Shown piece after piece: positions 1 through 59,843 of a DNA stretch of 59,843 nt; within the stretch, counting starts at the first letter, position 1, and the number at the start of each line of letters is the position of its first letter. This DNA is from Gemmatimonadales bacterium. GTDB lineage: Bacteria; Gemmatimonadota; Glassbacteria; GWA2-58-10. The notes beneath the pieces were generated by a model. It saw only the letters and a list, made by a program, of their open reading frames with translations, ran no database searches and had not been told where the DNA came from. The stretch lies in contig JAJRTS010000085.1 of the NCBI GenBank assembly GCA_024278175.1, positions 1-59,843 on the forward strand, written 5' to 3'. Position numbers and translations under genes: made by a program.

Positions 1-1
1 C

Positions 2-94
2 AATGTAACGGACGAAGTAATCAAGCAGTATGTCGAGAGTCAGAATCATCATAGCGACGACAGTTTTAAAATTGATGGAGAGGGCGAAAATTAA
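2..94 (+). CDS. C-terminal 30 residues of an IS200/IS605 TnpA-like transposase
   Basis: The frame is open from the first bases and ends at TAA 92-94. It reads VTDEVIKQYVESQ and ends DDSFKIDGEGEN, which resembles the last helix and acidic tail of Y1-type (HUH single-strand) transposases of the IS200/IS605 family. These enzymes cut and join single-stranded DNA with one catalytic tyrosine; that residue and the HUH motif lie beyond the left window edge and cannot be checked. The hairpins directly downstream support the call. Whether the element is intact is unknown. Confidence 0.55.
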   Translation, partial: NVTDEVIKQYVESQNHHSDDSFKIDGEGEN

Positions 95-135
95 TCGGCG
101 TAGCCGATCCCACCAGCTTTAGCTGTTACATGAAG

Positions 136-155
136 CCACCGGCTTTAGCCGGTGG
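136..155 (+). repeat. Perfect hairpin, IS200/IS605 right-end type
   Basis: CCACCGGCT and AGCCGGTGG form a perfect 9-bp stem around TT. It lies 41 bases after the transposase stop codon, the usual place for the transposase-binding hairpin. A weaker 5-bp hairpin precedes it at 95-107. The stretch 165-383 contains no gene that I can support. Confidence 0.6.
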
Positions 156-383
156 AGTATTCACTTTTCTCCGGTTGCGGATAAGTAGCGGGTTGTCGAA
201 CCGGTCAACCGCGGCTCGGCCGGGTGCCCGGGGGCAAGGCGAGAGCGTTCCTGTTTATCATACTGCTATTTATGTCCAGGTAAGTTACATTGCCTCTCGG
301 CCGGGCATAATGGAGCAACGGCCCCTGACAACCCCAATCCCCATCCTTTAGTTATTTTTCAACACTCTTGTCTAGCGAACAGC

Positions 384-441
384 AAAAAAACAGGCGAATT
401 CCCCGCCCCGCCCCTCTTCCGGAGCCGGGAAATTCGCCTGT
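384..441 (-). terminator. Intrinsic terminator of the outer-membrane operon
   Basis: ACAGGCGAATT near 390-400 pairs with AATTCGCCTGT at 431-441 around a GC-rich loop. Read on the minus strand, the stem is followed by a run of T (the A run at 384-390). It lies 27 bases after the stop of the PorV-like gene, so it closes the 8212-468 operon. Confidence 0.8.
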
Positions 442-467
442 GAGTGACTGAAGCAAGGGTTGTGAGC

Positions 468-1679
468 TTAGAAACCAAAGCTGACAGTGAAGAAATTATC
501 AGCAGTTAACCTTCCCTTGTTCCGGTAAGCATAACTGAACCGGATGTGCATGTCGTCGAGCTGGCGCTGAATGCCGCCGCCGATACTGAAACCCCTCCAG
601 ATCGGATCGTCGCCCAGGTAGCTGATTCCCGACATGTCGGCATTCTTGACATACTCGTCGGTCTGAACCTGCCAACCCATCCGAAGGGCGCCGGAGAGGA
701 ACGGAGTGAAATTATAGGTCAGCTCCGAGCCGGCACTGTAAGCGATGGGGATATAGCTGGGACGCCAGAATTCACCGCTGACAAGCCAGTTGGTTTTTTC
801 GCCCGTGTACAGATTGTAGGCCAGCGCTATTTTCAGGATAGTCGGCAGGCGGTACGTATGTGTCTGGCGGTAAGCCAGCCGGTTGTTCCTCTTGGAGAAC
901 TGCGAGGGGTCCTGCGACCAGTCCTTGTAGCCGTTGGGCACATTGCCGTTCACGTCTTCCGGCCCGATTTCCTTGAGCAGGTTCGGGCCCGCCATCGTGA
1001 TATTGGTCCCCAGGTACTGGATATTGAAGGAGAACTTGAGGTCCCTGTCGGCCAGTTCCGTATGATAAATCACACCGGCATCCACGCCGAAAGCGCTGCC
1101 GCCCAGGTTGTTCCACAAGTCCTGATGGATGTATTTGACGTTCAACCCGCCGATAAAACGGTCGGACAGGTTGTAGGCCAGCGAGACGCCCATCTGAAAA
1201 TCATAGGCGTTGTAATAGTTACCGGTGCCTTCCGGCGAGGCAATAGTGGTTATCTCGATATCCGGGACGTCGAGGTAGCCGAAAAAGGCGCCCAACACCA
1301 GCGCTCCATCACCCACCGGTGAGGCGAAAGCACCGTAACTGTAGGTCAGGTCCATGGTGTAGTCCACCACCGTCAGCATCAACTCGCGGTTCTGCAGGAA
1401 ACCCAGCCCGGCCGGGTTCCACCAGATTGACGAGATATCGTCGGCCACGGCGGAATACGCGCTGCCCATGGCGATCCCCCGGGCGCCGACCGGGATCGTG
1501 AGAAACTCCGCCGCTCTAACACCCACGAACGAGGCGTCGCTCTGGCGGCCGGCTTCGAGATATTTATCCAGCCCGGTATAATCCTGGCGGGCGGTTCCCT
1601 GCGCCGACAGGGGAAGCGCCGTGAACACCAGCAACATTATTACCGCGGCAAAGCCAATGTAAGCTGTTTTACCTAACAT
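468..1679 (-). CDS. PorV/PorQ-family outer membrane protein
   Basis: A 403-residue protein with a Sec signal peptide (residues 1 to about 26, cut after LSAQ) and a body like the PorV/PorQ (UPF0164) family of 14-stranded outer membrane barrels. The family marker is the early stretch with GARGIAMGSAYSA and WWNPAGLG; the chain ends in an aromatic residue (VSFGF), as outer membrane barrels do. In Bacteroidota, PorV helps move type IX secretion cargo to the surface. The ATG at 1679 is preceded by GGAGGA; the longer open frame overlaps the upstream gene and is not used. It is last in an operon with a sorted secreted protein and a TonB receptor, so a role in delivering or anchoring that cargo is a reasonable inference. 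Confidence 0.8.
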   Translation of the reverse strand: MLGKTAYIGFAAVIMLLVFTALPLSAQGTARQDYTGLDKYLEAGRQSDASFVGVRAAEFLTIPVGARGIAMGSAYSAVADDISSIWWNPAGLGFLQNRELMLTVVDYTMDLTYSYGAFASPVGDGALVLGAFFGYLDVPDIEITTIASPEGTGNYYNAYDFQMGVSLAYNLSDRFIGGLNVKYIHQDLWNNLGGSAFGVDAGVIYHTELADRDLKFSFNIQYLGTNITMAGPNLLKEIGPEDVNGNVPNGYKDWSQDPSQFSKRNNRLAYRQTHTYRLPTILKIALAYNLYTGEKTNWLVSGEFWRPSYIPIAYSAGSELTYNFTPFLSGALRMGWQVQTDEYVKNADMSGISYLGDDPIWRGFSIGGGIQRQLDDMHIRFSYAYRNKGRLTADNFFTVSFGF

Positions 1680-1731
1680 ATATTCCTCCGACTTGGAGAA
1701 CGGGAAAGTGTTGATCCGCATCGTGACAGGT

Positions 1732-4700
1732 TCAGTTGATGACATAGAACTTGCCCGTGTGAGTTTCCCCGCGCTGATCAGTGACATGGTAGAAGTAGAG
1801 CCCGCTGGCCACGGTCTGGCCAAAACGGTTCCTGAGATTCCAGGGCTCGGTTCCGCCATGGTTATCATAGCCGCTGAACTCCCTGGGCTCGTTGTCTGTC
1901 AGCCGGTCCCAATCGGTGTAGTTACCCCAGCCCTGGCGGTTGGCGCCGATATGGTTGAGTACGTTGACAAGGTTGCCGCCCAGCGTATAAATCCGGATCG
2001 TGCAGCGGCTGGGCAGGTTGGTAAATTCGAGCCGCCTGTTGTTGGGCGAGAGGTCGAGGTATGAGCTGGCCACATAGGGGTTCGGCACCACCTTGACCTT
2101 AGTGAGATCGATATCGTCCTCGTCCATCGTCATCGGTTTGATCGTAAACTCCCAGCTATCACCGTTAAACGGCGGGTCGGGAGTCTGGGTAAAAACGGTC
2201 CTGTCCGAGTTCCAGGAACCCCAGGCATGGTCGATAGTGAAAGTGGTGCCTGCGGTGGGCATCCTTTCGATCGTCCCGTCCCCGTTGGTCACTTTCCAGT
2301 TGACCCCGTTGACCCAGATCAGGAACCCCTCGGTGTTGGCGGCGGGCAGACGGTCGAGCAGCTTGAACTCCCGCTGCGAAGGAGGGACGTAGGCGTGGCT
2401 GAAATAGTAGTTCCCGTCGAGCTGATACACGTAGGGATAACCGAGCCCGTACGGCGTCCCGTCCCGCCAGGATTGATTGAAGCCGTTAGGTCCGAGCATC
2501 TCCCTGGTGAGGAAGCCCCAACCGTATTGCTGATCCAGATGCTCAACAGCCGGCAGAGTGTAGCCACGGGTCTGGTCGACCACCTGCAGGGTAAGGTCGC
2601 CGCCGCCGGCATCCTGCCAGGTGAGCGTGAAACGACCGGCGCGGATCTGCGTGTTGATATCCGGCGCTTCGCCACCGAACCGGCTGGCACGGCCGCCGTA
2701 ATGGATGACCGGGGCGCCCGAGTATTCTCCGGCGTTTAAAGTGGCGACTGCGTTTCGGCGGAAATCACCGTCGGACATGTTCTGGAACGTGGCGCTGACC
2801 GCGTAGGAAACGCCCTCTGCGTCCACGGGCCCGTCAACCACCACGCTGGCCTCGCTCTGTCCTCTGCGCTTGCGGACGATGATCGCCTTCGAGGTTCCGC
2901 CCTCGACAGAACCTTCCTGCACCTGGAATTTGATCGAGGCCCAGTTGTTCATGCCCACATCGCCGTAACCGTTCAGGCCCTCCACAGCGGCCAGACGGAA
3001 GCTCCTGGCCTGGGTCAGCCGCTCGTTGTTGACCGGCACGAACTCGAACTCAGCCGCGGGAGCCAGGTAAACCGGCATGTCGCTGAAAGTCCCGTCGCCC
3101 GGACCGCTGAGTTCATAGGTGGCTGCGTCAATCGGATTGCCGGCGAACGGGATGAACTGTACTTCGCCCTCCAGGTCCGCTGCGATAAACTCAGCGGCGT
3201 TGCTCCTGGGCACCACCGAATAAATACTTTCCCCGGTCCGGTTCCAGGTCTTGGCGCTCTCGGGGAGCGGCAAGCTAAAGGATTCGCCGGTGGCAATGTC
3301 GTAGTTAAGGTCATAGGGTACGACCGAGTACCAGATCTTCATTCCGTTGCGCATCCGGTACTGGGGGAAGTCATCCTCGAGCCTGTCGATATAGTGGAAC
3401 TGCACCGTTCCGTCGGTACGGTTGAAATCAACAAGCAGTTCAGAATGGGTGTCGTTGGGCCCCACCAGAGAGCGATAAACCTTGTATCCCTCGAAATCAT
3501 ACTCGCGGTACATCCCGTCGGGATCCAGGCCGGCTTCCTGCAGAAAATAGTAATAGCTATCCGGCGTATTCAGGTTCACATCGCTCCAGGTGATGGATAC
3601 CTGCCGGTCGTTGGGGATAATCGTCAATGTCGGTGGCTGAGGAGTTTCCGGCAGGACATAACCGCCGCCGGCCACGCTCCTGGCCACTTCGGCGTAACGC
3701 TCGGCAGGCGCCAGCGCCTGCTGAATGACCGGAGCATCGATATTGGCCGCATCGAGCTGGGGCGGAATGAACGGGATGACGTCAGGATAGACAAAGAACA
3801 TGGCGTAGTCGAAGCTGAACCCTTCGCGCGGCTTGACATTGAACAGCTCGCCATAGCAGTCGTCCGTGATCCAGGCTCCGCCGCCACCCCAGATCCACTG
3901 GCTGTAACGCGAGTCACCGGGATTGAGCTTGCCCGGCCAGACGTTCTGGTGGGTGCCGGTGAAGGGGTTGATGACGCCGGGCAGGAAATCCTCCGTGCCC
4001 ATGATGTTGCGGTACACCTGGCCGGGGCTTTTGCCGCTCAGACCTAACTGGCGTGAACCTGAAACACCGAAACTGCCGCCGGCGGAGTTGAAGTTCGTCA
4101 GCTCCATCGATTCACCGTTGTACTCGGGGAAACTGATCGGCACGTAGCCGAACAGCGGGTACTCCGGCGGGTTCCAGTTCTGCTGTTGAGGATTCTGGTT
4201 GAAAATTACCCGGATATCCTTTTCGTAATGGTAGCCCCAGAGGTTAGAATTGGGGTTGTAGCTGTTGCCCCAGGTAAAATAGCGCAACTGGTAGTAGAGA
4301 GCGACGCTGGACCAGTTCCAGCCGCCGGGGCGGGCCGCTCCGTAGGCCTGAAAATCGTCGTTCGGGTTGTATTTCATGAACTCGGTGACGTTGATGAAGT
4401 TGTTATGGACGTAAACCATGTCGTTGCTTTCGCCATAATTGAGGAAATACAGCGAAATCTCGTTGATAGCCCCGGGAGTGACCCGGCCCGCTCCCCATCC
4501 GTTGAGGACGTCACCCTGAAAGAGGTACAACGTTTCGGCGCCGTGTTTGACTATCTCGCCATTGGGGTCCCGATCCAGCCTACCACCGACGGGCCAGTCG
4601 ATCAGATCATCGTCGTCCAGGCTCGACCAGACGCGGGAGTGGTTGATGTCGGTGGAGATTGAGCCGACATTCTGGCCGCTGGCGAAAATCGCCGCCAGCT

Positions 4701-5046
4701 CATCGGCGGACTCCGGTTCGGCGCGGTAGCCGGTGGTCCAGCGCCCGTCGGTGCTCATCGTCGTATCCTCGGGAACCCCGTCGCCGTCGGAGTCGATTGT
4801 AAGGGCGAGGAACAGGCCCATGCCGTTATGTCCCCAGGTGTTGCCGGAGCCGGCGGGGAACATGTTCAGTGTCTGGGCGAATGGATGCATCTGATACGGT
4901 CCGTACGACCCGGACCTGATGCCCACCTGAAAGTTGTTTCCCTGGCTGACCCTGAGCTGCAGCTTTTCCGCTCGCAGCATACCGGCTGCCAGGCCGCAGA
5001 CCGCTATCAGGACAGAGAAGATTTTCAAATATCTGGTATACCTCAT
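1732..5046 (-). CDS. Large secreted protein with C-terminal sorting-type domain
   Basis: A 1104-residue exported protein. Residues 1 to about 24 form a signal peptide. The N-terminal half has a DSDGDGVPED calcium-type loop and lacks a known enzyme motif. A fibronectin-III-like strand set begins near residue 500 (PPTLTIIPNDRQVSITWSD). The last ~125 residues, from VVPNPYV through LPSRCTIRIYTLGG to SGLYFYHVTD and GKFYVIN, match the Ig-like C-terminal domain of type IX secretion cargo and FlgD-like tails. The ATG at 5046 follows AGGAG. It lies between a TonB receptor and a PorV-like gene with gaps of about 50 bases. This suggests a surface lipoprotein-like or adhesin-like partner of the receptor; its ligand is unknown. 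Confidence 0.7.
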   Translation of the reverse strand: MRYTRYLKIFSVLIAVCGLAAGMLRAEKLQLRVSQGNNFQVGIRSGSYGPYQMHPFAQTLNMFPAGSGNTWGHNGMGLFLALTIDSDGDGVPEDTTMSTDGRWTTGYRAEPESADELAAIFASGQNVGSISTDINHSRVWSSLDDDDLIDWPVGGRLDRDPNGEIVKHGAETLYLFQGDVLNGWGAGRVTPGAINEISLYFLNYGESNDMVYVHNNFINVTEFMKYNPNDDFQAYGAARPGGWNWSSVALYYQLRYFTWGNSYNPNSNLWGYHYEKDIRVIFNQNPQQQNWNPPEYPLFGYVPISFPEYNGESMELTNFNSAGGSFGVSGSRQLGLSGKSPGQVYRNIMGTEDFLPGVINPFTGTHQNVWPGKLNPGDSRYSQWIWGGGGAWITDDCYGELFNVKPREGFSFDYAMFFVYPDVIPFIPPQLDAANIDAPVIQQALAPAERYAEVARSVAGGGYVLPETPQPPTLTIIPNDRQVSITWSDVNLNTPDSYYYFLQEAGLDPDGMYREYDFEGYKVYRSLVGPNDTHSELLVDFNRTDGTVQFHYIDRLEDDFPQYRMRNGMKIWYSVVPYDLNYDIATGESFSLPLPESAKTWNRTGESIYSVVPRSNAAEFIAADLEGEVQFIPFAGNPIDAATYELSGPGDGTFSDMPVYLAPAAEFEFVPVNNERLTQARSFRLAAVEGLNGYGDVGMNNWASIKFQVQEGSVEGGTSKAIIVRKRRGQSEASVVVDGPVDAEGVSYAVSATFQNMSDGDFRRNAVATLNAGEYSGAPVIHYGGRASRFGGEAPDINTQIRAGRFTLTWQDAGGGDLTLQVVDQTRGYTLPAVEHLDQQYGWGFLTREMLGPNGFNQSWRDGTPYGLGYPYVYQLDGNYYFSHAYVPPSQREFKLLDRLPAANTEGFLIWVNGVNWKVTNGDGTIERMPTAGTTFTIDHAWGSWNSDRTVFTQTPDPPFNGDSWEFTIKPMTMDEDDIDLTKVKVVPNPYVASSYLDLSPNNRRLEFTNLPSRCTIRIYTLGGNLVNVLNHIGANRQGWGNYTDWDRLTDNEPREFSGYDNHGGTEPWNLRNRFGQTVASGLYFYHVTDQRGETHTGKFYVIN

Positions 5047-5104
5047 ATGGAACTCCTGCATAATGAACTTATTCCAAAGGAAAGATCGCGGAACAATTAC
5101 CCGA

Positions 5105-8100
5105 TCAGAAGCGTAACTCCGCTCCCAGACGAATTTGTCTGGCAATACCCCAGTTGGCGGCGTTCATCGTGGACATCATCATCCGATAGGCGATTTCTCC
5201 CTTGGTGGCCTCTTGCCTGCTCAGGTGTCCATCGCCGTTAAAATCCGCGTTGAACCGCATGTCTTCGATCTGGTTTCTGCCCGGCACGTCCCAGTCCCAG
5301 CCCTCGACCGGGGCATGGCCGTACTGGAAGTCCTCGTACAGGTAATGCCTGGGATATCCGGCGCGATCCTTTCGGTTTGTGGCATTGAAAATCTCGGTAA
5401 ACACGCTAACCTGACGGGAGGAGCCGAGCTTGAACGTCTTGGTGAACCTGAGGTCCAGATTGTAGTTCCAGCGGCCGCGATATAGTTTCCGTGCACCGTC
5501 TGGGACTCCGCTCTGGAGAGTCATGATACCGTAGAGCCGCAGGTTTCTGAACAGGGTATTGTAAAACGTGCCGGCCTTGAAATCCTGCGGGAACATGTAG
5601 TTGGCTCTACCGGTGAACATGTGGGTGCGGTCGCCCTCAATCGGACGCAGGTCGTCGGGCGGCACCTGTGCTTCACCGGTGGACGGGTCGTAGGTGAAAG
5701 CGTTTTCCAGCGACTGGTTCGGCGCACTTCCGGTGGTGCGGGAGAACTGCATGGTATAAATCCCGTCGAACGAGAAGTTGTTGGAGAACCGCTTGCTCAG
5801 CTTAAGATCCAGGCCCTTGATATTGCCCGCATCACGGTTGGTGTACGGGGAATACCAGCCGCGCACGCGACGTTCGGTCTGGAACAGCCAGATGTCGCGG
5901 AAGGCCTCCTTGCGCGCCACGTTGCCCTGGATGTCGCGATAATAGGAGACGAAGTCGATCACCACGTTATCCGAAAGCAGGTAACTCAACCCGGCTTCGA
6001 ACGCATCGGTGCGTGTCAGGTCCAGAAACCCGTCGTTGCGGCGGCTGTACATCACCGACATGTTCGGAACCTGGGTGAACGCGCCGTAGGAAAAGCGCAA
6101 TTGCGCCTTGTCGGTTACCGGAAAGGCAACATCGAACCGGGGCGACCACTCATACTTGATCTGCGGGAACGTGCCCTCGCCGCTACGGTTGCTTTGGGTC
6201 ACGCCCCAGTTCTCCCTGGGTCTGAACGAATCGAACCTGATCCCGTAGTCAAAGACGAGATCGCCCAGGTCGGTCCTGTTCTGGGCGTAAAACGCCATGA
6301 TCCGCGGCGTGTAGTTGAACTCGTAGTCATAGTTGCGTGAGGAATTCCAGTTGCCGGGATTGATCTTGTGGTTGTTGATCATCGTATACTGGACGCCGAG
6401 CTTGGCCCGGTTAAAACGGTCTAACTGAAAATCGAGGTCCAACTTGAGATTGTTCTGCTTTTCCCGGGTATACCGGTATTGGAGCAGGTATAAATCATCT
6501 TCCATGGTGCGCAGCGGAGTCTCGAAAAACCAGTTCTGGCGCCAGCGCGTAACTCCGTCAGGGTAGTAACGCGCCTTCAGGTCAGGGTCACTGATGGCCC
6601 AGCGATCCGGATAGTTCTCGACCTCGAAATTGATTTCCTCTTTCTGCCAGCTCAGGAACGGATCGCGCTTCCAGCCCACTGCCAGGTCGGCTCCGTTGAT
6701 ACTCTGATTGACGAAATACGTGTAGCGGAACTGGACGGTGGCGCTGCGCTGGGCGCTTTTGAGAAAATCCCAGTCAAGGCCGACCAAGGTGTTGGAACTT
6801 TTGACCTTGCGCGCCCTGGCCTGATTAATATATGTCGCGGTGTCGGCGCCCCAGTTGCGATCCGGCAGGTCGCTTCGGGTAACGAAGCCGTCGTAGAAAT
6901 AATTGCCGCTGCCGTCGGAGCCTTTGGGATAGGAGCGCTGGTTGCGGGACCAGTTTTGGGTGCCGATCAGCTTAAGCCCCACGAGCGGCGAATAGGTGAT
7001 TTTCCCGGATGCCAGCGTGCGGTCTCCCCAGTTGGTTTCCCGGCGCACGGGGTTGGGCGGCGACCACAGCGAGGCGTTGGTTCCGGTTTTGGAAGCGTAG
7101 AACTCCCGGCCGGTCCGGAATTGATCCAGCGAATAGGCGTTTTCCGGCAAGCTGAGAATCGGGTCGTTGACCACGGATTGGTTCAGCCTGTCGACGAAAG
7201 CCTGGTTCACTCCCCGGAAACCCTCGTCGGCGTGGGTCGGGAGATTGTCCGCCGTGCCCTGGAGTTCCCCGGAAACGTTGAAAAACAGATTTTTGACTTG
7301 CGGGATAATCGGACCGCCCACCGAAGCCGAGAGCTGGTTGTAACCGTAGTCCGCGGTCCGGGGATTCTGCTGGTCGGTGATAAAACGGACCGAACCCCTG
7401 TAATGCGGGCCGCCTTCGCGGGTGACGATATTAATGATCCCCGACTGCGCGTTTCCGTACTCGGCCTGGAACCCGCCGGTGATAATGTCCACCTGTTCCA
7501 CGGAGGCGGTGGAGAACTCCAGCGGGTTGGTGTCCTGTCCGGTATGGGCTTCTTCAGTGCTGTTCCACCAGCTTCCGCCGCTCCAGGTGTCGTCGAACGG
7601 GTCGGCCGTGGTGTTGCGCACCATCACGCCGTCGACAACCATCGCTTCCTCACCCAGACGGCCGCCGCGGATACGCAGGCCCTGGGCCTTGCTACCGGCT
7701 CCGCCTATCTGCACGCCTGCTTCCAGAACCATCAGGTCCTCCAGCCTGGTCGCCGGGGCCTCATCGATATACTCAGACGTCAGTCTCTGTTTGGAAACGG
7801 TGTTGTCGCGCGGGACCAGGATCTCGCTCTCACCTTCAATCGTAATCCCCTCCAGCTGAACCACGGTGGAGCTGAGCACACCATTGACCGTTGTGGTTTG
7901 ACCGGCAAGGATCATCTGGCTGGCGACCGTGGTTTTCTGGTAACCGGTATAGGTAAATGTGATGTTCCTTATACCCGGCGGAACGTTGAGGATAAAAAAG
8001 TAACCGTCCGCGTTGGTTACATTGCCCAGCCGCGTGCCTTCCACCACAACCTGGGCGCCCTGCAGAGGTTGCCCGCTGTCCTTGTCCCGGACAACACCTT

Positions 8101-8212
8101 CGATCTTACCGGTGGAAAGCTGGGCGAAAAGACTCGTTGAGACCGTGAGCAGGACCGGCATAAAGGCCGCCTTGATTACCGACCATACTCGTTCAGACGC
8201 TTTTCGTTGCAT
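5105..8212 (-). CDS. SusC/RagA-like TonB-dependent receptor
   Basis: A 1035-residue outer membrane transporter that takes up bulky ligands with TonB energy. In order: signal peptide (1 to about 31), carboxypeptidase-regulatory-like Ig domain (about 35-115; IEGVVRDKDSGQPLQGAQV), plug domain (about 135-290; LRIRGGR and VDGV motifs), then a long beta barrel ending in LGAELRF with the terminal Phe typical of barrels. The C-terminal part holds an EF-hand-like DFNGDGHLS stretch. The ATG at 8212 is chosen because GGGGG lies 5 bases upstream; the ATG at 8224 has no ribosome site. It is the first gene of an operon with a sorted secreted protein and a PorV-like protein. The substrate cannot be read from sequence. 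Confidence 0.88.
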   Translation of the reverse strand: MQRKASERVWSVIKAAFMPVLLTVSTSLFAQLSTGKIEGVVRDKDSGQPLQGAQVVVEGTRLGNVTNADGYFFILNVPPGIRNITFTYTGYQKTTVASQMILAGQTTTVNGVLSSTVVQLEGITIEGESEILVPRDNTVSKQRLTSEYIDEAPATRLEDLMVLEAGVQIGGAGSKAQGLRIRGGRLGEEAMVVDGVMVRNTTADPFDDTWSGGSWWNSTEEAHTGQDTNPLEFSTASVEQVDIITGGFQAEYGNAQSGIINIVTREGGPHYRGSVRFITDQQNPRTADYGYNQLSASVGGPIIPQVKNLFFNVSGELQGTADNLPTHADEGFRGVNQAFVDRLNQSVVNDPILSLPENAYSLDQFRTGREFYASKTGTNASLWSPPNPVRRETNWGDRTLASGKITYSPLVGLKLIGTQNWSRNQRSYPKGSDGSGNYFYDGFVTRSDLPDRNWGADTATYINQARARKVKSSNTLVGLDWDFLKSAQRSATVQFRYTYFVNQSINGADLAVGWKRDPFLSWQKEEINFEVENYPDRWAISDPDLKARYYPDGVTRWRQNWFFETPLRTMEDDLYLLQYRYTREKQNNLKLDLDFQLDRFNRAKLGVQYTMINNHKINPGNWNSSRNYDYEFNYTPRIMAFYAQNRTDLGDLVFDYGIRFDSFRPRENWGVTQSNRSGEGTFPQIKYEWSPRFDVAFPVTDKAQLRFSYGAFTQVPNMSVMYSRRNDGFLDLTRTDAFEAGLSYLLSDNVVIDFVSYYRDIQGNVARKEAFRDIWLFQTERRVRGWYSPYTNRDAGNIKGLDLKLSKRFSNNFSFDGIYTMQFSRTTGSAPNQSLENAFTYDPSTGEAQVPPDDLRPIEGDRTHMFTGRANYMFPQDFKAGTFYNTLFRNLRLYGIMTLQSGVPDGARKLYRGRWNYNLDLRFTKTFKLGSSRQVSVFTEIFNATNRKDRAGYPRHYLYEDFQYGHAPVEGWDWDVPGRNQIEDMRFNADFNGDGHLSRQEATKGEIAYRMMMSTMNAANWGIARQIRLGAELRF

Positions 8213-8546
8213 AAAAACCCCCATAAAGAATGGATCGTGCAGCAACTGAAATAATTTTAACTGTTAGGTTTCATTGGCATAACTCCCGTTTTCAGTACCG
8301 TGGTTAAGCCATGGAGGCAGCTAGTCCTGATCAGTGATTCAATTCCCATGAACCCGAAACCGCTGAGACCTCTTCATCCAACACGTTTTTTTGGGGGAAA
8401 CCACCTCCTGGAGGAACGCCCTCCCGTTGAGTTTTGCAATCACCGCACGGGCCATCACAGAAAACCGGGCTGATCATATGGGCCGTGCTTTCGCTTTTGC
8501 GGAGCCGGAACAGAATCCGGGAGACCCCGCTCAGAATTTTCCTCTC
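8213..8546. other. Non-coding gap upstream of the TonB receptor operon
   Basis: 334 bases between two minus-strand genes. It must hold the promoter of the receptor operon and the end of the transcript starting at 9410 or beyond. I see no convincing sigma70 promoter, riboswitch or terminator. The overlapping plus-strand open frame is the shadow of the 8547 gene. Confidence 0.5.
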
Positions 8547-9410
8547 TCATTCTGTGCTGACTTTGATGGGTCCTACATAGTCCGTGCTGATCACTACATC
8601 GTCGATCCAGTAGGTGCATTCCTTTTCGTAATGGCCGAGATAAAGCCCGAACATGACCATATTGAGCTTCAGGGTTTCAACATCCCGCCAACGCATCTCC
8701 TTGACATGCATTATCTTTTCCCCATCGATCCAGAGGGCCTGCTCACCGTCCTTAGCGCCCGGTTCGTTGGCCTTGACCATTACCTCGAAGCAATACCATC
8801 TGCCCCGCTCGATGGCGAATGGCACTTCCGGATAGAAATAGTTGCCCCAGTAATAACCGTCTGCCGACTGCTTCATATCTGGCCAGTAGGTGTAAAAAGC
8901 GACCTGGCCGGGAGGGTCCACTCCCTCCTTGCGCAGCGGGTCGAGGGTCGTGATGAAGCGGTCTGTACCATCGGGCTTGCGGCCCGCGCCACCCAGCACC
9001 GAGTACGGATCGTCCGGGCGGCAGCCCCATAACTGAACCCAGTGCATCCCCCTGCCCTGGTCGAAATCCCCGGCGAACCTGACATACCAGCGTACATAAG
9101 TCAGGTCGTGGCCCGGCAGGAACCAGGCCCTGAGCCAACTGTCGGACTCCCTGTAAACCCGTCCCCTGATAGTCTTCCCCTCGCCGGTAGCCAGGGCGGT
9201 GAGGCGGTACGATTTTTTGCCCGTGTGTACGTATTCCGGCCGCATTTCGAAGTCACCCCGGGCAGTATCGTTTCTGTATCTCTCCCATCCGTCTCCCAGG
9301 CTGCCGGATTCGAAATCCTCGCTCATGACGACCCGTGAATCATCCGGAGCACAGAACAGTCCCGTGATCATGGTCGCGGAGAGCAGCAAGACGATTTTCA
9401 GGTTGTGCAT
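8547..9410 (-). CDS. Exported concanavalin-like beta-sandwich protein, possible polysaccharide lyase
   Basis: A 287-residue exported protein. The N-terminus is a hydrophobic signal with a Cys near residue 21 (GLFCAPDD); the Phe at -1 makes a lipobox poor, so lipidation is uncertain. The body starts at SEDFESGSLGDGWERY and carries RWYVRFAGDFDQG, GMHWVQLWG and late WIDDVVIST strands, the pattern of jelly-roll sugar-binding or polysaccharide-lyase-like proteins. No catalytic residues can be assigned. The ATG at 9410 has AAGGAGA upstream. It follows the 9457-11043 gene by 46 bases on the same strand, probably in one transcript. Confidence 0.6.
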   Translation of the reverse strand: MHNLKIVLLLSATMITGLFCAPDDSRVVMSEDFESGSLGDGWERYRNDTARGDFEMRPEYVHTGKKSYRLTALATGEGKTIRGRVYRESDSWLRAWFLPGHDLTYVRWYVRFAGDFDQGRGMHWVQLWGCRPDDPYSVLGGAGRKPDGTDRFITTLDPLRKEGVDPPGQVAFYTYWPDMKQSADGYYWGNYFYPEVPFAIERGRWYCFEVMVKANEPGAKDGEQALWIDGEKIMHVKEMRWRDVETLKLNMVMFGLYLGHYEKECTYWIDDVVISTDYVGPIKVSTE

Positions 9411-9456
9411 CGCACATTCTCCTTTCCGGTATGTCTTTTGCATTTTACCCGGGTTC

Positions 9457-11043
9457 TCACAGCTCCAGGCGGGGCATTTTATTATTGATCTCGCGCGGAA
9501 CCCGGCCCTTCGGGCAGTCCGGGCGCCTGCCCTCCCCCATTGCAGAGGCAAAGGAGTTCGGACGGATATTTGTCATTCCCGACAGAGTCGCCTCATGCAC
9601 GGTGAGAGCTTTTATTTTTTCAAGATGCTCTTCGGTCAACCCTCCGGCGGCGATCATCTCAACTGCTCCGGCGGGCTCGGTTGTCCCGTCCGGATAGAGT
9701 GCAAGCGCAACGTTCATCCCGGTGATGAAGTTGGCTGTGGGTACCCGGCCTGCCTTTTCCGCCCAGCCGGGCAGCCCACGTGATTCGAGAGCCCGGACAA
9801 TCCCCTGCTGCATGGCGGGGAGGTAGTCCACCTGGAAAAAACCTCCGATACACTTGAGTCCCCTGGCAATGGCCAATGTGGTGAAACTCGTGAAAAGACC
9901 GGGCAGCAGCCTTCGTTCCCGCAATTGTTCTTCCAGAGCAGCAGGAGTCAATGGCACGCGGATACCCCTGCCCGACGTAATCCCGACAAGAGTCGGCCCC
10001 GAACCGTTTTCGCTGATTAGCAGCGGCACGCGCTCCCCCCTGGCATTTACGCCCCAGAAAAAAACCGTGCCGCATCCCCGGAAGTCTTCGCTGCGCAGGT
10101 TGTATTCAGGGCCGCACGTTGAAAGCCTTTCCAGCTTGCGGAGGTTCCAGCAGCCGGACTGCCCGTCCAGGGAGGGCAGCACAGCGTTTCTTAACTCTGG
10201 GTCGAACAGCAGGTTGTGGATCAGAGATTCCTCATCCCGGAGGTCCTTGCCAAGAAGTGTGGTGACGATTTGCTCCATCTCGAGATAGGCCAGTTCAGGG
10301 ATCTTTTCTTTTAGAGACGGTGCGAACATTCTTTTCCACAATCTTCCGTTCAGCACTGCCACCTGATCGGAATAACCAGCCAGTTTCAGGATGTCATCTC
10401 TTGAGTATTCTTCGTTCAGCAAGGCCAACAGGCTCTTTTTTTCGCTTTCCCCCAATTCCCCGTCATGGAAAAGCCTCCCCGCCCTTTTGATGGCATTGGA
10501 GACCATCTCCTCTGTTATCGGTCCGGTAACACTGACCAGGCTATTTGAATATTTCACGGGAATGAGCGGCAATTTGCAGAATGTCCTGATTTCTTCGGCT
10601 GGCGCGACAGGGACTTTTGTTTTACGCGAGAGAAGGATGCCGCGGGGAAAACTGGAATTGCTCAGCGGTACGGTGCCACATGCCAGCACCGGGACGACAG
10701 CTGAAGGCTCCGCCGGGGCCGCGGTGATTTTCGGCAGGGCAAAGAGGATCGTACCCTGCACGGCCAGAGATTGGTAGTCCACCCCGTGATGGTTGCCGGT
10801 CAAAGCTACAGGCGTATCCGAGAAGTGACGTTCGAGGAGCCCGGCGGTTTTGCCTCCCAGCAACCGGCGGGCGTAATTGCCGACTACCTCGATAAGGTCT
10901 TCTCTGGATTGGATAGACTCAGTTTCGCAGCTGAAAAAACTCCCGGCATACTCTTCCAGCGAGAGCCGGCCATACTCCCGGACGATTTTCGCCATTCCCG
11001 GATGCTCATCCAGAATGCTTTGACATTTTTTGCCCAAGACCAA
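9457..11043 (-). CDS. Unrecognised 528-residue protein
   Basis: I do not recognise this protein. It has no signal peptide and no clear membrane segment, so it is probably cytosolic. Visible features are GNHHGVDYQSLAVQG near residue 85, an internal stretch rich in polar loops (RSEDFRGCGTVFFWG; LISENGSGPTLVG), and a C-terminal Met/Asn-rich region (NFITGMNVALALYPDGTTEPAG). The start is uncertain: the longest frame begins at TTG 11043 after a weak AAGG, and an ATG lies 16 codons further in. It is followed by an exported beta-sandwich gene and is preceded by an AT-rich gap, so it is likely first in its transcript. Codon use looks native. It is a good candidate for an uncharacterised family. Confidence 0.6.
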   Translation of the reverse strand: MVLGKKCQSILDEHPGMAKIVREYGRLSLEEYAGSFFSCETESIQSREDLIEVVGNYARRLLGGKTAGLLERHFSDTPVALTGNHHGVDYQSLAVQGTILFALPKITAAPAEPSAVVPVLACGTVPLSNSSFPRGILLSRKTKVPVAPAEEIRTFCKLPLIPVKYSNSLVSVTGPITEEMVSNAIKRAGRLFHDGELGESEKKSLLALLNEEYSRDDILKLAGYSDQVAVLNGRLWKRMFAPSLKEKIPELAYLEMEQIVTTLLGKDLRDEESLIHNLLFDPELRNAVLPSLDGQSGCWNLRKLERLSTCGPEYNLRSEDFRGCGTVFFWGVNARGERVPLLISENGSGPTLVGITSGRGIRVPLTPAALEEQLRERRLLPGLFTSFTTLAIARGLKCIGGFFQVDYLPAMQQGIVRALESRGLPGWAEKAGRVPTANFITGMNVALALYPDGTTEPAGAVEMIAAGGLTEEHLEKIKALTVHEATLSGMTNIRPNSFASAMGEGRRPDCPKGRVPREINNKMPRLEL

Positions 11044-11410
11044 TGCCTTGCTCAGACGTTAGAGACGGCTTGCCAACTTCGGCAACGCTGATATTCAGAC
11101 TTGGTTTATGCCGTCTTTTTTGATGCAGCTCTTGTGCGCCTGCGGACACCCCCTGCATTTGACGGATAGCGACCATAAATATGGATACCCCATAAATATT
11201 AGTATGCTACTCATATTATAGTAATAAATGACATTCATGTCAAGAGCTCCTTATTAATATATTGACATCTTTAAGTATGATAGGCATCTTGTGAGACAAG
11301 AGCATTATTTAGTTTTTTGACAAATGGACAAAGATGGATTATGTTGGTTGAGATAAGTGTTTGATCAGCCGGCTCTATTTCTTTACTATTGTTAAATATA
11401 GAGGTTTTAC
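11044..11410. other. AT-rich divergent intergenic region
   Basis: 367 bases between the unrecognised minus-strand gene and the XRE-cupin regulator. It is much more AT-rich than its surroundings (11180-11400). It should hold promoters for both directions; one plus-strand promoter candidate is listed separately. No RNA gene is seen. Confidence 0.5.
11317..11345 (+). promoter_or_regulatory. Candidate sigma70 promoter of the XRE-cupin regulator
   Basis: TTGACA at 11317-11322 is a perfect -35 box, 17 bases before TATGTT at 11340-11345 (4 of 6 to TATAAT). It lies 65 bases upstream of the start codon at 11411. A second TTGACA near 11263 lacks a matching -10 box. Confidence 0.5.
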
Positions 11411-12016
11411 ATGGACTATAGCTCGGAAATGTTGGCCGCCAGAATCAGAAGATTGAGACTCCGGAAAGAACTGAGCATCGAGCAGCTGGCCAGGAATGGG
11501 AAAGTGGATAAGAATACGATAGTGAGGATGGAGAAAGGGGAGGGACAGCCGAACCTGAAAACGCTGGTGAACATCTGCAACGCGCTCGGAGTTTCGGTGG
11601 ACAAGCTGATAGACATGAAAACCATCGAAGGTGAGGATTATTATGTGCACCGGCGTGGCGGGAAAAGAAGAAGGACCAGAGACAGCGAGCAGAGGATCAG
11701 AGTGGGAGATCTGCAAGCCAAGCTTCCTTATGGCCTGATGAATACAGTGGTGCTGGAGATATTCGGGGAAGGGAAGGTTCGCAGCCACAGGGGCGAGGAA
11801 CTCTTGTTCTGCCTCAAAGGCAAGGTTGGTATTAAGATCGGCAGCACGCCCGTGGTGCTGAATAAGGGGGAGTTTGTATTATTTTTTGGCAGAGAACCCC
11901 ATCAGTACTTTAATGGGGATAAAAGCGAAGACCCCTCCATGGCCGTCGCCTTGAGCGTCTGGCTTGATCAGGAAGTTGATACTGAAGTCCATAAGCTTGA
12001 AAAATACCACATCTGA
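11411..12016 (+). CDS. XRE-family transcriptional regulator with cupin sensor domain
   Basis: A 201-residue regulator. Residues 8-62 form an XRE/Cro-type helix-turn-helix (LAARIRRLRLRKELSIEQLA then NTIVRMEKGEGQPNLKTLV). A charged linker follows, and residues about 105-185 form a small cupin barrel (VLEIFGEGKVRSHRGEELLF, GEFVLFFGREPHQYF) that usually binds a small ligand. Regulators of this shape often control amino-acid or amine catabolism. The ATG has AGAGG upstream. The gene faces the tyrosine phenol-lyase gene tail to tail, so control of that enzyme is possible but not shown. The 183 bases after it hold no clear terminator. Confidence 0.85.
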   Translation: MDYSSEMLAARIRRLRLRKELSIEQLARNGKVDKNTIVRMEKGEGQPNLKTLVNICNALGVSVDKLIDMKTIEGEDYYVHRRGGKRRRTRDSEQRIRVGDLQAKLPYGLMNTVVLEIFGEGKVRSHRGEELLFCLKGKVGIKIGSTPVVLNKGEFVLFFGREPHQYFNGDKSEDPSMAVALSVWLDQEVDTEVHKLEKYHI

Positions 12017-12200
12017 GTTTATGCAGATTAATAACTTTGATGTTAAACAGGCGGTGGCGAACAGACTACTTCAGAGAGAAAACACTTATTCTTCCCCCTG
12101 TTCGACATGCAGTTGTTGAGGTTTGATCTGACAGGTCCGGGTTAGCTGACAATCCGAATCCGGCACATGCCTTAAAATTATATGCGGCGGGTGCTTTTGC

Positions 12201-14037
<1,837 letters not shown>

Positions 14038-16170
14038 ATGAGAACAAGTTTCGTTTTTATCCTCTTATTGCTGAGCCTTTCTCTTTTTCCAATGCTCAAA
14101 GCTGCTGAAACCGGCCTCTGGCGTGAAGGGATCAACCTGATACCTTCCCCGCAGGAGCTAAGCCTGGGTGGTGCTGATTTTGTCTTTGACGGGGTAGTGA
14201 GTATCGAGCTCGATGAGCCGGCCCCGCAGGCTGACCGGTTCGCAGCGCGGGAACTGGCGGAGAGGCTGGAGCAGGAATGGGGGGTCAAAGCCCGGCTCGG
14301 GGACAAGGCCGCGGAGAAAAAAATTGTTCTGACCCGGCAGGGAGCGTTAAAAAAGCTGGGGGATCAGGGCTATCAGTTTGTGGCGGACGGCAGCGTTATC
14401 ACTATCCGGGCGGGAGGCGGACAGGGTATTTTCTATGGGGCGCAGACCCTGTTGCAAATTGTCCGCAAAGACCGTCGCGGCGTTTTTATCAACGGGCTGA
14501 CAATCGCCGACTGGCCGGACATCCCCATTCGGGCGGTGCATTACGACACGAAGCACCACCAGGACAGGCGGGAATACGTGGAGAGTTTCATCCGCGATCT
14601 GGCCGGCTACAAGATAAACATGCTGATCTGGGAATGGGAGGACAAGTTCGCCTACAGGAGCCACCCGGAAATAGGGGCGCCGGGCGCTTTCACGAAGGAA
14701 GAGATACAGGAAATCACCCGTTTTGCCAGCCAATATCACGTGCAGATCGTGCCGCTTGTGCAGGGTCTGGGGCACGTGAGCTATGTTCTAAAATGGCCGC
14801 AAAACGCTCATCTGCGCGAGGTGCCCGCCTCCAACTGGGAGTTTTGCCCGCAAAAGCAGGGCTCCTACGATATCCTCTTCGATCTCTGGAAGGAGGCGAT
14901 TGAGGCGACACCCGGCTCCGAATACCTGCACATCGGCTCGGATGAGACTTTCGAGATAGGCCGCGGTGTGGAATGCGGCTGCAAGGCCAGGATGGAGGAA
15001 CTGGGCAGTCAAAATTTCTACATGGAATTTGTCAACCGCTGCGCCGAGTTTATTGTCTCCAGGGGCCGGAAGTTCATCGCCTGGACACCAGCATATGACC
15101 CGCAGGCAAAAATCAAACCCCTGAAACAGGGGCCGTTGATGAGCGAGCGGCTAAACCTCGATATCGCCCGCCGGGGCGTGTCAGACGGCTACACCCACTG
15201 GGTATATACGCCCAACCCCGGTCTCGAACAACCATTCCTGCCCTACTTTTACCGCGAAAACGAGCGCCATCCGGGTACCACTCTCCAGGACGCCTATCAA
15301 ACCCTCACCACGGCATCGCGCTCGGGTCTCTACGAGGGGATGATCGTGGCCTCGTGGGATGATTCCGGCCTGCACAACCAGGTCTGGATGATGCGCTTCG
15401 TCAACGCCGCCGAGTACGGCTGGAGCGGATCGGGCCCCACGCTGGATGAGTTCAACGAAAAATATTTCACCAATTATTATGGCCCCCGGGCCAGGGACAT
15501 GCGCGAGCTGTTCGAGCTGCTCAACCGCGGCGCCTACTATTTCATGGACTCGTTCGAACGCAAGGTCTGGCACTGGGGGCCCGTGGGTAAAACCCACCTG
15601 CCCGACCTCCCCCGTGGTGACGCCCTCGAGTACGACCCGTTCTGGAACACCGAGTACGCGGACATGGTCAAGCGCTCGAGACGGGAGTTGGGCAACATGG
15701 ACCGCGCCCGGATAATCTGCCGCCAGAACATTGACGCCGGTGTGAGACACGCCTACGACCTCGAGGTCTTTTCCTCGATCGCCGGGCTGGTTGCCCACAA
15801 CGCCCGCACCTACCTGGCTCTCTCGGAGCTGGAGAATACGATAACCCGCGCCCATAAGCAGCGATTCGTGAGCCACCAGGCAGCCCACGCTGCTCTGCTC
15901 GAAGCGGTCGCTGTTATCGAGCGCAATCTGGAAAGCCGTAAGCGGTCTTTCGGCCAACTGGTCACGGTCTGGGAAAAATCCCGCCTGCCCAAGGGCATGT
16001 CCACCGCCGCCAAAGCATACTTCCACCGCCAGGACCGGGCCCGTCATTTCGCCAACCGGCGCGCGGACATGACTTACCTGATCTGTGATGAACAGTTGCT
16101 CGGGCTCGAGGGCTACCTTGACAACCTGCGCCGCTACGCCGCCTGGTACAAGGAGACGTTCATCAGGTAG
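14038..16170 (+). CDS. Exported family 20 glycoside hydrolase (beta-N-acetylhexosaminidase type)
   Basis: A 710-residue enzyme that removes terminal GlcNAc or GalNAc by substrate-assisted catalysis. Residues 1 to about 22 are a signal peptide. Residues about 28-150 form the GH20b-type alpha/beta domain (NLIPSPQELSLGG), followed by a TIM barrel from about 160. The catalytic Asp-Glu pair is D302-E303 in HIGSDETF; the usual family form is HIGGDE, so one Gly is Ser. The start at 14038 follows GGAG and directly precedes the signal peptide; the frame is open back to 13762 but that part is not protein-like. GH109 and NagA-like genes at 42940-46766 fit the same amino-sugar pathway, though far away. 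Confidence 0.85.
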   Translation: MRTSFVFILLLLSLSLFPMLKAAETGLWREGINLIPSPQELSLGGADFVFDGVVSIELDEPAPQADRFAARELAERLEQEWGVKARLGDKAAEKKIVLTRQGALKKLGDQGYQFVADGSVITIRAGGGQGIFYGAQTLLQIVRKDRRGVFINGLTIADWPDIPIRAVHYDTKHHQDRREYVESFIRDLAGYKINMLIWEWEDKFAYRSHPEIGAPGAFTKEEIQEITRFASQYHVQIVPLVQGLGHVSYVLKWPQNAHLREVPASNWEFCPQKQGSYDILFDLWKEAIEATPGSEYLHIGSDETFEIGRGVECGCKARMEELGSQNFYMEFVNRCAEFIVSRGRKFIAWTPAYDPQAKIKPLKQGPLMSERLNLDIARRGVSDGYTHWVYTPNPGLEQPFLPYFYRENERHPGTTLQDAYQTLTTASRSGLYEGMIVASWDDSGLHNQVWMMRFVNAAEYGWSGSGPTLDEFNEKYFTNYYGPRARDMRELFELLNRGAYYFMDSFERKVWHWGPVGKTHLPDLPRGDALEYDPFWNTEYADMVKRSRRELGNMDRARIICRQNIDAGVRHAYDLEVFSSIAGLVAHNARTYLALSELENTITRAHKQRFVSHQAAHAALLEAVAVIERNLESRKRSFGQLVTVWEKSRLPKGMSTAAKAYFHRQDRARHFANRRADMTYLICDEQLLGLEGYLDNLRRYAAWYKETFIR

Positions 16171-16215
16171 GCCGGTTGCTATTTCGCTGCCGTGCTTGTT
16201 ATTATTCACTCAAAA

Positions 16216-16253
16216 AGCGCCGCCCCCAGTTTCCGGAAACGGAGGGCGGCGCT
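16216..16253 (-). terminator. Intrinsic terminator between convergent genes
   Basis: AGCGCCGCCC (16216-16225) pairs perfectly with GGGCGGCGCT (16244-16253). The minus strand continues with CTTTTTG, so it mainly ends the DUF362 transcript; on the plus strand it may help end the GH20 message. Confidence 0.75.
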
Positions 16254-16292
16254 GTTCGTTCATTGCTCAACGCACTGTGTAAAATCTCTCGA

Positions 16293-17456
16293 TCAGACTT
16301 CCAGCAACCGGTAGTCAATCCTGCTGTACGGCTTGCGCTCGAACACACCCAGGCCGTGCTCGGTCATCGCGTACCCGAGGAACGCATGGTGGTTCAGGCA
16401 ATCCCGCACATAGGACGAGGCGTTATCACCCTGCGCCTGCACCTCCTCGGCAATGTGGTCGAGCATCACCGAGTCGATAGCCACCGGGTCGGTGGATAAG
16501 AAAAGCGAGTTAGGCGAGGGCTCGGGAAAGGTTTTCCACGGCCGCGGGCACCAGACGTTGTTATGCCAGTTGGCGAACAGCGCATCGGCGATATTAATCC
16601 GCACCTTATCCCGGATGCTCGGCGTGTTGCACAGGTCGGCGATATAGGACCGGTCGCCCAGGCCCTCGTGCAGTTTCTTGGGCGTGGGTATCGAGCCGAA
16701 GTGGCTTTTCATCGCGCCGGTAATACCGCAACCGTGGTTTTTCATGATGCAAAGGTTGATGATGTGGTCTGCTCCGGTGTAGGCTTTCGGCATCCAGAAA
16801 TCACCTCCCGGCAGCGGCTTATCTTTGGTAAACACCACCGACTCGCTCTTGTCCCAGCGGTCCTTGACCCTGGAGTCGACATAATTGACGTTGGGGAAGC
16901 GGCAGCGGCCTTTCATAATCCGCGGGTGGAACCAGCGGCTGGCGTCCAGCAGGGTGATATTTTTCTGCTCAACGCCCAGTCCGCTGTGCAACTGGCCGAT
17001 CAGGGCGTTGACCAGCGGCATTGTCTGGTCCATCCGGTGGTTGGTAACTTCCGGATCGAAAGTGGCGTTGTTCAGGTTGAGTTTGATCGTGATTTTCTGC
17101 CCCGGGGCCACGCCGGGCATCAGGCCGCGAAGGGCTTCGGCGCCGCTGCCCGTGTCCGTCAGCTCCCGAAGGCCGCGCTCAAGCATCGTTTCCACAACAT
17201 CGTCGTTGATATAGTCGAAATGACGCTCGGAGATTTTACCCGGCTTGCCGTCGCGGGGCTCCACCGTGTGGTCCCAGGGAGCGTTTGCGCTGTAGTCCCA
17301 CTCGCGGGTGGCCCCGGCCGAGTGGACCCGCACCACGCGCGAGGCGGCTTCAGGGCTGACCGCGCCCAGTTTTTTTACTCCAAAAGACGCCGCCGCAAGG
17401 GCCGCCGCCGTGGTTTGGATAAAATTCCGCCGGCCGATTTTTTTCTCGAAAGCCAT
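16293..17456 (-). CDS. Tat-exported DUF362-domain protein
   Basis: A 387-residue protein with a twin-arginine signal (IGRRNFIQTTAAALAAASFG), so it is exported folded and may carry a cofactor. The body matches the DUF362 family (KITIKLNLNNA, IINLCIMKNHGCGITGAMKSHFG, DPVAIDSVMLDHIAEE). Some relatives carry iron-sulfur clusters, but I see no 4-cysteine ferredoxin motif here; only scattered Cys. The ATG at 17456 has AGGAGGGG upstream. It lies downstream of the exported double hydrolase, 105 bases apart on the same strand, so the two may be co-transcribed. Its activity is unknown. Confidence 0.75.
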   Translation of the reverse strand: MAFEKKIGRRNFIQTTAAALAAASFGVKKLGAVSPEAASRVVRVHSAGATREWDYSANAPWDHTVEPRDGKPGKISERHFDYINDDVVETMLERGLRELTDTGSGAEALRGLMPGVAPGQKITIKLNLNNATFDPEVTNHRMDQTMPLVNALIGQLHSGLGVEQKNITLLDASRWFHPRIMKGRCRFPNVNYVDSRVKDRWDKSESVVFTKDKPLPGGDFWMPKAYTGADHIINLCIMKNHGCGITGAMKSHFGSIPTPKKLHEGLGDRSYIADLCNTPSIRDKVRINIADALFANWHNNVWCPRPWKTFPEPSPNSLFLSTDPVAIDSVMLDHIAEEVQAQGDNASSYVRDCLNHHAFLGYAMTEHGLGVFERKPYSRIDYRLLEV

Positions 17457-17561
17457 GCACTCCCCTCCTATAATAAAAAGTCTACTCCTTTGTGTTCATT
17501 GCTCAGGTGTGTTTGTTGCTGAGTAAACGTTGCCCGCACCAGGGATGTAGCGTCTTATCGT

Positions 17562-19565
17562 TTACGGCAGGCACTCCTCCAGGCCGCCGGCGAATATCTC
17601 GTCAGCCCGGCACGCTTTCTCCAGGGAAAGCCTCAGAGACAGCGGTTTTTCTCCATAAACCTCCACCTTACCCGCCATCAGCGTGATCATCTCCGGAATA
17701 TCCGTATAGCGGAGCACATCCAGATAGCTGGGCCCCTGGCGATGCGAAGCGGGTGGAGACTGCAGGATCACCCGCTCGGCGGCTCCATCCAGGAACGCCG
17801 CGTAGAGGCCGTTGATCCCGGTTTCCCCCTTACCCATAACAGTGATTCTCTCCGGGTCCACCCCCGGCAGTGAGCGCATGAACTCCAGCGCGCGCAGCAC
17901 CTCGTAGACAGCCATCGCGTCAAGGGTAGTGCCGCAGACCATGGCCTGGCGCTTCATGTGATGCAGCGGATCGTTGTCCCGGAAACTGCGCAGGTTGTTC
18001 TCCAGCACCCGGCTGCCCCTGTCCAGAGTTTCGAGCACCAGCACCGCGCGCTCACCCCATTTGCCGGCCTCAAGCGGCTGCTCGTTACCCCAGACCGGGA
18101 TGCCCCGCCGGTGATCGAGCAGGATAACCGCCGGGTACTTTTTGCCGCTCCCGGTTTCGCTTGCTCCGGGCATGGATAAAATTCCCCGCACGCGAAGGCC
18201 CGGGAAACCATCGAAGCTCACCGGGCGCACAGTTCTGCCCCGTAGAAGTTTCTCCCCGCCGAGTTCCGGCAGCAGCGGCCCCCGGTCCGTGGGCAAATAA
18301 CGAAAAACCTCCTCGCGCAGCACTCTCTTAAGCTGATCCGAGCGGGCACGGAGCTCTTGCGCAGAACGGGGACCGGGCTCATAGGCGAACGGCGGCACAA
18401 GTTCCTCGTCGATTCTGGTAAAACGCTCGTTGATGGGCAGGCCGTCCCGCAGACAGACCAGCTCTTCCGCCCCCAGGGTGTCCACCGGCCCCTCGGCGGT
18501 CAGGGTGGTGTCGAGCGCCAGGAACTGTTTCAGGAAAAATGAATATACCGGCAGACGGATGGACTCCTTGTCCGCGTGTCCCCCCGGCGCGATGGCGGTG
18601 TCCAGGGCTGCCCCCGCCCCGTGGAGAGCGTAGATCTCCATCATCTTGTCGTACATCTCCGAGAACGAATCCATCGGAAAACCGCGATCATCGCTGGAGT
18701 TGCACAAAAGCTGAACTCTCGGAGCCACCATCGCGCCGATTTCAGAGTAGATCAGGCCGTGGCTGTTGACCGGAAACTGGCAGTCGCAATGCAGGCTGGA
18801 GAGGCTTTTCTCCACCCAGCCCCTGGTCGATATCGCGCCCGAAACAGGCGCTGAAGCGACTATCCTCTCATCCAGCGCGGCGAGGAAAAAGGTGGTCATC
18901 CCGCCGCCGGATATTCCGGTGGCCCCGATCCGGCTGTTGTCCAGGTCTTTCCTCTCGATGATGTAATCAATGTTGCGGCGGGCGTTGAACAACTCGGCGG
19001 CCAGGGGTGAAAAACCCCTGCTGTACCAGTCGAACCGGGCATTGGAGTAAACCCCGTGGTGGGTAAACTCCATTTCGCCCATCTCGATATTGTCCATCAT
19101 CAGCACGGCGATCCCCCTGGCAGCCAGCCACGCACCGTGAATCTTGTAGGCGTTCTTGTTCGCGTGACCGCACTGGTAGAGCACCACCGGATAGGGTTCA
19201 TTCCCGGTTTTGGGCAAATACAGGTTCGAGGTGGAATATATTCCCGGCGCGGTTTCCAACACGATGCACTCAAGCCTGTAGCCCGCTGCTTCCACGCGAT
19301 GAGTTATCCGGGCGGCGGGCGGCATTTCCTCACGCCCGCGATCATTCCAGAGCATCTTTGCAAGCGCATTGCGCAGGGCGGCTTTACGTCTCCCCCACTG
19401 CTCAAGATTGCCGACAGAGGAAAACACCGTGTCGAAGCGCGCCTGTGTCACCTGCTCAAAATGGGCCTGCAGGGCCTGAAGATTCTCGTTTTCCCGGGCC
19501 TTTGACGATACCGCAATCATCAGCAACCCGGCCGACACCAAGGCTGTAAGCGAAAAGCGCTTCAT
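17562..19565 (-). CDS. Exported tandem alpha/beta-hydrolase (acetyl-xylan-esterase-like), second domain lacking its serine
   Basis: A 667-residue protein with a Sec signal peptide (1 to about 27) and two alpha/beta-hydrolase halves. The first half has the nucleophile elbow GISGGG (Ser219), an oxyanion-type YQCGHANK and a late GGHADKES that may give the His; it looks like cephalosporin-C deacetylase or dienelactone-hydrolase enzymes. The second half (from about residue 395) repeats the fold (YPAVILLDHRRG, GVDPERITVMGKGETG), but Gly replaces the Ser at the elbow, so it is probably not catalytic. The start MKRF at 19565 has AGGATGG upstream; an ATG four codons earlier is possible. A paralogue with the same architecture lies at 33627-35843. 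Substrate unknown, probably a polysaccharide ester. Confidence 0.75.
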   Translation of the reverse strand: MKRFSLTALVSAGLLMIAVSSKARENENLQALQAHFEQVTQARFDTVFSSVGNLEQWGRRKAALRNALAKMLWNDRGREEMPPAARITHRVEAAGYRLECIVLETAPGIYSTSNLYLPKTGNEPYPVVLYQCGHANKNAYKIHGAWLAARGIAVLMMDNIEMGEMEFTHHGVYSNARFDWYSRGFSPLAAELFNARRNIDYIIERKDLDNSRIGATGISGGGMTTFFLAALDERIVASAPVSGAISTRGWVEKSLSSLHCDCQFPVNSHGLIYSEIGAMVAPRVQLLCNSSDDRGFPMDSFSEMYDKMMEIYALHGAGAALDTAIAPGGHADKESIRLPVYSFFLKQFLALDTTLTAEGPVDTLGAEELVCLRDGLPINERFTRIDEELVPPFAYEPGPRSAQELRARSDQLKRVLREEVFRYLPTDRGPLLPELGGEKLLRGRTVRPVSFDGFPGLRVRGILSMPGASETGSGKKYPAVILLDHRRGIPVWGNEQPLEAGKWGERAVLVLETLDRGSRVLENNLRSFRDNDPLHHMKRQAMVCGTTLDAMAVYEVLRALEFMRSLPGVDPERITVMGKGETGINGLYAAFLDGAAERVILQSPPASHRQGPSYLDVLRYTDIPEMITLMAGKVEVYGEKPLSLRLSLEKACRADEIFAGGLEECLP

Positions 19566-20024
19566 GGGCTTGTCCATCCTGTGAGCGGATCATTACAGGG
19601 CTTGTGAAAAACCCTGAAGGTAAGTGAATAAACTTTTGCGTTAATCCCAGACGACGGTAGCCATAAAGAGCAAAAAACCGCATGACAGAAAAGAACTAAT
19701 TAGTAATTTATGAATTATTGTATAATATACTAACCGAAGATGGCAAAATCAATATATAGTCAATCCGGCCGTGCTGCGTTGCGCGTCAGACAAAAATTTT
19801 ATCCGGATGGATTAAGCACTTAATGGAATGAGTTTCAAATCCCCCCTCCCCTGGCCCCCCTGTTAAATGAGAGTAACGGCTGGAGTACATTTCGACCGTT
19901 TGTAAGCTCCCCTCAAAACCCTAACCCATTTTGGGTAAACCTGTTATATTCCCCGCTCGTTTTTTGTCCGTTTATTTCTCAAGCCAACACGCAATCCATT
20001 CGAGATACAGGAAGGCAGCACGCA
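19566..20024. other. Divergent intergenic region before typA
   Basis: 459 bases between the divergent hydrolase and typA. It includes an AT-rich core (19690-19760) with TATAAT around 19719 that could serve either direction, but no clear -35 box goes with it. No structured RNA or small gene is supported. Confidence 0.4.
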
Positions 20025-21866
20025 ATGCGAAACACCGCCAGTAACGACAAACTGAGAAATATCGCCATCATCGCCCACGTTGACCACGGCAAGACCACGC
20101 TGGTTGACGCCATGTTCCGTCAGAGCGGCCTGTTCCGCGAGGGCCAGGACGTGGATGAGCGGATCATGGACAGCATGGATCTGGAGCGCGAACGCGGGAT
20201 CACGATCTCGGCCAAGAACTGCTCGGTGGAGTACAAGGGCGTAAAAATCAACATTATCGACACGCCGGGGCACGCGGATTTCGGCGGCGAGGTGGAACGG
20301 GCGCTGTTTATGGCAGACGGCGCGCTGCTGCTGGTTGACGCCAGCGAGGGTCCCCTGCCCCAGACCCGGTTCGTGCTGCGCAAGGCGCTGGAGGCCGGCC
20401 TGACCGTGATCGTGGCGATCAACAAAATCGACCGCAAGGACGCCCGGCCCGACGAGGTTCTGGACGAGATCTATGACCTGTTTATCGATCTGGACGCCAA
20501 CGAGGAACAGCTCGATTTTCCGCTGCTCTACGTGGTGGGCCGCGACGGTGTGGCCCGTCTGAAACTGGACGAGCAGAGCGAGAACCTGCTGCCGCTGTTC
20601 GAGCTGATTGTCGGCGAGGTCCCGGCCCCCCGCTACGATCCGGCGGCGCCGTTCCAGATGCTGGTGGCCGACCTGGGCTACAACGACTATCTGGGCCGGC
20701 TGGCGATCGGCAAGGTGATCGGCGGCACGGCCCACTCGCGCGACAGCCTGGTCTGTATCGGCGAGGGCGGGGCGCGCAGTGCGCTCAAGATCTCATCGTT
20801 GCAGGTTTACCAGGGGCTGAAATTCAGCCAGGTCGACTCTGTCGGCCCCGGAGATATTGTGGTGCTGGCGGGAATCGAAGACGTGCGGATCGGCGACACG
20901 ATCTCAACGGCGGACAACCCCAGGCCGCTGCGCAGGATCACGGTGGAGGAACCCACGGTTTCCATGCGCTTCGGGATCAATACTTCCCCGTTCAGCGGCC
21001 AGGAGGGTAAGCTGGTCCAGTCCAACAAAATCCGCGAACGGCTGCGCAGGGAAACCCTGCAGAACGTGGCGATCAAGGTGGACGAGAGCGCGGAGAGCGA
21101 CACGTTCATCGTCAAGGGCCGGGGTGAATTTCAGCTCGCGATCCTGATCGAAACCATGCGCCGCGAGGGTTTCGAGCTGAGCGTTGGCCGGCCCGAGGTG
21201 ATCCTGAAAAAGGAGAACGGCAAGGTGCTCGAGCCGATTGAGCATTTTTTTGTGGACTGCGAAGAAGGGTTTATCGGCGTGGTTACCGAAAAGCTCTCGG
21301 TCCGCAAGGGCAAGATGATCAACATGGTTAACCACGGGTCGGGCAGGGTGCAACTGGAGTTCAGCGTCCCCTCGCGCTCCCTGATCGGCTACCGCGATGA
21401 GTTCCTCACCGACACCCGGGGCACGGGCATCATGAACTCGTATATTTCCGGCTACGAGGAGTACCGCGGCGATTTTCCCAGCCGTTTCACCGGCTCGATC
21501 GTGGCCGACCGCCAGGGACGGGCCACCCCCTACGCGCTCTACAACCTGGAGCCGCGGGGCTCGCTGTTAATCTCGCCCGACACCCAGGTTTATGAGGGGA
21601 TGATTATCGGGGAGCACAACCGCGAGGACGATATCAATGCCAACGCCACCAAGGAAAAGAAACTGTCAAATATGCGGGCCGCCAACAAGGACGACGCTGT
21701 TATTCTGGCCCCGGTGGTGCCGATAACCCTGGAGCGTGCGTTGTTCTTTATCCGTGACGACGAGTTGGTGGAGGTAACCCCTGAGTCGATCCGGCTGCGC
21801 AAAAAACAATTGAGCGCCCAGAAGCGCAACGTAATCCGCTCGGCCAAGTTCAAGAAAAGCCGTTAA
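20025..21866 (+). CDS. typA: Ribosome-associated GTPase TypA/BipA
   Basis: A 613-residue translational GTPase of usual family length. The G domain has G1 AHVDHGKTT, G2 in ERERGITI, G3 DTPGHAD, G4 NKID; it is followed by a beta-barrel domain II, an EF-G-like domain III/V and the BipA-specific C-terminal region (RGTGIMNSYISGY, YNLEPRGSLLISPDTQVYEGM). BipA assists 50S assembly and growth under stress such as cold. The ATG follows AGGAAGG. It converges on ettA, another translation factor, with a shared terminator between them. Confidence 0.95.
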   Translation: MRNTASNDKLRNIAIIAHVDHGKTTLVDAMFRQSGLFREGQDVDERIMDSMDLERERGITISAKNCSVEYKGVKINIIDTPGHADFGGEVERALFMADGALLLVDASEGPLPQTRFVLRKALEAGLTVIVAINKIDRKDARPDEVLDEIYDLFIDLDANEEQLDFPLLYVVGRDGVARLKLDEQSENLLPLFELIVGEVPAPRYDPAAPFQMLVADLGYNDYLGRLAIGKVIGGTAHSRDSLVCIGEGGARSALKISSLQVYQGLKFSQVDSVGPGDIVVLAGIEDVRIGDTISTADNPRPLRRITVEEPTVSMRFGINTSPFSGQEGKLVQSNKIRERLRRETLQNVAIKVDESAESDTFIVKGRGEFQLAILIETMRREGFELSVGRPEVILKKENGKVLEPIEHFFVDCEEGFIGVVTEKLSVRKGKMINMVNHGSGRVQLEFSVPSRSLIGYRDEFLTDTRGTGIMNSYISGYEEYRGDFPSRFTGSIVADRQGRATPYALYNLEPRGSLLISPDTQVYEGMIIGEHNREDDINANATKEKKLSNMRAANKDDAVILAPVVPITLERALFFIRDDELVEVTPESIRLRKKQLSAQKRNVIRSAKFKKSR

Positions 21867-21908
21867 CCTGACAACCCTGCCGACACACTCCAGCCCCGGT
21901 GGTACAGC

Positions 21909-21938
21909 AAAACGGGCGACTTATCTGTCGCCCGTTTT
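21909..21938. terminator. Bidirectional intrinsic terminator between typA and ettA
   Basis: AAAACGGGCGAC pairs perfectly with GTCGCCCGTTTT around a 6-base loop. The A tract on one side and T tract on the other give a U run on both strands, as fits two convergent genes. Confidence 0.85.
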
Positions 21939-21960
21939 CCATGTTCATTTGAGCGCGACT

Positions 21961-23631
21961 CTACTTACGTACCAGTTTACGGTAGCGGCTGCGCCTGTTT
22001 TCGAACAGCCCGCCGCCAAGTTCCTTTTTACGCCACACTTCGTACTCGGAAAAATTGCCGTCAAACCAGCGCACCCGGCCCCCGCCCTCGAACGCCAGCA
22101 GGTGCGTACAGACCCGGTCGAGGAAAAAACGGTCGTGGCTGATCACCAGCGCGCAGCCGGCGAACTGCTGAATCGCCTCCTCCAGCATCCGCAACGTATT
22201 GACATCCAGGTCGTTGGTCGGCTCGTCCAACATCAGCACGTTGCCTCCCACCTTGAGCACCTTGGCCAATTGGCAGCGGTTCAGCTCTCCGCCGGAGAGC
22301 TGGCCCACCTTTTTCTGCTGGTCCGCGCCCTTGAAACCAAACAGCGACATGTAGCGCCGTACGGGCACGCTCCGTGAGCCGACCATCACCTCGGCCGCGC
22401 CCTCGCCGATCTCGTCGATCAGGTCACGGCCGTGGTCCAGGCCCTCGCGCTCCTGGGAGGCATAGGCAATCTTCACGCTGGAGCCGACAACCACCTCGCC
22501 GCTGTCCGGTTTCCCGGCCCCGGTAATCAGCCTGAACAGCGTTGTCTTACCCGCTCCGTTGGGTCCCACCAGCCCCACTATCGAGCCGCGCGGCACGGAG
22601 AAATCGAGGTCCTTGAACAATACGTTCTCCCCGTAGCCCTTACAGACTCCCTTGAACTCGATCACCTGGTCACCGAGCACGGGACCGGGAGCCACCTGGA
22701 TCAGCTCGCTGTTGCCGGCAGACTCCCTGGCCACCATTTTTTCGTATTCGCGAAGGCGGTTCAGGGATAACTCGTGGCGGTCCTTGTTGTTCATCCTGAT
22801 CCAGGCCAGCTCACGCTGGAGCATCCTGTAGCGCGGTGACTCCTTTTTCTGCCCGGAGAGCAGCGTGCCCAGCTTCTGCTCGATCCATGAACTGTAGTTG
22901 CCTTCCCAGGGCACACCGCGGCCGGAGTCGAGTTCGAGAATCCACTTGGTGATATTGTCCAGAAAATAGCGGTCGTGAGTGACAACTATCACCGTGCCGG
23001 GATAGTCCACAAGCTGGGTTTCCAGCCAGTCGACAGTTTCGGGATCGAGATGGTTGGTGGGCTCGTCTAACAGCAGCAAGTCCGGCTGCTCCAGCAGAAT
23101 CCGGCACAGCGCCACCCGGCGGCGCTCTCCGCCGCTGAGCGTACCCAGCCTGCGGCCGTCCTCGGGCAGCATCAGCGCATCGGCGGCCTGATCCAGCTTG
23201 CTGCCTAAGTCCCAGGCATCGGCGGCATCCAGCCTCTCCTGCAACTCGCCCATCCTGTCCAGGGCCTTCTGCATCTGCTCGTCACCCATCGGCTCGCTCA
23301 TCGCCGTGGTGATTTCCTCATACTCGCGCATCATCGCCACCGTGCCAGCGAACGCCTGCTCAAGGTTCTCGCGCACCGACTTTTCCTCGTCCAGCTCCGG
23401 CTCCTGGGCCAACATCGCTGCCCGGAACCCGGCCGTAAGCTCCGCCTGCCCCTGAAACTCGTCATCGCAGCCGGCCATGATCCGCAGCACGGTGGACTTG
23501 CCCGAGCCGTTCTCGCCGACTATCCCGATCTTGGCGCCGGGGAAGAAACAGAGATTGATATCCTTGAGCACCTGTTTCTGTCCGTAAAACTTATTGAGCC
23601 GCAACATCGTAAATATGTATTGTTCAGCCAT
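21961..23631 (-). CDS. ettA: ABC-F translation factor EttA
   Basis: A 556-residue cytosolic ABC-F protein with two ATP-binding cassettes and no membrane domain. Walker A motifs are GENGSGKST and GPNGAGKTT, signatures LSGGERRR and LSGGELNR, with LLLDEPTNHLD and LMLDEPTNDLD Walker B boxes. An arm insertion follows the first signature region, and the linker between cassettes contains the P-site tRNA-contact helices. EttA binds the ribosomal E site and tunes the first peptide bond according to ATP/ADP. The start ATG at 23631 has only a weak GGGAAA. The chain is close to the normal EttA length of about 555. Confidence 0.92.
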   Translation of the reverse strand: MAEQYIFTMLRLNKFYGQKQVLKDINLCFFPGAKIGIVGENGSGKSTVLRIMAGCDDEFQGQAELTAGFRAAMLAQEPELDEEKSVRENLEQAFAGTVAMMREYEEITTAMSEPMGDEQMQKALDRMGELQERLDAADAWDLGSKLDQAADALMLPEDGRRLGTLSGGERRRVALCRILLEQPDLLLLDEPTNHLDPETVDWLETQLVDYPGTVIVVTHDRYFLDNITKWILELDSGRGVPWEGNYSSWIEQKLGTLLSGQKKESPRYRMLQRELAWIRMNNKDRHELSLNRLREYEKMVARESAGNSELIQVAPGPVLGDQVIEFKGVCKGYGENVLFKDLDFSVPRGSIVGLVGPNGAGKTTLFRLITGAGKPDSGEVVVGSSVKIAYASQEREGLDHGRDLIDEIGEGAAEVMVGSRSVPVRRYMSLFGFKGADQQKKVGQLSGGELNRCQLAKVLKVGGNVLMLDEPTNDLDVNTLRMLEEAIQQFAGCALVISHDRFFLDRVCTHLLAFEGGGRVRWFDGNFSEYEVWRKKELGGGLFENRRSRYRKLVRK

Positions 23632-23896
23632 GTTTTTCCCGTTGTAGTAGGTGGCGTGAGTTATCCCGTCTTATTCAGACACAATATAACCGCTTGGGAC
23701 ACTAACGTGGGAAATAAACAAATGGAGCCGGGTTGATATTTCATATGGCTTCCCACTGCAGGGCTCAAAGCTATCACTCTTGCAAGTTTTGTAGTCGCCC
23801 AAAATTTTCGCTAAGCTATCCCGCCAGTTTCTGCCACGCTATGCCGCTTTGTTTTCATATCTTCAAAGCATTTCTAAATTTACGTGAGAACAGTAC
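23632..23896. other. Gap upstream of the small genes
   Basis: 265 bases between the ettA start and the promoter at 23897. It is moderately AT-rich and should carry the ettA promoter; I see no other feature. Confidence 0.4.
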
Positions 23897-23925
23897 TTGA
23901 TTTTCGATTTAAGGAATACGATAAT
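23897..23925 (+). promoter_or_regulatory. Candidate sigma70 promoter of a 58-residue gene
   Basis: TTGATT (23897-23902), a 17-base spacer and GATAAT (23920-23925, 5 of 6) lie just before a strong ribosome site and the ATG at 23949. The predicted leader is very short, about 15-18 bases. Confidence 0.5.
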
Positions 23926-23948
23926 GCTTATAGGAGGAGAGGAAGGCA

Positions 23949-24125
23949 ATGGCAAAAATCGAGTTCCAGGCACTGTTAAGCGCGATTCGCGAGCAACTCG
24001 ACCGTAACGGGCTGAGAGAAAATTTTCGGCCGGATCAACTGTCCGTTCCCGCACCCGACATAAATGCAATCAGACTCACAATCGAGCGGGAGGAAAAACA
24101 GTATCTTTCTGCTATAAATGAATGA
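23949..24125 (+). CDS. Small hypothetical protein, 58 residues
   Basis: An ATG at 23949 follows the purine-rich GGAGGAGAGGAAGG, one of the strongest ribosome sites in the window, and a promoter-like pair of boxes. The product starts MAKIEFQALLSAIREQLDRN and ends EEKQYLSAINE; it is soluble, charged, with two likely amphipathic helices and no Cys or membrane segment. I do not recognise a family. A hairpin at 24145-24173 follows the stop codon, then a second small gene. The combination of promoter, ribosome site and hairpin argues for a real gene despite the short length. Confidence 0.55.
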   Translation: MAKIEFQALLSAIREQLDRNGLRENFRPDQLSVPAPDINAIRLTIEREEKQYLSAINE

Positions 24126-24144
24126 TAACGTTTGTGCTGGATGT

Positions 24145-24173
24145 ACGCCCGTGTCAGCAGCGAACACGGGCGT
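24145..24173 (+). terminator. Hairpin between two small genes, possible weak terminator
   Basis: ACGCCCGTGT (24145-24154) pairs perfectly with ACACGGGCGT (24164-24173). Only a short T group follows (TTGAATTT), so it may be a weak terminator, attenuator or message stabiliser between the two small genes. Confidence 0.5.
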
Positions 24174-24185
24174 TGAATTTGACCG

Positions 24186-24359
24186 ATGCCCAAATGCTTG
24201 ACAGTGATCAAATACAAAACAGGCGCCACTTACGTACATTGTCCAAAATGTAGCGTGAGGATCAAGCTGGCCGCCGGTTCCGCCCAGAGCGTTAACATCC
24301 CGCTGAAGCCCGCAACAAGACATATCCGCTGGAAGCACTGTTTTCGGTGCATTTTATGA
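24186..24359 (+). CDS. Small zinc-ribbon-like protein, 57 residues
   Basis: The frame begins MPKCLTVIKYKTGATYVHCP and contains two paired-cysteine knuckles: CPKC at residues 19-22 and CFRC at 52-55, the arrangement of a small zinc ribbon. The product is basic (many Lys/Arg) and could bind nucleic acid or a protein partner. There is no strong ribosome site and a stop lies just upstream in frame, so the start is uncertain. It lies 60 bases after a 58-residue gene on the same strand. I cannot assign a function. Confidence 0.45.
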   Translation: MPKCLTVIKYKTGATYVHCPKCSVRIKLAAGSAQSVNIPLKPATRHIRWKHCFRCIL

Positions 24360-24372
24360 TTACAGAAAGAAT

Positions 24373-24460
24373 TAAGCGGCAGTGTCGCGACGAAACGCAA
24401 CTGGACTATCGCGACCACTGCGAACCCTCGCCAGTTCCGTCCGCGGACACTGCCGCCTTA
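24373..24460. repeat. Long imperfect inverted repeat (88 bases)
   Basis: TAAGCGGCAGTGTC at 24373-24386 pairs with GACACTGCCGCCTTA at 24446-24460 with one bulged base. Inside, AACTGG (24399-24404) pairs with CCAGTT (24431-24436). It sits between the convergent zinc-ribbon gene and CheW gene. There is no T run on either strand, so it is not a plain intrinsic terminator. Confidence 0.6.
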
Positions 24461-24474
24461 AAACAGATACCCTG

Positions 24475-25005
24475 TCATTCCTTAGAGAATCTTGCCTGAG
24501 CTTGAGTTACAAATTCACTTTCAAAAAAATACTCCATATCGAGCACTCGTATTGTTGCGCCACCCTCGCAAATCTCCATTCTTACCAGCTTGTCAGCACC
24601 GGTGCCGGACGCCGCCGATCTTTTCAGCGGGCTCTTCGCGCTGCTTTGTATCACCTCTCCCACCGAGTCAACGACCAGTCCGGCCATCACTCCCCCACCT
24701 GCTTCCCGCTCAATCATCAGCACGTTCGTTATCATCGATGCGTATTTTCGCTTCCGTCCCAAAAGAATTCCGATATCGAACACCCTGACAAGTTTCCCCC
24801 GGAAATTGATCATCGGATAATACTTTGTTTCGCTATCGAACTTGATACAAGTCACTATCGCCGAACAAAGCAACTCCCGAACGTATTTCATGTCAATCGC
24901 AAAGAGGGAGCCTTCGACCAGAAACGTAATGCTTTTTTTCTGCTGACCATGGCACCCGCTCCCGTCAGTTTCAGCTTGTAACATTGTCATCTCCAGCTTA
25001 GCCAT
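24475..25005 (-). CDS. CheW-like domain protein
   Basis: A 176-residue soluble protein with a CheW fold: SITFLVEGSLFAIDMKYVRELL, then INFRGKLVRVFDIGILLG, and GLVVDSVGEVIQ followed by LVRMEICEGGATIRVLDMEYFF. CheW couples receptors to the CheA kinase. No cheA, receptor or cheY gene lies nearby, so this is an orphan adaptor. The start is ambiguous: ATG 25005 has a distant GGAAG, while ATG 24984 has GGAG at normal spacing. The 200 bases upstream (25006-25206) hold no gene I can support. Confidence 0.72.
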   Translation of the reverse strand: MAKLEMTMLQAETDGSGCHGQQKKSITFLVEGSLFAIDMKYVRELLCSAIVTCIKFDSETKYYPMINFRGKLVRVFDIGILLGRKRKYASMITNVLMIEREAGGGVMAGLVVDSVGEVIQSSAKSPLKRSAASGTGADKLVRMEICEGGATIRVLDMEYFFESEFVTQAQARFSKE

Positions 25006-25206
25006 CCGGATCTGATTCTTCCGCTTTTTTTGCCTGGCGGATAACGATGTCTACCTGCATCACCGTTGGTCAATCAACACTTGTAGCCCTTCTTTATCAA
25101 ATCCGGTGCCAGAAACAACGCTCCTCCTTTATCCTTAATCCATAAAGAGATACAAATTCTCAATCACACACTATCCGACTGGGATAATTGTCAACCGACA
25201 ATTATT

Positions 25207-25653
25207 TTAACGTCTGGCCATCCTGTTTTGGTGCACCTGGGTAAACTGCCTGTAATACAATATCAGCAGGCTGGGATTTCTGTTGAGGCAGGGTAATGCT
25301 GAATATCGATAAATCCAATTGCGGGTTGGTGCGAATACATGGCACCACAGGCAACTGATGCGCCGCCACTTCCGTTTAGCGCTCATCATCCACTCGGCTG
25401 CGTTCAGATTTTTTTTCAAATGCCCTCTGTCTGTTTTGGCTCTGTCCGGCTGAAGGCCCCTTACACACTCGCCGATCCGTCTCAGGAGATGCTCCGCCGA
25501 TGGTGAGTTGTTAGCGAAATATTCATAACCGAATTTCCCATCCAGCAAGTGGATATATAGAATATTAATAAGTCTGACGGATTTTTCAATAGCTATTCTA
25601 TCTCCGCTGTGCACCTGCCCGGCGATTTGAGTTGACAAAGAAGGTTTTGGCAA
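25207..25653 (-). CDS. Doubtful open frame, possible gene remnant
   Basis: A 148-codon frame with TTG as the only early start and no ribosome site. The first 80 residues look protein-like (a stretch reading SVRLINILYIHLLDGKFGYE, then SPSAEHLLRRIGECVRGL), but from about residue 90 the composition becomes odd, with clustered Trp, Cys and Arg, as expected after a frameshift or in non-coding DNA. I do not recognise it. It may be a decayed gene or chance. Confidence 0.25.
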   Translation of the reverse strand: MPKPSLSTQIAGQVHSGDRIAIEKSVRLINILYIHLLDGKFGYEYFANNSPSAEHLLRRIGECVRGLQPDRAKTDRGHLKKNLNAAEWMMSAKRKWRRISCLWCHVFAPTRNWIYRYSALPCLNRNPSLLILYYRQFTQVHQNRMARR

Positions 25654-25710
25654 CCACCATTGGCCAGATAATCTTTCTCAAGTCATTGTCAATATCTTCA
25701 GGGAGACACT

Positions 25711-27108
25711 TTGGCGAAAATCACCTTTCTCGGCGCCACCGGAACCGTTACCGGCAGCCGCTTCCTGCTTCAGACCCGGGGGGGACGGAACCTGCTGATC
25801 GATTGCGGCTTGTTCCAGGGGCTCAAAGAACTGCGTCAGCGCAACTGGGAGCCGTTCCAGTTTCCACCATCGCAAATCGACCGCGTGTTTCTCACTCACG
25901 CGCATATCGATCACACCGGCTACCTTCCCCGGCTCTGGAAGGACGGATTCCGGGGACGGGTGCATTGCACCCACGCAACCCGTGACCTTTGCGAAATTCT
26001 GCTGCGAGACAGCGGCCACCTTCAGGAAGAAGATGCACGCTGGGCCAATAAAATGGGCTATTCCAGGCACAGTCCGGCCCTGCCGCTCTACACGGTGGAG
26101 GAGGCCGAGCAGGTGCTCAAGCTGTTTGAACCTCTGCATTACGGCGAGCATTTGAAGCTGGACGATGGGATCCGTGTCGAGTTCAAGGATGCCGGGCACA
26201 TCCTGGGCAGCTCGTTTGTCGATATCAAGCGCACCGTGGACGGGCGCAGCAGGAAAATATTTTTCTGCGGCGATTTCGGCCGCCCGGAACGGCCCGTGCT
26301 CAACGACCCGGCGCAAGCCTACAACGCCGCTTACCTGGTGCTGGAGTCAACCTACGGCAACCGCCTGCATGGCAAAGTGGACGCCAAGGCGGAGCTGGCC
26401 AGGGTGATTAAGAGTAGCGTACGCCGCGGCGGCGTGCTGGTGGTGCCGGCGTTCAGCGTGGGACGGACCCAGACGCTGCTCTACCTGATCCGCGAGATGC
26501 AGGAAGAGGGAACGTTGCAGGAAATTCCGGTCTATGTCGATTCCCCGATGGCGATCCGTACCACCGAGTTGTTCGATAAGTACATCCACGACATGGACCT
26601 GGCCGCCAGGGTCCAGGCCCTGAACGGCAAGAAAATATTCCAGCCCGCCAACCTCACGTTCTGCCGAAGCGTGAAAGAGTCCAAGGCGATCAACGAGATC
26701 AACGGACGGGCGATTATCATCTCGGCCAGCGGGATGGTTACCGGGGGCAGGATTCTGCATCACATGCTTCATCGCCTGCCCCGCAAACAGAACACGATCC
26801 TCTTTATCGGCTACCAGGCGATGGGTACCCGGGGCAGGGCGATGCTCGAGGGGGCAAGGTCGATCAAGATCCACGGCCAGCAGGTGCCTGTGCGCGCCAA
26901 AATAGCACAGATCGACGGGTTCAGCGGCCACCCGGACAGCGACGAGATCCTGGCCTGGCTGATGGGCGTCAACGTTCGGCCGGACTCAGCCTTTATCGTC
27001 CACGGCGAACCGGAGTCCTCCGCCGAGCTGGCCGGGAGGATGCGCGAAAAACTGGACTGGAACGTGGAAGTGCCGGAGTTCGGACAGAGTTTCGAACTGG
27101 ATTTTTAG
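25711..27108 (+). CDS. MBL-fold beta-CASP RNA-processing exonuclease family protein
   Basis: A 465-residue metallo-beta-lactamase/beta-CASP protein, the family of CPSF73-like and RNase-like nucleases (YSH1-like in bacteria). The metal site is H63-x-H65-x-D67-H68 in THAHIDHTG. Later motifs are AGHILGSSF, CGDFGRPERPVL, STYGNRLH, then the beta-CASP cap (PAFSVGRTQTLLYLI, VYVDSPMAIRTTELF) and SASGMVTGGRILHH with the closing GFSGHPDSDEI and FIVHGEP. Likely an RNA 3'-end or decay nuclease in the cytosol. The start is TTG with GGGAGA upstream. Confidence 0.88.
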   Translation: MAKITFLGATGTVTGSRFLLQTRGGRNLLIDCGLFQGLKELRQRNWEPFQFPPSQIDRVFLTHAHIDHTGYLPRLWKDGFRGRVHCTHATRDLCEILLRDSGHLQEEDARWANKMGYSRHSPALPLYTVEEAEQVLKLFEPLHYGEHLKLDDGIRVEFKDAGHILGSSFVDIKRTVDGRSRKIFFCGDFGRPERPVLNDPAQAYNAAYLVLESTYGNRLHGKVDAKAELARVIKSSVRRGGVLVVPAFSVGRTQTLLYLIREMQEEGTLQEIPVYVDSPMAIRTTELFDKYIHDMDLAARVQALNGKKIFQPANLTFCRSVKESKAINEINGRAIIISASGMVTGGRILHHMLHRLPRKQNTILFIGYQAMGTRGRAMLEGARSIKIHGQQVPVRAKIAQIDGFSGHPDSDEILAWLMGVNVRPDSAFIVHGEPESSAELAGRMREKLDWNVEVPEFGQSFELDF

Positions 27109-27204
27109 CCCATGCGGGAACACCGCCTGAGCGGCTGGGTTATTTTACTGTAAGAAGAATTTCAATCCACGCACCGATGCTTAACGTCAGCCGGGAGTCC
27201 GACC

Positions 27205-27636
27205 ATGGCCGTTCGTGGAGCTTTGTTTGCATCTGCCTTGATTACAGGCATCTGTTTAATCGCCTCCTGCGACAAGATGTACCTGTCGGCTTCCACGCGC
27301 GGGGGCAGTATCGGCGCACCCGGCAACGAGCCGGGCTACTCGCAGCCCGGGCATGGTAAGTACCCGCCCAACACCGGCGCGGTGCGGGTTTTCAGTTCGA
27401 TGGAGGAGTTGAAGGGCTACAACTACGAGCCACTCTCCCCGCTGGTGGAAACCAACAGGACAGCTGCTACGAGAACCCGCGCGGAACTGATAGCGGCTCT
27501 TCAGCGCCGGGCCGCGGAGCTGGGGGCCAACGCCATCGCAATTGTAGAGGAGGAGCAACAGGCTGGAGAAATCTGGCGGATCAGGGTCAACGCCGTGCGA
27601 ATAACCGGGAAAAAAGAGCAGACGTTAAATCCCTGA
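27205..27636 (+). CDS. Small lipoprotein
   Basis: A 143-residue protein with a lipobox ending LIASC at residues 18-22, so it should be lipidated. A Gly/Pro-rich linker (about 30-60) leads to a compact C-terminal half: LIAALQRRAAELGANAIAIV then IWRIRVNAVRI. That half resembles the small alpha/beta lipoproteins that share the ELGANAI motif with YbjQ-like or DUF4156-like proteins; function unknown. The ATG follows GGGAG. It lies 96 bases after the nuclease gene on the same strand. Confidence 0.65.
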   Translation: MAVRGALFASALITGICLIASCDKMYLSASTRGGSIGAPGNEPGYSQPGHGKYPPNTGAVRVFSSMEELKGYNYEPLSPLVETNRTAATRTRAELIAALQRRAAELGANAIAIVEEEQQAGEIWRIRVNAVRITGKKEQTLNP

Positions 27637-27744
27637 TTTACGCTTCCAGAGACGCATCCTCAATAAAACGTTCAACATGCTTTCAGGGCCTGAAACAAGC
27701 GAACCGCGCATTCAGGGGATAGTATTCCAGTTAAGAGAAAAATC

Positions 27745-28599
27745 ATGTCCGGATCAAATTGCACTCGCAGAGAAATAATCGAAGCCATCGGCCTTGCAGC
27801 ATCTTCCCTGATACTGCCTGAATGGTTGTTTGCCGTGCCGAAAAAGAATTATCCGGAGACGATTTTGAAAACCCCTGATCTGGTATGCCTTTGGGACTTC
27901 AGCGAACCAGGTGGCCAGGACCGTATCTCGCGTGGGCAATGCAGCTATGCCCTGCGCGAGATGAACGGTCCCGTGGCTTGCAGCCCTGAGGGCCCTCTTT
28001 CGGGATACTCAGCCCACATCAAAAAGGGACAGTATTTCAGGATCCAGCGAGAGGACTGCCCGAAGCTGAACCTTGCCGGGCCACAGGCTCAGGTCAGTAT
28101 TGTAGCATGGATCAAGCGGGCCAGGAAAGAGAATGAGCGGGCATGTGAGGCAGTGGCCGGGATGTGGAACGAAACCCGCAAAAAGCGGCAGTACTGTTTG
28201 TTTTTGAACCTTCGTATCTACGACAGCGCAAATCAGGTGTGCGGGCATGTATCGAATCTCGGCGGTCCGACTAAGGGGCATAAATACTGCATGGACGCAT
28301 CAATAGGGCAAACCCCGGTGCCATTTGACAAGTGGAGATGCGTGGGGATGACCTATGACTCTTATCTGGTAAAATCATACCTGAACGGCGTGCTGGACAA
28401 ACGTCCCGGACACAATCCTTATCCATACCCGGGAGGTCTCTTTGAGGGCGGTGAGAATGGTGCGGATTTTACCGTGGGAGCCGTCCACCGGTCGGGAGAA
28501 ATGGGCAACTGGTTTACAGGGTTGATCGGCGGATTGGCCGTTTTCAGCAGAGCTTTGTCAGGCAAGGAAATGGCAGATATATTTTCTTCAGGTAAATAG
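27745..28599 (+). CDS. Exported LamG/concanavalin-fold protein
   Basis: A 284-residue protein whose N-terminus has Arg-Arg (CTRREIIEAIGLAASSLILP), a Tat-like signal. The rest is a single LamG-type jelly roll: VCLWDFSEPGG, VSIVAWIKRA, FDKWRCVGMTYDS, SYLNGVLDK, and the closing FTGLIGGLAVFSRALSGKEM. Such domains bind sugars or proteins; no catalytic motif is visible. The ribosome site is weak (AAGAGA). It ends 13 bases from the converging asparaginase gene. Confidence 0.7.
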   Translation: MSGSNCTRREIIEAIGLAASSLILPEWLFAVPKKNYPETILKTPDLVCLWDFSEPGGQDRISRGQCSYALREMNGPVACSPEGPLSGYSAHIKKGQYFRIQREDCPKLNLAGPQAQVSIVAWIKRARKENERACEAVAGMWNETRKKRQYCLFLNLRIYDSANQVCGHVSNLGGPTKGHKYCMDASIGQTPVPFDKWRCVGMTYDSYLVKSYLNGVLDKRPGHNPYPYPGGLFEGGENGADFTVGAVHRSGEMGNWFTGLIGGLAVFSRALSGKEMADIFSSGK

Positions 28600-28612
28600 A
28601 ACAGACTCGCGC

Positions 28613-29656
28613 TCAGTCTTTAACCGGGCTGAGTTCGCCGCGAAGGTTGCGCTGCATCATTTGCTTAACCGTATCCGGGTCATCCCCCCTGCCGAGCAGA
28701 AACTGTAACTTTACCAGTGCCGCTTCCGGGGTCATATCCGCCCCGCTGACCACTCCAAGAGCGAGCAGGCCGGCGCCGGTCTCGTAGCGCCCCATCGCCA
28801 CCGCACCCTCGCCGCACTGTGTCACGTTGACAATAACCAGTTCGCGCTCACGGATTCCATACTCGACAGCCTGCAGGAACTCCTTGTCCGTGGGGGCGTT
28901 GCCGGCCCCGAACGTTCTCAATACCACTCCCCTGACCCCGGTATCGAAAATCCTGCGCAGGATATCCGCTTTTATTCCCGGAAATAACTCGATCGTAACA
29001 ACTTTGTCCTCCAGCCGCTCGTGGACGTGCAACGCCCGCTCCGGCAGCGGACGAATCAGCTTGGCGTTCAACTCGATATGTGTGCCGACCCACCCCAGCG
29101 CTCCGTAGTTTGGCGAGGCGAAACCGTTATACGCGCTGGCGCTCACTTTCCGGGCCCTGTTGCCGCGCAGCAGCACGTCGTGGAACAGGATGCACACCTC
29201 GGGCACGGGCGCAAGAGCGCGGGCAGACGGCGCGGCAATCATCAGCGAGGTTACCAGGTTCTGCAGCGCATCGTTGCGCGGCTCGCTCAGGGGAATCTGC
29301 GAACCGGTGAGGATCACCGGCTTACCCAGGTTCTCCAGCAGGAACGAGAGGGCTGTGGCGGTAAAACTCATCGTGTCCGTGCCGTGCAGGATCACAAACC
29401 CCTCGAAGCCGGCGTAGTTGTCCCCGATAACCCTGGCGAGATCCAGCCAGTAGCCCGGGGTCATGTTCGAGGAATCGATCAGCGGCAGCGGGTACATTAC
29501 CGGCTCCACGTCCAGCGTGTCCAGTGCGGAAGTAAAACCGCTCAGCCGCTCCCAGGCGGCCGGCGCCAGCGGACTCTCCGGATTCGCCCCGTCGGAGGGA
29601 AGCATCCCCACCGTCCCTCCCGTGTAAATCAGCAAAACCTTGCCCGCGCCGCTCAT
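28613..29656 (-). CDS. ansA: Type I L-asparaginase
   Basis: A 347-residue cytosolic amidohydrolase converting asparagine to aspartate and ammonia. The first catalytic Thr is in IYTGGTVGM (T12 or T15 region) and the second in HGTDTMSFTATAL; TGSQIPLSEPRNDA is typical of type I enzymes. No signal peptide, matching type I rather than periplasmic type II. The ATG at 29656 is chosen because AGGAGTT lies 8 bases upstream and the protein then starts at the first family strand; the longer frame runs into a mobile-like element. That element begins at 29674, so the promoter of this gene must lie in or beyond it. Confidence 0.88.
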   Translation of the reverse strand: MSGAGKVLLIYTGGTVGMLPSDGANPESPLAPAAWERLSGFTSALDTLDVEPVMYPLPLIDSSNMTPGYWLDLARVIGDNYAGFEGFVILHGTDTMSFTATALSFLLENLGKPVILTGSQIPLSEPRNDALQNLVTSLMIAAPSARALAPVPEVCILFHDVLLRGNRARKVSASAYNGFASPNYGALGWVGTHIELNAKLIRPLPERALHVHERLEDKVVTIELFPGIKADILRRIFDTGVRGVVLRTFGAGNAPTDKEFLQAVEYGIRERELVIVNVTQCGEGAVAMGRYETGAGLLALGVVSGADMTPEAALVKLQFLLGRGDDPDTVKQMMQRNLRGELSPVKD

Positions 29657-29673
29657 GCGCTTCAACTCCTGAT

Positions 29674-30064
29674 TAGAGGTTATTTCAAAACCTAAGTTAT
29701 GCAAAAAAGCGAGAGAGTACTTCTACTTTTGAGGCCAAAAGTAGAGCAAAAGCCTTTTCCGGGCCGAACTCGCACAAACTTGTGCTTTTAAAAATCTGGG
29801 CGGTGTGCCATCGGAAAAACTCCACTCCCGTGTGCTTGGCACGCTGAAAGCGAATCGCACCCCGGACAATGTTTCTTCCGGCAGCTCCGGTGGGATCCGG
29901 GACAACTACACGCTACCCTTGCTGTGGCTCAGACATGCGGCCCGGGACTGCCCCGCCCCACCACAAAAAAACAAGCCCTGAGCTTCACGGGGTATCGACC
30001 AATATCGATTCCACTAACTCGATTGCCTTCAGCCAATTACTAAGAGGTTTTGAAATAACTTCTA
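29674..30064. mobile_element. MITE-like element with 20-bp terminal inverted repeats
   Basis: TAGAGGTTATTTCAAAACCT at 29674-29693 is repeated in inverted form at 30045-30064 with one mismatch. Both ends are flanked by TA, as expected for a TA target duplication of the IS630/Tc1 group. The 391 bases between carry no credible gene: the overlapping minus-strand frame lacks protein character. The element is therefore a candidate non-autonomous transposable element. The remaining gap to asnS (30065-30313) shows nothing else except the asnS ribosome site. Confidence 0.55.
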
Positions 30065-30313
30065 GTTTCATGTCGCCGCCTCCGGCGCGCCCTGAGTCCT
30101 CATCACGCCCCATAATAACACATTTAGTGCGGCCCGAACAATTTCAATCCCGTTTTTCTTCCCGTTTTCAAGCACAATTTGTTGCCGAGTCCATTCCAGC
30201 GGCTCTCCTGCGGGGCTTTTTTTTGCCGCGATGATCTGTTATCTTGCTCTCATGAAGAAGCCGCTCCCCCGCGGCTTAACCGGTTCAGCCCGCAAGCGAA
30301 GGAGTATTGCCAG

Positions 30314-31659
<1,346 letters not shown>

Positions 31660-31660
<1 letters not shown>

Positions 31661-32268
31661 TGAGCCAGAGCGGAAAACACAGCGGCAAAAATCCACCCGT
31701 TGTACGCAATCTCGACCGCCATGTGCCGATAGAGGTCTACTCCGCGCTGCCCAGGCTGCCGGTAACGGTTGTGCTCGATAACCTGCGCAGCGCGTTCAAC
31801 GTGGGGGCCGTTTTCCGCACGGCCGAGTGCGGACGCGTGGAGCAGCTTTATACCTGCGGCATCACGGCCCACCCACCGGACGACCAGCGCCTGGTGCGCA
31901 CCGCCATGGGGACCACGGAGTTCGTCCCCCACCGCCACCTGGAGTCAACCCGGGAGGCCGTGGACCTGGCCCGCAAGCGCAGGGCCCGGATAGTGGCGCT
32001 GGAGACCACGAACGTTTCCCGCTCCCTCTACGATCCCTGGCTAAAAGAACCGGTCTGCCTGCTGCTGGGTAACGAGGCCCTGGGCCTGGGCGACGACGTA
32101 CTGGCCCTGGCCGATGAGATAGTGGAAATCCCCCTGCTGGGCTACAAGAACAGCCTCAATGTGGCTGTGTCGTTCGGAGTAGTGCTGTTCGAGATACTAA
32201 GGCAGTGGGGAGAGCTGGATTTTTTGCCGCCCGCGGAGAACGGCGGATTGCCGGGCGACCGGAGTTAA
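31660..32268 (+). CDS. TrmH/SpoU-family RNA methyltransferase
   Basis: A 202-residue SPOUT enzyme that probably 2'-O-methylates tRNA or rRNA with S-adenosylmethionine. The three SpoU motifs are present: VLDNLRSAFNVGAVFRTAE, LLLGNEALGLG, and IPLLGYKNSLNVAVSFGVV, which form the trefoil-knot cofactor site. The GTG start overlaps the asnS stop by one base and has GGAG upstream; the longer frame inside asnS is an out-of-frame shadow. It lacks an extra N-terminal RNA-binding domain, as in the short TrmL/TrmH-like members. The exact target is unknown. Confidence 0.85.
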
Positions 32269-32307
32269 GCCGATGCGCTCACGGACCGCATCAGGAAGAA
32301 TAGCCTG

Positions 32308-33495
32308 TCAGGAATCATCCTCTACACTTGCGTCATCCTCCACACTCAACTCGTTATCCTCTTCTAAAGGAGCTATCGGCAACCCCCGCCGGGCACGCAG
32401 GTCCTCGATCTTGTCCAGCGGCCGCTCCAGCGCCCGCCTGCGGGTGGTTGTCAACTCTTCGTAACCTTTCTGCACCGCGCCGATCCGCTTGCCCAGCGAG
32501 TCGAACTTATCGATAAACATCCCCCACTGCTTCTTGAACATCCCAAGCAGCGAGATGATCTCGTTCGAGGTTTTCTCCAGCGCGAAATTATCCACCGCCT
32601 GCCGGATCACGGCCAGGATCGCATACAGGGTCAGGGGAGAACAGAATACCACCCTGCTCTTCAGCCCCTGGTCGAGGATGGAGCTGTCCTGCTCGTGGAT
32701 AAAGGCGTAGACCTGCTCATTGGGAATAAACAGCAGCACGTAGTCCACCGTATTCTGCTCGGGGTTGATATATTCCCGGGTGGTTATCTCCTTGATCCGG
32801 GCCTTGACGTCTTTCAGAAATTTTTTCGAGTACTCGGCCTTTTCCTGCTCAGAGTCCACCTCGATATACCTTATGTAATTATCCAGTGGGAACTTAACGT
32901 CCATGTTAAGCTTCAGATGATCCGGCAGCAGGAAGGTGAAGTCCGGCCTGGTGCCGATCCCCTCGATAGTTTTCTGCTTTTCGTAGTTGACGTTTTCGAT
33001 AAACCCGGCCATTCGCAGCACATCCTCGGCCATCCGCTCTCCCCACTGCCCCCTCGCTTTCGTGCTGCCCAGGGCTTCCCGCAAGGTACTGGTCGATTGA
33101 ATCAGGGCCGTGGTCTGCTCGCCCGTAATCTTTAACTGGTTCGTGATCTCGCCGAATTTTCGCTCCCTGTCCTTCTCGATCTCCTTAACCAGCTCGGACA
33201 CCTTCCTGAGTTCGGCGGTCATGTTTTGCAACTGTTGGTCGATCAGGCCCTTTTTGGAATCCAGTTCCTTTACTCCCAGTCCCTGCACGTTCCGCTGAGC
33301 GACCTCTATCGATTTCGACAACGCTTCGAGAGACATCTGGCCGAAACTGTCCCTGAGCTGAGATTCATTCCTGCGATAAACCTCGTCCACTATTTCTTCG
33401 GTTTTCTTGGCCTTAGAAATATTAATAAAAAAATTCACCAGGAATCCACACAGAAAGCCCGCCACGAAAACTCCCGGTATCAGCCAAATATCCAT
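32308..33495 (-). CDS. rmuC: RmuC-family protein
   Basis: A 395-residue protein with an N-terminal membrane anchor (about 3-25), a long coiled-coil (about 35-135) and the RmuC core: LREALGSTKARGQWGE, RPDFTFLLPD, MDVKFPLDNYIRYIE and DYVLLFIPNEQVYAFI. RmuC limits DNA rearrangements at inverted repeats and has a restriction-endonuclease-like core with the D-x-K of MDVKFP. The C-terminus is acidic. The ATG at 33495 follows AAGGAGC. It converges on the methyltransferase gene. Confidence 0.88.
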   Translation of the reverse strand: MDIWLIPGVFVAGFLCGFLVNFFINISKAKKTEEIVDEVYRRNESQLRDSFGQMSLEALSKSIEVAQRNVQGLGVKELDSKKGLIDQQLQNMTAELRKVSELVKEIEKDRERKFGEITNQLKITGEQTTALIQSTSTLREALGSTKARGQWGERMAEDVLRMAGFIENVNYEKQKTIEGIGTRPDFTFLLPDHLKLNMDVKFPLDNYIRYIEVDSEQEKAEYSKKFLKDVKARIKEITTREYINPEQNTVDYVLLFIPNEQVYAFIHEQDSSILDQGLKSRVVFCSPLTLYAILAVIRQAVDNFALEKTSNEIISLLGMFKKQWGMFIDKFDSLGKRIGAVQKGYEELTTTRRRALERPLDKIEDLRARRGLPIAPLEEDNELSVEDDASVEDDS

Positions 33496-33626
33496 ATTGC
33501 AGTGCTCCTTGCCATTTATACAATAATCCGGATTTTCCAAGCCATAAATGTATTTCTGTGCTATTGAGTCGCACGAAAATGCTTTAATGCTAAACTTTAA
33601 GCATACGCCGTATACGCCCTGTTATT

Positions 33627-35843
33627 TCAGTCGTTACTCTCAATCCACTCCAGCAGATTATCCGGCGTCAAATTCAGGTCGGAATAGATTTTACCGCTTC
33701 CGCTTTCGCCCCGGCCTTCGGCGGCCCCGGCCAGCACGGCCTGAAAACGCCTGACCCGCCCCAGCGCCCCCCGCTGGCCGCCATCGATTACCCGCCCGTA
33801 GAGCAGCGGCCGCGGTGCGACAAGCGCGGCCAGTTCCGGGATGTCACCGCGAGCCAGCACTGCCGGGATTACGTTACCCAGATCGACATCGCCGTGGGGA
33901 GCATCGAGCCGGCCCCAGTTCATCGCGCCGGGGTTCCACTGGCGGATATACTCCTCATGGGAGGAAACATTTACCGGCTGCATCTGCGAGCGGAAACTGC
34001 TCATGTACCCGTTGCACAGCACGCGGGCGATCCGCTTGTCGGCGGCGGCGGCCAGCAGCACGGCCGGGACCTCGTCGCCCAGGCCCACCAGGGTCAGGCC
34101 TTCGACCGTCAGGTCTTCCCTGCTCCCGATAAAATCCACCGTGCGGATCAGGTCGAACCCGCGCCGCCCTGCCAGCGGCTGGCCGAACAACACGCTATGC
34201 CAGGCAAAATGGTAGTTGTTGTCGCGATCCTTGCCGATCCGGCCCAGGGTTTCGCCCCGGCCCCTAAGGTCGACACTCAGCACGGCGTAGCCGCGTTCCA
34301 CCAGCGGCTCCACCAGGCCCGATTCCGCCACGGCGGCCTTACCTTTTGCGTCTACTATCACCACCGTGCGCAGCGGTCTTTTTGCTTGCCGGTCTGTAGG
34401 AAGCCAGAGCAGTCCGGGGATGTACTGGCCGATTTCGCTGAGGAAGTAGACTTTCTCCAGGCGGGCGTCAGCCAGTTCCTCGCTGCCCAACACCCTCGGC
34501 ATCAACCAATGCGACTCAGGGTCCGGGGCCGCGGTCAACTCCTGCACCAGCTCCAGCAGGCGCCGGCCACCGTAGCCTGTATCGGGTTTTTCGGGGATTA
34601 GCGTGTCGGCCATTTCGCGGGCCAGTTCAACCACGGTTTTCGCCGACTTCATCAGGCTGCCGTCCGGGTCGCAGAGCAGGCGCGGGTCGTCGGCCTTCAG
34701 CGGCACGATCTCGCCCTCGGCAATCGGCTCCCCGTGGCCCCTGCCGCTCAGGTAAAGGTCCATCCAACCGTACATTGCCTCGCGGAACGGCAGATAGTAG
34801 CCGTGGCTGAAGCCCTCGAACTGGTCGAAACGCGCCCGGCCCCCGGCCCCCTCCAGCGCGTACACGCTCTCGGCGAGCCGTCCGGCTATCCTGGCTCCGC
34901 TGATCGGGAAAATGTTGTCGGCCGTGCCCTGCATCATCAGCAGCGCCCTGGGCGCAATCAGCCCGGCGATCTCGAACCACTCCATTTTTCTGTACAGGCC
35001 CGGCAGGGCGGTACAGGTGCAATGGGGCCCGGAGTAGCGAATCCAGTTGTTGAAATGAAACACGTAACCCGCCACTGCGCTGGCGGCGAAACGCGTATCG
35101 GCCGCCGCGGTGAACAGGCTGTTCAGCCCGCCGCCGGAGTTGCCGGTAATCCCGATCCGCTGTGGGTCGACCTCGGGCAGGGTGAGCAGGTAATCATACG
35201 CCCGCATACTGTCCCACACCATCCAGCCGGCCACTGTCTGGCCCAGGGGCAGCAGCGCGAACCCGGCCTCGTGATGACTGTTGCCGGCCACGGCGCGCTC
35301 GCCGTGGCCGATCGCATCGTAGATCAGCACCACGTAGCCCATTTTCACCAGCTTGATACAGCGTGTCTGCAAACCCTCGCCTCTTTTGCCCAACTCCAGC
35401 CAATGGCCGATAGGACAAACAACGGCCGGGAGCTTGCCGTTGGTGTTTTTGGGCCTGTACAGGTTGGCCGTTACCGGGAAATCCGGGCGGCTGTAGAACA
35501 CCACGTTACTCATTGTGTAATCGCCCATGTCGTGGGTGGCCACGACGCGGGAATTGAGCGGGGTGCGCTCCGGAAGTTCGCTGAGGCCCAGCGCGGCCAG
35601 GAACTGCTTACGCACCACGGGCTTGCGCTCCATCCATTGGCGCGGATTGGCGGGAGGCGTCCAGCGCATGACATACTGGCTGGCATCCGTGAGCGATTTG
35701 GCCAGCGCTGGGGAGTTGGGCGTGACGTTGTAATCATCCAGAGCGTTGACCCACGGCGCAACCACCCAGCGGCCCGGATCGGCGGCCGGCAGGGCAGTGG
35801 AAACAGTCAACAGCGTTAACAGCACGAATTTTGAAATACGCAT
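33627..35843 (-). CDS. Exported tandem alpha/beta-hydrolase, second domain lacking its serine
   Basis: A 738-residue protein with signal peptide (1-20) and two hydrolase halves. First half: YRPKNTNGKLPAVVCPIGHW, VLIYDAIGHGER, nucleophile elbow GNSGGG (Ser236), and a late FEGFSHGYYLPF giving a likely His. Second half (from about 480): RTVVIVDAKGKA, AVLSVDLRGRGET, and the elbow VGLGDEV, where Gly stands for Ser, so this half is probably inactive. The architecture and the broken second elbow match the protein at 17562-19565, so they are paralogues. It lies 28 bases after the transglutaminase-like gene on the same strand, hence one operon. The ribosome site is weak. Probable esterase or deacetylase of an extracellular substrate. 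Confidence 0.75.
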   Translation of the reverse strand: MRISKFVLLTLLTVSTALPAADPGRWVVAPWVNALDDYNVTPNSPALAKSLTDASQYVMRWTPPANPRQWMERKPVVRKQFLAALGLSELPERTPLNSRVVATHDMGDYTMSNVVFYSRPDFPVTANLYRPKNTNGKLPAVVCPIGHWLELGKRGEGLQTRCIKLVKMGYVVLIYDAIGHGERAVAGNSHHEAGFALLPLGQTVAGWMVWDSMRAYDYLLTLPEVDPQRIGITGNSGGGLNSLFTAAADTRFAASAVAGYVFHFNNWIRYSGPHCTCTALPGLYRKMEWFEIAGLIAPRALLMMQGTADNIFPISGARIAGRLAESVYALEGAGGRARFDQFEGFSHGYYLPFREAMYGWMDLYLSGRGHGEPIAEGEIVPLKADDPRLLCDPDGSLMKSAKTVVELAREMADTLIPEKPDTGYGGRRLLELVQELTAAPDPESHWLMPRVLGSEELADARLEKVYFLSEIGQYIPGLLWLPTDRQAKRPLRTVVIVDAKGKAAVAESGLVEPLVERGYAVLSVDLRGRGETLGRIGKDRDNNYHFAWHSVLFGQPLAGRRGFDLIRTVDFIGSREDLTVEGLTLVGLGDEVPAVLLAAAADKRIARVLCNGYMSSFRSQMQPVNVSSHEEYIRQWNPGAMNWGRLDAPHGDVDLGNVIPAVLARGDIPELAALVAPRPLLYGRVIDGGQRGALGRVRRFQAVLAGAAEGRGESGSGKIYSDLNLTPDNLLEWIESND

Positions 35844-35871
35844 TTGTTAATTCACTTTGTTTAAGGACACT

Positions 35872-37821
35872 TCAGGGAGCAACCGCCTCGAATGTGAGTG
35901 ACTGATTGTAAATTTTCTGCTCAGGCACCTCGACCTCGTAGCCGCCGTTCTGCGCTCCCGGCGGAAAACTCCAGCTCACGGCCTGGTTGTTTCCGCGGCC
36001 ATCATGGTAGGCGTGCGTTATCCTGAGCTCCGAGGGAGCCGCCTGGTTACGGCGTTCCAGCGTGCTGAACTGGATGGTGTGGATACTGGCGTTATGCACG
36101 GACAGCTTGAAGCGCGTGTTGGCCCCCACCAGCGGCTGGCCGTCGATAACGTGGTTGAACCACAGGCCGTTCAGATCGCTCTGCTCGTGAGGAGTGTAGC
36201 GCTCCAGCTCCCGCCAGCTCGCTCCCCGGTTGTTGGAGATAAACAGGACAGCCTCCAGCTGGCTGAGCGGCTTATCCCCGGCCATCGAAACATTGAAACC
36301 GAGGCGGAACTGGTCGATCAGTCCATCTACACCGGGCTCAAAGCTGATCTCACCCGGGGCCAGCGGATCGACCAGGCTCAGAATGTGCTGCTCGTCGCCG
36401 CTAACGGTCAGGTTACTCAGTTCCTGGCCCGGAAGACTCTCCCCGGGCCGCCAGTAACAGTTTTGCAGCAGGGCGCGATGGTTGCCGGTGGAAAGCTGAA
36501 AACTATTGCCGCCCGGCTCCAGGCGCGGCAGGGCCATCGGCGAGAGTTCCGTCCAGGTTGATACTTTCAGTCCCTGCAAGCCCACCTTACCGCTGCCGCC
36601 GTTGTCCGTCCACTCGAACCGGACCAGGTAGGAGTAACGCCCCTGCACGTAGCGGGTCAGGTCGACCGCGAACGGCACCGCACCCAGCCACGAACTCTCC
36701 CAGGCCGTCCGCCAGCTTTTGCCGCCATCGAGCGAGACAGAGATAGCGTTGCGGTCCTGTTGTTCGATGCGCCAGAACCAGCCGCTGACCACCGCACCGT
36801 CCGTGTTGTCGTCGAAATTGGTCAGATTGTTCTGCAGCCCGGCAATCACCCACGGGCTGCGCACCGCTATCACTACCGACGAGCTCTGCCCGGCAGCAGA
36901 AGAGACCAGCGTGGGATAATCGTCGTCCGCACCGGTTGCAACGCCTGTCATGCCGGGATTTTCGCGGCGGAACGTTTCTGATCCGAGTTCCGGCTGGTAG
37001 ACAAACTCGGCGTTGCCGTAGGCGGCCGGAACAGTATCGGTCCAGGCCATCGAGTTAGGCCGCACCGGCCCGTTCAGCCAGTAATTGCGCCATCTCGTGC
37101 TCAGCGGGTTCATCAGGGATTCAGGGTCGATATAGAAGCGGCCCTTGCCCTGGGGACGGTAGTAGCAGGTTACTTTCTCGCCCGTGCGAAGCTCCAGACG
37201 CATCATGTGGGCCAGCGAGTAGCCGTGGTAGTCCGTCCAGCCCGGCGGATCGATAAACGCCTTCATCATCGCCTCGGGCGGGTCCCAGGGAAAAAACGGG
37301 TCGGGCCTTCGGCCCACGCGGGCGAACAGTTCGGGATTGGCCACCAGCTCGTCGAACGAGGCGAGATGCTCGTCATCGGGCAGGTACACGTAACCGAACA
37401 TGTCCGTATCGATATAGTTCCACTTATCGTCGAACCAGATCTCCGGGATCACGTGGCCCGTTCCGCCCCTCCTGCGCGCTTGCAGCCCGGCCAGGCTGTA
37501 GAGCGCACACATGGTCGAGCTGTTGTTGCCGCAGATGTTGTGGCCGTAGACCCCGATCATCTTCAGCGCATCGTAGACATACATCCCGCCCTCGCTGGGC
37601 CCGACAAAGTGGATCTGGTGCTTCATGCCGAACTCGTGCAGGGCCAGCGCCTTTTCGCGCTCGCCGCTGATCCCTTCGGTAACCTGTGAAACAATATCCT
37701 CCAGGCTCCAGCAAAACGGCTGGCTGCTGCCGGTGAGCTTGATCGAGAGCAGCTCGGCCCTTACGGCGCCCCCACTCAGCAGGCTTGCCACGATTAACAT
37801 CAATCCCGGGGAAACTCTCAT
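35872..37821 (-). CDS. Exported transglutaminase-like protein with beta-rich C-terminal region
   Basis: A 649-residue exported protein (signal peptide 1 to about 22). Residues about 85-145 show a transglutaminase-like Cys-His-Asp triad: C97 in HNICGNNSS, H123 in GHVIPEIW, and an Asp in NYIDTDMFG. The C-terminal 350 residues are beta-rich with strings such as ISVSLDGGKSWRTAW and LFISNNRGASWRELE, which resemble Asp-box loops of sialidase-like propellers, but the count is too low to claim a propeller. The ATG follows AGGAGG. It is first in an operon with a tandem hydrolase. Peptidase, transamidase or purely structural roles are all possible. Confidence 0.65.
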   Translation of the reverse strand: MRVSPGLMLIVASLLSGGAVRAELLSIKLTGSSQPFCWSLEDIVSQVTEGISGEREKALALHEFGMKHQIHFVGPSEGGMYVYDALKMIGVYGHNICGNNSSTMCALYSLAGLQARRRGGTGHVIPEIWFDDKWNYIDTDMFGYVYLPDDEHLASFDELVANPELFARVGRRPDPFFPWDPPEAMMKAFIDPPGWTDYHGYSLAHMMRLELRTGEKVTCYYRPQGKGRFYIDPESLMNPLSTRWRNYWLNGPVRPNSMAWTDTVPAAYGNAEFVYQPELGSETFRRENPGMTGVATGADDDYPTLVSSAAGQSSSVVIAVRSPWVIAGLQNNLTNFDDNTDGAVVSGWFWRIEQQDRNAISVSLDGGKSWRTAWESSWLGAVPFAVDLTRYVQGRYSYLVRFEWTDNGGSGKVGLQGLKVSTWTELSPMALPRLEPGGNSFQLSTGNHRALLQNCYWRPGESLPGQELSNLTVSGDEQHILSLVDPLAPGEISFEPGVDGLIDQFRLGFNVSMAGDKPLSQLEAVLFISNNRGASWRELERYTPHEQSDLNGLWFNHVIDGQPLVGANTRFKLSVHNASIHTIQFSTLERRNQAAPSELRITHAYHDGRGNNQAVSWSFPPGAQNGGYEVEVPEQKIYNQSLTFEAVAP

Positions 37822-38060
37822 TTGGATAACCTCCTAAAGATGCGCGAGCCGTTCAGCCCTTGAGCGTTCAGAATAAATGCATTGGGATAGAGATTAAGAT
37901 ATTGACAGCGGCAAGCGATGGAAAGGGAAAACTCAGCCAACCGGAGGATACTCACTCTACTTGAAAAATCATAATGATTCAGCTATGTTGTGCGGAGTGA
38001 GAAGTTCATCATGGGACTGGACTTCCTGCGATATCCGCCAATCGAACAAGGAGACAGTAA

Positions 38061-38924
38061 ATGAAGATCCGTAAGGCAGTAGTGCCCGCGGCGGGACTCG
38101 GGACCAGGTTCCTGCCGGTAACTAAGGCCCTGCCCAAAGAAATGATCCCGGTGGTGGACAAGCCGGCGATCCAGTACATCATCGAGGAAATAGTCGACAG
38201 CGGAATAGAAGATATCCTTGTTATCACCGGCCGCGGCAAACGGGCGATTGTCGAGCATTTCGACAAGTCGATCGAGTTGAACATGACGCTCAAGGAAAAA
38301 GGCGAGGAAGCCGTACTGAAAACCCTGGAGCGTATCGAGCAGCTTGCGGACATCCACTACCTCCAGCAGAAAGAGTCGCTGGGCACGGGCCATGCGGTGC
38401 TCAAAGCGGCCAACCATATCGGCAACGAGCCTTTCGCCGTGCTGTTCGGCGACGATCTGTTCATGGGCAGGAAACCGGCGCTGCGCGAGTTGATCGGCAC
38501 GTTCGAGAAGTACAACAGCTCAGTGCTGGGGGTTTCGCAGGTGCCGCAGAACAAGGTCAGCTCCTACGGTATTATCAAGGGCAAACCGATCAACGGCGAG
38601 TACATCGTCGAGGGCCTGGTGGAAAAGCCCACGCCCGATAAAGCTCCGAGCGACATGGCCCTGTGCGGACGGATGATTTTCACTCCCGATATATTCGATT
38701 ACCTGCGCAAGACGGGAATCAACGAAAAGTACAAGGAAATTCTGCTCACCGACGCGATCCTTGAAATGGCGCAGGAGCGGGTGGTCTATGCCCATGTGCT
38801 GAAAAATAAATGGCATACCGTGGGCGACAAGCTCTCATTCGTCAAGGCGACTATCGAATTGGCCCTGACCCAGAAAGACCTGAGGGCTGGCGTGATCGAA
38901 TTCCTCAAGGAACTGAAGATCTGA
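38061..38924 (+). CDS. galU: UTP--glucose-1-phosphate uridylyltransferase
   Basis: A 287-residue nucleotidyltransferase that makes UDP-glucose. The N-terminal signature AAGLGTRFLPVTKALPKEM and the catalytic VDKPAIQYI, then QQKESLGTGHAV, LFGDD and EKPTP are all present, as is the late KNKWHTVGDKLSF. Length is normal. The ATG follows AAGGAGA. UDP-glucose here would supply cell envelope polysaccharide and UDP-glucuronate routes. The next two genes follow on the same strand at 38 and 23 bases. Confidence 0.95.
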   Translation: MKIRKAVVPAAGLGTRFLPVTKALPKEMIPVVDKPAIQYIIEEIVDSGIEDILVITGRGKRAIVEHFDKSIELNMTLKEKGEEAVLKTLERIEQLADIHYLQQKESLGTGHAVLKAANHIGNEPFAVLFGDDLFMGRKPALRELIGTFEKYNSSVLGVSQVPQNKVSSYGIIKGKPINGEYIVEGLVEKPTPDKAPSDMALCGRMIFTPDIFDYLRKTGINEKYKEILLTDAILEMAQERVVYAHVLKNKWHTVGDKLSFVKATIELALTQKDLRAGVIEFLKELKI

Positions 38925-38962
38925 CCCCCCCGGCAGCCCTTGCTGCGGAGTTTGCCTGACCA

Positions 38963-39802
38963 ATGTGGGATAGCCTGCGACAAACCCTGCTCGCTGCCGC
39001 CGGAGCCACCCTTGGGCAACTGCTGACCCTGGTTGCTCCGTTGCTGCTGTTCGGCTGGCTGATCCACCTGGTCGGCAAAGTGCTGGAGCGCAGCGCGGTC
39101 CGCCTGCTGGGCCTTCATGTATATCTTTACGCCATCGGCTGGATCGGCACGATGGTCCACGAGTTGGGCCACGCCGCACTCTGCCCGGTTTTCGGGCACA
39201 AGATCACCGGTATGCGCCTGTTCAGTTTTAACGCCCGCCACCGCGATGCCGGCTATGTGAGCCACAGCTACAGCCGGGGCAATATCTGGCATCTGGCCGG
39301 GAACTTTTTTATCAGCGTGGGTCCGCTGGCGCTGGGCACCCTGGTGATATTCGTTCTGCTGCGCTTCCTGGCGGCTCTGCCGCTGAGCCCGCTGGGTGTG
39401 CTTACCGGCGGCAGTGGACTGAACCTCGACACCGGAGCGGGGCTTAGCGACTGGCTGGGACGCTCAGGCGCACTGCTTTGGGAACAGACCGGTAATTTGC
39501 TGGCCGCCGTGGACTGGACCAGTTGGCGCACTTACGCGGCGCTCTGGCTGGTACTGAGCGTGGGCAGCGGGATGACCCTCAGCCCCCAGGACCTTAAAGC
39601 GGCCGGCGGCGGACTGGGAATAATTCTGCTGGTGCTGCTGGTGGTTAACCTGATCGCCGCCGTACTGGGCTACTCCGCCCCGGACTATACAGGATTGCTC
39701 CGCCTTAGCGTTACAGCCTGCCTGTTGATGACCGTTGTGCTGGCAGTCTGCTCCGCGGCGGCCCTGGTCCTCAGATTACTTGGCGCACTGATCGGCCGCT
39801 GA
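38963..39802 (+). CDS. Integral membrane protein with HELGH zinc-protease motif (M50-like)
   Basis: A 279-residue polytopic membrane protein. A first hydrophobic segment (about 10-35) is followed by H66-E67-x-x-H70 in MVHELGHAAL, the zinc motif of site-2-type M50 proteases and of related permease-like proteins. Several hydrophobic segments follow (about 105-135, 175-195, 210-235, 245-275). A clear second motif (such as NxxPxxxxDG) is not seen, so protease activity is uncertain. It lies between galU and an ImmA/IrrE-like peptidase gene on one strand. Confidence 0.65.
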   Translation: MWDSLRQTLLAAAGATLGQLLTLVAPLLLFGWLIHLVGKVLERSAVRLLGLHVYLYAIGWIGTMVHELGHAALCPVFGHKITGMRLFSFNARHRDAGYVSHSYSRGNIWHLAGNFFISVGPLALGTLVIFVLLRFLAALPLSPLGVLTGGSGLNLDTGAGLSDWLGRSGALLWEQTGNLLAAVDWTSWRTYAALWLVLSVGSGMTLSPQDLKAAGGGLGIILLVLLVVNLIAAVLGYSAPDYTGLLRLSVTACLLMTVVLAVCSAAALVLRLLGALIGR

Positions 39803-39825
39803 ACCCCTCGTGCGGAGACTGCCGA

Positions 39826-40587
39826 TTGAGCTTTCCGAAGATCAGAGATATCACTCTGCGCATTCTCGGCGCCTGCGGGATAGAGGCGCCCCCGGTGCCG
39901 ATGAGGCCGATACTCGCGCGTTTCCGCGCCAGCGTGGTCGACAGCGAGCATATCGCTGAAAGCGCGCTGATACGCAGCGACGGGAGCTGGGTGATCAGGG
40001 TCAACCGGCAACTGCGCGAGGAGCGGCGGGCGTTCAGGATCGCCCACGAGCTGGCCCATATCTACTGGTCGCACCCGGACAACCACCAGGGCGACCCGGC
40101 CCTGGGCGACAGGCTCGAGCGCTATTGCAGCAAGTTCGCCTCGCTGCTGCTCTGCCCCCATCAGTGGTTCGTGATGGACGCGCCGGCGGTAGACCACGAC
40201 CTGGCCCGGCTGAAAAACCTCTACAGCAACGTCAGCCACGAGGCGCTCTCGATCAGGCTCTCGTATATCACGCCCGTGGTGGTGACGATTTACGACAACG
40301 GGCAACTCTACCGCCGCTTCTCCTCTCCCGGGCTGGGACATCCGCCCGACGGCCAGCCGGTGGAAAACGGCGTGCGCGAGCAAGTGGACATTTACGGCAA
40401 GTTCCGCCAAAGCAGCGGCAGTATCAAGTGGGGCGGCATCAAACGCGGCGTGCGCGTGCGCGGTTACCCGGTGTTCAGCGGCAAATTCAGGCGGATTATC
40501 CTGCTGACCACGCCCGCCGGCGGCGGTGGGGCGCACGATGACCCGGACTACGAGGAGGACATGCCCTACCCGTTCCCCGATTACTGA
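39826..40587 (+). CDS. ImmA/IrrE-type zinc metallopeptidase domain protein
   Basis: A 253-residue soluble protein. The core has H74-E75-x-x-H78 in FRIAHELAHIYWSHP and then CSKFASLLLCP, which is the ImmA/IrrE (DUF955) helix pair where the peptidase ends and the cysteine-flanked stretch packs. These proteins cleave XRE repressors in phages or act in DNA-damage response (IrrE/DdrO). No XRE antitoxin or phage gene is next to it. The C-terminus is acidic and Pro-rich. The start is TTG with GGAG upstream. It ends just before a strong terminator. Confidence 0.7.
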   Translation: MSFPKIRDITLRILGACGIEAPPVPMRPILARFRASVVDSEHIAESALIRSDGSWVIRVNRQLREERRAFRIAHELAHIYWSHPDNHQGDPALGDRLERYCSKFASLLLCPHQWFVMDAPAVDHDLARLKNLYSNVSHEALSIRLSYITPVVVTIYDNGQLYRRFSSPGLGHPPDGQPVENGVREQVDIYGKFRQSSGSIKWGGIKRGVRVRGYPVFSGKFRRIILLTTPAGGGGAHDDPDYEEDMPYPFPDY

Positions 40588-40609
40588 GTTAATCATTTTT
40601 TCGTCAACC

Positions 40610-40644
40610 AAAAAAGGCGGCCCCTTCTGGGACCGCCTTTTTTT
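40610..40644. terminator. Bidirectional intrinsic terminator
   Basis: AAAAAAGGCGG and CCGCCTTTTTT bracket a CCC/GGG inner stem with one bulged base. It has A and T tracts on both sides and sits between the converging peptidase and symporter genes. Confidence 0.85.
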
Positions 40645-40684
40645 GCGCCGGGTACAATCCCGGCTCCACATCCTTGAAATCTGC

Positions 40685-42682
40685 TTACCGTACTTTCGCC
40701 ATACTCTTACGGTACCGCCGCGAGCCCAGCCAGTACAGACCAAGACCGATACACAGATTGCCCAGCAACGCCCAGAGCGTAATCAACTGCTCGCTCGCGG
40801 TCATCTCGGTCAGGAAAAACAGGCCCATCAGCAGGGCCACCAGCACCATCACCGCCCCGAGAATCTTGAATGAGCTGAGGTCCGCCTCGGCGCTTCCGGT
40901 ATTCTCGCCCACCTCGGCTGCAACGTCCACGGGCGTATCCATCTTCTCAAAAAACCTTGCCACACTTGTCCGGTAGTTTTTACCCGGCACCACTTTCAGG
41001 CGGCTGACAATCTCGGTCATCACCGCCCACGCGGCCGCGCAGATTAACATTGCCCTGGGACTGCTGAACAGATAAAAAACCATCCGCTGGACCCAGACCA
41101 GCGCGTCAACGTCCACCGCGCCGTCAACCCTGGGCAGGTTATAATAGAGAAACATCCCGTAGAGGAAAAACCACAGGCCCAGCAGGTAGGTCAGCGACTT
41201 GCCCAGCAGGCGGAGCCTGGGGCTGCCGCCGAACTCGTCGGGAAAAAACAGGCCCGGGATACAGAACAGGCCGCAAAGCAGCGGATACAGCACAGCCTGG
41301 AACAGCTCGTAGCCCAGATACTGTTCCCAGTTCCAGATGGCGAACACTCCCCCGACACCCATCCCGACCAGGATCACCGTATAGGGCGCCCAGCTGGGCG
41401 TGCGCTTGTAGACCAGACCCAGGATAATCGGCACGGCCACGGGAATACCCAGCACGCTGGCCACCTTGATCAACAGGTCGAACACTCCCAGGCCGGGCAG
41501 TGTGCTGTAAAAGTAGGCGATTACGATACTGATCAGGCCCATTACCAGCGTAACCACCATCCCCAGCCGGTGCATGAATTTCTTGGAGGCGTTCTTGATA
41601 AACACCGTGCAGATTATGTCCTTGGTGATCACGGCGCTGAACATGTTGTAGAACGTGGACAGGGAGCTCATCGTGGCGGCCAGAATACCGGCGATCAGCA
41701 CGCCCTGCAACCCGTGGGGCAGGACTTTCATGCTGATAAACACGTAGGCCGCCTCGCTGGGCTTGGCCAGCCCGAACGCATCGGCCGCACCCTGTCCGAG
41801 CTCGGGGAACAACACCCGGCAGGCCATCGCCGGCGTGAGCCAGATAAAGGGGCCGATCAGGCAGAGGATCGCACTCAGACCGGCGATCTTACTCGCCTCA
41901 CGCTCATCGATCGCCGAGAAATAGCGCTGCGCTCCGCCTCCGCTGTTGAACATGAAGAAGCCGTTGATGAACTGGAAGATGACGAACATCTTGGTGATGT
42001 CGGCCGCCTCGTTGAACGGCATCCAGTAATTGGGCGGTGCGCCCGCAACCAGCGCGTCCACTCCGCCCACGGCATTGATACTGAGCACCGCCACCAGCAG
42101 GGCGATCGGCAGCAGGATGAAAAACTGGAGGCTGTCGGTAATACACACGCCCCACAGCCCGCCGATCATCGTGTAGGCCAGGATGGCGGTCCCGCAGCCA
42201 AGGATGACCCAGGTTACGGGAATATGGGTCGCCGCGCTGAGGAAAATACTCAGGGCGTAGAGCCAGATGGCGCACTGAAAAATCGTCACCGGCGTGTTGG
42301 CCCAGGAGATGAATTGATGGACATTGAAATCGAAACGCTCGGAGAGGTATTCCAGGATGGTCATGCTGCGGGTGCGCCGCCAGCGCTTGGCGAACACGAA
42401 ATAGCCGAATCCCAGCCCCAGTACGGCGCCCCAGTACATCGAAAATATCGAGATCCCGCTTTCGTAGGTTTTGCCGGCGCCGCCGGTAAAGGTCCAGCTT
42501 GAAAAACTGGACATGAACAGGCTCAGTCCCGCCAGCCAGAAGGGTAGCTTGTTGCCGCCCTTGAAATAGTCGTCGGCATCCTTGTTCCACCTTGACATCA
42601 GCACTCCGACCGTAATCATGATAGCCATGTAAATCACTACCACAAAATAGTCTACAGTGCTGAGTCCTTCCATTTCGCCCAT
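40685..42682 (-). CDS. Sodium:solute symporter (SSS family)
   Basis: A 665-residue membrane transporter, the usual SSS size for members with a long C-terminal tail. About 14 hydrophobic segments are present; the family pattern is YFKGGNKLPFWLAGLSLFMS near residue 40 and SGGGAQRYFSA. It imports a sugar, amino acid or sugar acid with sodium. The ATG at 42682 follows AAGGAGAG. It is divergent from two NagA-like genes and a GH109 gene, so an amino-sugar substrate is a fair inference, unproven. Confidence 0.85.
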   Translation of the reverse strand: MGEMEGLSTVDYFVVVIYMAIMITVGVLMSRWNKDADDYFKGGNKLPFWLAGLSLFMSSFSSWTFTGGAGKTYESGISIFSMYWGAVLGLGFGYFVFAKRWRRTRSMTILEYLSERFDFNVHQFISWANTPVTIFQCAIWLYALSIFLSAATHIPVTWVILGCGTAILAYTMIGGLWGVCITDSLQFFILLPIALLVAVLSINAVGGVDALVAGAPPNYWMPFNEAADITKMFVIFQFINGFFMFNSGGGAQRYFSAIDEREASKIAGLSAILCLIGPFIWLTPAMACRVLFPELGQGAADAFGLAKPSEAAYVFISMKVLPHGLQGVLIAGILAATMSSLSTFYNMFSAVITKDIICTVFIKNASKKFMHRLGMVVTLVMGLISIVIAYFYSTLPGLGVFDLLIKVASVLGIPVAVPIILGLVYKRTPSWAPYTVILVGMGVGGVFAIWNWEQYLGYELFQAVLYPLLCGLFCIPGLFFPDEFGGSPRLRLLGKSLTYLLGLWFFLYGMFLYYNLPRVDGAVDVDALVWVQRMVFYLFSSPRAMLICAAAWAVMTEIVSRLKVVPGKNYRTSVARFFEKMDTPVDVAAEVGENTGSAEADLSSFKILGAVMVLVALLMGLFFLTEMTASEQLITLWALLGNLCIGLGLYWLGSRRYRKSMAKVR

Positions 42683-42939
42683 CCATCTCTCCTTGAATAA
42701 TTAGCCTTACCGGACGACAGCGGAGGGAATAATTGCCGGTGATAGCTGCTGTCTTGGGGCATCGCCGCTGGCAGTGAAAATACACCTGGCGGCAAGACAA
42801 ATCAATATTATGGTACACTCCCTTAAGGCCGTTTATCCCATTGCTTTGCCGAGGGTTATTACTGGCAATCCGCCATATTATTGTTTAACTTCGGCCAGAG
42901 GGTCTTACAAAAGCGTGAACCACGGAAGGAAAGAGCAAA

Positions 42940-44049
42940 ATGGCTGAATACCTTGTAAAAATACCGGGCCGCGACTACTGCTGGCGGGCCAGGATCGGGA
43001 ACGGCCGCATTGAAACGCTACTGCACGCCGAAGACGAATCAACCCCACTGTGGCTTACCCGGGGTCTGGTCGATATCCAGGTCAACGGGTACGACGGGGT
43101 GCTGCTGACGAAAAAAGACAACAGCGACGAAGAGCTGGCCCGCTGCGAACAGGCCCTGGCCAACTCCGGCACGGTCCGCTGGTGCCCCACTGTCACCACC
43201 AACGACCCGGGGGTGATCCGTGCCTCGCTGAGCGCGATCAGGCGGGCGGTGAACAACGGCTCGCTCACGCGCGTGCAGTGTATCCACACCGAAGCTAATT
43301 TTCTCAGCGCGGAGGAAGGCTACCGCGGCGCGCACATGCCCCGCTACATGACCGACCCCACGCTCGCTGAGTTCGACGGCTGGCAGGAGGCCGCCGGAGG
43401 ACTGATCGGCTATGTGTCGCTGGCCCCGGAGCGCAAGGGTGCGATTGAGTTTATCGAGCAACTGGCCGGCCACGGGACCCTGGTCGCACTGGCCCATCAC
43501 AACGGCAGCCGGGAACAGATCGCTGCGGCCACCGACGCCGGAGCCCGGCTTTCGACCCATCTGTTCAACGGTTGCAGAGGCGAGATCAACCGGCATAACA
43601 ACGTGATCTACGCCCAGTTGGCCGAGGACAGGCTCTGGGCCAGTTTCATCCCCGACGGCCAGCATATCCCCTACCACGTGCTCAAAACCGGTATTCGCGC
43701 CAAGGGATTGGAGCGTGCCGTGTTCACCAGCGACGTGACTTACCTGGGCGGCTACCCGGAGGGCGAATACACCAAGGCCGAGCGCACTGTCGAAATCAGA
43801 AGCGGCGCGGTCTGGATCAAGGGCACGCCCTACCTCAGCGGAGCGTGGAGTACCCTGAGCCAGGGTGTGGAGCGGGCCACCGCCGCCGGGGCGGTTACCC
43901 CGGACGTGGCCCTGCGCCTGGCCTCGAACAATCCCGCCCGGCTGATCGGGATCGAGGACGGCCTGGAAGTGGCCGCCGGAAAACCCGGTCCGTTCGTGCT
44001 GTTCCGCGAGAGCGGCGGCGCGCTGAAACTGGACCAGATAATCTCCTGA
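42940..44049 (+). CDS. NagA-like amidohydrolase, cytosolic
   Basis: A 369-residue protein related to N-acetylglucosamine-6-phosphate deacetylase. The fold markers are LTRGLVDIQVNGY, HTEANF (Glu118, metal ligand), ALAHHNG (His186), THLFNGC (His207) and FTSDVT (Asp265, the catalytic acid/base position). Several motif positions differ from classical NagA (for example HLEGPF, SLGHS, VLVTDA), so the substrate may differ. There is no signal peptide. The ATG follows GGAAGGA. A close paralogue with an export signal starts 27 bases after its stop. Confidence 0.75.
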   Translation: MAEYLVKIPGRDYCWRARIGNGRIETLLHAEDESTPLWLTRGLVDIQVNGYDGVLLTKKDNSDEELARCEQALANSGTVRWCPTVTTNDPGVIRASLSAIRRAVNNGSLTRVQCIHTEANFLSAEEGYRGAHMPRYMTDPTLAEFDGWQEAAGGLIGYVSLAPERKGAIEFIEQLAGHGTLVALAHHNGSREQIAAATDAGARLSTHLFNGCRGEINRHNNVIYAQLAEDRLWASFIPDGQHIPYHVLKTGIRAKGLERAVFTSDVTYLGGYPEGEYTKAERTVEIRSGAVWIKGTPYLSGAWSTLSQGVERATAAGAVTPDVALRLASNNPARLIGIEDGLEVAAGKPGPFVLFRESGGALKLDQIIS

Positions 44050-44076
44050 TTACGATTACGCGGAAGGACATTCAAC

Positions 44077-45306
44077 ATGGGCAGGACGATGAACAGGAAA
44101 GATTTTTTCAAGCTGGGCGCGGCCGCCGCGGCAGTCGCCGGGATCGGATCGCCGCGCGAGACGACAGCCTCTCCGGCTACGGAGCAGCCATCGGGTGACG
44201 GCGAATTTCTGGTGAAAATCGCCGGCCGCGACTACTGCTGGAACGCGCTGATCGAAAACGGCAGGCTCACAAGCCTTTCGCGCGCACCGGACACCCACAC
44301 CGGCCTCTGGCTGACCCGCGGCCTGGTGGACATCCAGGTCAACGGTTACGCAGGGATCGAAATCACCACAGAGAATTCCAACCCCGATGACCTGGCTAAA
44401 TGCGAGCAGGCGCTGGTGGCGACCGGGATTGCGCGCTGGTGCCCCACTGTCACCAGCCAGAGCACGGAAGTGATCGAACATTCGCTCTCCGCTATCGACA
44501 AGGCCGTGCGCCAGGGAGCTTTGCGCCGTGTCCAGTGTATCCACATGGAAGCCAACTACCTCAGTCCGGAGGAGGGTTATCGCGGGGCGCACCCATTGCA
44601 GTATCTCACTAATCCGGACAAGGCGGAATTCGAGCGCTGGCAGAAAGCCGCCGGGGGACGGATCGGTTATCTGACAATGGCTCCCGAACTCGAGGGTGGC
44701 CTGGAGTTTGTAAGCTGGCTGGCATCCCAGGGAATTCTGGTATCGCTGGGCCATCACAACGCGGACTACGATACCGTTGTCCGGGCGGCCGACGCCGGAG
44801 CCAGGCTCTCGACCCACCTGTTCAACGGCTGCAAATCCACGCTGAACCGTCACCATAACGTGATCTTCAGCCAGCTTGCCGAAGACCGCCTGTGGGCCAG
44901 CTTCCTGCCCGACGGGCAACATATTCCCTACTACACCCTCAAAACGGGCCTGCGCGCCAAGGGACTGCGACGCGCCGTGTTCACCAGCGACCTGATCAGC
45001 CTGGGCGGCAGTCCCGAGGGCGAGTACACTATCGACGGTCAGGACGTGCTGATCCACGACGGCGCTGCGTTTCTCAAGGGCACGCCATACCTCTACGGCG
45101 CGTGGTCCAACCTGGCCCAGGGTATCGAGCGGGCCACCGCCGCCGGGGTCGTGAGCCCGTCCGAGGCGATCGAACTGGCCTCGACCAATCCCGCCAGGCT
45201 GCTGCGCATGGACGACAGCCTTGAGGTGGAAGTGGGCTCCACGGCTCCGTTCGTGCTCTTCCGCGAGAGAGGCGGCGCACTGCGGCTAGACAATATCATC
45301 GGCTGA
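44077..45306 (+). CDS. NagA-like amidohydrolase with export signal
   Basis: A 409-residue paralogue of the preceding protein, about 40 residues longer at the N-terminus. The extra part, NRKDFFKLGAAAAAVAG, looks like a Tat-type signal but has Arg-Lys in place of Arg-Arg; the following Pro/Ser-rich stretch is a linker. The motifs are the same: LTRGLVDIQVNGY, HMEANY (metal Glu), SLGHHN, THLFNGC, FTSDLI with the Asp kept. Start choice: GGAAGGAC at a normal distance favours 44077; an ATG four codons later is possible. The pair suggests one cytosolic and one periplasmic form of the reaction. Confidence 0.72.
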   Translation: MGRTMNRKDFFKLGAAAAAVAGIGSPRETTASPATEQPSGDGEFLVKIAGRDYCWNALIENGRLTSLSRAPDTHTGLWLTRGLVDIQVNGYAGIEITTENSNPDDLAKCEQALVATGIARWCPTVTSQSTEVIEHSLSAIDKAVRQGALRRVQCIHMEANYLSPEEGYRGAHPLQYLTNPDKAEFERWQKAAGGRIGYLTMAPELEGGLEFVSWLASQGILVSLGHHNADYDTVVRAADAGARLSTHLFNGCKSTLNRHHNVIFSQLAEDRLWASFLPDGQHIPYYTLKTGLRAKGLRRAVFTSDLISLGGSPEGEYTIDGQDVLIHDGAAFLKGTPYLYGAWSNLAQGIERATAAGVVSPSEAIELASTNPARLLRMDDSLEVEVGSTAPFVLFRERGGALRLDNIIG

Positions 45307-45320
45307 AACGGGCAGCGAAG

Positions 45321-45414
45321 AACCGCGGGCGGGCGGCGCGCGGACCTTTCGTCCGCGCGTGCCGGCCGGCACGCCTGTGCTGAAAAAGCACAGGCGCCGC
45401 CCGCTGTCGCGGTT
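45321..45414. repeat. Cloverleaf-like nested inverted repeat element
   Basis: Outer stems pair 45321-45327 with 45408-45414 (7 bp) and 45329-45336 with 45397-45404 (8 bp). Inside, three hairpins are contiguous: 45337-45359 (9 bp, loop CTTTC), 45360-45371 (palindrome TGCCGGCCGGCA) and 45372-45396 (10 bp, loop GAAAA). The four helices meet with no unpaired base at the junction. It fills most of the 137-base gap between two co-directional genes and has no T run. It could act as folded RNA or as extruded DNA. Confidence 0.65.
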
Positions 45415-45443
45415 GCAAATCACAACCCCTTCAGGAGCCACAA

Positions 45444-46766
45444 ATGACCGGACAGATCAACCGCAAGGAGTTCCTCGCCCGCTCGCTGGCGATCACCAGC
45501 CTGGGTCTCGCCGCCGATTCGGCTGGAAAGGCGCTTGCCGATCACAGCGACCGCCCGGTTCGGGTGGGGCTGATCGGCTGCGGCAACCGTGGACGGGGGC
45601 TGCTGGGAACGATGCTCACTATTTCAGGCGTACAAGTTCCGGCGCTCTGCGATATCGACCTGGATAATCTGGACGCGGCTTCCAGCGCTCTGACCGATGC
45701 CGGTCGCCCGAAGCCCGAAAGCTACATTAAAGGCCCCGAGGATTTCCGCCGTCTGCTCGAACGCTCCGATCTGGATGCGGTTATTATCGCAACCCCGTGG
45801 CATTGGCACACGCCGATGGCCGTGGCCGCGATGGAGGCCGGCAAGTACGCCGGTGTCGAGGTCCCGGCCGCGATCACGATGGACGAGTGCTGGCAGTTGG
45901 TGGAGACTCACGAGCGCACGGGCGTGCCGTGCATGATGCTGGAAAACTGGAGCTTTCGGCGGGACAATCTGGCCGTGCTGAACATGATCCGCAAGGGCCT
46001 GTTGGGCCAGATAGTCCACTGCCACTGCGCCCACAGCCACGATTGCATCGATCACTGGTTTTTCAGCCCCGTTGACGGTAAGATCACCTGGGGCGGGCAA
46101 TACCTGCTCAGGCGCAACGCGGACCAGTATCCGACACACAGCCTGGGCCCGGTGCTGAGTTGGTTGAATATCGGCTGCGGCGATTATTTCGACTACATGA
46201 CCAGCACGGCCACCCGCTCCAGCGGTATCAACGCCTACTTCAAGCGCAGGTTCGGCGCCGACCATCCCGGCGCCAGGCGCACCTACGCCCAGGGAGACAT
46301 CGTCACCAGCGTGATTCGCACCAGGCTGGGCAGCACAATCGTGATCAACTACGACATGCAGCTTCCCCGCCCCTACGACAACCGCTGGATGGTCCAGGGC
46401 ACGGGTGGAATTTACAACGAGCAGCGCAACTCGGTTTATCTTACCGGCAGAAGCCCGGCTTACCACGAATGGGAGTCTTTCGAACCTTACCAGCGGGAAT
46501 ATGAGCACCGGTGGTGGCGTGAATTGCGGGACAATCCGCCGGAGGCAGGCCACGGGGGCACGGACTATCTGGAACTGAGCAAGTTTTTCGATGCCGTGCG
46601 GAGCAGGGAGCGGACACCGCTCGATGTTTACGACTCGGTGGCGATGAGTGTAATCGTACCGCTCTCCGAGAAATCGATAGCCACCGGCAGTTCACCGGTC
46701 CGCTTCCCTGATTTTACCCGGGGAGCATGGAAGCGGCGGGGCCCCTCATTCGCCATGGATAATTGA
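45444..46766 (+). CDS. Exported GH109-type alpha-N-acetylgalactosaminidase (Gfo/Idh/MocA fold)
   Basis: A 440-residue protein of the NAD-dependent glycosidase family GH109, which uses a transient redox step. After an export-type signal with Arg-Lys (INRKEFLARSLAIT), the Rossmann fold has VGLIGCGNRGRG, then ATPWHWHTPMAVAAMEAGK, EVPAAITMDECWQLV and CMMLENWSF, all as in GH109 enzymes such as that of Elizabethkingia. HCHCAHSHD is the place of catalytic/binding His. GH109 substrates are GalNAc-terminated glycans, including mucin O-glycans. The ATG follows AGGAGC. It is downstream of two NagA-like genes and likely shares their role. Confidence 0.82.
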   Translation: MTGQINRKEFLARSLAITSLGLAADSAGKALADHSDRPVRVGLIGCGNRGRGLLGTMLTISGVQVPALCDIDLDNLDAASSALTDAGRPKPESYIKGPEDFRRLLERSDLDAVIIATPWHWHTPMAVAAMEAGKYAGVEVPAAITMDECWQLVETHERTGVPCMMLENWSFRRDNLAVLNMIRKGLLGQIVHCHCAHSHDCIDHWFFSPVDGKITWGGQYLLRRNADQYPTHSLGPVLSWLNIGCGDYFDYMTSTATRSSGINAYFKRRFGADHPGARRTYAQGDIVTSVIRTRLGSTIVINYDMQLPRPYDNRWMVQGTGGIYNEQRNSVYLTGRSPAYHEWESFEPYQREYEHRWWRELRDNPPEAGHGGTDYLELSKFFDAVRSRERTPLDVYDSVAMSVIVPLSEKSIATGSSPVRFPDFTRGAWKRRGPSFAMDN

Positions 46767-46785
46767 TCGACTGTGATAATTTGCT

Positions 46786-47172
46786 CTATTTCTCATGACA
46801 CTGGCAGAACTTGCCGGCATTCTTGAGGTTCCCCCCTGCGCAAGCCAGCACGGCTTGCGCAGGGGGCATATTAACGCTCACCACGCAGGACCGGATACCG
46901 TACTGCTGCAATTCGATTGCGGCCCGTCGTCCCACACCCCGCGAAATGACTGTCTCGCAATCCTCCAGCAGTCTCACGAATACCGAGTGATCGTGAGCCC
47001 CGTGTTCACCGTCGCCGTGCTGGTGATCTTCCTTGCCCGGCGCTGAGTTAAGCGTGCGTACTTCCGGCTTCCCGACCACTACGCCATCGACCGTGTACAC
47101 CAGGAAATAAGGGCTGCGCCCAAAATGCGGCGAGATTGTCCGGCCGTCGGCCGAGGCTACCGCGATTTTCAT
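46786..47172 (-). CDS. NifX/NifB-type dinitrogenase iron-molybdenum cofactor-binding domain protein
   Basis: A 128-residue protein with MKIAVASADGRTISPHFGRSPYFLVY at the N-terminus, the mark of this small family. A His-rich loop (DHQHGDGEHGAHDH) may bind metal, and the C-terminus has CQCHEK. Most family members outside nitrogen fixation have no known role. The coding sequence contains a perfect 15-bp inverted repeat (46832-46866). ATGA overlap with the upstream DUF134 gene indicates coupling. It converges on the GH109 gene with 19 bases between. Confidence 0.82.
   Translation of the reverse strand: MKIAVASADGRTISPHFGRSPYFLVYTVDGVVVGKPEVRTLNSAPGKEDHQHGDGEHGAHDHSVFVRLLEDCETVISRGVGRRAAIELQQYGIRSCVVSVNMPPAQAVLACAGGNLKNAGKFCQCHEK
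46832..46866. repeat. 15-bp perfect inverted repeat inside a coding region
   Basis: CCCCCTGCGCAAGCC (46832-46846) pairs with GGCTTGCGCAGGGGG (46852-46866) around a 5-base loop. It lies in the 3' part of the NifX-like gene and about 70 bases after the converging GH109 stop codon. No T run follows. Confidence 0.65.
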
Positions 47173-47684
47173 TTTTCGCTCCTTCCGCCCCTGCCGGCAG
47201 CGCCGACTGTCGCTCTGCCGCCGCCTCTGAATCCCCGGCGGCGACGGCACGCATTGCCCGCGCCCTGCCCACTGCCGGTAAGCTCGCGATGAATGTTGCC
47301 GCTGCCGCATTCCGGACACTTCTGCGGCCGTCCCGTTCCGAACGGTTCCCGCCAGACATCCCCGCACCCCTCACATTTGAACTGTCTGTTCTCAACCATT
47401 TTCACTTCACCTCCTGTAATTAACAGCATTTTGCCTTCCACTACGGCCCGAGCCACCTTGTGCCGGGCTTCAGTCAAAATCCTGCCGAACGTCTGGCGCG
47501 AAACGTTCATCGCCCGGGCGGCGTCCTCCTGATAGAGACCCTCGACATCAGCTAACCGGATAGCCTCGACTTCGTCCAGGCCCAGTTCGATCTCCCCGCA
47601 TGCGGATGCCGGGACCCCGGCCGGTTTGAATACAACCGTATCCGGCTTACTGTGTATTCTCCTGCAATTTCGCGGACGCGCCAT
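47169..47684 (-). CDS. DUF134 putative DNA-binding protein with zinc ribbon
   Basis: A 171-residue protein. Residues about 35-90 form the DUF134 helix-turn-helix, similar to sigma region 4: LDEVEAIRLADVEGLYQEDAARAMNVSRQTFGRIL. A zinc ribbon follows (CEGCGDVW ... CPECGSGNIH), and the last 30 residues are Gly/Arg-rich. DUF134 genes are often paired with NifX-like genes, as here, with an ATGA overlap. The ATG follows GGAGG. Probably a metal- or redox-linked regulator; the target is unknown. Confidence 0.82.
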   Translation of the reverse strand: MARPRNCRRIHSKPDTVVFKPAGVPASACGEIELGLDEVEAIRLADVEGLYQEDAARAMNVSRQTFGRILTEARHKVARAVVEGKMLLITGGEVKMVENRQFKCEGCGDVWREPFGTGRPQKCPECGSGNIHRELTGSGQGAGNACRRRRGFRGGGRATVGAAGRGGRSEK

Positions 47685-47822
47685 GATAAATCCTCCAGAC
47701 CAATTATAAGCATATGCCCATAATGAAGCAAGTCTTTTTAAAAAATATATGTAACTGATGCGCCTCTCTTCCTGTTAAATCATTGGAGAATCTTTCATTA
47801 AACTGCTTCACGTGTGACGACA

Positions 47823-48515
47823 ATGTGCAAATCCTTCCAACCAGCCGTCTATTTATCTCTTTTGCTGGCCGTGCTGGCCTGCGGCAGCGGCGATTCGGCC
47901 ACTCCAGACCTGGCTCCCACCACAACCGTGGTGGAAATTGCCGATTACATGGGCGAGAAACTAACCAGCACAACCGGGATGCGTGAGAACTCGATCAAAG
48001 GTCCGCAGGTTGTCGATATTGATTCGTGGCGGCTTAAAGTGGACGGACTGGTGGACACGCCCCGCGAGTTCACTTACGAAGAGTTGCTGGCCCGCGAGGT
48101 GGTCAGGCGGGTTGTCTGGCTGCACTGTGTGGACGGATGGAGCGCCAGAATACTATGGGAGGGGTTCAGCCTGACAAAGCTGCTTGAGGAAGTGGGTGTA
48201 AAACTCCACGCCCGTCACGCGGTATTTTACGCGGAGGACGGCTACCAAAGTTTCCTGAGCCTTAACTATATCAAGGCCAACGACATAATCGCAGCCACAC
48301 ACGCCAACGGGAAACCACTGCGCGTGGACCGCGGTTTTCCGTTGCACGTAATCAGCCAGAGTAAGTACGGCTACAAGTGGTGCAAGTGGGTTACAAGAAT
48401 CGAACTTGTGGAAGATGCCTCCCTGGCCGGATTCTACGAGAACCAGGGTTACTCGCGCGGGGGAGATGTGGGTGACCACTACTACAACCCCGACGAGGGC
48501 AGGCTACAACCCTGA
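47823..48515 (+). CDS. Lipoprotein with molybdopterin-dependent oxidoreductase (SUOX/MsrP-like) domain
   Basis: A 230-residue protein. The N-terminus SLLLAVLAC (Cys20) is a lipobox, so it is likely exported by Sec and lipidated. The body is the sulfite-oxidase-type fold: WRLKVDGLVDTPREFTYEEL, then WLHCVDGWSARILWEGFSL, where Cys102 is the place of the molybdenum-ligating Cys, and HVISQSKYGYKWCKWVTRIEL. There is no Arg-Arg Tat signal, odd for an exported Mo-cofactor enzyme, which normally folds before export. No heme or membrane partner gene is adjacent. A GTG 3 codons upstream is another start; neither has a good ribosome site. Confidence 0.72.
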   Translation: MCKSFQPAVYLSLLLAVLACGSGDSATPDLAPTTTVVEIADYMGEKLTSTTGMRENSIKGPQVVDIDSWRLKVDGLVDTPREFTYEELLAREVVRRVVWLHCVDGWSARILWEGFSLTKLLEEVGVKLHARHAVFYAEDGYQSFLSLNYIKANDIIAATHANGKPLRVDRGFPLHVISQSKYGYKWCKWVTRIELVEDASLAGFYENQGYSRGGDVGDHYYNPDEGRLQP

Positions 48516-48533
48516 AAAAGGCTTTCCGGCCAC

Positions 48534-48812
48534 TCAGATCCACTGCTGCAGCGCGTCGATCAGCTTCTTTGCCTGATCGGGGCTGGAGATGTTGAATTTG
48601 CTCTGCTGACGGTACTCGTCGCTCACTTTGCGGTAACGGCGGATCGTGTAGCGGTCCTTGCTGAACGCTCCCTTGCCGTTTTCCCACTGCTGGTAACGGA
48701 ATATCACCGTGGACCAGGCACCCTTGGAGAGCACAATCTTGTCCAGTTCCTTGACCAGCACCTGCCCGTCTTCTTCATATTGAATTGTCACGTCGTTGAT
48801 ATCGCCTGCCAT
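48534..48812 (-). CDS. Small conserved hypothetical protein, 92 residues
   Basis: A 92-residue soluble protein, starting MAGDINDVTIQYEEDGQVLV and containing KGAWSTVIFRYQQWE, RYTIRRYRK and a C-terminal helix with SSPDQAKKLIDALQQWI. It looks like a small beta-sheet domain with a closing helix. The pattern YQQWENGKG with KDRYTIRRYRK resembles conserved small proteins of unknown function. The ATG follows AAGGAG. It converges on the preceding oxidoreductase gene. Confidence 0.65.
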   Translation of the reverse strand: MAGDINDVTIQYEEDGQVLVKELDKIVLSKGAWSTVIFRYQQWENGKGAFSKDRYTIRRYRKVSDEYRQQSKFNISSPDQAKKLIDALQQWI

Positions 48813-48907
48813 CTCCGCTGCTCCTTAGTGGATAAATCGTGATCAGATACATTCGCCGTCTTGGAGCTATAGCTTAATCGTCCCGCCTCATTTTTTCAAC
48901 CCTGCCG

Positions 48908-50281
48908 TTAAACCCCACCTGTCACCCGTTTTTTCAGCGCGGCGACATCAGTAAGCCCCTCGTCCAACTGAATTCGGTAAGCCTCCTCCAGCAAACGGCC
49001 CAGCTCCGGCCCCGGGGACACAACGTCCAGCAGGTGACGGCCCAGCAGCACGGGCCGCTCAGGCGCGTTTTCCACGTTGCTGCCCAGCGTCATCCGCTCA
49101 AACCAGCCGATCATCCCGCTGTCGCCCGCCAGCGGAAAATCCCCCTCCGGGTTGGTGCCGCGCCGGTCCGCGCGGGCCAGGGCGATCAGCAGTTCCAGGT
49201 CGGCCTCGGGGTGAAGTTTGGCCGCCAGGCGCTTGAACGCACTTTGCGAGGACTTTTGCTGATAAAACTGAAGCGGCTTCATATGGTGTGCCATTAATTT
49301 TATCGCACCCCTGCGCAGGCTTTCCCTTCCCACCAGCCTGCGCAGCACCTCTCCGGCTCTCTCCGCCCCAAGCCTGTCGTGACCGGGAGTCCTGATCCGT
49401 CCCTTTCTGACCGTAGCCGTTTCCGGCTTGGCGACATCATGCAGCAGCGCCGCCCAGAGCAGCATCAGGTCGCGCCCCTTGTCCCCCGTGCGTAAACCGG
49501 CGGCCGCATCCACAACCTGCAGCGTGTGCGTCCAGACGTCTCCCTCCGGATGCCACTGCGGGTCCTGTGCCGCGCCCTTGAGAGCCGCCAGTTCCGGCAG
49601 CACCTCCGGCAGCCGCCCCGTGGAATCGATCCACCGCAGCCCCAGGCTCGGTCTGCGGGAGCACAGCCACATCTTCTCGAACTCCTGTTCGATCCGCTCC
49701 CTGCTCACGCCGCCGAGATCCATCTCGCTGCCGGTTCTGTGCAGAGTATCGTCAGGATCCATCTCGAAACGGGCCGTGAACTGCATCACCCTGTAGAAGC
49801 GCAACGGGTCCTGCACGAACAACCCGGGGTCGGGTGTGCGAAGAACCCGCTGCTCCATGTCCCGGCGGCCCTCCCAGGGGTCGATCAGCTCGCCGGTGAG
49901 CACGTCGCGAAGCATGGCGTTCATCGTCAGGTCGCGGCGGCGCGAGGCCTCGCGGAAGCTCAGCTCCGGACTCACCGTCACCACGGGGTGACGGCCGCTG
50001 CTGTCGCGGCGGGGAACCGACCATTCCACCCCCAGCCCATCGAGCATCAGTACCCCGAAACGCTTGCCCACCAGCCGCACCCTGCCGTACCCGCCCAGCA
50101 GACGCTGCAACTCCTCCAGCGGCAGGCCGTAGACCTCCACGTCCACGTCCTTGGGAGGACGCCCCAGCAACTCGTCGCGCACAACTCCGCCCACGTACAT
50201 CGCCCGCCCGCCAAGTTTTTTTATCCCGGCACAGATTTCCTCCACACGCCGGCGAAGTCTTTTGTCCGTTATCGTATCCAT
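48908..50281 (-). CDS. tRNA nucleotidyltransferase (CCA-adding enzyme or poly(A) polymerase family) with HD domain
   Basis: A 457-residue protein. The nucleotidyltransferase head has GGVVRDELLGRPPKDVDVEV with the D45-x-D47 metal pair, and then SRRRDLTMNAM, RTPDPGLFVQDPLR (family class II). A central HD domain carries LWAALLHDVAKP and GHDRLGAERAGEVL, typical of E. coli-type CCA enzymes. It repairs or builds the tRNA 3' end. The ATG at 50281 is chosen; no good ribosome site precedes it, and a TTG 9 codons earlier is possible. Confidence 0.88.
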   Translation of the reverse strand: MDTITDKRLRRRVEEICAGIKKLGGRAMYVGGVVRDELLGRPPKDVDVEVYGLPLEELQRLLGGYGRVRLVGKRFGVLMLDGLGVEWSVPRRDSSGRHPVVTVSPELSFREASRRRDLTMNAMLRDVLTGELIDPWEGRRDMEQRVLRTPDPGLFVQDPLRFYRVMQFTARFEMDPDDTLHRTGSEMDLGGVSRERIEQEFEKMWLCSRRPSLGLRWIDSTGRLPEVLPELAALKGAAQDPQWHPEGDVWTHTLQVVDAAAGLRTGDKGRDLMLLWAALLHDVAKPETATVRKGRIRTPGHDRLGAERAGEVLRRLVGRESLRRGAIKLMAHHMKPLQFYQQKSSQSAFKRLAAKLHPEADLELLIALARADRRGTNPEGDFPLAGDSGMIGWFERMTLGSNVENAPERPVLLGRHLLDVVSPGPELGRLLEEAYRIQLDEGLTDVAALKKRVTGGV

Positions 50282-50622
50282 GTCGTTAAAATAGCCGTTT
50301 CGCCGCAAATGAAAAGGGACGCGCCATCAGGCGTGCCCCCCATCAGAGTTATAGTTGCACACTATTACTATTCGAGACCTTTGATTTAATCAAAGAATTG
50401 AAAGAATAGTGAGAGGGAGAGACAAAACCTTTTAAAAAAGGTTCTTTTCTCTCTCCCTCACACTCCCCCTAACTTTTTCTAAAACTTTTTACCAAGGGGT
50501 ATATCTTTAATCAGATCATATAGTTACATACCAACAGACCTGAGTTTTATTTTGATACATCAAAATGAGTGATCTGAAAAACTTCCTCATCACAATTCAG
50601 TCGTCCAATTTTTCAAAGGTCT
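50282..50622. other. Non-coding gap between fetB-like gene and the tRNA nucleotidyltransferase gene
   Basis: 341 bases on the upstream side of the nucleotidyltransferase gene and the downstream side of the fetB-like gene. It holds a GC-rich weak hairpin at 50316-50339 and a longer A/T-rich-looped hairpin at 50410-50462, then AT-rich sequence to 50622. I see no gene. Confidence 0.5.
50410..50462. repeat. Imperfect hairpin with purine/pyrimidine arms
   Basis: GTGAGAGGGAGAGA on one arm pairs imperfectly with TCTCTCCCTCAC on the other, and AAAACCTTTT pairs with AAAAGGTTCTTTT inside. It lies between the fetB-like stop (50623) and the nucleotidyltransferase start; it could end the exporter operon on the minus strand, though the U run is not clean. 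Confidence 0.4.
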
Positions 50623-51414
50623 CTATTCGAACAGGTCCTGTTTCAGCAGCTGATACTCGTCGAAAAAGCGCCGCCGCTCCAGGAACAGAACCAGGAAACT
50701 GGCAAACGCCACCGAACCCAGAATAGCCATCATGATCACAATCTGGTAGCGGATCGCATCGATCGGGTCTACGCCACCGAGGATCTGTCCGGTCATCATA
50801 CCGGGAATAAAGACCAGGCCGATCCCGCTCATCGAGCTCAGCGTGGGGATCAGGCTGGCCCGGAAAGCGGAGCGCAGGATTTCCCGGGTCGCCTCCGCGC
50901 CGGTGGCTCCGTGGGCCAGGTGCGTCTCGACAATCTTGCGGTTATCCTTCACACCGGCGTAGAACCTCTCCAGGGCCAGCGCGCAACCGCTCATCGAGTT
51001 GCCCAGCACCATCCCGGCCAGCGGGATGAAATAGCGCGGCGCGTACCAGGGGTCCACTCTGACCACCGCCAGCACCAGGAACGCGGACACACTGCCCGCC
51101 CCGGCCAGCAACGCCAGCGCCAGAATGGAAGTCAGCCCGCCGAGCGCGACACCGGCACGGGCGACTATCGTGCGGGCGGCGAAAAACACCATCGTCACGA
51201 ACACGCCGATTGTCACGTACCAGATATGCAGCTCGAACAGATACTCCAGCACAAACCCGATGGCCAGCAGTTGGAGGCTCATGCGAACTATCGAAACTGC
51301 CAGGTCGCGGCCCAGTTTCAGCCGGTTGGACCAGACTATCAGCCAGACCGGCAACGCCAGCGCGTAGGCGGCCAGCAGGCCGACGAGCGTGATATCGTAA
51401 AAGCGGGGACTCAT
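50623..51414 (-). CDS. fetB: Membrane subunit of iron-efflux-type ABC exporter (FetB/UPF0014)
   Basis: A 263-residue polytopic membrane protein. About seven hydrophobic segments; family motifs are SIVRMSLQLLAIGFVLEYLF, PLAGMVLGNSMSGCALALERF and SGIGLVFIPGMMTGQILGGVDP. In E. coli FetA-FetB exports iron under stress; other members act on other substrates. Its ATG overlaps the fetA-like stop by 4 bases (ATGA), so the two are translated together. Confidence 0.85.
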   Translation of the reverse strand: MSPRFYDITLVGLLAAYALALPVWLIVWSNRLKLGRDLAVSIVRMSLQLLAIGFVLEYLFELHIWYVTIGVFVTMVFFAARTIVARAGVALGGLTSILALALLAGAGSVSAFLVLAVVRVDPWYAPRYFIPLAGMVLGNSMSGCALALERFYAGVKDNRKIVETHLAHGATGAEATREILRSAFRASLIPTLSSMSGIGLVFIPGMMTGQILGGVDPIDAIRYQIVIMMAILGSVAFASFLVLFLERRRFFDEYQLLKQDLFE

Positions 51415-52106
51415 TGTCCGTTCTCCAGAAAAGCGCGTAGCTCATCGGCCCGCACGCCCCGGCGCGAGGCCAGCACGCGGCCCCGGCCCAGCAGAATCTG
51501 GCGCCGGCAGCGTTCCACCAGCGAGGGACTGTGGGTAGCAACGATAATTGTCAGTTCGGGAAAGGAGTTGGCCAGGTTGTCGAACAGATTTTCGGCCGTG
51601 AGTAGATCGAGCGCGCTGGTAGGCTCATCGAGCAGGATAGCCTCCGGCCTCAAAGCCAGCGCCCGCGCTACCGCCACCCGCTGTTTTTCGCCGCCGGAGA
51701 GGGAAGTGGAGGACGTATCAAGCATATCTCCATCGAGTCCCACCGCCTCCAGCAGAGAAGCGAGCTCGTCGCGGTCCGGGGCCTGCCGACCTTCGGCGCT
51801 GGCATAGCCGTAGGGCAGCGTCAGGTTATCGAGCACGCTCCCGTCCCAGAGCAGCGGCTCCTGATGCACCATCGGCAGAGCGCGCCGGATGGCGGTCACT
51901 TCGTGCGCGGCCGGCTGGCGGCCGTTAACAAGGACACTGCCGGCGTCCGGGCGCTGCAAAAGACACAGCAGCCGCAGCAGGGTGGACTTGCCCGATCCGC
52001 TCCGCCCGACAATGGCGGTACGGCTGCTCCGTGTCAGCTCAAGGTTCACGCCATCAAGCACCACGGCGCCGCCGAGCGACACAGACACGTCCTGAAGTTT
52101 CAGCAT
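51411..52106 (-). CDS. fetA: ATP-binding subunit of FetAB-like ABC exporter
   Basis: A 231-residue ABC ATPase. Walker A is GRSGSGKST, signature LSGGEKQRVAVARAL, Walker B ILLDEPTSALD, with an H-loop at ATHSP. The short length and lack of a membrane domain match FetA. The ATG at 52106 (GAGGA upstream) follows the first strand; the longer frame adds 6 residues. Its end overlaps the fetB-like start. The gene before it on the same strand (52169) codes for a K+-channel protein 62 bases away. Confidence 0.85.
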   Translation of the reverse strand: MLKLQDVSVSLGGAVVLDGVNLELTRSSRTAIVGRSGSGKSTLLRLLCLLQRPDAGSVLVNGRQPAAHEVTAIRRALPMVHQEPLLWDGSVLDNLTLPYGYASAEGRQAPDRDELASLLEAVGLDGDMLDTSSTSLSGGEKQRVAVARALALRPEAILLDEPTSALDLLTAENLFDNLANSFPELTIIVATHSPSLVERCRRQILLGRGRVLASRRGVRADELRAFLENGQ

Positions 52107-52168
52107 CGAATCCTCACCGCGCAACCCTCTCTCAATAACTATTCAAAACCGATATCCGGCAACGGTTT

Positions 52169-53893
52169 CTATTTGCCGTTCAGCAGATTGGCCATGCGCA
52201 GCTTGCGATTCAGATCAACCTTGCCGCAAAAAATCAGCGTGTCGCCGTGCTGCAACGGCTCGGCGCCATCGGGGATGAAATAGCACTGCTTGTCCCTGCA
52301 CAGGGCGATCGTGGTAATGGAGTATTGCTCCTCAAGCTCAGCCCGCGTGCCGGTTCCATTGATAAAGACCTGGTCCAGGCGGTAATTCTGCATCAGCATA
52401 TCCTGCAGCACGCGGTTGGCGAACTGGTTGGTCACTTCCCGCAGCATCCGTCCGGAACCCACTCTGCCCACGAACACCGGCACCGCACCCATGCGTCGGT
52501 AGTGGAACTCCATGTCCTCGTCCACGGCCCGGATTATCCGGATCAGTTTGTGGCCGATAAAATCCAGGCCGAGCGAAAAATTCTTTTCGTCCTCGGGTGT
52601 ACAGACCGCTACTCCATCGAACTCATTGACATCGAACTCGCCACTGAGGGCGTCACCAACAATATACTCGATCCGCTCATCCCCTAACCGCTTACGCATT
52701 GAATTGGCCTTTTCCTCACTGGGCTCGATCACCACCGAGTGACGCAAGGTGGCGTCCAGTTCCGCTACCACCGTACCGCCGATCATTCCTCCGCCCACCA
52801 CCAGGTATTTGTCATTGTTCAGCGGCAGTGCGGAACTTTCCAGGTGTCCGAGTTTCATAATTGCGCTCGATGGATCCCTGAAACCAATCACCACCTGCTC
52901 ACCGCCCGGCGCGCAATTTCTGCCGAATACCATCCGTCCGTCCTCAAGCGCCGCCAGCGGAGCGTAGGGCCCGCAGGAGTCCAGCTCATCGTAGGGGATA
53001 CTCCTGAAATCCAGCAGCGCCGCTTCGGGAAAGAGAAACTTGTCCAGGAACTCGGTAACCTGGGGACGGATCATGCAGGAAACCATCTTCAGCCCGCCGC
53101 TGAAATGGGGCGAGATCGGCTCTACGCCAAGCTTGCGAAACCGTGGAGCAGAGGCGGTATCCCCGCTGAAACTGCTGATAATTCTCACCCGCTTCTCCAA
53201 CATCGCAGCCAGCAGGATATTTTTCTCATCCTTGCGGTAGAGCAGGTAAGCTCCCGAGGCTTCATCAGGACGCAACTGATCAACAGTCTCGGCCTTGGTC
53301 GGCTTGGCCATGATATAATTCAGCCCCGGGTACTCTGTTTTGAATTCCTTGAGCATCTTCCCATCCTCGCTGACCAGGAATACCTGGTTGCGCCTGATCA
53401 GCCCCTCGATAATCTTGTTGATCAGCTCGCGATCATCGCCGAAAATCAAAAAATGCCCCTGGGCCTGATCGAGCACTTTCTCCATCTCACGAACTATTTT
53501 AAGGTTATAAACTTCCTCGACAACAACGCGCGCGTAAACATGGGCGCTCAGCACGATAAAGCGGGTTATCAGGAATGAGCCGATCAGGATGATCATCAAG
53601 CGGATAACCGGGCCGGTGACAAACCCATCGTCCGTGTAGCCGATTGTCGAAAACGTTATCCAGATGAAATAGAAGCATTCTACCAGCGTACGGTCGTTAC
53701 CCTGGATGTGTTCGATCAGATAAAGCCCGAGCCCGAAAGAAACGATCATGATTCCGATCGAGAGCAGAAAAACGATAAAAACGCGGGCGCTTTCGATAAT
53801 CTGAGCGCGCTCGTGCCAGAGCAGGTCCCGCACATAATTTCTGACCCGGCTCTGAAAGGACTTGCCGCTCGATTTTTTTTCTTTCGATTTCAT
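52169..53893 (-). CDS. Ion-channel/RCK (TrkA-N) protein with altered selectivity filter
   Basis: A 574-residue membrane protein. The pore module has two membrane helices (about 36-65 and 95-120) and a pore loop FYFIWITFSTIGYTDDGF; the filter reads T83-I84-G85-Y86-T87, where the usual last Gly is Thr. Two RCK/TrkA-N-type Rossmann domains follow (about 145-260, 360-490; DKYLVVGGGMIGG) with a TrkA-C-like end (LFFCGKVDL-type, here TLIFCGKVDLN). Such proteins gate K+ flow by ligand binding. The ATG follows AGGTGG. The 274 bases to the next gene (53894-54167) hold nothing I recognise. Confidence 0.78.
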   Translation of the reverse strand: MKSKEKKSSGKSFQSRVRNYVRDLLWHERAQIIESARVFIVFLLSIGIMIVSFGLGLYLIEHIQGNDRTLVECFYFIWITFSTIGYTDDGFVTGPVIRLMIILIGSFLITRFIVLSAHVYARVVVEEVYNLKIVREMEKVLDQAQGHFLIFGDDRELINKIIEGLIRRNQVFLVSEDGKMLKEFKTEYPGLNYIMAKPTKAETVDQLRPDEASGAYLLYRKDEKNILLAAMLEKRVRIISSFSGDTASAPRFRKLGVEPISPHFSGGLKMVSCMIRPQVTEFLDKFLFPEAALLDFRSIPYDELDSCGPYAPLAALEDGRMVFGRNCAPGGEQVVIGFRDPSSAIMKLGHLESSALPLNNDKYLVVGGGMIGGTVVAELDATLRHSVVIEPSEEKANSMRKRLGDERIEYIVGDALSGEFDVNEFDGVAVCTPEDEKNFSLGLDFIGHKLIRIIRAVDEDMEFHYRRMGAVPVFVGRVGSGRMLREVTNQFANRVLQDMLMQNYRLDQVFINGTGTRAELEEQYSITTIALCRDKQCYFIPDGAEPLQHGDTLIFCGKVDLNRKLRMANLLNGK

Positions 53894-54167
53894 GGGTTGG
53901 CCACCTGGCTACTTAGCCCGCATTATTCATAAGAATATCGCCTCATTTTAATAACTTTTGCCAATGAAGCGAGTTAACACTGAAATATTTTGTCCTGTGA
54001 AGACGGGTTTTATTTTATTGCTAAAGAAAAACAAGCCGGCGATATTTTACCTTCGGCTCGCCCGCTTTGTCCGATTAGCTGCGTTATCAGTGGATTGCGG
54101 TACGTAAGTACAGCGGCACCACTGCCTCCTTGCTCTCGAACAAATCAGGCTTCGTGAATTACCCGGG

Positions 54168-55127
54168 CTATGTTTTTATAGCTGCGAAAAAGGCCGACAA
54201 ATCCACGTTGCCGCCGCTGATTATTACGCCCACTCTCAGAGAGCCGCCCCCATGCTCCGGAAGACGGCGCTGGAGCAGCGGAGCCAGTGAAACCGCTCCG
54301 CTAGGCTCAACCACGGTCTTCATCCGCTCCCATAAAAAACGCATCGCGTCCAATATTTCCGCCTCTGCCACCAGCACGATATCATCCACCCGGCTGGAGA
54401 TTACCGCGAATGTTTTCTCTCCCAGCGAGGTCCTCAGCCCATCGGCTATCGTGTGGGGATCGGTCTGCGATATCAGCCTGCCGGAGCGCAGGGACCTCCA
54501 GGCGTCGTCGGCTCCGGCCGGCTCCACGCCCCAGACCACTGCCTGCGGACAGAGCTGTTTTACGCTGACCGCCGTGCCCGAGAGCAATCCTCCCCCACCC
54601 ACCGGAGCCAGCACCATGTCCAGCTCCCCCGCTTCCTCAATCAACTCCTTGGCCGCGGTTCCCGCCCCAGCCATCACCCGCTCGTCGTTGTAGGGATGTA
54701 CAAGGGACAGCCCCTCGCGCTCAACCAATTCATCGGCGGCACTCTCTCGCGCCTGTAGTGTATTGCGGCAGAGCACCACCTTCGCGCCGTAGCCCCGCAC
54801 CGCCTCGATCTTGACCTGGTTACCGCCCCGGGGCATCACGATCACCGCGCGCACACCGGTCTCACGGGCGGCCAGCGCCAGGGCCTGGGCGTGATTGCCG
54901 CTGCTGTGGGTCACAACTCCCGCCCGCCGCTGCTGATCCGAGAGCAGGCTCAACGCGTTGAAAGCTCCACGAAACTTGAACGCACCGGCACGCTGGTAGT
55001 TTTCGCACTTGAGAAAAACTCTCGCACCGCAGATGCTGTCGAGAGTGCGCGAGGTCAGTACCGGAGTTCGGTTGGCGGCGTCCTTTATCCGGTTGGCTGC
55101 CGCGCTGATGTCCTGGAAGCAAATCAA
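54168..55127 (-). CDS. Threonine/serine ammonia-lyase (catabolic threonine dehydratase type)
   Basis: A 319-residue PLP fold-type II enzyme making 2-oxobutyrate or pyruvate and ammonia from Thr or Ser. The PLP Lys is K51 in GAFKFRGA; SSGNHAQALA and the Gly-rich PVGGGGLLSGTA phosphate loop follow. It lacks the C-terminal ACT/regulatory domain of biosynthetic IlvA, so it resembles catabolic TdcB or serine racemase. The start is TTG 55127 with AGGAG ten bases upstream; the longer frame back to 55370 overlaps the next gene and reads as non-coding. It is divergent from an APC amino-acid permease, a fitting partner. Confidence 0.85.
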   Translation of the reverse strand: MICFQDISAAANRIKDAANRTPVLTSRTLDSICGARVFLKCENYQRAGAFKFRGAFNALSLLSDQQRRAGVVTHSSGNHAQALALAARETGVRAVIVMPRGGNQVKIEAVRGYGAKVVLCRNTLQARESAADELVEREGLSLVHPYNDERVMAGAGTAAKELIEEAGELDMVLAPVGGGGLLSGTAVSVKQLCPQAVVWGVEPAGADDAWRSLRSGRLISQTDPHTIADGLRTSLGEKTFAVISSRVDDIVLVAEAEILDAMRFLWERMKTVVEPSGAVSLAPLLQRRLPEHGGGSLRVGVIISGGNVDLSAFFAAIKT

Positions 55128-55356
55128 GCTGACAGTGCTCCTGTGTTGGCTGGTTAGCTCCCCGCCGGCAGCGAATCCCGCGGGAGTATGATGGCAAAAA
55201 CTGCTGATATTGTACACCAAGGCCGCCGGAATGTAAATATCCTTCTCCGGCGCATCGGCAGCTTTTACTTGCCCCGGCAGGCGAGGCGGGTTAATATTTT
55301 CCCGTTCCGGAATCTTTGGCGGCAACACAAAGCACAGCCACGTCCAGGAGGCAGCA

Positions 55357-56766
55357 TTGACTGAAAACACCGTAGCTCAACCGCAGGACGACTCTCTAAG
55401 CTCGTACGGCTACAAGCAGGAATTCAAGCGCGTGCTTAAGCTCAGGCACCTGGTGACCTATGGCCTGGCTTACGTCACACCCACGGCCCCGTTCCCGATG
55501 CTGGGTATCGTGGCGATAGTAACAGCCGGCCACCTGGCCAGCACCTACGTGGTAGCGTTTATCGCCCTGTTTTTCACCGCCACCAGCTACGCCAAGATGG
55601 CCTACCGCCATCCGCTTTCCGGCTCGGCATACTCATACAGTTACCGGGCGATCCACCCTCATGCCGGATTCGTGGTCGGCTGGGCGCTGTTCCTGACCTA
55701 CCTGCTGGTGCCGTTGCTGAGCGTTATCGCCGCGCGCGACCTGTGCGTGCAGATCAGCCAGTCGGTGTCCTGGCTGCCCGAGATTCCATCCTGGGTCTGG
55801 ATTGTCAGTTTTGTCGTATTTATGACCGGCATCAATTTTTTCGGCATCCAGGTTACCGCCAGCGCCAACACGATCATGACCGCGGCGATGATTCTGGCGG
55901 CGATTCTTTTTGTCGTTTTTGCAATTATCGCGCTGGTCAACGGCGAGGGCGCGGCCACACTGCTTTCCACCAAGCCGTTCTACAACCCCGACACGTTCCA
56001 GTTTACGCTGATCATGTCCGGGGCCTCGATAGCTGTTTTCAGCTTCGTGGGCTTCGACGGGGTCTCGACACTGGCCGAGGAAGTGGAAAACCCGCGGGTC
56101 AATATCGGCCGGGCCACTATCCTGGTGGCGGTTCTCTGCGCGGTTATTTTCGTGCTGGTGGCTTACCTGTCCCAGTTGGTATGGCCCGACTACAGCGGGC
56201 TGCCGCGTGATGTGAGCGCGGTGCTGCTGATCAGCCAGCGGATCGGCGGCACGTTCTTCTACTACTTCGTGTTCGCGATCATGATCGTGGCCGGGCTCAG
56301 TTGCGCCCTGGCCAGCCAGACAGCCGCCGCGCGGCTGATGTACGGTATGGGCCGCGACGGGGTGCTGCCGCGCAAGTTCTTCAGCTATCTCAGCCCCAGG
56401 AAAAAGATCCCCGCCTACAACCTGCTGCTGATCGGCCTGGTCAGCCTGCTGCTGGCGTTCCTGCTCAATTTCGAACGTGCGGCTGAAGTGCTCAACTACG
56501 GCGCGTTCCTCGGCTTTTTCGCCGTCAACCTGTGCGTGCTGTTCGAGTATGTTATCCGCAAACGCCCGGAGAATTTTGGGATATACGAACTGTGGCGTTA
56601 TTTCCTGATGCCCGTACTGGGAATGCTCGTGATCGGCGGGATTTTCCTCAGCCTCAACCCGGCCGTGCTCAAATACGTCTCGTACTGGATGCTGTTCGGG
56701 ATCACTTACTACGGGATTATCACCAAAGGCTTCCGCAAGGTTGTGAAAATGAAGCTGGAGGAATAA
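55357..56766 (+). CDS. APC-superfamily amino acid permease
   Basis: A 469-residue membrane transporter with about 12 hydrophobic segments. Motifs: VTYGLAYVTPTAPFPMLGIV near residue 35, AMAYRHPLSGSAYSYSYRAI-type region near 80-100, and FSFVGFDGVSTLAEEVENP near residue 230, all typical of APC permeases. Imports an amino acid, possibly Ser or Thr given the divergent ammonia-lyase. The start is TTG with AGGAGG upstream. It ends just before a terminator. Confidence 0.85.
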   Translation: MTENTVAQPQDDSLSSYGYKQEFKRVLKLRHLVTYGLAYVTPTAPFPMLGIVAIVTAGHLASTYVVAFIALFFTATSYAKMAYRHPLSGSAYSYSYRAIHPHAGFVVGWALFLTYLLVPLLSVIAARDLCVQISQSVSWLPEIPSWVWIVSFVVFMTGINFFGIQVTASANTIMTAAMILAAILFVVFAIIALVNGEGAATLLSTKPFYNPDTFQFTLIMSGASIAVFSFVGFDGVSTLAEEVENPRVNIGRATILVAVLCAVIFVLVAYLSQLVWPDYSGLPRDVSAVLLISQRIGGTFFYYFVFAIMIVAGLSCALASQTAAARLMYGMGRDGVLPRKFFSYLSPRKKIPAYNLLLIGLVSLLLAFLLNFERAAEVLNYGAFLGFFAVNLCVLFEYVIRKRPENFGIYELWRYFLMPVLGMLVIGGIFLSLNPAVLKYVSYWMLFGITYYGIITKGFRKVVKMKLEE

Positions 56767-56785
56767 CAGTTTTGCCACTGGCGAG

Positions 56786-56823
56786 ATGCCATCCGGGTAT
56801 GATGCCCGGGTGGCATTTTTATT
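56786..56823 (+). terminator. Intrinsic terminator after the permease gene
   Basis: ATGCCATCCGGG pairs with CCCGGGTGGCAT (one mismatch) around TATGATG, followed by TTTTTATTG. It lies 20 bases after the permease stop codon and before the mntP gene. Confidence 0.8.
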
Positions 56824-56883
56824 GTTGCCGTTTTTTATTCCAGCGATTGCTGGGAAACAATATTGGAAGCGGAGATTCCCCCG

Positions 56884-57450
56884 GTGAGCACATCTTCGAT
56901 CATCCTGCTGGCGGTGGCCCTGGCGATGGACGCGCTGGCGGTGGCCGTGGGCCTCAGCCTGATGTTTCGCTGGAATTCCGTCAGGCAGTTCTTCCGCCTC
57001 TCGTTCCATTTCGGACTGTTCCAGTTCATGATGCCTGTTCTGGGTTGGGCGGCCGGGACCACGGTGGAGCGCTACATCCGGGATTTCGACCACTGGGTGG
57101 CGTTCGCTCTGCTGGCCGTTATCGGGCTCAGGATGCTCAGGGGCGGCGGCAGCGGGGACAAGCAGCCGTTCGGCGGTTGCGACCCCACACGGGGCCGCTG
57201 GCTGGTACTGTTTTCGGTGGCGACAAGTATCGATGCGCTGGCGGTGGGGCTGAGCCTCTCGCTGCTGGCCGTTCCAATCCTGCTGCCCAGCGTGGTGATC
57301 GGGATCGTGGCCGCCGCTTTCACCCTGCTGGGGATGTATTTCGGCAACCGGCTGCAAAGCTCCAATCCGCGTTACCTGGAAATTGCCGGCGGGCTAATCC
57401 TGATCGGGATCGGCACGAAAATCCTGCTGGAACACACGCTGCTTGCCTGA
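56884..57450 (+). CDS. mntP: Manganese efflux pump MntP
   Basis: A 188-residue membrane protein, exactly the family length. Six hydrophobic segments, with two internal repeats: ALAMDALAVAVGLSL near the N-terminus and ATSIDALAVGLSLSL in the second half; the Asp residues in these repeats are needed for Mn transport in the family. It exports excess Mn2+. The GTG at 56884 (GGAG, spacing 9) is preferred over a TTG seven codons earlier. An mntP riboswitch (yybP-ykoY) was not recognised in the short leader. Confidence 0.88.
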   Translation: MSTSSIILLAVALAMDALAVAVGLSLMFRWNSVRQFFRLSFHFGLFQFMMPVLGWAAGTTVERYIRDFDHWVAFALLAVIGLRMLRGGGSGDKQPFGGCDPTRGRWLVLFSVATSIDALAVGLSLSLLAVPILLPSVVIGIVAAAFTLLGMYFGNRLQSSNPRYLEIAGGLILIGIGTKILLEHTLLA

Positions 57451-57458
57451 CGCTCGTC

Positions 57459-59843
57459 CTACTTCCTGCCAAGCTCGCCCAGTTGCACAAGCAGATCGAA
57501 AATGTCCGTGCCGCCGCTGCCGTCCAGGTCCGAGCAAAGATTTTCCTCGCGCTTGCCGGAGATAACTTTCAGCATCTCCAGCAGGTCGAAAATATCCAGC
57601 GCGCCGTTGCCGTCCAGGTCTCCGGCAACCAGGCAGACCCCCTCCAGCCGAACGCTCAGCGGCCCTGCCTGGGTCACGCTCAGCGCCCCCAGCAGGTCTT
57701 CCCCTCCCAGATCGCCGCTGATGGAGAGCACCTCGCAACCGACCAGCACGCTGTCGGCATCGATAGGCTTGACCGGCCGGAAAGCGAGACTCACGAGGCC
57801 GTAACGGTCGGGAGCAAAAACAGTGGCGCTGGCGTTAAGGTTTAACACTCCGAGGCTCAAGGAGTCCAGTTTCGCATCCAGCCACAGTGCCCCGTCAGCG
57901 GATAAGGTATCCGGTGCGCCGTGCAACCTCAGCACGTCCGGCGGCCAGGTTATCCTGAGGCGGCAGCCAGCCAGCGCCTGGAGCGAAGCGCTGAAATCCA
58001 CCGACACCCTATAGCGCAGCGAATCGGCGGCCAGAGTGTCCGGCGGGTTTAGCGCGGCGCTCAGCAGCACCGGACCGCTCGGGGAACCCAACGCTTTAGC
58101 CACCGCTCCGGCCGCGTTCACCCTGCCATAACCCCAGTAGTTATCCGGCGCACCAACTGTCTGGCTGTCAAGAGCGGCCGTGGAGGTGATCAGCGTCTTG
58201 ATCTCAGCGCTGGTCAGAGTGGAGTCGGCCTCGAGCAGCAGCGCCACCACCCCGGCCACGTGCGGCGCGGAGAAACTGGTGCCCTGGCTCACTCCGTGAA
58301 CGCTGTCACTGGCCACGAGCAGCAACGGCAAAGAACCCGACAGGGAAAAGATGGACAGCGGTTCGGTAAGGGGCCAGGCATCGCTGCTCAACGAACTGAG
58401 CACCCAGCGGCCGGGGGCGGTTATTTCCGGTTTCAGCCTGCCGTCGCGGGTGGGCCCCAGGCTGGTAAAGTAAGTCAGCTCTCCCGGTGTGGTCCCGCCC
58501 AGACCGACGCCCAGCGACCCCGCTCCCCCATCGAGCGACCACCAGCCCGTGCGCACGTTGTACGCCCCGGTGGTTATCACGCCCTCGGCCGTACCGGGTT
58601 CGTTCACGGTCCCGGTTTCATCGACGTGGCTGGCAAACCTGGCCCCTGTTCCATTGTTCGAGTAGACATAAGCGTCCCATGCATCCCCGGATGAGTACAT
58701 GGTTCCCTCTGACGGGCGCATCACGAAACGCCAGGCGCCGGTGGCAAGCTGCGCATCGATGTTTGAGGTGTCCAGATCAGTGGCCCCCTTGTCCGCCAGA
58801 ATAATACTGATCAACCGGTCACCGGCCAGGGAATGCACGCCACCAAAAGCATTCTCACCAATTATCACACCGGCATCAGTGACCGCCATCAGCGTGTCAC
58901 CGTCATCTATCCAGGCCGTTGCGATACCGCCGGGGGAGAGAATCTCGACATCCACCCCCCGATGGTTTTTCGAGAGCCAGATTTGAACGTGCGCATAGTC
59001 TTCATCCGCCTGCGCACCCGTGAGATTCAGCTCCAGCACCGTGCTGTCGGGGCCGGTGGATAAAAAATCACCGGACGCGTGCGCTCTGCTGCCGCGCGAG
59101 TTACCCGAGCTGACCACTATCGCCCTGCCACGGTGGGATTCATCGAGAAACCCTTCCAGGTACTGCTCAAACAGGCTTGTGCCGTCGTGGGAACCCAGCA
59201 CACCGCCGAGGCTCAGATTGGCCACGTATGGCATGCCGCGCGACCAGGCCAGGGAATCCAGAAACAGGACGCCATTGGCGATATTTCCATCAGATAAACT
59301 GGAGTCACGGGGAGTGCGAGATACCTTAATCGCCACGATCGACACGCCGGGGGCTACTCCGCCCAGAGAGTTGAGCGTATCGCCGGAGGGACTGGCGGCG
59401 GCTGTGCCGGCTACGTGAGTGCCGTGGCCCATGTAGTCTTTCTGGCGGATATTGCCCCGGCCGCCGAGCGCCGCGTCGATCATCTCCCGGGACACCACGA
59501 TCCCCCCATACAGGCCCGGCTCGCCCAGATCGCCCGGACCCAGGCTATCGGGCGGCTCGCTGAAATCGAGAATGGCTTCTATTCTTGTATTGCCTTCGCT
59601 ATCAAGGAAATCCGGGTGAGTCCAGTCGATACCGGTATCGATAATACCCAGCAGGACACCTTTGCCCGTAACTCCCAGCCGCGTGCGTGTGCGCGGGGCG
59701 CGCACGGAGATAACACCTGGATCATCGGTGGGGTAAAACACTCTCTCGGCGCTGATATAACGAACATTTGACAAGGAAGCGAGCCGGGGCAGGGCTTCCA
59801 GTTCCAGAACGCCGGTGGCAACACTGCCGCTTTGTGAAACCAT
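57459..59843 (-). CDS. Exported subtilisin-like serine protease with dockerin-like tail (partial, N-terminus beyond window)
   Basis: The frame is open to the right edge, so the true start, and the signal peptide, lie outside; the Met at 59843 is probably internal. 794 residues are visible. The S8 catalytic triad is D69 (GIIDTGID), H140 (GHGTHVAG) and S523 (GTSFSAP). An insert of about 200 residues (270-470) between His and Ser contains a beta-rich, possibly PA- or CUB-like, domain. The C-terminus has two dockerin-type repeats, DLDGNGALDIFDLLEML and DLDGSGGTDIFDLLVQL, with calcium-binding Asp spacing. It is thus a surface or secreted protease that may dock on a cohesin-bearing partner, none of which is visible here. 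Confidence 0.85.
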   Translation of the reverse strand: MVSQSGSVATGVLELEALPRLASLSNVRYISAERVFYPTDDPGVISVRAPRTRTRLGVTGKGVLLGIIDTGIDWTHPDFLDSEGNTRIEAILDFSEPPDSLGPGDLGEPGLYGGIVVSREMIDAALGGRGNIRQKDYMGHGTHVAGTAAASPSGDTLNSLGGVAPGVSIVAIKVSRTPRDSSLSDGNIANGVLFLDSLAWSRGMPYVANLSLGGVLGSHDGTSLFEQYLEGFLDESHRGRAIVVSSGNSRGSRAHASGDFLSTGPDSTVLELNLTGAQADEDYAHVQIWLSKNHRGVDVEILSPGGIATAWIDDGDTLMAVTDAGVIIGENAFGGVHSLAGDRLISIILADKGATDLDTSNIDAQLATGAWRFVMRPSEGTMYSSGDAWDAYVYSNNGTGARFASHVDETGTVNEPGTAEGVITTGAYNVRTGWWSLDGGAGSLGVGLGGTTPGELTYFTSLGPTRDGRLKPEITAPGRWVLSSLSSDAWPLTEPLSIFSLSGSLPLLLVASDSVHGVSQGTSFSAPHVAGVVALLLEADSTLTSAEIKTLITSTAALDSQTVGAPDNYWGYGRVNAAGAVAKALGSPSGPVLLSAALNPPDTLAADSLRYRVSVDFSASLQALAGCRLRITWPPDVLRLHGAPDTLSADGALWLDAKLDSLSLGVLNLNASATVFAPDRYGLVSLAFRPVKPIDADSVLVGCEVLSISGDLGGEDLLGALSVTQAGPLSVRLEGVCLVAGDLDGNGALDIFDLLEMLKVISGKREENLCSDLDGSGGTDIFDLLVQLGELGRK

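Follow-up and report, generated by a model that had tools for sequence, protein, structure and literature searches.

Most palindromic repeats of bacteria form a single hairpin, and it has long been disputed whether their importance lies in the DNA or in the RNA. Some REP and BIME elements have been described as targets of IHF, Pol I binding is likewise counted among their functions, and a role in the protection or termination of mRNA has been proposed for many REPs. REP and BIME elements are short intergenic palindromes situated mostly 3′ of coding regions, between tandem or convergent genes; they can fold into hairpins or cruciforms, and some are described as gyrase targets (PMC3733652, PMC2817692). 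Classical REPs reach more than 100 copies per genome (PMC2817692), and their frequent G-T pairs were taken by Di Nocera et al. as a sign of RNA function (PMC3733652). Each is a single hairpin of 20–40 bp that carries a GTAG or CGTC tag, and they are often paired or clustered. REPIN/RAYT-mobilised elements are likewise structured DNA repeats that are non-autonomous and presumably depend on mobilisation in trans. The LIMP repeats of the Lobosphaera mitochondrial genome, lineage-specific palindromes discussed as DNA cruciforms or RNA processing sites (PMC4524435), are single long hairpins composed of 5-nt units.

The structure analysed here lies in a 59,843-nt contig of a Gemmatimonadales bacterium (GCA_024278175.1, contig JAJRTS010000085.1, forward strand), the whole of which is called the window; its genome is labelled G000. 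As the initial annotation had stated, it occupies a 137-nt gap between co-directional genes (stop 45306, GH109 start 45444), and 22 nt separate the upstream stop codon from the trunk. The elements of the locus are as follows.

44077–45306, + strand: ORF of the upstream gene, an NagA-like amidohydrolase (Pfam Amidohydro_1, 3.7e-07; NCBIfam nagA, 2.6e-52, under the curated cut-off)
45321–45327, + strand: left half of an outer 7-bp stem, AACCGCG, private to the window copy
45329–45338, + strand: left arm of the trunk, GCGGGCGGCG, the outer limit of the homology common to the copies
45339–45357, + strand: hairpin 1, CGCGGAC-CTTTC-GTCCGCG, with junction-proximal GCGC pairs that are almost invariant in the family
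45358–45373, + strand: hairpin 2, CGTGCCGGCCGGCACG, the arm most variable in length and sequence, still paired
45374–45394, + strand: hairpin 3, CCTGTGC-TGAAAAA-GCACAGG
45395–45404, + strand: right arm of the trunk, CGCCGCCCGC, forming 10 bp with 45329–45338
45408–45414, + strand: right half of the outer 7-bp stem, CGCGGTT, private to the window copy
45444–46766, + strand: ORF of the downstream gene, a GH109 or Gfo-Idh-MocA-type protein (Pfam Glyco_hydro_109_C, 1e-49)

The fold bears out the architecture first proposed for this site, in which two outer stems (here the 7-bp stem and the 10-bp trunk) enclose three contiguous hairpins around a four-way junction without an unpaired base. The hairpin lengths originally given, 9, 4 and 10 bp, are the exception: three hairpins are present, and in the minimum-energy fold they measure 8, 5 and 9 bp, a one-pair difference that arises because adjacent arms can trade a base pair. 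Positions 45321–45414 fold with a predicted energy of −77.9 kcal/mol, compared to −52.3 ± 3.8 for shuffled sequences (z = −6.84; 0/200 shuffles as good). A cloverleaf detector restricted to Watson-Crick pairs found one such structure across the 59.8 kb of the window; five first-order resamplings that kept dinucleotide composition gave none. The outer 7-bp stem is missing from the orthologous copy and from the other copies, and the family unit consists of the trunk and the three hairpins. NagA-like genes stand in tandem at this locus (42940–44049 and 44077–45306, both under the curated nagA cut-off), the second with an N-terminal extension resembling a signal sequence.

A covariance model (R1) was searched against Glassbacteria genomes and a phylum draw of 395 genomes. 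The Glassbacteria family, to which the window belongs, is represented by six genomes, G000–G005, among which G001 belongs to the same genus as the window's genome and G005 is CSMAG_1147. The model recovered about 8 copies in G000, where further copies were first shown by BLAST and a pattern scan, 11 in G001, 14 in G002 and at least 11 in G005; it found none in G003 or G004. The initial annotation had named a single copy lacking covarying relatives as grounds for refutation; the genome and its relatives instead contain multiple copies with compensatory changes, distributed over four genomes. The other 391 sampled genomes of the phylum yielded no copy under strict filters, by which weak relatives could be missed. 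Among the matches listed from a pattern scan that took in other phyla (L111–L190), the detector fired only in Glassbacteria contigs, and no match to the cloverleaf was obtained in phages, plasmids or viral contigs. The cloverleaf family is probably a non-autonomous dispersed DNA repeat specific to the uncultured Glassbacteria, with copies of about 75–100 bp.

Three candidates were left out of the family: G000:C50 and G023:C51, which overlap called genes, and L004, which has no cloverleaf fold. The three-hairpin junction is present in 43 of 44 copies, with no unpaired junction base in 20, one to four in another 20, and 8–11 in three whose hairpin 2 is imperfect; the remaining copy, G002:C186, matches the model without a third hairpin. 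The trunk is a GC-rich inverted repeat of 9–16 bp across the family and occurs in variants with both sides changed (GGCGGCG/CGCCGCC, GGCCGGCG/CGCCGGCC and GGCGGCAC/GTGCCGCC). Hairpin 2 ranges from about 4 to 15 bp, and its sequences are unrelated among copies. Homology between flanks is absent outside the trunk in G000 and G001; in G002 it extends over only some 10 further bases. At G000:C47 and G000:C106 the AT-rich flanks seem partly alike, as if duplicated with their surroundings. ARAGORN calls the cloverleaf of G000:C7 (L064:3039-3130) a tRNA-Tyr, a false positive of a kind that could enter annotations, and annotators should be warned accordingly.

The family resembles REP and BIME elements in being a dispersed, intergenic palindromic repeat, short, near gene 3′ ends and present in multiple copies per genome. 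It differs from REPs in having a trunk and three hairpins instead of a single stem-loop of 20–40 bp, in its 8–14 copies per genome, in the near absence of G-T pairs, and in lacking a tag, since no conserved unpaired GTAG or CGTC tetranucleotide lies beside the trunk in the aligned copies. With LIMPs it shares a dispersed, lineage-specific distribution but not the fold, as LIMPs form no four-way junction. A literature search, in which most subscription journals were beyond reach, found no such repeat in Glassbacteria and no REP with such a fold; no earlier description of a four-way-junction architecture among such repeats was found.

Every accepted family copy is intergenic, and copies occur in both orientations relative to genes. 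At confident tandem sites the copy is nearer the upstream stop codon than the next start in 16 of 16 cases (13 independent; p = 2.4e-4), and in most tandem pairs it lies 14–64 nt from the stop. This bias would equally follow if insertions close to promoters or ribosome-binding sites had been weeded out. Viewed from the window alone, a folded RNA that controls GH109, as the initial annotation had offered as one option, could be imagined as a riboswitch-like element acting in cis on translation or transcription, and the cloverleaf does lie about 40 nt 5′ of the GH109 start in both G000 and G001. Other copies, however, adjoin unrelated genes (aldo/keto reductase, GH28, URO-D, ABC and Gfo/Idh), and riboswitch or GH109-specific control is rejected on this ground. 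The occurrence of both orientations, the rarity of G-U pairs described below, and the NagA–GH109 pair of G005, whose spacer of about 48 nt contains no cloverleaf, also argue against it. A search of Rfam returned nothing above the gathering score, which likewise counts against a riboswitch. The dispersed distribution already refutes a GH109 cis-RNA as a general explanation, and even for this locus it is hardly credible.

Pairing statistics bear on whether the structure is kept as DNA or as RNA. They were taken from 32 copies of G000–G002, with letters read outward from the junction; G-U pairs were barred from the fold by which the junction was located, but the pair count itself is of raw letters. 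Stem positions are Watson-Crick in 816 of 830 cases, with two G-T and no A-C combinations, compared to means of 540 Watson-Crick, 48 G-T and 45 A-C when the 3′ letters were re-dealt. In the trunk (pairs T1–T9) 284 of 288 positions are Watson-Crick despite GC, CG and AT exchanges. By comparison, 30 tRNAs of the same genome contain 30 G-U in 627 pairs (4.8%; Fisher p ~1.5e-9). The near-exclusive Watson-Crick pairing indicates that pairing is kept on both strands, as DNA would demand. That the arms stay complementary while their sequences change suggests that the shape matters in DNA and not in RNA.

An RNA-level 3′-UTR element, a transcribed cloverleaf that protects or terminates the upstream mRNA, would account for the location 14–64 nt past stop codons and for a very stable RNA fold, and, with either strand able to form the fold, a flip would be neutral. 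The 2 G-U in 830 pairs are difficult to reconcile with it, given the 4.8% in tRNAs, and the argument from frequent G-T pairs made for REPs (Di Nocera et al., PMC3733652) fails here, as that sign of RNA function is absent from the family. Nor does the window copy look like a plain terminator, as had been noted from the outset: no U-tract follows the trunk, and the search for intrinsic terminators found none on the + strand, its one partial match being on the − strand inside the cloverleaf. An RNA role of this kind is accordingly considered improbable.

For seven copies of G000 an orthologue occupies the same position in G001, and the proteins encoded next to them are 75–88% identical. At these sites the stems are identical at 451 of 470 positions (96%), the loops at 79 of 138 (57%), and the 60-nt flanks at 517 of 704 aligned columns (73%). 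Two sites, C47/C10 and C7/C81, show symmetric loss of pairs from hairpin 2, and C25/C3 shows exchange of a C-G pair for T-A. The flanks of G000:C47 and G001:C10 are unflipped (same-side scores 215 and 48, versus 28 and 30 when swapped), and the cloverleaf between them aligns best inverted (128.5 flipped versus 63.5 unflipped). The C7/C81 cloverleaf is probably also inverted in place, at a site where only the right flank is conserved. Recombination between the arms of the trunk, or template switching from one to the other, would be expected to produce such inversion.

In G001 the NagA orthologue is cut short, its breakpoint falling on the cloverleaf's left edge (L034, G001:C27, just before 4083). 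The site in G000 that corresponds to G001:C22 was considered as an empty site and ruled out, since one trunk arm is still there; the remnant makes it look like a deletion. Together, the breakpoint and the lone arm make the cloverleaf edges look deletion-prone. The genes neighbouring G001:C33 are multicopy, so that a comparison of its site carries no information.

In G005, a cloverleaf with different arm sequences forms the core of a MITE of about 200 bp, which occupies about 30 places; many of these are contig ends. Complete copies end in a 14-bp TIR (CCCGGATTATTCAT...ATGAATAATCCGGG), TA adjoins the TIR in most copies as assessed by eye, and some copies have lost the cloverleaf. The G005 form is thus like known TIR MITEs, from which the bare copies of G000–G002 differ: these show no TIR beyond the trunk, homology stopping at or near it, and no excess of flanking direct repeats that would mark a target-site duplication. 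In G000 and G003 the TIR CCCGGATTATTCAT encloses structured interiors of other kinds, and MITE ends and cloverleaf are therefore separable modules. A second repeat family, MITEs of 92–175 bp with structured interiors that are present in G003 and G005 as well, includes the following G000 copies.

G000:C64:16315-16477 (L289): MITE with TIR CCCGGATTATTCAT, mostly beside TA
G000:C92:811-985 (L309): MITE with TIR CCCGGATTATTCAT, mostly beside TA
G000:C107:13204-13377 (L313): MITE with TIR CCCGGATTATTCAT, mostly beside TA
G000:C74:84214-84305 (L298): MITE with TIR CCCGGATTATTCAT, mostly beside TA

The search revealed no autonomous element for these MITEs and no dedicated transposase for the cloverleaf. 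Unlike REPINs, the cloverleaf has no GTAG motif, and model R1 found no copy beside the RAYT-like or IS200-like loci (Y1_Tnp; L227–L236), where short contigs could hide one. IS200-like TnpA genes or fragments are present at G000:C62, C18, C28, C32 and C44, several at contig ends, which suggests that an IS200/IS605-type element was recently active in the window's genome.

The cloverleaf is best placed among dispersed palindromic DNA elements of the REP-like or MITE-like kind, though its four-way-junction fold is unusual for them; it is not a riboswitch or a terminator. This assignment follows from the Watson-Crick-only pairing, the conservation of stems, the inversions, the lack of shared flanks, and the positions between unrelated genes just past stop codons. 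Of the options entertained at the start, it is the REP-like or transposon-derived cruciform that has been strengthened, by dispersed copies without common flanks, arms that pair by Watson-Crick rules only, inversion in place and a MITE core in one genome. Most likely, the repeat is non-autonomous and old, and has been retained at the 3′ ends of genes for a presumed function as a DNA structure. The low copy numbers (8–14), the lack of a target-site duplication at bare copies and the lack of a linked transposase count against this assignment.

The alternative of a selfish relic, an old transposon by-product that is functionless now and whose arms are kept paired by template-switching correction during replication, agrees on the DNA-level identity and differs only on function. 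The clade-restricted distribution, the MITE form in G005 and the NagA–GH109 pair there without a cloverleaf are consistent with it, as are the in-place inversions and edge deletions, which suggest template-switch or cruciform-cleavage activity. Correction of arms, however, preserves pairing and not sequence, and it leaves unexplained why stem sequences evolve several times slower than flanks (96% versus 73% in neighbouring intergenic DNA). That orthologous copies keep their stems speaks for selection on DNA structure, and a relic of this kind is less likely than not.

For a conserved DNA structure, a simple model would start from the GC-rich trunk around three abutting hairpins, an arrangement that allows either strand to fold into a four-way junction. 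The duplex could extrude as a branched cruciform, favoured by transcription-driven supercoiling at gene 3′ ends. The trunk may represent the ends of the mobile unit, and a protein that binds junctions or hairpins might recognise its invariant pairs together with the GCGC of hairpin 1. Copies would then be kept at 3′ ends for topology or nucleoid binding, as REP and BIME elements are for gyrase and IHF. A role in topology or protein binding at gene 3′ ends would be the most economical function, although in absolute terms an unlikely one. A bolder and quite unlikely version has the branched cruciform mimic a Holliday junction: selection would act on its extruded form at gene 3′ ends, where it would serve as a topology sensor or a docking site for junction proteins, and its arms would flip in place by junction resolution.

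In the long dispute over palindromic repeats, the cloverleaf family provides a clean case: almost all changed pairs are Watson-Crick, G-T intermediates are scarce, stems are kept while loops drift, and copies can invert in place. With it, the native function of branched cruciform DNA becomes a testable question.
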